This document shows positions 1 through 23,244 of a stretch of DNA of 23,244 nucleotides, piece by piece. The stretch is from a virus: the IMG/VR virus record IMGVR_UViG_3300018424_000263, positions 1 to 23,244 of that record; one strand, 5' to 3'. Within the stretch, counting starts at the first letter, position 1; each line of letters starts with the position of its first letter. The notes beneath the pieces are model-generated. The model was not told the DNA's origin, made no database searches, and saw only the letters and a list, made by a program, of their open reading frames with translations. The position numbers and the translations under genes are program-made.

Positions 1-1
1 A

Positions 2-3000
2 GATGGGTCTACTACATTAGGTGACTTTTTTGGCGGCGGCATAACTCAAACAACAGATACGGTTGGGCTTCAGGGCAAAGAAGCCGCTGTTGCAAAAATT
101 GGTAACAGAATGAAGTTTGCCCTTGAAGGTGCTGGAGCAACCGCTGCGGTTGACCCAATACTAAAATCACTTGGGTACGCAGGTAAGGGAGCGGTAAAGG
201 TAACCGCACCTGTAACCGCACCTGTTGCCAAGGCTGCTTTGAAAGCAGGCACATTTCTTAGTAGCAATGTTCAAAAATTAGCAGAAGAACATCCTTTGCT
301 CGATGGCATTTTGGCTTCTTTTCGTTTTCGTGGAAATCTTTCACAAGAGGCTGCTGAAGCTAGAAGCAGGATACGAGGGGAAGTTGACGCAGAACTTGGG
401 CAGGTTTCCAGAACAATACTGCAACTAGAAGAAGGCATTGATGATGCCTTGAAGCAAGCCGAAGATGGGCTTGAAAACGCTTCTCCTGTAACTAGGCAGG
501 AAATACTTAATGAGTTTTACAACTACCTAACGAAAGACCCTGACTTCATTGCTCGTGCGGAAGCTGCCGGGGTGCCTCCATTAAAGTTACTTCCACCAGA
601 AATGCAAGCTGCCGCTCGTAAGGCAAGGGTGCAGATAGACCGCTTGTCTAAACAAATAGAAGGTTCTGACTATTTGTCCCGCCCCGACCTTACAGGACAA
701 GAAGCTGACGCCGTTCTTGCTATACAAGAAAACATAGGGTCATATCTGCGACGCAGATATAAAATTTTTGAAGATAAAAACTATATCGGTTCTGAGGCAT
801 TTAATCAGAACCGAGAAGAAGCTATCGAATATTTTATCAACAATCCGAACGCGGCAAGAAACATAGACACAGAAATGTCTGGTGGTACCTCTCGTCTTCG
901 AGACGGGGAAGATGTACTTGTTGAAGGTGGTAGAGAAGTATTAACTCGTGACGCAGCAACTCGTCTTGTAGATGACTTTGTTAGTCAATATAGCGGGAGA
1001 AGACTTAAGACTTCAGGGTCGGCAGAGTCTAAGACGGTTGCAGCAAATAGATTGCGCACAGGTTTATTTAGAAGCAGGCAAGCCAACAATGAAATGCTTC
1101 GTAGGTTGATGGGTGAAGTGAAAGACCCAATAGAAGCGATGACCACAACGATTGCAGACATGGCTGAATTTGTAGCCACCGATAGGTTTTACAAATTTAT
1201 CAACCAAAACTTAGTAGATGACGCTTCTGGTATGTTTGTATCTCAGGACGCCTATACAAGACTTCCTCGTGCTGTACAAGACGAATACGAACAACTTGGA
1301 GAGGGGTTTGGTTCTTTGAAGGATGCTGTGTACGCAAAGAAAAATGTGTACAAAGACTTGACCATGCAGACTAAAGCAAACACTAGAGACTTTAGTCAGG
1401 TCATGAGAGCTTCTTATTCTATGTTTTTAAGAGGTAAGGGTACAACACAATACGGTGCTACCGTTCTTTCACCCATCACTCAAATTAGAAACTTTACCTC
1501 GTCTAGTCTTTTTGCTTTAGCTCAAGGTAACGTAGGAACAGGTGCGAACTTATTTGACTCTATCGGCATTGTTTGGAAAGATATTGTCAAACGCCCTGAC
1601 AAAGAAAACTACTTTAGAAACCTTCAAAGAATGGGCGTAGTCGGTACGCAGTCTCAGCTTAGAGAGATAGATAATCTAATATCTATGGGCTACGGCACTA
1701 CAAGAGGAGCCACAGAAGACACCCTTGGGGTACCTAGTTCTGGCAGGCTCAGTGACAAATATCTGCGAGGCAAAGCAGGCATGTTTGTTTCAAGCGTCAA
1801 CAAAAGAATGAGAGACCTATATCAAGGTGGGGATGATGTTTGGAAGGTATATAACTTTGAGTTTGAAAAAAACAAAGTACTGTCGGCGTTCAATGGAAAC
1901 GTAAATCAAGCTGCTAGAGCGGTTCTTGGGGATGATGAGTTTGTTACTCTCATGCGCCAAGCTGCTGATAATGGCGTCTCTGCAAACAAAGCTGCTGCAC
2001 AGGCCGTAGATCAATACGCTGCTAACCTTGTTAAGAACCTTGTTCCTAACTACGAACGTGTGCCAGAGTTTATTAAAGGTCTTCGTAAACTTCCTGTCGG
2101 GAACTTTATTGCGTTTCCCGCAGAAATTTTACGAACCAGTGCTAATACAATAAAGCAAGCTCTTGATGAGCTTGCTAGCACGAATCCAAAAATTCGTGAG
2201 ATTGGAATGCGCAGGCTTATGGGTTTCACTACCACAACAATGGTTGTGCCAACAGCCATGCAAAAAATGGCACTTGACTTGACAGGTACCACACAGGAAC
2301 AGATAGATGCTATTCGTGAAAACGGTGCACCATGGGAGAAAAACTCCATCTTGCTACCAACCAGCACAAAGGCAGGACCTGATGGCAAGAACACAATAAC
2401 AGGCTATGTTAACTACAGTTACACTAACCCATATTCGTACTTATCAAAACCTGCTAGAGCCATACTTAATGCTGTAAGCAAAGGGCAGGACATGGGTTCT
2501 GACACCAACAAGATTGCAACGGATGCGGTGTTGGGGGCGGTTCAAGAAATGTTTGAGCCGTTTGCTGGCGAGTCTATCCTTACTGAAAGATTGCTCGATG
2601 TCACTGTCCGTAACGGCGTCACTAAGACAGGGGCTAAAGTTTATCGTAACGACAGCGACGTAGAAACTCCCGGAGATAAAATCTACAAGAGCATGACACA
2701 TATCACAGGGGCTTTTGTTCCTGGCGGGGTGAAATTATTCGCGGATGTAAAAGCGCAAAGGAAAGAAACTCAGCAGCCCGGCATTGAATTAGGAAGACTG
2801 TCCAGAGCTTTTGCAGAAAACACAACCGACCCTTCTTCAGGGAATCAAAGAAAAATAGCACAAGAAATATTTAGAGCATTGACTGGTGTGACTGAAACAG
2901 AAGTGAAGCCGGAGAATGTTTTAATGTATCGTGGATGGGAGTACGGTAGATCCATTCAAAGCGCGGCTCAAATTTTCAACAGTTCCGTAACCACAAAAAG

Positions 3001-3547
3001 CACGTTAGACCCTGAGAACGCAATAGACGCTTATATTGACGCAAATAAAGCGCGGCTTAGAGTGATGGAAGAAATGTACAGAACGATTGAAAACATGCGT
3101 AAGTCAGGAATGAAAGACATAGAGATTAGACGTGCGTTAAAAAAGAATGGTGTGGGAGATGTCGGGTCTCTGATGAGAGGGAGGTTCGTTCCATTAGCAC
3201 CAGCATCGACGGTTAAAAAACGTGTTCGTGCTAACGGGAACAAACTTCCGATGTCCGAAATTAATGAACTCAGAAGAGAGTTTAAAAAAATAAAGCTTGG
3301 TGCACAACCAGAGCCAGAGCCAGTGTCCGAGGACCTTGAAACTCGGACCTTTGCCCCTCAACCCACAGAACAGTCTGCTGCGGCACTGCCCTCCTCCACG
3401 GTGCCAGCGCAAGCGGGAGCCGCACCTGCCCCACAGTCGGCTCCCGCACCTTCTTCCCAGCCACAAGATGCCGCAGGTGTGTTGCCTCTCTTGGGTAGTG
3501 GCTTGGATGCACTTAAGAACCTACAGATATTTCAGAGGACGCAATGA
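2..3547 (+). CDS. Large phage virion-associated protein, 5' end outside window
   Basis: The frame is open from the first complete codon at base 2 with no stop, so the ATG at 110 is internal and the real start lies upstream. At least 1181 residues are present. The protein is mostly helical and charged. A stretch around bases 1400-1550 (alternating polar and hydrophobic, with SPITQIRNF) resembles parts of the large polyvalent or internal virion proteins of marine phages. The C-terminus (about bases 3300-3475) is rich in Pro, Ala, Ser and Gln and is likely disordered. The stop overlaps the lysozyme start as ATGA. Position just before the lysis gene fits a late structural operon, and an ejected internal virion protein is the best guess. 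No enzymatic motif was recognised. Strand and reality are sure; the role is inferred. Confidence 0.85.
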   Translation, partial: DGSTTLGDFFGGGITQTTDTVGLQGKEAAVAKIGNRMKFALEGAGATAAVDPILKSLGYAGKGAVKVTAPVTAPVAKAALKAGTFLSSNVQKLAEEHPLLDGILASFRFRGNLSQEAAEARSRIRGEVDAELGQVSRTILQLEEGIDDALKQAEDGLENASPVTRQEILNEFYNYLTKDPDFIARAEAAGVPPLKLLPPEMQAAARKARVQIDRLSKQIEGSDYLSRPDLTGQEADAVLAIQENIGSYLRRRYKIFEDKNYIGSEAFNQNREEAIEYFINNPNAARNIDTEMSGGTSRLRDGEDVLVEGGREVLTRDAATRLVDDFVSQYSGRRLKTSGSAESKTVAANRLRTGLFRSRQANNEMLRRLMGEVKDPIEAMTTTIADMAEFVATDRFYKFINQNLVDDASGMFVSQDAYTRLPRAVQDEYEQLGEGFGSLKDAVYAKKNVYKDLTMQTKANTRDFSQVMRASYSMFLRGKGTTQYGATVLSPITQIRNFTSSSLFALAQGNVGTGANLFDSIGIVWKDIVKRPDKENYFRNLQRMGVVGTQSQLREIDNLISMGYGTTRGATEDTLGVPSSGRLSDKYLRGKAGMFVSSVNKRMRDLYQGGDDVWKVYNFEFEKNKVLSAFNGNVNQAARAVLGDDEFVTLMRQAADNGVSANKAAAQAVDQYAANLVKNLVPNYERVPEFIKGLRKLPVGNFIAFPAEILRTSANTIKQALDELASTNPKIREIGMRRLMGFTTTTMVVPTAMQKMALDLTGTTQEQIDAIRENGAPWEKNSILLPTSTKAGPDGKNTITGYVNYSYTNPYSYLSKPARAILNAVSKGQDMGSDTNKIATDAVLGAVQEMFEPFAGESILTERLLDVTVRNGVTKTGAKVYRNDSDVETPGDKIYKSMTHITGAFVPGGVKLFADVKAQRKETQQPGIELGRLSRAFAENTTDPSSGNQRKIAQEIFRALTGVTETEVKPENVLMYRGWEYGRSIQSAAQIFNSSVTTKSTLDPENAIDAYIDANKARLRVMEEMYRTIENMRKSGMKDIEIRRALKKNGVGDVGSLMRGRFVPLAPASTVKKRVRANGNKLPMSEINELRREFKKIKLGAQPEPEPVSEDLETRTFAPQPTEQSAAALPSSTVPAQAGAAPAPQSAPAPSSQPQDAAGVLPLLGSGLDALKNLQIFQRTQ
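3326..3360. repeat. Heptamer array inside virion protein gene
   Basis: Consecutive 7-base units follow one another: TCCGAGG, ACCTTGA, AACTCGG, ACCTTTG, CCCCTCA. They belong to the same word family as the arrays at 8511-8559 and 21407-21527. The array lies in the low-complexity C-terminal tail of the encoded protein. Confidence 0.45.
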
Positions 3548-4011
3548 AATCTACAACGATAGATCAGCTACGGCAGGAGCTTGCTTCTGACGAGGGCTGC
3601 AAGTACGAGATATATTTGGACCACCTAAATTTGCCCACCTTCGGAATCGGTCACCTGATTCGTAAGGACGACAAGGAATACGGTATGCCTGTCGGCACTG
3701 TCATCGAGCAGGAAAGAGTTGACAATGTGTTTAAGCTTGACATCGCCGTGACGCTGGATGATTGCCATAGACTTTATGAAGATTGGAACGACCTGCCAGA
3801 AGAGTGCCAGCTTATAATTGCAAACATGATGTTTAACCTTGGCTACCCACGCCTTTCTAAATTCAAGGACATGAAGGCTGCCGTAGACGAAAGGTCATGG
3901 GGTTCAGCCGCCGATGCTATGGTCGATTCGAGGTGGTACACACAGGTGCCGAACCGGGCACGTCGTTTGGTAGCAAGGATGAGGGCATTGGCTGATGACG
4001 AAGGAAATTAA
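3544..4011 (+). CDS. Phage lysozyme (endolysin), GH24 / T4 type
   Basis: The 155-residue product is a muramidase that would hydrolyse the MurNAc-GlcNAc bond of peptidoglycan at lysis. The T4 lysozyme catalytic triad is present with exact spacing: Glu17, Asp26 and Thr32 match T4 Glu11, Asp20 and Thr26, within DEG...YLD...PTFGIGH. The C-terminal block SRWYTQVPNRARRLV matches the conserved T4-lysozyme SRWYNQTPNRAKRV region. Length equals the usual 150-165 residues. No signal peptide is visible, so export would need a holin, and none is recognised in the window. The ATG overlaps the stop of the virion protein gene, implying translational coupling and late expression. Confidence 0.95.
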   Translation: MKSTTIDQLRQELASDEGCKYEIYLDHLNLPTFGIGHLIRKDDKEYGMPVGTVIEQERVDNVFKLDIAVTLDDCHRLYEDWNDLPEECQLIIANMMFNLGYPRLSKFKDMKAAVDERSWGSAADAMVDSRWYTQVPNRARRLVARMRALADDEGN

Positions 4012-4165
4012 AGAACACTGCCGTCGCTGTCCGCGCTGTAGCGAACCGCTTAAAACAGTTTTCGTGCATGGGCACGAACAATGTGTTACTTGTGACCAAG
4101 TAATCTATGACTGCTGTCAGGGAGAAACGTCATGCGAACCAAAAACCCAGTCGCAAAAAGCCTGA
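3995..4165 (+). CDS. Small cysteine-rich (zinc-ribbon-like) protein, 56 aa
   Basis: This short frame starts at an ATG inside the last 17 bases of the lysozyme gene, with GAGGG nine bases upstream. The product has eight cysteines: CRRCPRC near residue 9, CVTC near residue 30, then CC and a final C. Two CxxC knuckles 15 to 18 residues apart suggest a zinc ribbon. No family was recognised. It ends just before the late terminator, so it would be the last gene of the late operon. The paired cysteine spacing and ribosome site favour a real gene, but its short length leaves doubt. Confidence 0.6.
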   Translation: MTKEIKEHCRRCPRCSEPLKTVFVHGHEQCVTCDQVIYDCCQGETSCEPKTQSQKA

Positions 4166-4184
4166 AGCTACGACGATTCAGGCT
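4154..4184 (-). terminator. Rho-independent terminator of the replication operon
   Basis: On the minus strand a perfect 8-bp stem (AGCCTGAA 4159-4166 with TTCAGGCT 4177-4184, 10-base loop) is followed by a run of T (A at 4155-4159 on the plus strand). It lies beyond the last minus-strand gene, which ends at 4250, and overlaps the end of the convergent 56-residue gene. Confidence 0.6.
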
Positions 4185-4223
4185 CAAAATAGTCAAGCCC
4201 CGCAAAGGTAAGGGGTCTTATAC

Positions 4224-4250
4224 AAGGAAGGGCAAGTCCCTTCCTTTTTC
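4224..4250 (+). terminator. Rho-independent terminator of the late region
   Basis: A perfect 9-bp stem (AAGGAAGGG 4224-4232, CCCTTCCTT 4238-4246) with a 5-base loop ends in a T-run at 4245-4249. It follows the last plus-strand gene and precedes the convergent minus-strand gene ending at 4250. Confidence 0.85.
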
Positions 4251-4456
4251 TATATGCTTCCATCATGCTTACATTTGCCACCGACAATCTTTAGGTCAAG
4301 GTTGTTCTTCTTTATCATCACCAAACTATCCTCCTTCATCTCCTTCAAACGCGCAACGCACCGGGTTTCAGAGGCATAAGGGCCACGTGTGTCGATGATT
4401 TGTACGCACTTGTCCGTGCTGTACACAAAACAGGCAAGTAATATGGCAGTAAACAT
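4250..4456 (-). CDS. Small exported or membrane-anchored protein, unknown function
   Basis: The 68-residue product starts with a short hydrophobic segment (MFTAILLACFVYS), consistent with a signal peptide, possibly lipoprotein-like since a Cys follows the hydrophobic run. A polar domain follows with three more cysteines (about residues 17, 33 and 62) and the phrase DTRGPYAS, which I associate with small conserved proteins of marine phages. An AGGAG ribosome site lies seven bases before the ATG. It is the last gene of the minus-strand replication operon, and the stop touches the opposing terminator. The cysteines may form disulfides in the periplasm. A role in lysis or superinfection exclusion is possible but only a guess. 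Confidence 0.75.
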   Translation of the reverse strand: MFTAILLACFVYSTDKCVQIIDTRGPYASETRCVARLKEMKEDSLVMIKKNNLDLKIVGGKCKHDGSI

Positions 4457-4470
4457 GGTTTTCTCCTTTC

Positions 4471-4493
4471 TGTAAGTAACTGATTTACTTACA
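4471..4493. repeat. Perfect inverted repeat upstream of the exported-protein gene
   Basis: TGTAAGTAA (4471-4479) pairs with TTACTTACA (4485-4493) across a 5-base spacer. It sits 15 bases before the start codon at 4456, just upstream of the ribosome site. It could be an operator or an mRNA hairpin acting on translation. The AT-rich stem is too weak for a confident terminator call. Confidence 0.5.
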
Positions 4494-4506
4494 TTTTAAT
4501 TTGCAT

Positions 4507-4560
4507 TCTCGTCGACCTGAGTAAAGATGGCCGTGTCATAGTACCTTCAGGTCGCTGAGA
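4507..4560. other. Structured intergenic element (long imperfect hairpin)
   Basis: CGACCTGA (4513-4520) pairs with TCAGGTCG (4547-4554). The stem extends through a 2x2 internal mismatch to TCTC (4507-4510) with GAGA (4557-4560). The 26-base apical loop is unpaired. It fills the gap between the polymerase stop (4569) and the next gene, where it could stabilise or process the mRNA. No U-run follows, so it is not a standard terminator. Confidence 0.45.
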
Positions 4561-4568
4561 ATCAAAGT

Positions 4569-6485
4569 TTATTCCACCTCACCCCAGTTATCGACGATTG
4601 CGGCGTCCACCTCGAACGGAATGTTAAGGTTTGGCACACAGGTTGTCATGATTTCAGTGATGCGGTCGGCTTGTTGCTGTGATTCTATGTTGAAGCACAG
4701 TTCGTCATGGACTGTCAGCATCGGCAGCAGTCCCTCTGAGTAACAATCCACCATCGCTTTCTTAGTCTGGTCGGCACTTGAACCTTGGATCAATCTGTTT
4801 AGTGCCTTGTATGTAAAGGCACGTTTGATTGCGGCTCTCCCACCATATTCCTTGGCCGCTGCCTCCAGAGGCATGGGCTTATGGAACCCGTATGACTTGG
4901 GCTGCCACATATCAAAGCGACACTTACGACCCAGCCATGTGCGAATGTGACCCACATCTTCTGCACGTCGGGTGGTCATGTCAGCGATACCTTTTACGAA
5001 AGGAACTTTGTCGTGGTACTGACTCAACAATTCTTTGGCTTCATCCTCTGTGATATCCATCACACCAGCCAGCTTACCCCGACCCATGCCATACATAATG
5101 CCAAGGTTAACTGTCTTAGCTTGCTTCCGGCTAATCCCAGCTATGTCCGCCACCATCTGATGGAAGTCAGCGTTGCCAGCGTGGTACATCGCAACCACAT
5201 CATCAATCTGTGGGTGACGGTTTGCACCTTTTAGTGTAGAACAATAGTGGGCAAGCCAGCGTGGTTCTTGTGAGGCATAATCAAACGAACCCCACTTGCA
5301 CCCCTCTTCAGGAATAAACAAGCCGCGTATCATTGCTTTAATCTCTGGATCACGGGCGGGAATTTGCTGGAGGTTGGGGTTGCTTGAAGAGAACCTGCCT
5401 GTTACCGTGCCGCCATCATCTGACCTAAGAGGGTTAAAGTCACAATGTATTCTACCATTATGCGAGTGCTCAAGAATTGTCTCAATAAATGTCGTATTGG
5501 CTTTGTTAAATTCACGCAAGCGTACAATCTTCTGCGCCAGTGGGTGCTCATGGTTCGCAAGAAACTGTTTTGTAAAGGAAGGAGCATCCGTGTTCTCTGT
5601 CCTTTGGTACGAGAGACCGACGGCATCGAACGCCTTTGCTATAGATGTGGCGACCCACGGCTCAACATTGACTTGGGTGAGATCCTTTATTTCGGCAAGT
5701 AAACTATTCTCTCTGCTTTTCAGTTCCTTCTGCACTTGCTCTGCTTTGTCGATGTCAACTCGTACACCACGGGATTTCATATCCAAGAGCACTGGCAACA
5801 GGCTTGTCTCTAGCTCGAAGATACCTGTGCATTCGTCCTGAATGATGTCGGCACGTAGCCTGTCCCAAAGGCGCAGAGTGACAGCCGCATCCTGTTCCGC
5901 ATATGGCCCAACAAAGTGTGAAGGTAGACGCCACATACCGCCCTTGGGGTCAACACCAAAGGCATTGGCCGCTGCTTTCAGTACCTTCTCGTCCTTGCGT
6001 TCGCCAAGATATTCCCGTGCCAGCGAGTCGAGATTGTAGTACAGCCTGTTCTCATTGAGCAGAGGGGCGGCAATCATGGTGTCGATAATCTTGCCTTGCA
6101 CTTCTATGCCTGCCCAGCGTAGCCACCCTAAATCATACATTGCATTGTGCATGACCTTTTCAATGTTAGGTGTTTCCATCTGCTTCTTCAGCCAAGCGAA
6201 TACCTTCTTCTCTGAGAAGTTCTCACCTGACTCGTGACGGATAGGAAAGTATCCTACAAAATCCCCGGCAGACACGGCCACGCCAATGATGTAGCCATCA
6301 TCTCTGCACCAGCCTGGCCCTAAACTTTTTATGTTTGGGTCTCTTGTCTCAAGGTCAATTGCAATCCTGTCGCACCCTGTCAGATCGGGAAAGGAAGAAG
6401 GTGGTGTCCATTGCTTCTCTGTACCCTGAATGGCAGCGTCCTGCATGTCTAAATCGAGTATGTCCATTTGATAGCCCTCACTCAT
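4569..6485 (-). CDS. DNA polymerase I family (family A) with 3'-5' exonuclease
   Basis: The 638-residue replicative polymerase has two domains. In the DEDDy exonuclease, motif I is IDLET (Asp44, Glu46), motif II HNAMYD (Asn114, Asp118) and motif III YAEQD (Tyr195, Asp199), so proofreading looks intact. In the polymerase domain, motif A is DYASQEPR (Asp402, Glu407), motif B RKQAKTVNLGIMYG (Arg453, Lys457, Leu461, Tyr465) and motif C VHDE (Asp594, Glu595). Leu461 sits where E. coli Pol I has Phe762. The bacterial 5' nuclease domain is absent, as usual in phages. Met7 has a comparable ribosome site, so the start could be at 6467. It overlaps the upstream gene by 8 bases, next to last in the replication operon. 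Confidence 0.97.
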   Translation of the reverse strand: MSEGYQMDILDLDMQDAAIQGTEKQWTPPSSFPDLTGCDRIAIDLETRDPNIKSLGPGWCRDDGYIIGVAVSAGDFVGYFPIRHESGENFSEKKVFAWLKKQMETPNIEKVMHNAMYDLGWLRWAGIEVQGKIIDTMIAAPLLNENRLYYNLDSLAREYLGERKDEKVLKAAANAFGVDPKGGMWRLPSHFVGPYAEQDAAVTLRLWDRLRADIIQDECTGIFELETSLLPVLLDMKSRGVRVDIDKAEQVQKELKSRENSLLAEIKDLTQVNVEPWVATSIAKAFDAVGLSYQRTENTDAPSFTKQFLANHEHPLAQKIVRLREFNKANTTFIETILEHSHNGRIHCDFNPLRSDDGGTVTGRFSSSNPNLQQIPARDPEIKAMIRGLFIPEEGCKWGSFDYASQEPRWLAHYCSTLKGANRHPQIDDVVAMYHAGNADFHQMVADIAGISRKQAKTVNLGIMYGMGRGKLAGVMDITEDEAKELLSQYHDKVPFVKGIADMTTRRAEDVGHIRTWLGRKCRFDMWQPKSYGFHKPMPLEAAAKEYGGRAAIKRAFTYKALNRLIQGSSADQTKKAMVDCYSEGLLPMLTVHDELCFNIESQQQADRITEIMTTCVPNLNIPFEVDAAIVDNWGEVE

Positions 6486-6714
6486 CTATAAATTGCTCCC
6501 ATTCTTCATACACAAACAACGGTGTAAACTTTCCCACATAAGCCCCAAGCACGTTATAGTCAAAGTATTCCCATGCTTCATCTGGATCCATGCCTTGATC
6601 GATTAACAACTGCAAACATCTGTCCACAGAATACACAAGCACGTTCTGGTTGTCAGACCACTGTGCTACCGTGACGCCCATAATCGCGTCATCAAAGCCA
6701 TCAGCTTTCATCAT
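6478..6714 (-). CDS. Conserved phage protein of unknown function, 78 aa
   Basis: The product begins KADGFDDAIMG and ends with a Trp/Tyr-rich acidic segment (EYFDYNVLGAYVGKFTPLFVY). This architecture is familiar from short conserved proteins encoded beside phage replication genes, but no function is known to me. It overlaps the polymerase gene downstream by 8 bases and the DUF6378-like gene upstream by 14, so it is translated as part of the operon. It is acidic, with no membrane segment or cysteine motif. Confidence 0.85.
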   Translation of the reverse strand: MMKADGFDDAIMGVTVAQWSDNQNVLVYSVDRCLQLLIDQGMDPDEAWEYFDYNVLGAYVGKFTPLFVYEEWEQFIDE

Positions 6715-6985
6715 TTACTATTTCTCCCCCCAAGGCTGCGTAACCTATGATGTCTATCCACGAATCATCCTTGCTAATGTCTTCAGCTAGCCGTGCCAGC
6801 TTAAGACCAACCATACATGCCACCACATCTTCTGGCGTAATGTCACACGTCAGCTTCTTTGCCAGTAGAATGTTCCAAATCTCTGCTATACGGTGATGGT
6901 TCAGCTTTGCCGGACCGTACTCCTTGGCCCTCGGTCCGTTGATTAATCCTTCGGCGGTATCTAAAAAATACTTTCTATCTTTCAT
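6701..6985 (-). CDS. DUF6378-like phage protein, 94 aa
   Basis: The sequence follows the pattern I know for DUF6378: an N-terminal helix with GPRAKEYGPAKLNHHRIAEI, then ITPEDVVACMVGLKLARLAE, then DDSWIDIIGYAALG. These proteins are widespread in phages and all-helical. Acidic residues on the helices resemble MazG-type nucleotide-binding bundles, but activity is not established. The start forms ATGA with the stop of the helicase gene, showing translational coupling. A heptamer array lies inside at 6921-6941. Confidence 0.85.
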   Translation of the reverse strand: MKDRKYFLDTAEGLINGPRAKEYGPAKLNHHRIAEIWNILLAKKLTCDITPEDVVACMVGLKLARLAEDISKDDSWIDIIGYAALGGEIVNDES

Positions 6986-8496
6986 AGCTTAAATCCATAT
7001 TGTGAGTGTGATTCGATTAGGTGTAATGCTTTTTTGGCACGAGTTAACCCCACGTAGAACGTGCGAACTTCGCCGTCCTGATCAGGGCTTTCAGCACATG
7101 CTCTGGAAGAATCTAAAAGAAGCGCGACATTATCCGCTTCGCCACCTTTGGCCTTGTGGATCGTCGATATCTTGATCCTCGGCTTGTCCGTCAGTATCTT
7201 CTCCCCCATCCTGCGGACAGATGTAATGTATATTCTCTCCCTCTCCGAAACTTTCAGCACACTGTGCCATGGTGACTCGGCGGAGACGCTCGTAGAAAAG
7301 TTCTCTTTTACGTCGTCGAGAGTGTAAGTTGTTTCGCTGTCGAGGGTGGCTAGCTTCTTCCTTCCAGATTTTGTCACGATATCCGACTTCAATAAGGTAG
7401 ATAACGTCTTCAACTCCTTCGCGGAAAGTCTCTGATTTTTGCATAGCCTTAACCAAACCTCGATTCCAGTTAGTACATTAGGGGAAATGGACCAACCAGA
7501 ACCTTCACGCCAGAACAGATAGCCCTGTTCTTTAAGTTCTGTTGATATCTTGTTGGCAATGTAATTTGTTCTAGCAAGGATTAGCCACTCGCCTCTGGTT
7601 AGGTCCACATCCATGATATCACGATGCCAGACTACATGACCAGCTTCTTCGACAGGTGACCAGACTTTTTCTTGCCTCACAACTACTTGTTTTATAAGAG
7701 AATCCGCAATGTTATAGACGTTTCTAGGAAGACGATATGACTTGTCCAACACCATCTTGTTATCCGATGCGTTCAAGAAATCCCTGACCTCTACACCCAT
7801 CCAAGAATAAATGCACTGGTCATCATCCCCTGCAAAATAGATGCGGTTTGCTCTGGGCTTGAGAACCTCATGCACCATGCGCCACTGTATCGGAGCCAAG
7901 TCCTGTGCCTCATCGACAATCAGAACCTCCAACCTCGGACCTTGACCCTCGGCTATGAAGCGTTCGATCATGTCAACAAAGTCAAGCTTGCCCGTGTCTT
8001 TCTTGTAAGACTCCACCACCTCTGCAACTATTTTTAGTTGCTGGTAATATAAACTCCTGTTGTTGGCGTCGTTGAATTGTTGTTCGAGGCTGACCCCACG
8101 AACCCGTGCCATTTGAATCATGGACAGATAAGCATCCCCACTCTTGCCCGGAGAAAAGAGTTGCCCATCTGCCATTGTCAGGGAAGAGTTGGAGCTAAAC
8201 TCTAACCCTAACAAACGACCGAGTTGCGTGAAGTCAGCCCCTTTCAACACTTGGTTAGTGCTTAACCCCAAGCATTGAAATGCTAGTGAGTGCAGTGTTC
8301 TAAACCAAACCATCTGGTCTGCACCCATGTTTAATGCAGAAGCGGCACGGTCTCGTGCTTCTTCCGCTGCCTTGCGGCTGAACGATACAAAGGCTATGTC
8401 CTCTGGTCTTGTACCATTCTCAAGCTCTTGCTTTACGATAGAGATTAACTTTGTTGTTTTGCCCGTACCTGGAGGCCCGAAGATTGTGGTCTGCAT
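6982..8496 (-). CDS. SF1A (UvrD/PcrA/Rep-like) DNA helicase
   Basis: The 504-residue protein is an ATP-dependent 3'-5' DNA translocase by family. Visible motifs are Walker A GPPGTGKTT (residues 7-15), motif Ia SFSRKAAEEA (38-47), Walker B DEAQD (195-199), motif III FAGDDDQCIYSW (221-232), motif IV KSYRLPRN (252-259), motif V STIHKAKGGEADNV (444-457) and motif VI YVGLTRAKKA (481-490). It is shorter than chromosomal UvrD (about 720 residues), lacking most of the inserted 1B/2B regions. It starts in a TAATG overlap with the primase stop. With no DnaB-type helicase visible, it may serve as the replicative helicase of this phage. Confidence 0.95.
   Translation of the reverse strand: MQTTIFGPPGTGKTTKLISIVKQELENGTRPEDIAFVSFSRKAAEEARDRAASALNMGADQMVWFRTLHSLAFQCLGLSTNQVLKGADFTQLGRLLGLEFSSNSSLTMADGQLFSPGKSGDAYLSMIQMARVRGVSLEQQFNDANNRSLYYQQLKIVAEVVESYKKDTGKLDFVDMIERFIAEGQGPRLEVLIVDEAQDLAPIQWRMVHEVLKPRANRIYFAGDDDQCIYSWMGVEVRDFLNASDNKMVLDKSYRLPRNVYNIADSLIKQVVVRQEKVWSPVEEAGHVVWHRDIMDVDLTRGEWLILARTNYIANKISTELKEQGYLFWREGSGWSISPNVLTGIEVWLRLCKNQRLSAKELKTLSTLLKSDIVTKSGRKKLATLDSETTYTLDDVKENFSTSVSAESPWHSVLKVSERERIYITSVRRMGEKILTDKPRIKISTIHKAKGGEADNVALLLDSSRACAESPDQDGEVRTFYVGLTRAKKALHLIESHSQYGFKL
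7932..7959. repeat. Heptamer array inside helicase gene
   Basis: Four adjacent units are ACCTCGG, ACCTTGA, CCCTCGG and CTATGAA on the plus strand. They encode roughly residues 180-189 of the helicase, a segment just before the Walker B strand. A weaker run of the same words occurs at 7144-7189. Confidence 0.4.
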
Positions 8497-10028
8497 TAGA
8501 ACGGCACCTCACTTTCAACCTCGATACTCGGTACTTGGACCTCGGTATTGAAAGCTGGGACCCACCAAACCCGTAATTGTTTTTGCTGTCCGTTGGTGGT
8601 GTCAAAATATTTTTTGCCGTTCGCCATATTATTCCCGTTCAGTTCTTTTAGTCGCTCCTGTATCTGACCACGGCTATAGCTATCAAACTTCTGGTTACGC
8701 AGAAACTTCAGCAAAGCTTCCAGCTTGAAGTACGTAACACCTTCCTCTTCGTCCGTGTATGGCTTGCCCAAAGACAGTTCTTCTGCGGACTGCGCCTGTA
8801 CCCTGCCGTCACAGAATGCTTCTAACAAGTCCATGAACTGGCCTTTATATGTCAGTTCTTCCGGCACATCTATCTCGCTCATGTCTTCCATTAGCAAAGA
8901 CACTACCTGTTGCCAGTCAGCAATCTTCATCATGGGCGGCATGATATGTATCTGTTCCATGCAAGCTTTCTGGAACCGCTGCGGTGTTTGCAGGTCATCG
9001 GTTGTTAGCTCTACGCGCTGACCACCTACATCACAGAACCAAACAGGTGGCTCTGACTTAACCACACATAGACCTGTTATCTCTACATGCTGGACGTGAC
9101 TACCTATACCGCAAGACTTAGTCTTGCAGAGAGCCTTGTTGCAGAAGGATTTGAGAGGCTCTTGTTCGCATGGAAAACCGTATTCTTTTTTCTCATGCTG
9201 CGACTGTATGGTTACAATCTCTGAGGCAGGTAGTGGCGGTGTGCCAAACTTGTTGTTGATTTCCTCAAGCCGTTGCTTCCATGTGTCGGGCTGTTCTTTC
9301 TTAGCACCAACAGCCGCCGCGAACATAACTGTATTGCGTGTCCCTTCAGGTATGCCCTGACTAAACATATGTGCAAGGCAAGGTGCCCACTGGTCGAACT
9401 CGTCAACGGGTTCGCCTAGTTGCAGGTTCTCGAAATCTTTTGGGGTTACCTTACGGGCTTCAATTAAATCCAGAAATTCGGTGAGGTCTGCTTCATCACC
9501 ATCTTCTTTGATGGCGTAACGCATTGTCTGTTCCGCATCAAAGTACGGAAGGTTAATAAAGTTCCCAACATCACCACGCTCGACAAGAATCTCTTCTTGC
9601 TTTGGGAATATTTCACAACCACCATATCCAAGATAGGCAGCAATCTCTGTAGCTTTGTCACGGAAAACACCTGCACTAAAAAACTCTGTAAAGAAAAAGA
9701 AGATATGTGCGCCGCCAGACTTAGAGCGGCAGACCACACATGGTATATCGTTGTCTCTTAGCTTCTTGTCAAGAGCAACTAGGTCTAATGGGTACTGGTC
9801 AATGTCAAGCGCACCGAACTTGCACTTGTTATTTTCGTTGATAGGTATAGAACCCACACCGCCCTTACCTTCTAGGTGTGCGACAATAAGTTCCAATGTT
9901 AATGGCTTCCTTACGATGAAAGACTTTGCCTTCTGCTTTCCGGCACGTCGTTCCTCTGATATTTGTGTCTGTCCATGTGCGGCACTGAAGCCTTCAAACG
10001 CCGCCATGAACCGTTCAGCTTGGTTCAT
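8496..10028 (-). CDS. Archaeo-eukaryotic primase (AEP) superfamily protein, TOTE/plasmid-primase-like
   Basis: The 510-residue protein carries the AEP catalytic pattern: metal-binding DhD as LDID (Asp75, Asp77), nucleotide-binding SGGAHI (104-109), then EIFPKQ (139-144) and GNFINLPYF (155-163), the latter typical of the TOTE-type and plasmid AEP primases. A second region holds Cys287, Cys296, Cys301 and Cys306 (FPCEQEP...FCNKALC...CGIG), a likely metal or Fe-S site. It would synthesise primers for the family A polymerase, and some AEPs also polymerise DNA. GGAG lies six bases before the ATG. The C-terminal codons run through a heptamer array (8511-8559) giving a Val/Glu-rich tail. It lies between the ssDNA-binding and helicase genes. 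Confidence 0.88.
   Translation of the reverse strand: MNQAERFMAAFEGFSAAHGQTQISEERRAGKQKAKSFIVRKPLTLELIVAHLEGKGGVGSIPINENNKCKFGALDIDQYPLDLVALDKKLRDNDIPCVVCRSKSGGAHIFFFFTEFFSAGVFRDKATEIAAYLGYGGCEIFPKQEEILVERGDVGNFINLPYFDAEQTMRYAIKEDGDEADLTEFLDLIEARKVTPKDFENLQLGEPVDEFDQWAPCLAHMFSQGIPEGTRNTVMFAAAVGAKKEQPDTWKQRLEEINNKFGTPPLPASEIVTIQSQHEKKEYGFPCEQEPLKSFCNKALCKTKSCGIGSHVQHVEITGLCVVKSEPPVWFCDVGGQRVELTTDDLQTPQRFQKACMEQIHIMPPMMKIADWQQVVSLLMEDMSEIDVPEELTYKGQFMDLLEAFCDGRVQAQSAEELSLGKPYTDEEEGVTYFKLEALLKFLRNQKFDSYSRGQIQERLKELNGNNMANGKKYFDTTNGQQKQLRVWWVPAFNTEVQVPSIEVESEVPF
8511..8559. repeat. Heptamer array at the 3' end of the primase gene
   Basis: Seven consecutive 7-base units are ACTTTCA, ACCTCGA, TACTCGG, TACTTGG, ACCTCGG, TATTGAA and AGCTGGG. 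This is the longest intragenic run of the family. It encodes the extreme C-terminus of the primase, where constraint is probably low. Confidence 0.5.
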
Positions 10029-10050
10029 AACTCACTCCGGGCAAGAGGGT

Positions 10051-10090
10051 GGGGAGCGGAGTAGAAAGGAGATAAAAACCTCCGCCCCCC
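10051..10090. other. GC-rich hairpin between primase and ssDNA-binding protein genes
   Basis: GGGGAGCGGAG (10051-10061) pairs with CTCCGC plus CCCC (10080-10090) with one mismatch and a loop of about 18 bases. It fills the 69-base gap between the two genes. No U-run follows on the minus strand, so an mRNA processing or stabilising hairpin is more likely than a terminator. Confidence 0.45.
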
Positions 10091-10096
10091 TACTGG

Positions 10097-10891
10097 TTAA
10101 AACAGTACGTCTGCGTCTTCAGTCGAAACAGTTTCCTGTTGCGGCTCTTCGCCCGTACTCATTTTAATCTCTCCAGAGCGGTATTTAAGGTACAGTTGCT
10201 TTGCTTCTTGCAACGCGGCCATCGGTACTGACTCCATCTCTAGCTGCTGAACTTGGTAGTTGAACCACGAACCTTTGTCGTTGGACTCCTGGATCGAGGT
10301 CAGCTTCCACGGCACTGCCCACATTGGTGGATTAAACAAACCCTTGCTTGGGTGCATAATCTTCAGGCCAGCGCGACGGGTGTTCCACTGCTTTGCAATC
10401 TTCATCTGTGTCTTCTTCATGTCACAGATCATCTGGTTTGTCATACCGTCTTCATTGTACGCAAGCACAAGGAACTGAGCAGAACGAACAAGCTCGTTAC
10501 CGTTTGGCAGTAACTCATTTGAACCCACGCGCTGAGTCTTGCGGATGTCTGGGTCGTTTGCTTTTATCTCACCCATGAAACCTCCACCGCTTTCGCGCAA
10601 CTGAAACTCAAGAAACTTGGTAGTGTACGCACACATCAGTACGTTCACACCTTCTTCTGCATCCCAGAAATCACCTGTCACTGTGTTGAAGATATCGCCA
10701 GCGGATGCGCCTTTGATAAACTTCGGGTCAGTCTTAATCAACTGTGGTGACAGTGGTTGAAGAAGACGCAGGAAAGGAATCTGCATATCTTCTTGCGTTA
10801 TTGTTTCCATGCCCTGACCCGCTGCTTCGTACAGGTCATCCATTATATTAGCAACTGCTGTGCTTTCTTTTTTTGCTACTGCTTCAGCCAT
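10097..10891 (-). CDS. Probable phage single-stranded DNA-binding protein
   Basis: The 264-residue product matches a phage family I associate with ssDNA binding (IPFLRLLQPLSPQ near residue 38, then GDIFNTVTG and a beta-rich core). The C-terminal 25 residues are acidic and end DADVLF, like the acidic hydrophobic-tipped tails by which SSB and T7 gp2.5 recruit partner proteins. The position directly before the primase and helicase genes supports the role. GAGGAG lies six bases before the ATG, and the gap to the upstream gene is two bases. The assignment rests on tail chemistry and context, not on a clear OB-fold signature. Confidence 0.65.
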   Translation of the reverse strand: MAEAVAKKESTAVANIMDDLYEAAGQGMETITQEDMQIPFLRLLQPLSPQLIKTDPKFIKGASAGDIFNTVTGDFWDAEEGVNVLMCAYTTKFLEFQLRESGGGFMGEIKANDPDIRKTQRVGSNELLPNGNELVRSAQFLVLAYNEDGMTNQMICDMKKTQMKIAKQWNTRRAGLKIMHPSKGLFNPPMWAVPWKLTSIQESNDKGSWFNYQVQQLEMESVPMAALQEAKQLYLKYRSGEIKMSTGEEPQQETVSTEDADVLF

Positions 10892-10893
10892 CT

Positions 10894-11457
10894 TTAGCTC
10901 CTCTTAATTGTAGCTTCTGTTCCGACGAATACCCCGAAGGTATCAAAGTCGATTTCCTGTCCGCTTTCAATGCGGTTCTTCACCCACGCCTTCAATGTTT
11001 GCGGGTGAACATGGGTTTTCTGTGCTGGTTCTAAACCCTGACTGCGAAGGTCATCGATGACCGCACCTGCCATGTTATCTTCACCAGACTTAAACGAAAC
11101 AGTCACATCGTTCTTGATGATGTCTGCCTCACCAATAGAACGAAGCCAAGTAAACGCCTCGTCTTTCTTGTCGTCAGCAATCCGCGCATGAACAAACTGC
11201 CGCAGGGCAACCTTGTTGCCATCAACGGTCACAGAATCCATGCCCATTTCCTGCATCAGGTTGGGGATGTCTTCTTCGTTTACTTTGCGTTTCTTGAATT
11301 TAAGATCCTTGAGGTATTGCTCTGCTTCAGCAATCTTCTCATCAATCTCCATAGACTGACGGATAAGATTAGACAGTGTACTGCCCTTCTCACCATCTAC
11401 TTTGTCGAACTTAGAGGCATCGACTTCCTCATCAAATAGCGAAAACACATCGCTCAT
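10894..11457 (-). CDS. Conserved coiled-coil phage replication-associated protein
   Basis: The 187-residue product has an acidic N-terminus, a charged heptad-type helix at about residues 28-62, a small beta region (VTVDGNKVALRQFV, 76-89), and a C-terminal block VHPQTLKAWVKNRIESG (150-166) followed by a beta hairpin. I have seen this C-terminal block in phage proteins encoded next to ssDNA-binding proteins, but I cannot name a function. It is the first gene of the replication operon, about 50 bases downstream of a strong promoter, with GGAG eight bases before the ATG. It may be an accessory or loading factor. Reality is sure, role open. Confidence 0.85.
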   Translation of the reverse strand: MSDVFSLFDEEVDASKFDKVDGEKGSTLSNLIRQSMEIDEKIAEAEQYLKDLKFKKRKVNEEDIPNLMQEMGMDSVTVDGNKVALRQFVHARIADDKKDEAFTWLRSIGEADIIKNDVTVSFKSGEDNMAGAVIDDLRSQGLEPAQKTHVHPQTLKAWVKNRIESGQEIDFDTFGVFVGTEATIKRS

Positions 11458-11514
11458 CGTACATTCTCCTGTACTATCTACGTTAAAGTTTAACCCCTTC
11501 GGGTGTGAAGGAGA

Positions 11515-11544
11515 GTATTAGCCCACTCCCCAGAGGCATGTCAA
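11515..11544 (-). promoter_or_regulatory. Sigma70-type promoter of the replication operon
   Basis: On the minus strand TTGACA (11539-11544) and TAATAC (11515-11520) are separated by 18 bases. This is a consensus -35 and a near-consensus -10. Transcription would start near 11508 and read the coiled-coil, ssDNA-binding, primase, helicase and polymerase genes. The leader contains GTTAAAGTTTAAC (11490-11502), a perfect odd palindrome, and a small ACCC/GGGT hairpin. Confidence 0.75.
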
Positions 11545-11546
11545 GT

Positions 11547-12446
11547 TTATATTTCCATCATCCTGTCATCTTTTGTGACGTGCATGTCTGCTTTGGTGGA
11601 AGACTTTCCATTCTTAAAGTTATACCATGAACGACCCAACATTATTGAATACTGCTCAGTGGTGATTGCCTGTCTTTCTGAAACCAGTTTATTTATAGTT
11701 GTCAGCAAGAACCTGGCAGGAGACTTTGCAGTTCCATTGCCTGTCATTAAGATTTCATAGAACCTCTCAACAACTTCTCGTTTACCCCTGCTAGATGCGA
11801 GATAGTGAACAGCCATCAGAGGACCGACAGGAATATTCACCGCCATTCTATTGACGCGACGAGCATATGCCAAAGAATCTTGCAGAAGTTGTGTGTTCAT
11901 GCGGTTCAAGTACGCATCCTTCACCGCCTGATTTGACAAAGTGTTTTTCAGTGACGGATTACCCGCCTCATAGGCAGTGATATACTTTATACCCATAGCA
12001 ATCTTGGCATGGTTCTTCACGCCCATGATTGCCAACACATCGTCAGCACCCCGGTTCTTACCTGTGTCCATATGATGAAATGTTGCTGGGTCAATCCCAA
12101 AGATAGCATGAGTAGTGAATGGTGTTTGCGCTTGGATGCAAGCCGCCAATCTGTTCTGCCCATCTTTTAGAAATCCGTCCGTGCCGAACTTGATAGTCTC
12201 ACCAGTTAAAGACCAGTTACGGTTTTGCATGTCTCGACGATACTGAATAATCTTCTTAACCTTACGCGGTCTATTATTTACGTTCAGGTTACTAAGAATA
12301 TACTCAGCAAGTTCAGGACCGAACTCACAAACCCTGCTGTTCTGTGGTGAGTTTTTTATTAAAGACTTCAAGTTATCTATCTGTTCTTCAAAAGATAGTT
12401 TAGTTGAAATCTCGCGTTGCTTACTTGTCAAGGATGTTAATCCCAT
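11547..12446 (-). CDS. ParB-like (ParB/sulfiredoxin superfamily) phage protein
   Basis: The start is taken at the ATG at 12446 because GGAGG lies five bases upstream. A TTG 19 codons earlier has no ribosome site. The 299-residue product carries the ParB-like core: NWSLTGETIKFGTDG (77-91) then FLKDGQNRLAACI (92-104), with Asp95-Gly96-Gln97-Asn98-Arg99 standing for the ParB GxxR/DGxHR motif. MDTGKNRGADDVL (126-138) follows. Such proteins in phages may bind DNA, hydrolyse CTP or nick DNA. None of these is shown here. The C-terminal half is helical and basic. It lies 7 bases from the replication promoter and downstream of the RHH terminator, so it may be expressed by readthrough. Confidence 0.75.
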   Translation of the reverse strand: MGLTSLTSKQREISTKLSFEEQIDNLKSLIKNSPQNSRVCEFGPELAEYILSNLNVNNRPRKVKKIIQYRRDMQNRNWSLTGETIKFGTDGFLKDGQNRLAACIQAQTPFTTHAIFGIDPATFHHMDTGKNRGADDVLAIMGVKNHAKIAMGIKYITAYEAGNPSLKNTLSNQAVKDAYLNRMNTQLLQDSLAYARRVNRMAVNIPVGPLMAVHYLASSRGKREVVERFYEILMTGNGTAKSPARFLLTTINKLVSERQAITTEQYSIMLGRSWYNFKNGKSSTKADMHVTKDDRMMEI

Positions 12447-12510
12447 TGACGCCTCCATAAAAATGTCTCTTGTCCGTTTGTAGAGACCTGTTGCCTTGCC
12501 CAAGGGCGGG

Positions 12511-12538
12511 AAGAAAACCTGCGATGGGCAGTCGCAGG
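12511..12538 (-). terminator. Rho-independent terminator / attenuator after RHH gene
   Basis: On the minus strand CCTGCGA (12532-12538) and TCGCAGG (12518-12524) form a perfect 7-bp stem with a 7-base loop, followed by TTTTCTT (12511-12517). It separates the RHH gene from the ParB-like gene. The stem arms are the same CCTGCGA word found in the heptamer arrays. Confidence 0.75.
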
Positions 12539-12554
12539 AAGCCCACTTCTAACT

Positions 12555-12722
12555 TTACGCAGCTTTTGAATCTGCGTTCTTAATAATGTGTGCAAGCTCA
12601 CCGCTAACACTTCTGTCGTTCTTGTCAGCACGTTCCTTCAGTACTTTGTATAGTTCTACCGACACCGCGACTGACCGCCACTTCTTGTTATTCTTCTGCA
12701 TATTTGCCACTTCCATATTCAT
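12555..12722 (-). CDS. Ribbon-helix-helix (Arc/CopG-like) DNA-binding regulator, 55 aa
   Basis: This gene was read directly from the sequence. The product has a short basic N-terminus, then WRSVAVSVELYKVLKERADK (15-34) and DRSVSGELAHIIKNA (36-50): a beta strand, a helix, the typical S-V-S turn and a second helix, as in RHH repressors. GAAGGA lies seven bases before the ATG, and Met3 and Met8 are alternatives. It has its own promoter and a terminator just after it, so it is a monocistronic unit. It faces the plus-strand nuclease gene across 52 bases, and autoregulation plus control of that gene is a reasonable inference. RHH proteins bind as dimers to short palindromes or repeats. Confidence 0.85.
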   Translation of the reverse strand: MNMEVANMQKNNKKWRSVAVSVELYKVLKERADKNDRSVSGELAHIIKNADSKAA

Positions 12723-12738
12723 GTGTTATCCTTCATAT

Positions 12739-12767
12739 ACCATATCTAAAAATAGACGGGGGGTCAA
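12739..12767 (-). promoter_or_regulatory. Candidate promoter of the RHH gene
   Basis: On the minus strand TTGACC (12762-12767) and TATGGT (12739-12744) are spaced by 17 bases and lie 17 bases upstream of the RHH start. The same segment must carry the leader of the divergent plus-strand gene starting at 12775. A possible plus-strand pair, TTGCCA and TATCCT at about 12704-12732, is weaker. Confidence 0.55.
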
Positions 12768-12774
12768 GTAAGAT

Positions 12775-13326
12775 ATGAAACCAGACCATAAAGTTAGAGA
12801 CGGTAAGCGTTCCGAACTCATAGCCGCGCAGTGGCTCATATCAAAAAACTGTTATGTCTATTCTCCGTTTATCGAGCAAGGTCCTATCGACCTCATTGCA
12901 CTCACCCCCAAGGGTGAATTTCTTTTGTTTGATGTGAAGACTGTTGGCCGTAGAAAGAACGGGTCAATAGTCTCACGCTTGTTAAAACCAGACCAAAGGA
13001 AACTTGGTGTACGTCTTCTGTACGTTGACCTTGAAACTGAGCGGTGTGCTTTGTATCCATATCAACTATCCATTTCCCCAAGTAATCCAGCCACAAAGTT
13101 TGCAGAACAGCAAGCATCTAATCGTCACTTCGACGGGGGTCAAGTTCCAACCATTGACGGGCTTCTTCACCCAACGTCTTCGCAGACAGGTCAATCTTGT
13201 TCCGAAGAGACTTCACGATATGGACATCCACCGTTCCCTTTGTCACCAGATCTACATACGTCACTGGATGATGCTGACCAATCCGATGTGCCCGATCCTC
13301 CGACTGAACACGGGTCTCAAGATTAA
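12775..13326 (+). CDS. PD-(D/E)XK nuclease, Holliday-junction-resolvase-like
   Basis: The N-terminal 100 residues fit a restriction-fold nuclease of the Hjc / phage resolvase type: GKRSELIAAQWL with Glu14, then QGPIDLIAL with Asp39, then EFLLFDVKT with Asp53 and Lys55. A structure-selective endonuclease that resolves recombination or replication intermediates is likely. Residues 115-183 are Pro, Ser and Asp rich and are read through the antisense of the helicase gene 3' end, so this tail may be a poorly constrained extension. The ribosome site is weak (GGGGGG about 13 bases upstream). It is the only plus-strand gene in about 16 kb of minus-strand genes and diverges from the RHH gene. Confidence 0.8.
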   Translation: MKPDHKVRDGKRSELIAAQWLISKNCYVYSPFIEQGPIDLIALTPKGEFLLFDVKTVGRRKNGSIVSRLLKPDQRKLGVRLLYVDLETERCALYPYQLSISPSNPATKFAEQQASNRHFDGGQVPTIDGLLHPTSSQTGQSCSEETSRYGHPPFPLSPDLHTSLDDADQSDVPDPPTEHGSQD

Positions 13327-14575
13327 AGTCATTGGCGTAGTAGATTACGTTCGTTGCCGCCGTCAGTGTTAGCCCGTACCCTGCTGTCTGTGGGTTGGCA
13401 ACAAAGAACCTTGCATCACCAAACTGAAATGCCTGGATGGCAGCTTGCCTGTCCTCATCACTGGTGTCCCCGTAATAACTGACCACGGAACTCGAACCAT
13501 GAACCTTGGCTAGCTGTGCCTGTATGTTCTTTATGTCATAGCGGAAGCGAGACCAGATGATTACCTTTCCAGACATCTCATCTACCGTATCCAGAAGAGC
13601 CTCGATGCGCTTGGTCGGGAACTCGACTAGCTCTCCATCGTCCGTCATCAGATGGCCACACAGCACCTGCTGTAGGCGCAGTAATTGGGTCATCACTGCC
13701 GGGGCGGACACCAACTGACCATCGTCAAGAAGAGCAATGGCGGCAGTCTTGATAGACTGATAGTAGCCTAGCTGTTCCTTCGTCATCATCACTTCACGGG
13801 TGGTATATATTTTATCCGGCAGGTCGAGTGCTTCGTCCTTGGTTACCCGATAAGAAAACCCAGCCAGCCTGTCCGACAGTTCGTCAAGATTACGATAGCC
13901 CACAATCTGCTGGAAGCTATGCGAACCCATGCGCTGGGTACGGGTGATGGCGTACCGTCCTTGGTAGGAGTAGTAACTATCAAAACCTAACAGCTTCTTG
14001 TCCATGAACCCACATTGTGCGTAGAGATCCATAGGCGATTTAGTAACGGGTGACCCCGTAAGAATACGTTTGTACGCTGCACTCTGACCAAGGCTAACCA
14101 GAGCCTTAGTCCGCTTGGCTTTGGGGTTCTTAATAGTTGTGCTCTCATCAACCGCAAGTAGGAAAGACGAACCTCGTGTAAAGTGATCCACGTATTGAGC
14201 GACCTTCTTCGACGCACCGAAGCCCTCGACGTTGACCAATAGAATGCGGAGCTTTTCACGCTTCTCAACCCCGTCGGACAGCTTTTCCCGTTGACTTTTG
14301 TTTGGGTTCGCACTCCAAACATATACCTCGTGTTCAATGTCCTCTGGTAAATGAGTAGGTATCTCTGATACCTGCCAGTTTCGGTACACACCTTTCGGGG
14401 CAACGACAATCGCGGTGTCAATCTTGCCTTCCTCATATAGCCATGTGATGTTGTCGATAAGAACTTTTGATTTTCCACAACCCATCTCCATAAAGTAACC
14501 GAAGTTCTTTTTGTCATAGGATTTCTGTAGCGCAGTCTCTTGGTGCGCGTATGGCTTAGTCTTGTACTTAAACAT
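13118..14575 (-). CDS. SNF2-family (SF2) DNA translocase / helicase
   Basis: The 485-residue protein shows SNF2-type motifs: motif I EMGCGKSK (30-37), motif Ia VVAPKGVYRNW (57-67), motif II DEST (143-146) in place of DEAH, motif III LTGSPV (172-177), motif V TAGYGLTLTAA and motif VI QSEDRAHRIGQ (424-434), the hallmark of SNF2 ATPases. Similar stand-alone SNF2 proteins are common beside phage replication genes, where they may unwind or remodel DNA or assist recombination. Motif I lacks the Thr after Lys-Ser. The 3' 209 bases overlap the convergent nuclease gene. GAGGGG precedes the ATG closely. Confidence 0.94.
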   Translation of the reverse strand: MFKYKTKPYAHQETALQKSYDKKNFGYFMEMGCGKSKVLIDNITWLYEEGKIDTAIVVAPKGVYRNWQVSEIPTHLPEDIEHEVYVWSANPNKSQREKLSDGVEKREKLRILLVNVEGFGASKKVAQYVDHFTRGSSFLLAVDESTTIKNPKAKRTKALVSLGQSAAYKRILTGSPVTKSPMDLYAQCGFMDKKLLGFDSYYSYQGRYAITRTQRMGSHSFQQIVGYRNLDELSDRLAGFSYRVTKDEALDLPDKIYTTREVMMTKEQLGYYQSIKTAAIALLDDGQLVSAPAVMTQLLRLQQVLCGHLMTDDGELVEFPTKRIEALLDTVDEMSGKVIIWSRFRYDIKNIQAQLAKVHGSSSVVSYYGDTSDEDRQAAIQAFQFGDARFFVANPQTAGYGLTLTAATNVIYYANDFNLETRVQSEDRAHRIGQHHPVTYVDLVTKGTVDVHIVKSLRNKIDLSAKTLGEEARQWLELDPRRSDD

Positions 14576-14584
14576 TTGCCCCTC

Positions 14585-14770
14585 TTAAGATGCTTTAAAC
14601 GGAACGACGTTGTTCCTGTCTAATCCTTCCAGCATATCAATGATTGCTTCCTCTCCAATGGGCATGATGTTTTCTATCAGCCCTGCGGCTTCCCAGATAT
14701 TTATCTTCCCCTCGTAATACAGGTCACAGATATCCAGAAAGTCACTGCTGTCTTCACTAATCTTCGTCAT
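14585..14770 (-). CDS. Hypothetical acidic protein, 61 aa
   Basis: The product is acidic and probably all-helical (DFLDICDLYYEGKINIWEAAGLIENI), with no cysteine pair or membrane segment. AGGAGG lies five bases before the ATG, within the end of the upstream gene, which it overlaps by 14 bases. The gap to the SNF2 gene is 9 bases, so the helicase is likely co-transcribed with the small-gene cassette. No family recognised. Confidence 0.75.
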   Translation of the reverse strand: MTKISEDSSDFLDICDLYYEGKINIWEAAGLIENIMPIGEEAIIDMLEGLDRNNVVPFKAS

Positions 14771-14999
14771 CTAATCCTCCTCCTGCCATGATGGCAAACT
14801 TTGCTGACTCTAAATAAAATAGTATCTCAGCCGGGTCAGGCTGGGTGGTCATCATCTTTATCGTGCCATCCTCTGCCTCGCCCAAAATTACTACATCCTT
14901 AAGCGTCTGACCTGCTAACTCACATACAGTGGGCACGGGGTCTTGTGTGAACTTAAGCTTGTTGTTTAGATAAACTACATTATCTACCTTCTTGGTCAT
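14757..14999 (-). CDS. Hypothetical protein, 80 aa
   Basis: The start is set at the ATG at 14999, with GAAGGGA seven bases upstream. A TTG five codons earlier overlaps that ribosome site and is rejected. The product starts MTKKVDNVVYLNNK, then VCELAGQTLKDVVILGEAEDGTIKM resembles a short beta-hairpin segment, and the end is acidic (GGGLDDED). It is similar in style to small proteins that report on an mRNA or protein partner, but no function is known. Confidence 0.75.
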   Translation of the reverse strand: MTKKVDNVVYLNNKLKFTQDPVPTVCELAGQTLKDVVILGEAEDGTIKMMTTQPDPAEILFYLESAKFAIMAGGGLDDED

Positions 15000-15168
15000 C
15001 GTGCATCCCTTCAAGAATTAGATGTGCTTTGTTTCGCATATCTATATATGTCTCTAACTTCCTGCGTACATTGTCCGCCTGATCATATAGACCTGCAACT
15101 TCAAGTTCCACAGCTTCTTCTTCAAGGTGACGAATGATGCGGCTCATCCCGCCAAAATTCTCTGCCAT
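14980..15168 (-). CDS. Hypothetical helical protein, 62 aa
   Basis: The product is highly charged and looks like two helices (IIRHLEEEAVELEVAGLYDQ and VRRKLETYIDMRNKAHL), possibly a small coiled coil. AAGG lies five bases before the ATG. It overlaps the zinc-ribbon gene upstream by 25 bases and the next gene downstream by 20. Met8 is an alternative start. Confidence 0.65.
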   Translation of the reverse strand: MAENFGGMSRIIRHLEEEAVELEVAGLYDQADNVRRKLETYIDMRNKAHLILEGMHDDQEGR

Positions 15169-15536
15169 GACTGCCTTACCTTTGCCTCCAAGTCTTCATT
15201 AACAGGCTCTGGATCAGACAGCCAGTTCTCTATCAGATTCTCTATGGTGTTCACCGCTTCTGACCACTCCACTTTCTGAGGGGCAGCACAGAAATCTTCT
15301 TCGCTTGGCATCAAATATGTCTCATGCATATCAATCTCCTGCGACTGTTCGCTATCTTCCTTTATCTTATCAAAAAATATCTCACTGTCAAGAATCTGAA
15401 GGCCGCACACATGGCAGTCGATAGTCTTTGCCTCCTGATTGACGGTCAAAGTGTTATGACATTTCGGGCACAGACCTGCGGCCAACCGCTTTTGCATAGA
15501 CCCGTCACCAACTTCAATGGACTGTTTCATCTTCAT
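15144..15536 (-). CDS. Zinc-ribbon protein of unknown function, about 130 aa
   Basis: The start is set at Met at 15536, where GAGG precedes the codon. The longer frame to 15560 lacks a ribosome site, and a Met two codons later is equally possible. Near the N-terminus CPKC (23-26) and CHVC (41-44) form a zinc ribbon with a 14-residue insert. The remainder is acidic and helical (EIFFDKIKEDSEQSQEIDMH, then a Trp-containing helix). The ribbon could bind nucleic acid or a host protein. No specific family recognised. Confidence 0.75.
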   Translation of the reverse strand: MKMKQSIEVGDGSMQKRLAAGLCPKCHNTLTVNQEAKTIDCHVCGLQILDSEIFFDKIKEDSEQSQEIDMHETYLMPSEEDFCAAPQKVEWSEAVNTIENLIENWLSDPEPVNEDLEAKVRQSWQRILAG

Positions 15537-15771
15537 CGTCTCCCTCTTCTTCCAACACATTTCTATTTGTTATCATCATGGCTGATGCTAGCAACTGATT
15601 AACCACCACAGGGGAAGTCCTGTTGTTCATCACCGCCATACTAAGACCTGCGGACAACAGCAAATAGGCCACGTAATCTGGGTCAAGCCCCATGTCCTCA
15701 AAATTCTCAAGCATGGTCGACAACATATCGCCAGCCTTCTCAGCCCTTCGTCTCTCTTCAGCTTCATTCAT
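15514..15771 (-). CDS. Hypothetical helical protein, 85 aa
   Basis: The product has a charged N-terminal helix (EAEERRRAEKAGDMLSTMLE), a moderately hydrophobic middle (YVAYLLLSAGLSMAVM) that could be a buried helix, and an acidic tail (EEEGDDEDET). Start and upstream stop overlap as ATGA. No family recognised. The middle segment is short for a transmembrane helix. Confidence 0.75.
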   Translation of the reverse strand: MNEAEERRRAEKAGDMLSTMLENFEDMGLDPDYVAYLLLSAGLSMAVMNNRTSPVVVNQLLASAMMITNRNVLEEEGDDEDETVH

Positions 15772-15983
15772 TTTTTTATTTCCTCTATCAATGCGACCTC
15801 AACATCACCAATGATGTAGTCTCTTTGCTGTAACAACTTGCTCTTTTGCGTTGCCCTGCCCAATGCTATCTCTTCTGCCTCTTCTTTATCAATCGCCATC
15901 ACTGTGTATTCTTTGATGCACTCCACTGCTACTAGCACCTTGAACCTCGAAGCTTTGTTTCGATGGCTTGTCATGGTTTTCAC
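15768..15983 (-). CDS. Hypothetical protein, 71 aa, GTG start
   Basis: A GTG start at 15983 is preferred because GGAGG lies seven bases upstream and the codon overlaps the upstream stop as GTGA, like the neighbouring junctions. The much longer frame (ATG at 16085) would run antiparallel to nothing but fully overlap the upstream gene in another frame. The core FKVLVAVECIKEYTVMAIDKEEAEEIAL looks like a small alpha/beta unit similar to DpnD/PcfM-type domains (beta strand then an acidic helix). Function unknown. Confidence 0.7.
   Translation of the reverse strand: MKTMTSHRNKASRFKVLVAVECIKEYTVMAIDKEEAEEIALGRATQKSKLLQQRDYIIGDVEVALIEEIKK
15930..15957. repeat. Heptamer array inside small gene
   Basis: Adjacent units are TACTAGC, ACCTTGA, ACCTCGA and AGCTTTG on the plus strand, near the start of the 71-residue gene. 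The words match the dispersed heptamer family. Confidence 0.4.
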
Positions 15984-16189
15984 GAAACTTCCTCCAGTCC
16001 GTTGTAATGTATAGTCACGCCACGCTCTGCTTCGGCTTCCAAGAACTTTAGCCATCCATCGCTTGGCCTGACCCCTGTATCCCACTCGATATCTTCCAGC
16101 CGCATAGATTCCTGGCGGATGGCTTGCCGTATCGGGATGCCTGTTGCCCTTACCACGGGGTTTATCTCTCTATACATACTCACCGCCAT
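15980..16189 (-). CDS. Hypothetical protein, 69 aa
   Basis: The product has an Arg-rich N-terminal half (IPIRQAIRQESMRLEDIEW) and a Glu-rich helix (GWLKFLEAEAERG). It overlaps the upstream gene by 20 bases. Met5 has a GGTGAG near it and is an alternative start. No family recognised. Confidence 0.65.
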   Translation of the reverse strand: MAVSMYREINPVVRATGIPIRQAIRQESMRLEDIEWDTGVRPSDGWLKFLEAEAERGVTIHYNGLEEVS

Positions 16190-16373
16190 ACCCCCACTTG
16201 CCGCCCTTGCTCCGTCTCATTGCGGCACGGGTGTAGCCCTGTTGTGTCCGCGTTACACGTCTCTGACCGACACGGTACTTATCAAATTGCAGCAATTCAT
16301 CTTTCTTCTGTTCGAGATGTGCCCTGAACTCTTCGACTGTCATGTCCCCTGCTTTCTTTAGCTTGCTCTCCAT
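16170..16373 (-). CDS. Hypothetical basic protein, 67 aa
   Basis: A charged N-terminal helix (MTVEEFRAHLEQKKDELLQF) is followed by a strongly basic tail rich in Arg and Gly (RVGQRRVTRTQQGYTRAAMRRSK, given here only as a pattern of Arg/Gln/Thr). GGGAGG lies eight bases before the ATG. The basic tail is unusual in this otherwise acidic cassette and suggests nucleic-acid binding. No family recognised. Confidence 0.7.
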   Translation of the reverse strand: MESKLKKAGDMTVEEFRAHLEQKKDELLQFDKYRVGQRRVTRTQQGYTRAAMRRSKGGKWGYGGEYV

Positions 16374-16798
16374 ATCCTAGCCCTCCCATCTGAAAGCTTG
16401 CGTGTCACCACCTTCATCTTTTTGCAACGCATATAACTGCTGGCCTGACCCCTGTCTCGATCATCAACAACAAAACTATCACCAACTTCCATCGCTTCTG
16501 TGAATGTCCATTTGGAAGAGGGAATGGCTTCTGGAATGGGTATGTTTTTTTCTATCACACAGCCAGACTTATCAACCTTCACGCCCTTGCCTAAATTGTT
16601 CCAAGCTTCGATGTCTTGGTCAGTTGTATCGCCTTTCATTATTACCTCCATAGTCGAGTATCTGCACCCACAGTCCTGACATTCTCTTCGTCTGCTTTTA
16701 TATATCTCACCATCATAACCATTCTCCCTGTACCGCGAATCCTTGACGATACTGTTGACGCTATTACATCTTGGGCAGTTGAAACTTGAACTAGCCAT
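16358..16798 (-). CDS. NrdR-like zinc-ribbon protein with DUF7303-like C-terminal region
   Basis: The start is set at 16798, with GGGAGGA eight bases upstream. The first 50 residues follow the NrdR zinc-ribbon pattern: CPRC (8-11), V-K-DSR (18-22), RRRECQDC (36-43) and R-YSTMEV (46-51). The ATP-cone of NrdR is missing. Instead the C-terminal half (FTEAMEVGDSFVV, then ARIWRAS at the end) resembles DUF7303-type small phage domains. A DNA-binding or host-interaction role is possible. It should not be called NrdR. The start overlaps the upstream stop by 8 bases. Confidence 0.78.
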   Translation of the reverse strand: MASSSFNCPRCNSVNSIVKDSRYRENGYDGEIYKSRRRECQDCGCRYSTMEVIMKGDTTDQDIEAWNNLGKGVKVDKSGCVIEKNIPIPEAIPSSKWTFTEAMEVGDSFVVDDRDRGQASSYMRCKKMKVVTRKLSDGRARIWRAS

Positions 16799-17186
16799 AG
16801 TAATCATCCTCCCATTCTTCATTGAATACCTTGTCCAGATGTTCGATGATATCGTCTGGCAAGTAATTACGCGCTGGCTCATAGCCCAATGGTTCAACGT
16901 CATTGCGCGTTGCACCTCGATCCTTGATCCTTTGTTCTACCTCCGGCAACCAGTCATCCAAATCCACGCCTGTGTCGTTCTTCTCAGGGAACAAGATGGA
17001 CTTGCCGTCCTTCTTGATGTCGAAGATCATGTAGTTGTGACAGCCCCAGCTTTCTGTCTCGCAGGTATAGCCAAGGCTTTCAATCTCACCTTCAACCTCA
17101 TGCGTTCCGTTCCAGCCATCGCCATCCCCGAACCCAAACTTGTCGAAGGCTTCTTCCCATTGCCATGTGATGTATATTTTAGGCAT
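16791..17186 (-). CDS. Hypothetical acidic protein, 131 aa
   Basis: The start is set at the ATG at 17186, preceded by GGGAG at six bases and overlapping the upstream stop. A longer frame to 17225 has a Cys/Arg-rich segment typical of antisense noise. The product opens with an aromatic beta segment (KIYITWQWEEAFDKFGFGDGDGW, described by its Trp, Phe and Gly content) and ends with an acidic helix (EEWEDDYYG). A heptamer array lies at 16914-16941. Function unknown. Confidence 0.78.
   Translation of the reverse strand: MPKIYITWQWEEAFDKFGFGDGDGWNGTHEVEGEIESLGYTCETESWGCHNYMIFDIKKDGKSILFPEKNDTGVDLDDWLPEVEQRIKDRGATRNDVEPLGYEPARNYLPDDIIEHLDKVFNEEWEDDYYG
16914..16941. repeat. Heptamer array inside small gene
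   Basis: Units are ACCTCGA, TCCTTGA, TCCTTTG and TTCTACC, consecutive and in plus-strand orientation like the other arrays. They encode about residues 82-91 of the 131-residue protein. Confidence 0.45.
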
Positions 17187-17712
17187 CCTGCACTCCCTTC
17201 GGCAAAGGCAACGCTGACTCATCATACAGATTTTTGACAGGTTTGGTCAGGCACTTGCGCCACAAATCATAGTCCTCATCGCCATCACAAAAATGCCGCC
17301 AAGTATTAGCCTCCACGTCCCAGACATTGATGTCTTCAACAAGTATCCCCACGTCTGGATGCTCATCATATACCGTATCGATCCAACACCCATTCTTTAA
17401 TTCCTCCTCGTACTCTTTCTTCCACTCAGGCATCAGTTTTTCAGCCTCTTCTGGGGTGTAGCGTCCGATCCATCCGACCTCTTCGTCCTCTGGATCACAC
17501 CCGCCTGTCGCCATTAACCCTGCTGGGGACATATCCCCCATCGTGACAACTGCGTAGCTTTGCTTTGATCCTTGTACTTTCTTTTCGACATGACGCTTCA
17601 CGCAATCAATGATGTCTTCAACGTCATTAAACAGTCCAAGAAATTCAGCACGACTTACCTCTGGGTCTTCGTTCCAAAACTCTGTGTCAGTCCAAACATG
17701 ATATCTATGCAT
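17179..17712 (-). CDS. Hypothetical acidic protein, 177 aa
   Basis: This is the largest gene of the cassette. It is acidic and aromatic, with an N-terminal MHRYHVWTDTEFWNEDPEVS, a helix containing DVEDIIDCVKRHVEKK, a glycine-rich turn, and DINVWDVEANTWRHF near the C-terminus. No enzyme motif, membrane segment or cysteine ribbon is seen. GGAGG lies six bases before the ATG, which overlaps the upstream stop. Function unknown. Confidence 0.82.
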   Translation of the reverse strand: MHRYHVWTDTEFWNEDPEVSRAEFLGLFNDVEDIIDCVKRHVEKKVQGSKQSYAVVTMGDMSPAGLMATGGCDPEDEEVGWIGRYTPEEAEKLMPEWKKEYEEELKNGCWIDTVYDEHPDVGILVEDINVWDVEANTWRHFCDGDEDYDLWRKCLTKPVKNLYDESALPLPKGVQDA

Positions 17713-17881
17713 CGTCTACCTCCTCAAATGTCATGTCTTCATGGATTTCAAAATCACCACCGACTGTAGTCCAATCTACGTTATCTGCCTGTGCTTTTTC
17801 GTATGCTTCCTCTGCATCCTTTGCCTCAATAAATGCGTCTTTGAATACATATTCTGTTGCCATTACTTTATACTTAGGCAC
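17705..17881 (-). CDS. DpnD/PcfM-like small protein, 58 aa, GTG start
   Basis: This gene was read directly from the sequence. The GTG at 17881 has GGAG seven bases upstream and follows the previous stop by one base. The product (PKYKVMATEYVFKDAFIEAK, then DAEEAYEKAQ, then VDWTTVGGDFEI) matches the DpnD/PcfM pattern of a beta strand, an acid-rich helix and a second strand. Such domains are common in phage and plasmid small-gene arrays, with no defined biochemical role. It ends overlapping the 177-residue gene. A Met six codons in is a shorter alternative. Confidence 0.75.
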   Translation of the reverse strand: MPKYKVMATEYVFKDAFIEAKDAEEAYEKAQADNVDWTTVGGDFEIHEDMTFEEVDDA

Positions 17882-17882
17882 A

Positions 17883-18071
17883 TCAATTCTCCTCTAGGTC
17901 ATCTACATCTAGGCCATCACCCATGTACGAGTAGTCGATGTTAGGTGCTTGGAACTTCTTTACACTACCATCCTCATTGCGAACATAATCATCCGCCTCG
18001 TCATCATAAACATAGAATGTCATATCCCATACACCTACTGTATATGTTTTATTGGGGTCAAATTCACTCAT
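17883..18071 (-). CDS. Hypothetical acidic protein, 62 aa
   Basis: The start is set at the ATG at 18071, seven bases after GGAG. The ATG two codons earlier is too close to that site. The product is beta-rich and very acidic (TYTVGVWDMTFYVYDDEADD and a C-terminal DGLDVDDLEEN). No family recognised. The small size and negative charge are compatible with a protein that mimics DNA, but this is speculation. Confidence 0.7.
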   Translation of the reverse strand: MSEFDPNKTYTVGVWDMTFYVYDDEADDYVRNEDGSVKKFQAPNIDYSYMGDGLDVDDLEEN

Positions 18072-18282
18072 CTTCATTCTCCGGCTCTGGATATTTAGTT
18101 TCTGCGCTGTCGCGGATCACCTCCCAGTTAATGCCAATGGTGGCATCATGGCTATGCTCAAGGTCATGCAGGATATCAAGACCCTGCTCATCAGTCAGCC
18201 AATCACACTCCATCAGCACATCTTCCAATGACCAGATGATTGCAATCTGCCCTTCATCAAGTTCAATCGTTCTTTTTTTCAT
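18064..18282 (-). CDS. Hypothetical acidic protein, 72 aa
   Basis: The start overlaps the upstream stop as TAATG, with GAGG eight bases upstream. The product has a basic tip (MKKRTIELDEGQIAIIWSL) and an acidic helical body with three His around DLEHSHDATIG. No family recognised. Confidence 0.75.
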   Translation of the reverse strand: MKKRTIELDEGQIAIIWSLEDVLMECDWLTDEQGLDILHDLEHSHDATIGINWEVIRDSAETKYPEPENEDE

Positions 18283-18707
18283 TACACTATCCTCACATAT
18301 CTTGAACCATCTGTCTTTGTTACTTCACCACAATCCACCACTGGATAGGCCGTAGCCCAGAACCTGTAACTGCCCCTGTCTTCGATGAAGCCGTAATTGA
18401 TATCAAACATCTTTTCATCTGCACCTTCGTTCGGTGGGACGCGGCAATACTTTTCCGACCAGTCATCGTCTGGGTACTCGTCAAATAAATTATTTGCATA
18501 GTCAGTCCGAAGCTTGTCGTTTATCTCTATGCAAAAGGCAGTGATAAACCCACGCTCAAAATCATCCAATACAATATCCTCGACTGGGTCATCGACAGGG
18601 ATGGTCAGCCACAGAACACCTTCGTCCCTGTTATAGCTGGCAATCTCCACGTCTGCTTGCCGCAGTATCTTTATCACTTCGTCTGCTGATTTAAATTCTC
18701 TGGACAT
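18282..18707 (-). CDS. Hypothetical acidic protein, 141 aa
   Basis: The start is set at the ATG at 18707, seven bases after GGAGG. A longer frame to 18761 lies inside the upstream gene in another frame. An N-terminal SADEVIKILRQADVEIASYN segment is followed by a beta strand (GVLWLTIPV) and a helix (GFITAFCIEINDKLR), then an aromatic C-terminal half (YGFIEDRGSYRFWATAYPVV). It looks like a compact alpha/beta domain. Function unknown. Confidence 0.78.
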   Translation of the reverse strand: MSREFKSADEVIKILRQADVEIASYNRDEGVLWLTIPVDDPVEDIVLDDFERGFITAFCIEINDKLRTDYANNLFDEYPDDDWSEKYCRVPPNEGADEKMFDINYGFIEDRGSYRFWATAYPVVDCGEVTKTDGSRYVRIV

Positions 18708-18981
18708 TACTTTCCCTCCACTTAATCTCGATGCCGTTCTCTGCTGGCTTGGCCTGTGCATCGGACAGAAAATCCCAGCCAGAATTGTGATAGCTATTGA
18801 CCTCGATAATCTCGCGGTCTAGCAGTTTGTAATAGTCACGCAGTCTGGCAATGAAATGCGGTATCTCACCCCAGCCCAGATGGTCGGTGCAATGCTTTGT
18901 AAACGTCACCCCATTGCTGGCAAACACAGTGTCCACCGCCATGTCCATCTCTTCAATCATTAACTGTTTAAGCTTGCCCAT
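18691..18981 (-). CDS. Hypothetical protein, 96 aa
   Basis: The start is set at the ATG at 18981. A TTG two codons earlier would be the longest frame. GGGAG lies about ten bases upstream. The product contains HCTDHLGWGEIPHFIARLRDYY, with His, Cys and Asp clustered around residues 30-42, then a C-terminal IEIKWRESN. The His/Cys cluster could bind a metal. No family recognised. Confidence 0.72.
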   Translation of the reverse strand: MGKLKQLMIEEMDMAVDTVFASNGVTFTKHCTDHLGWGEIPHFIARLRDYYKLLDREIIEVNSYHNSGWDFLSDAQAKPAENGIEIKWRESNVQRI

Positions 18982-19255
18982 CTTCAATCAACTCCCATTC
19001 TGTAAATTGCTCCAGCCCTTCACGCCAATCGGTCTCATCATAGTCCGTCCAGCCCTCTGACCTGTCGCGGTTTATCTCTTCCAGTATGTCGTCCAGCCGC
19101 ATTCGGGGATAAAAAGACCCATTGCTCTTATCGCGAATGGCGTATGTCTTTGGCTTGATTAACTCTGCCTCGCCATACAGCATACATTCTGCACAGGCTT
19201 CGCCCCAGTATTCACACTCTTCGCAACCCTCTACAGGTTTATATTTTCTAGTCAT
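18968..19255 (-). CDS. Small cysteine-rich protein, 95 aa
   Basis: The start is placed at the ATG at 19255, which overlaps the upstream stop. An ATG three codons earlier is an alternative. CEEC (11-14) and CAEC (21-24) form a tight double CxxC knuckle, likely zinc-binding. The rest is charged with DDILEEINRDRSEGW and an aromatic acidic end. No family recognised. Confidence 0.68.
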   Translation of the reverse strand: MTRKYKPVEGCEECEYWGEACAECMLYGEAELIKPKTYAIRDKSNGSFYPRMRLDDILEEINRDRSEGWTDYDETDWREGLEQFTEWELIEDGQA

Positions 19256-19409
19256 CTTCTTCATCCCACCCATAGGCTTTGATGTCTGCGGCCAACTGCT
19301 TCTGGTCATACTCACCATTAGCTAACTCAGCCAGAATTTCGTGTATCTCGCTAGGCAGTGTGTCACTGCCCAGCCATGCTTCAACTTGTGTCGGTGTTAT
19401 CTTGCCCAT
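19248..19409 (-). CDS. Hypothetical acidic protein, 53 aa
   Basis: The start is set at the ATG at 19409, seven bases after GGAGG, in a TGATG overlap with the upstream stop. The longest frame to 19472 lacks a ribosome site. The product is helical and acidic (PTQVEAWLGSDTLPSEIHEI, then an end WDEEDD). No family recognised. Confidence 0.7.
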   Translation of the reverse strand: MGKITPTQVEAWLGSDTLPSEIHEILAELANGEYDQKQLAADIKAYGWDEEDD

Positions 19410-19831
19410 CAGCTTGCCTCCGCATATGCGCGTAACATCTGCCGATGCGGCATATAGTTTATCAGCTTCCACACGTTATCCTGTACGGCTTCCTCCCAAA
19501 AACTTTCAAAGATATGAACCACCAGATCCCCGACATAACTGTCATAGGAAATGCGATAGTAATAATCGCACCAGTTAAAGTCTTCCATTACTTGCCGTGT
19601 CGATGCGTGCTCAAACAATGGTATCAGCCTTATCTCGCCACCCTTCTTGTTCTTGTTGGCGGCAACAAACGCGGACGCAAATTCGTCAGCCTCGAACCTT
19701 GGAAACTTCCATGCCCAGTCCTTGGCCGCCTCGATGTGATGTGCCGCACCCTGCGGATAGCCGTCATAGTGTTTATAAACACCATACATACCGCTATCAT
19801 CCTCGAAAAAATAAACCGCTCTTGTGCCCAT
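19409..19831 (-). CDS. Conserved phage protein, 140 aa, MGTR...YKHYDGYP family
   Basis: The N-terminus MGTRAVYFFEDDSGMYGVYK followed by HYDGYPQGAAHHI matches a recurrent phage and plasmid family that I recognise by this signature but cannot assign to a function. The start overlaps the upstream stop as TAATG, with GGGGAGG seven bases upstream. The C-terminal half carries Trp/Tyr-rich beta segments (CDYYYRISYDSYVGDLVVHIF). Confidence 0.82.
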   Translation of the reverse strand: MGTRAVYFFEDDSGMYGVYKHYDGYPQGAAHHIEAAKDWAWKFPRFEADEFASAFVAANKNKKGGEIRLIPLFEHASTRQVMEDFNWCDYYYRISYDSYVGDLVVHIFESFWEEAVQDNVWKLINYMPHRQMLRAYAEAS

Positions 19832-20097
19832 TATTCGTCCTCCCCAAATAAAAACTCGTTAATAAACTCTATCGACTGCGTGACGATAAACGTCCTACCC
19901 ATCATAGAAATTTCTGTGCAGTACTCTTCAACGTCACCTGATTTGATGGTGATGTCTTTCAAGACAAACTGACCATCCCCAAAATAGAATACCCCTGTCG
20001 TCACGTCTCGAAGATCTGGAATGCCACTGTTTGTATTGACAACATCCAGAACCATGCGTCTTTTCTGTATCTGCTTAAAGCTTTTATTTACTTCCAT
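19831..20097 (-). CDS. Hypothetical beta-rich protein, 88 aa
   Basis: The start overlaps the upstream stop as TAATG, with GGAGGG seven bases upstream. A basic N-terminus (SFKQIQKRR) precedes alternating hydrophobic strands (VFYFGDGQFVLKDITIKSG, then GRTFIVTQSIEF). No family recognised. The short acidic end FGEDE is typical of this cassette. Confidence 0.78.
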   Translation of the reverse strand: MEVNKSFKQIQKRRMVLDVVNTNSGIPDLRDVTTGVFYFGDGQFVLKDITIKSGDVEEYCTEISMMGRTFIVTQSIEFINEFLFGEDE

Positions 20098-20336
20098 TAC
20101 ACGACCCTCCAGCCATCGTTGTTTAATAACTCTACCAACTGCGATACAAACCCATGTTCAACGACCAAGGCATTACCCAAAAACTGTGCCTCGTCATCGG
20201 TGTTATCAATCAGGTTCTGTAAAGCCTCGTCATTCTGTGGATAGAACAAGAAAATAGAATGATGATTAACCACCCGATAATCTCCGTCCTCGATCCACGA
20301 ACCTATGTCCTGAACTTTCTGCGATTCTGTTGTCAT
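20097..20336 (-). CDS. Hypothetical acidic protein, 79 aa, first gene of the cassette
   Basis: This is the promoter-proximal gene of the small-gene operon, with GGAGGA eight bases before the ATG and a sigma70-type promoter upstream. The product has a short strand-rich start (DYRVVNHHSIFLFYPQND) and two helices (ALQNLIDNTDDEAQFLG, VSQLVELLNND). No family recognised. Confidence 0.78.
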   Translation of the reverse strand: MTTESQKVQDIGSWIEDGDYRVVNHHSIFLFYPQNDEALQNLIDNTDDEAQFLGNALVVEHGFVSQLVELLNNDGWRVV

Positions 20337-20378
20337 TTCCTATATCCTCCGATATAATTACTCATGATTCCATATAAC

Positions 20379-20406
20379 CATATATCTAACTATATCTAAT
20401 AGTCAA
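20379..20406 (-). promoter_or_regulatory. Promoter of the small-gene cassette
   Basis: On the minus strand TTGACT (20401-20406) and TATATG (20379-20384) are spaced by 16 bases. A start near 20372 gives a 35-base leader before the gene at 20336. The spacer repeats TTAGATATAG/TTAGATATAT, two near-identical 9-10-base words. Confidence 0.6.
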
Positions 20407-20423
20407 CAACAAAATACACTTTC

Positions 20424-20429
20424 TATAAT
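20424..20429 (+). promoter_or_regulatory. Candidate -10 box driving terS
   Basis: A perfect TATAAT lies on the plus strand, back to back with the minus-strand promoter. The -35 position at about 20401-20406 matches poorly (AGTCAA), so an activator or phage sigma factor may be needed, or the match may be chance. Confidence 0.35.
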
Positions 20430-20474
20430 GTTTTTTCTGCCCTTAAATGATTTGAAAAAAAAAATCGAAAATAG

Positions 20475-20551
20475 GTGTCTTAGTGTCTTAAGTGTCTTGT
20501 TTGGCTTCCAGCAACGGTTACAGACGAGACACTTACAAGACAGTAAGACAC
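20475..20551. repeat. Large imperfect inverted repeat built from GTGTCTTA units, upstream of terS
   Basis: The left arm holds GTGTCTTA (20475-20482), GTGTCTTA (20483-20490) and GTGTCTTG (20492-20499). The right arm holds GAGACACTT (20526-20534), CAAGACAG (20536-20543) and TAAGACAC (20544-20551). The arms align along about 25 bases with two short indels and few mismatches, around a 26-base centre. It lies in the leader of terS. Candidate roles are an operator for a dimeric repressor, or the terminase recognition (pac/cos-type) site. Confidence 0.7.
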
Positions 20552-20576
20552 TTTTAATACCGCACGGAGACGAGTT

Positions 20577-21152
20577 TTGGAAAATAAAAACACTAAACCC
20601 ATAGAAAACACTACTGGCAAGGTAGGCAGGCCAGCAGGACTGACGGAACGGCAAAGAACTTTTGCCAAGTATTATGTCGAAGGAAGATATAGCAACGCGG
20701 AGTGTGCGCGAAAGGCTGGCTATGCAGATAAATCTGCCAATGTTCAGGCTTCAAAGCTTCTCAACGGCCATGATTTCCCAGAAGTGGTGGAACTCATAAA
20801 GGAACTACGGCAAGAGGCTGAGAGAAAATATGGCGTCACCCTTATCAATCAGCTTAAAAGACTGGATGAATTATCCAGAGGCGCAGAAGATGCAGGGCAA
20901 TTCTCTGCCGCTATCAACGCTGAGAAAATACGGTCTGCCCTTGGCGGACTGACAATAGACAGGCGCGAGGCAACCCATGTCCATCAGCTTGATAATATGA
21001 GCAAGCAAGACATTGTGGCACGGCTGGCAGAACTGCGTAAATCTTATCCGAATGCATTTATCGAGGGGGAGATAAAGAATGTCACGCCAACAGACAACAG
21101 AGACGAAAATCTGGAACTCATTGAGGCAACACCTACCGAAGAAGACACATAG
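20577..21152 (+). CDS. terS: Candidate terminase small subunit
   Basis: The 191-residue product has the Terminase_2-like N-terminal pattern: GRPAGLTERQRTFAKYYVEG, NAECARKAGYADKSANVQASKLL and PEVVELIKELRQEA. That is a helix-turn-helix region that recognises the packaging site, followed by a helical oligomerisation region and a disordered acidic tail for large-subunit contact. The start is TTG, supported by GGAG seven bases upstream. No ATG is nearer. No large subunit is seen in the window, so terL must lie elsewhere. The gene sits downstream of the inverted repeat at 20475-20551 and overlaps a nuclease gene by 74 bases. Confidence 0.82.
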   Translation: MENKNTKPIENTTGKVGRPAGLTERQRTFAKYYVEGRYSNAECARKAGYADKSANVQASKLLNGHDFPEVVELIKELRQEAERKYGVTLINQLKRLDELSRGAEDAGQFSAAINAEKIRSALGGLTIDRREATHVHQLDNMSKQDIVARLAELRKSYPNAFIEGEIKNVTPTDNRDENLELIEATPTEEDT

Positions 21153-21495
21153 CCAACGGATTGAAAACCGCGTATCTGAGGGGATGCCGGACTGCTATCT
21201 GTGTATAGATGGTGTGCCTGTCTGGGTAGAATTAAAAATAATAAAAAGTAATCGAATATATCTAAGGCCATCACAAATAGCATGGCATACCAGCCATTCG
21301 CGGTGTGGTGGTGTAAGTTTTTTTCTTTGTTACAGCCCCACGGAGAGGCTTGCATTTTTATTTGAGGGTGGATTAGCGGCCAAGATCCAAGGTTCGGGGT
21401 TCGATGACCTGCGACCTGCGGCCTTATTCTCTGGGGATCTAAAAGCTTGCGCCTTGAACCTGCGACCTGCGGCCTGCGACCTCTGGTCTATGTAG
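21079..21495 (+). CDS. VRR-NUC domain nuclease
   Basis: The 138-residue product has the VRR-NUC signature of the PD-(D/E)XK fold: RIEN with Glu29, EGMPDCYL with Asp38, VWVELK with Glu51 and Lys53, and PSQIAWH with Gln66. Stand-alone phage VRR-NUC proteins are predicted structure-specific nucleases. GGGGGAG lies seven bases before the ATG. The last 30 residues are read through a heptamer array and contain repeated LRPAA, so the C-terminus is probably a repeat-derived extension beyond the roughly 95-residue domain. Overlap with terS suggests joint expression, perhaps in packaging, where other phages keep an HNH nuclease. Confidence 0.9.
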   Translation: MSRQQTTETKIWNSLRQHLPKKTHSQRIENRVSEGMPDCYLCIDGVPVWVELKIIKSNRIYLRPSQIAWHTSHSRCGGVSFFLCYSPTERLAFLFEGGLAAKIQGSGFDDLRPAALFSGDLKACALNLRPAACDLWSM

Positions 21496-21527
21496 AAAAA
21501 GAGAGACGCCTGCGACCTGCGCCTGCG
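21407..21527. repeat. Heptamer repeat array (RCCTGCG), VRR-NUC 3' end and downstream
   Basis: Three clusters are seen: ACCTGCG twice then GCCTTAT (21407-21427); GCCTTGA, ACCTGCG, ACCTGCG, GCCTGCG, ACCTCTG (21451-21485); and GCCTGCG, ACCTGCG, CCTGCG (21508-21527). The first two are coding and the last is intergenic. Just before, at 21387-21400, related words appear in the opposite orientation (CCAAGGTTCGGGG). Confidence 0.85.
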
Positions 21528-21573
21528 CCTCTAAGTTGTAGGAGATATATTGCATAGTAAAATTATAGATGGA

Positions 21574-21606
21574 AAGGGCAGCGCGTCAAGGCACTGCCCC
21601 TTTTTG
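21574..21606 (+). terminator. Rho-independent terminator after the VRR-NUC gene
   Basis: GGGCAG (21576-21581) pairs with CTGCCC (21594-21599), with an additional GC/GC pair inside the loop, followed by T at 21601-21605. The stem is also close enough to the convergent GP88-like gene end (21608) to act on both strands, though the minus-strand T-run is short. Confidence 0.8.
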
Positions 21607-21607
21607 T

Positions 21608-22282
21608 TTAGTGTTTCGGGTATGATACTGTTTTGACGGCAGGCGACCAGCAGGCACGGCACTTGCCGCAATAGCCTAGACCCAGCTTGCCCAATTGTTT
21701 TTCCTTTTTTGCGGCCTTGTATTCGTCATGGGCGATCATGTCACCGTTTTTCTTTGTGCGGTATGCCTCGCAAAGCTTGCCTACGGCCTTGTGAATATCC
21801 GTGACGACCGCGCTGGAATTTTGCCAGGACTCAGGCGGGGCATCATCAACCATGGTCGCGCTGTAACGAACAACGGCATTGCCTGGCAGGCTATCCATCT
21901 TTAAAGCTTCCTGCCATAACTTGCGCTCTTTTGTAGGTATCCAGTGTTTTTTGTTCGGTGTTAACTTGGCAACCGCTATTATTTTTAGGCAATGCGCCAC
22001 GCTCCGCACGTCACCGCTATCGAACCAGCGCATTGTATCATTGCGCGATTTATTCAGAAGCGCGGCCATGTCCTGCACAAAATTATCAGAGTTTAAAAAA
22101 TCTAGTCTGGCCTGCATTGCGTTTTGTACTACTGGCCACGGGTAAGCCCCTTTCATAGCATAGCAATCGTGACAAACACTGCCCGGAATTTTGGCCAGCT
22201 TCTGGCCAGTAACACAACCGAACGCGCTTATATTGAAGCTATCGCCCGGCATCTTTTTTGGTTTTGATAATATAGCAACCAT
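21608..22282 (-). CDS. GP88-like protein, 224 aa
   Basis: The product resembles the phage and plasmid gene product 88 family: Cys23, then CHDCYAMKGAYPW (Cys37, Cys40), RWFDSGDVRSV (85-95) with the conserved Ser-Gly-Asp, PTKER (116-120) and RYSAT (139-143). A CGKCRACW triad closes the C-terminus (Cys205, Cys208, Cys211). Function is not established. The two cysteine groups suggest zinc or an Fe-S cluster, and I vaguely see similarity to radical-SAM-type barrels, which is inference. GGAGAT lies eight bases before the ATG, with a clear promoter upstream, so it is an independent unit. Confidence 0.82.
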   Translation of the reverse strand: MVAILSKPKKMPGDSFNISAFGCVTGQKLAKIPGSVCHDCYAMKGAYPWPVVQNAMQARLDFLNSDNFVQDMAALLNKSRNDTMRWFDSGDVRSVAHCLKIIAVAKLTPNKKHWIPTKERKLWQEALKMDSLPGNAVVRYSATMVDDAPPESWQNSSAVVTDIHKAVGKLCEAYRTKKNGDMIAHDEYKAAKKEKQLGKLGLGYCGKCRACWSPAVKTVSYPKH

Positions 22283-22313
22283 TATTAAAATCTCCTATTC
22301 TATGGTTTATCTT

Positions 22314-22342
22314 ATTTTATCTAATCTTTAAACAAACTGCAA
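22314..22342 (-). promoter_or_regulatory. Promoter of the GP88-like gene
   Basis: On the minus strand TTGCAG (22337-22342) and TAAAAT (22314-22319) are spaced by 17 bases. An 11-base direct repeat TTTATCTAATC occurs at 22316-22326 and 22345-22355, straddling the promoter, which looks like a paired operator. Confidence 0.65.
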
Positions 22343-22353
22343 GCTTTATCTAA

Positions 22354-22391
22354 TCCTGCGACCCTTTACGACCTGCGGCCTGCGGCCTCGC
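22354..22391. repeat. Heptamer repeat array (RCCTGCG), intergenic
   Basis: Units are TCCTGCG, ACCCTTT (slightly displaced), ACCTGCG, GCCTGCG and GCCTCGC. The array lies between the GP88-like promoter and the terminator of the next small gene. It is in the same orientation as the other arrays. Confidence 0.85.
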
Positions 22392-22410
22392 TCTGATATA
22401 TAAAGGCCAA

Positions 22411-22440
22411 ACAAAACAAGGCCGGGATGACCCGGCCTTG
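22411..22440 (-). terminator. Rho-independent terminator of the 59-aa gene
   Basis: A perfect 10-bp GC-rich stem (CAAGGCCGGG 22417-22426, CCCGGCCTTG 22431-22440) with a 4-base loop is followed on the minus strand by TTTTGTTT. It lies 18 bases beyond the stop of the gene at 22458. Confidence 0.88.
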
Positions 22441-22457
22441 CTCTGGGAGATAACTCT

Positions 22458-22637
22458 CTAATCTCTTCCGATGTCTAACAGGATTTTGTCATCCTCATCC
22501 ATGAAGAATGTCACCTCATGGTTTTCTGTCTTTATGATTAACAGCCTCTTCCTTGTTTGTGCATGCCTGTTTAACCATTCGGTTGAAATAGTAACGTCGT
22601 TACCGTCGGTATGAATTGATAGTGATGATGATTCCAT
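22458..22637 (-). CDS. Hypothetical protein, 59 aa
   Basis: This gene was read directly from the sequence. The start overlaps the upstream stop as TAATG, with GGAGA seven bases upstream. The product has a serine-rich start (MESSSLSIHTDGNDVTIS), a basic middle (RHAQTRKRLLIIKTE) and strands ending FFMDEDDKILLDIGRD. It looks like a small beta-sheet protein. A strong terminator follows. No family recognised. Confidence 0.75.
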   Translation of the reverse strand: MESSSLSIHTDGNDVTISTEWLNRHAQTRKRLLIIKTENHEVTFFMDEDDKILLDIGRD

Positions 22638-22879
22638 TATGCAATCTCCTTATCATATGGCTGAATTAAATCATCGGCTTGGCCTTCGATATGGGCTAAC
22701 TCTTCTGCCCATTCGGCAATCTGTTCTGCCAGATTTTCCATAGCTTCTGAAACGTGCTGGTTTTTTGCTTCCATGCTATCGCAGTGTAGATCCTGTGATA
22801 ACTCTTCTGCTAGGTTTCTAGCCTCGCAGACTGCACTGGCTAGCTTCCTTGCCATGGTTAAGGTTGAACTATCTAACAT
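22637..22879 (-). CDS. Hypothetical helical protein, 80 aa
   Basis: The product is almost entirely helix-forming, with Ala/Glu-rich heptads (RKLASAVCEARNLAEELSQD, ENLAEQIAEWAEELAHIEG), and probably forms a coiled-coil dimer or bundle. GGAGATAAAATA precedes the ATG at standard spacing. Its 5' leader contains two short hairpins (22901-22937). No family recognised. Confidence 0.75.
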   Translation of the reverse strand: MLDSSTLTMARKLASAVCEARNLAEELSQDLHCDSMEAKNQHVSEAMENLAEQIAEWAEELAHIEGQADDLIQPYDKEIA

Positions 22880-22900
22880 TATTTTATCTCCTTCTAATGT

Positions 22901-22937
22901 TACCCATTTTGGGTAGTGTCGCCCAGGGGGACTGGGC
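22901..22937. promoter_or_regulatory. Two leader hairpins before the 80-aa gene
   Basis: TACCCA/TGGGTA (22901-22915) and GCCCAG/CTGGGC (22921-22937) form two consecutive 6-bp stems with loops of 3 and 5 bases, just before the ribosome site of the gene starting at 22879. They could stabilise or regulate the mRNA. No matching riboswitch class was recognised. Confidence 0.4.
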
Positions 22938-22974
22938 TTATCTCATCTTATCAAATTTTTAGATAAAGATAAAG
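22937..22974. repeat. GATA-type imperfect inverted repeat
   Basis: CTTATCTCATCTTATC (22937-22952) faces GATAAAGATAAAG (22962-22974) across a 9-base AT-rich spacer. TTATC words also crowd the GP88-like promoter at 22308-22350. The shared word suggests a common regulator, but AT-rich words recur easily by chance. No convincing promoter was found for the 80-residue gene. Confidence 0.35.
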
Positions 22975-22983
22975 GCTTTTATT

Positions 22984-23024
22984 TCCTGCGACCTGCGACC
23001 TCGCTCTGCGGCCTGCGGCCTTGT
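22984..23024. repeat. Heptamer repeat array (RCCTGCG), intergenic
   Basis: Units are TCCTGCG, ACCTGCG, ACCTCGC, TCTGCG (one base short), GCCTGCG and GCCTTGT. It directly abuts the perfect inverted repeat at 23026-23050. Like the arrays at 22354 and 21508, it lies at a gene boundary. Confidence 0.85.
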
Positions 23025-23025
23025 A

Positions 23026-23050
23026 CCAAAATTTCCGAAGGAAATTTTGG
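23026..23050. repeat. Perfect 11-bp inverted repeat with 3-base loop
   Basis: CCAAAATTTCC (23026-23036) pairs with GGAAATTTTGG (23040-23050) around GAA. It lies between a heptamer array and a terminator. There is no U-run, so a protein-binding palindrome or an RNA hairpin are the options. Confidence 0.75.
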
Positions 23051-23083
23051 GCAAAAGAACAGGGGGGCTTATGCCCCCCTGTT
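23051..23083 (-). terminator. Rho-independent terminator of the last gene
   Basis: AACAGGGGGGC (23058-23068) and GCCCCCCTGTT (23073-23083) form a perfect 11-bp stem with a 4-base loop, followed on the minus strand by CTTTTGC. It lies 10 bases after the stop of the gene ending at 23094. Confidence 0.85.
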
Positions 23084-23093
23084 AGTGATAGGA

Positions 23094-23243
23094 TTAAAGC
23101 GGTAATTGCCCGTCCCAGTAATCTATGTTAGCGGTGTCGACCGCGTCGAATGGGGACATATCGTCATGATAGTAATCCATCCACTGGGCGTCGGGTAAAT
23201 CGTCGACGCCTAGCCCAAGAATACCAGTGACAATCTTATCGCA
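23094..23243 (-). CDS. C-terminal part of an acidic hypothetical protein
   Basis: The frame is open to the window edge, and its start lies outside. The 49 visible residues are acidic and aromatic (GVDDLPDAQWMDYYHDDMSP, then DTANIDYWDGQLPL). The composition matches the other small genes, and a strong terminator follows. No family recognised. Confidence 0.6.
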   Translation of the reverse strand, partial: CDKIVTGILGLGVDDLPDAQWMDYYHDDMSPFDAVDTANIDYWDGQLPL

Positions 23244-23244
23244 T

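Follow-up and report, generated by a model that had tools for sequence, protein, structure and literature searches.

The omega/ParB system of pSM19035 uses contiguous, non-palindromic 7-bp direct repeats that lie over promoter regions at several places, and a single heptad is bound weakly while adjacent heptads are bound with high affinity (PMC9499535). In the Beggiatoaceae, direct repeats of the heptamer TAACTGA are mostly intergenic, upstream of genes, and a regulatory role has been proposed for them (PMC4679880). The G-quadruplex heptamers GGGNATC of Xanthomonas and Nostoc form dispersed arrays that are enriched in non-coding DNA (PMC4692102). Short sequences are also read by AEP enzymes: GTG is recognised by AEP helix bundles, and the PrimPol of NrS-1 requires a template sequence of 8 nt (PMC7102993, PMC8718748).

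The DNA analyzed here, referred to as the window, is the whole 23,244-base virus record IMGVR_UViG_3300018424_000263. Like the omega sites (parS) of pSM19035, its arrays are contiguous 7-bp direct repeats at predicted promoters, and those of related phages end 0–24 nt upstream of the −35 box. Unlike them, the unit is CCTGCGN instead of WATCACW, the sub-arrays often hold 2–4 contiguous copies rather than 7–10, weak strand-polar arrays are present inside genes, and no omega/RHH gene was found above cut-off in 18 records. With TAACTGA the phage arrays share heptamer direct repeats that are mostly intergenic and upstream of genes, but TAACTGA is located within several nucleotides of start codons, with a proposed post-transcriptional role, whereas the phage arrays are upstream of the −35 box. 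They resemble GGGNATC in that their heptamers form dispersed arrays, found preferentially in non-coding DNA, and differ from it because CCTGCGN is without G-tracts of three and the phage units are degenerate and phage-specific. The likeness to the NrS-1 template, in which an AEP-type primase of a phage reads a short sequence, is putative on the side of the phage arrays, and the NrS-1 recognition sequence consists of two single copies, not of a tandem.

The window and its relatives

The window encodes a family A DNA polymerase, a UvrD-like helicase, an AEP-type primase (8496–10028, minus strand; PF22548, with a sub-threshold PriCT_1 match), a terminase small subunit (TerS; 20577–21152, plus strand; profile match to PF03592, Terminase_2 family) and a Gp88-like protein (21608–22282, minus strand; PF17338), the last being a homolog of gp33 of pelagiphage HTVC027P. 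Near these are a nuclease-like gene at 21079–21495 on the plus strand (phrog_2165, with a weak Holliday-junction-resolvase match) and an 80-aa gene at 22637–22879 on the minus strand. By their polymerase, the nearest annotated phages are 023Pt_psg01, DSL-LC04, HTVC023P, and HTVC027P (47–55% identity); a direct DNA similarity search of annotated phages with the window gave no match. When IMG/VR was scanned for CCTGCGRCCTGCGRCC, at least 120 stretches matched, many of which belong to relatives of the window phage. Homologs of TerS were found in 71 of the fetched loci, of the nuclease in 77, and of the Gp88-like protein in 51, counts that include the isolates searched alongside. Dozens of relatives have arrays homologous to those of the window, many with two to four in a matching layout, and the repeats noticed by the initial annotation are thus shared with related phages.

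Apart from the arrays, an 88-aa ORF of the window (4132–4398, plus strand) matches ArfA (PF03889); another ArfA is gp30 of HTVC027P, which belongs to an expression class of its own (PMC12753301). A tandem GTAACCGCACCT repeat is present at 200–225 of the window, and a tandem AACCGCACCT repeat at 23282–23320 of DSL-LC04.

Intergenic heptad arrays

Arrays of 7-base words had been claimed at three intergenic places, and all three are present: tandem CCTGCGN units are found at 21408–21527 (array 1), 22354–22391 (array 2), and 22985–23021 (array 3). Pairs of CCTGCG at a lag of 7 nt number six on the plus strand of the window and none on the minus strand, and 300 dinucleotide shuffles produced none. 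Heptanucleotide long simple sequence repeats of prokaryotes are tandem 7-nt units beyond chance, and the window arrays have this feature. The arrays are real, and the original observation is confirmed. The copy number of the intergenic arrays differs from phage to phage, and the units are CCTGCGN and CCTYGRN, or GCTTGAR in HTVC027P; the pSM19035 unit, WATCACW, is not matched. Within one phage the seventh base is mildly homogenized (0.45 versus 0.34), a difference confounded with common descent. The stem at 12518–12538, said to use the same word, does contain one CCTGCGA and its inverse, forming a hairpin with a short minus-strand T-run, and is not an array.

Among the matches listed, tandem CCTGCGR was also found in bacteria of many phyla (genome_contigs loci L125–L244), with variants that include CCTGTGA, CCCGCGA, and CTTGCGA. 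No host was identified among these matches, and the bacterial arrays were taken as unrelated heptamer repeats.

In array 1, CCTGCGR-type units start at 21408, 21415, 21459, 21466, 21473, 21509, 21516, and 21522 on the plus strand, with a CCTTGAA at 21452. The array sits between convergent genes and is conserved in the relatives, with an internal spacing of 51 bp. Its first part is shared with the 3′ end of the nuclease ORF, where it encodes the C-terminus of the protein with an LRPAA-type motif. The heptads of its left arm (21380–21407, minus strand; CCAAGATCCAAGGTTCGGGGTTCGATGA as read on the plus strand) point the opposite way, and array 1 is therefore divergent; many relatives have a minus-strand array at the place of this arm. 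No promoter was found beside array 1, a partial exception among the intergenic arrays. We propose that it may be another binding site of the putative binder of arrays 2 and 3.

Predicted promoters beside arrays 2 and 3

Array 2, on the plus strand, is upstream of the Gp88-like gene and reads CGCAGGY on the transcribed minus strand, and relatives have homologous arrays. At 12 nt from its last heptad is a sigma70-like promoter (22314–22342, minus strand) composed of TTGCAG (22342–22337), N17, and TAAAAT (22319–22314), and the start codon of the Gp88-like gene comes next. A terminator-like hairpin with a T-run (22408–22440, minus strand) is located between the upstream transcript and array 2. Array 3, also on the plus strand, is upstream of the 80-aa minus-strand gene, with a weak sigma70-like promoter at 22945–22973 on the minus strand (TTTATC, N17, TAAGAT; shuffle P 0.18 in the window). 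The flank of array 2, which is identical in the relative L042, gave a moderate sigma70 P of 0.12, and neither promoter was listed by a generic promoter scan of the window.

In the relatives, the mean best sigma70 score of 71 distinct promoter-side flanks (AT-rich flanks preceding an ORF, a restriction chosen after the first flanks had been inspected) was 7.5 versus 4.5 in shuffled flanks, by a search that is permissive in AT-rich flanks. The score had a P of 0.05 or less in 42% of these flanks, and the spacer between the −35 and −10 boxes was 17 in 48 of the 71. The −35 box begins 0–24 nt past the array end, and in three relatives (L006, L021, and L047) a −35 TTGACA/T abuts the last heptad directly. 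By eye, a TGGGAT...ATCCCA element could be seen over the −10 box in many of the flanks. The unrestricted test, in which all CCTGCG arrays were taken, array 1 and internal sub-arrays included, gave a weak signal, with a mean of 2.7 versus 2.4 at random and 13% versus 3% of scores above 8. On these comparisons, arrays 2 and 3 are directly upstream of predicted sigma70-like promoters across the phage group, a genomic correlate that was absent from the initial annotation.

Annotated phages

At each of the three syntenic places, the isolate HTVC027P carries an array of period 7, built of the units GCTTGAR/GCTTGCG. The array upstream of gp33 continues directly into TTGACA-N17-TATAGG, and the one upstream of gp34 into TTGACA-N17-TAGGAT. 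As judged from the sequences, the period and place of the arrays are conserved between the window phage group and HTVC027P, and the unit is not. This phage has no RNA polymerase of its own, and RNA-seq of its infection places gp33 and gp34 alone in a temporal cluster of their own, “extra cluster 2”; the transcriptome paper makes no mention of repeats (PMC12753301). Among the external evidence for a regulatory role, this expression match, which concerns two genes of one distant relative, is the strongest.

In the same region of HTVC027P, gp32 is annotated as a minus-strand CDS (L124, 16499–16747) that overlaps both a plus-strand homolog of the nuclease (tblastn, 16231–16572) and the array, and it may therefore be misannotated.

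At the place of array 2, a TTGACA promoter of 023Pt_psg01 is preceded by a short repeat of another kind, and in HTVC023P a tandem repeat unlike the heptads closely follows terS. Both phages have an annotated primase, yet these heptads are absent from them. DSL-LC04 has a related pattern, but its strong arrays and its intragenic arrays are on opposite strands, and a simple polarity rule does not account for this. Other words were seen in 023Pt_psg01 (L121), namely GCTT/GCTC tetranucleotide repeats at the first syntenic place (15390–15471) and GGGCCCACCC-type words at all three places (15390–15471, near 16180, and near 16990).

Intragenic arrays

Outside its intergenic arrays, the window has six lag-7 pairs of CCTNG on the plus strand and none on the minus strand, with about 0.2–0.3 expected, the figure from motif density being 0.3, and none of 500 codon-order shuffles reached six, the maximum being three. 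Plain lag-7 base identity over the genes of the window was not significant (z = 1.5), and lags 4 and 5 were higher; the signal is therefore one of motif and not of bulk periodicity. Thus, of the lag-7 enrichment expected over a codon-shuffled null, the motif pairs bore out the expectation and the bulk identity did not.

The 16 long contigs of relatives, oriented by their main arrays, had 41 lag-7 pairs of CCTYGR on the plus strand and two on the minus strand. The same motif gave 0–4 pairs on either strand at lags 6, 8–13, and 15–20, and 9 and 8 pairs on the plus strand and 3 and 3 on the minus strand at lags 14 and 21. Among 80 loci that were retrieved with the primase as the sole query, 157 lag-7 pairs were on one strand and two on the other, with 25 pairs at lag 14 and 0–13 at other lags; since some of these loci share a record with one of the 16 contigs, and orthologous sites are many, the pair counts are not independent events. 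Inside the genes of 17 contigs, 40 pairs were on the plus strand (16 in plus-strand genes and 24 in minus-strand genes) and one on the minus strand, compared with synonymous-shuffle means of 1.7 and 0.3, respectively, and these pairs, many of them orthologous, correspond to roughly 20 distinct sites by eye. The initial annotation had described the repeats as strand-biased, oriented regardless of gene direction, and not codon-driven, all of which agrees with these counts: the intragenic CCTYGRN arrays are far above the synonymous-codon null, which rules out a protein constraint as their cause.

A degenerate 5-unit profile, trained leave-one-genome-out and used at a score of 15 or more, detected 103 intragenic arrays on the plus strand versus 10.4 expected and 30 on the minus strand versus 2.8 expected. 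By this looser profile the fold excess is similar on both strands, and the strict pairs are almost all on the plus strand. Several minus-strand arrays are at fixed places, to the left of array 1 and to the left of the plus-strand array in a 799-aa gene. In the window, the profile found 10 plus-strand arrays and one minus-strand array, with a high-scoring array about every 2–3 kb. Weak plus-strand arrays are located at 3326–3360 in a gene for 1145 aa (profile score 23.9), 6907–6941 in the DUF6378 gene, 7918–7952 in the UvrD-like helicase gene, 8511–8545 in the 3′ end of the primase gene, 10250–10284 in a Pam3 gp34-like gene, where codons are conserved beyond expectation, 13475–13509 in a helicase gene (phrog_62), 15923–15957, 16900–16934 at the start of a 185-aa gene, and 20280–20314 near the start of a 79-aa gene. 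With the exception of the first, all of these genes are on the minus strand; the arrays at 6907 and 8511 have orthologous arrays in several relatives. Most of the weaker arrays listed initially were recovered by the profile (3326, 6921, 7932, 8511, 15930, and 16914), which added those at 10250, 13475, and 20280, while 7144–7189 was below the 5-unit threshold and 19689–19702 proved to be one pair only.

The 185-aa protein (16358–16915, minus strand) has an NrdR-like zinc ribbon (PF22811, E 6e-7).

Motif-free 4-mer identity in genes, relative to the synonymous null, was 1.17 at lag 7 and 1.19 at lag 14, and was also raised at lags 5 and 6 (1.19 and 1.17). Unrelated phages and IMG/VR loci had no excess at lag 7 or lag 14 (0.95–1.03), which rules out a general phage property. 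Promoter linkage was tested for the intragenic arrays, and none was found.

Codon alignments of five genes showed proteins that are colinear at the arrays, with gaps of at most one residue that are unlinked to the repeat, and no 7-nt indels were found at the five aligned sites. Orthologs with heptads are separated from those without by substitutions, some of them amino-acid changing. These alignments contradict the idea of an inserted repeat, for which homologs without insertions at the arrays had been named beforehand as the refuting result, and slippage-derived diversity in protein loops is unsupported at the same five sites. Of the five genes, two had raised codon identity at conserved residues within the array (uncorrected P of 0.006 and 0.02), and strong purifying selection on array codons in general was rejected, as the signal is confined to these two. 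Overall, the interpretation first given to the repeats is partly supported, and replication polarity, one of the roles suggested there, may apply to the intragenic arrays. By the tests used, the strand-polar intragenic arrays are real, and their role is only proposed; the shared period and strand and the partly shared words suggest a link with the intergenic arrays.

Possible functions of the arrays

We favor, with a probability of about 0.5, the explanation in which arrays 2 and 3 act as tandem operators or activator sites at sigma70-type promoters of small minus-strand genes, an arrangement for which omega/ParB of pSM19035 offers a precedent (PMC9499535). Each 7-bp unit would bind one protomer or dimer of a putative protein, cooperatively, from a position immediately upstream of the −35 box, and the promoters would drive the small minus-strand genes between terS and terL. 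With a predicted terminator upstream of each array–promoter unit, the unit would restart transcription, and its genes would be a small co-regulated class. A unit that drifts among phages while period and position stay fixed is what would be expected if binder and sites co-evolve, and the intragenic arrays may be bound more weakly by this protein or a related one. The observed basis for this explanation is formed by the arrays themselves, the promoter linkage, the synteny with HTVC027P despite a different unit, and the gp33/gp34 expression class; the binder, the sign of regulation, the cooperativity, and the intergenic–intragenic link are what we infer.

Candidates for the binder were sought in 18 records, mostly fragments. 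The RHH_1 profile was above cut-off in none of the 18, with two weak sub-threshold matches, the HTH_3 profile likewise had none above cut-off, and Omega_Repress had no match, its control matching nowhere either. Because no RHH protein was found above cut-off in these records, membership in the omega family is not claimed. A weak ParB-like match was obtained for the window gene at 10894–11457 (E 0.005).

A broader and doubtful reading is that a phage protein reads, once per 7 nt, a genome-wide, strand-polar 7-nt code that is present in sense and antisense coding strands and has its strongest sites in the promoter-side arrays. Such a code would be written mostly by codon choice and substitution, and its reader could be, for example, the primase, an ssDNA-binding protein, or a translocating protein.

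It is unlikely that the arrays are neutral heptanucleotide simple-sequence repeats which arose by replication slippage and have no function. Of the simple repeats of 5–11 nt, heptamers are given as the most abundant in the majority of the prokaryotic genomes examined, and polymerase slippage has been proposed as their origin (Mrazek 2007, as cited in PMC4679880). Tandem CCTGCGR in diverse bacteria, among the matches listed, would fit such an origin, as would the lack of raised codon identity at array positions in three of the five genes. Slippage, however, does not agree with the fixed position beside promoters in divergent phages, with the change of unit in HTVC027P, whose arrays occupy the same places, with strand polarity, or with intragenic arrays that arise by substitutions instead of 7-nt indels. 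The strand polarity, being independent of gene direction, and the high-scoring arrays found about every 2–3 kb in the window would better suit primase or replication start sites, with an origin cluster in the terS–terL region and weaker sites scattered elsewhere on one strand. The window primase would be the candidate reader, as its AEP domain (PF22548) and sub-threshold PriCT_1 match point to a possible helix-bundle domain, and template sequence recognition by AEP enzymes has precedent (PMC7102993, PMC8718748). We nevertheless consider start sites quite unlikely, given that the intergenic arrays are promoter-linked, that the NrS-1 sequence has only two untandemed copies, that no strand switch marking a bidirectional origin was seen, and that HTVC023P and 023Pt_psg01 have a primase without these heptads.

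Proximity is what suggests a candidate pac site, at which the TerS encoded beside array 1 would bind the heptads and start headful packaging. The arrays adjoin the terS gene in the relatives, TerS belongs to the Terminase_2 family, and the different tandem repeat of HTVC023P is also just downstream of its terS, but arrays 2 and 3 lie 1–2 kb from terS and are promoter-linked, and intragenic arrays occur throughout the genome, so that this role is very unlikely.

Significance

Under the preferred explanation, that of regulator sites, the arrays are a candidate control element, conserved in period and place and not in sequence. The phage group is widespread and marine, and its arrays are probably landing sites for a candidate regulator. 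The literature searched on phage heptamers and pelagiphage repeats gave no earlier account of these arrays, and an abundant marine phage group may therefore have an unrecognized control element. As the isolate HTVC027P carries the syntenic version and has infection RNA-seq, the promoter model is directly testable there. The strand-polar intragenic heptads are a separate puzzle, for which the synonymous-codon null does not account; if they prove functional, they would constitute a second layer of information in the coding DNA of these phages.
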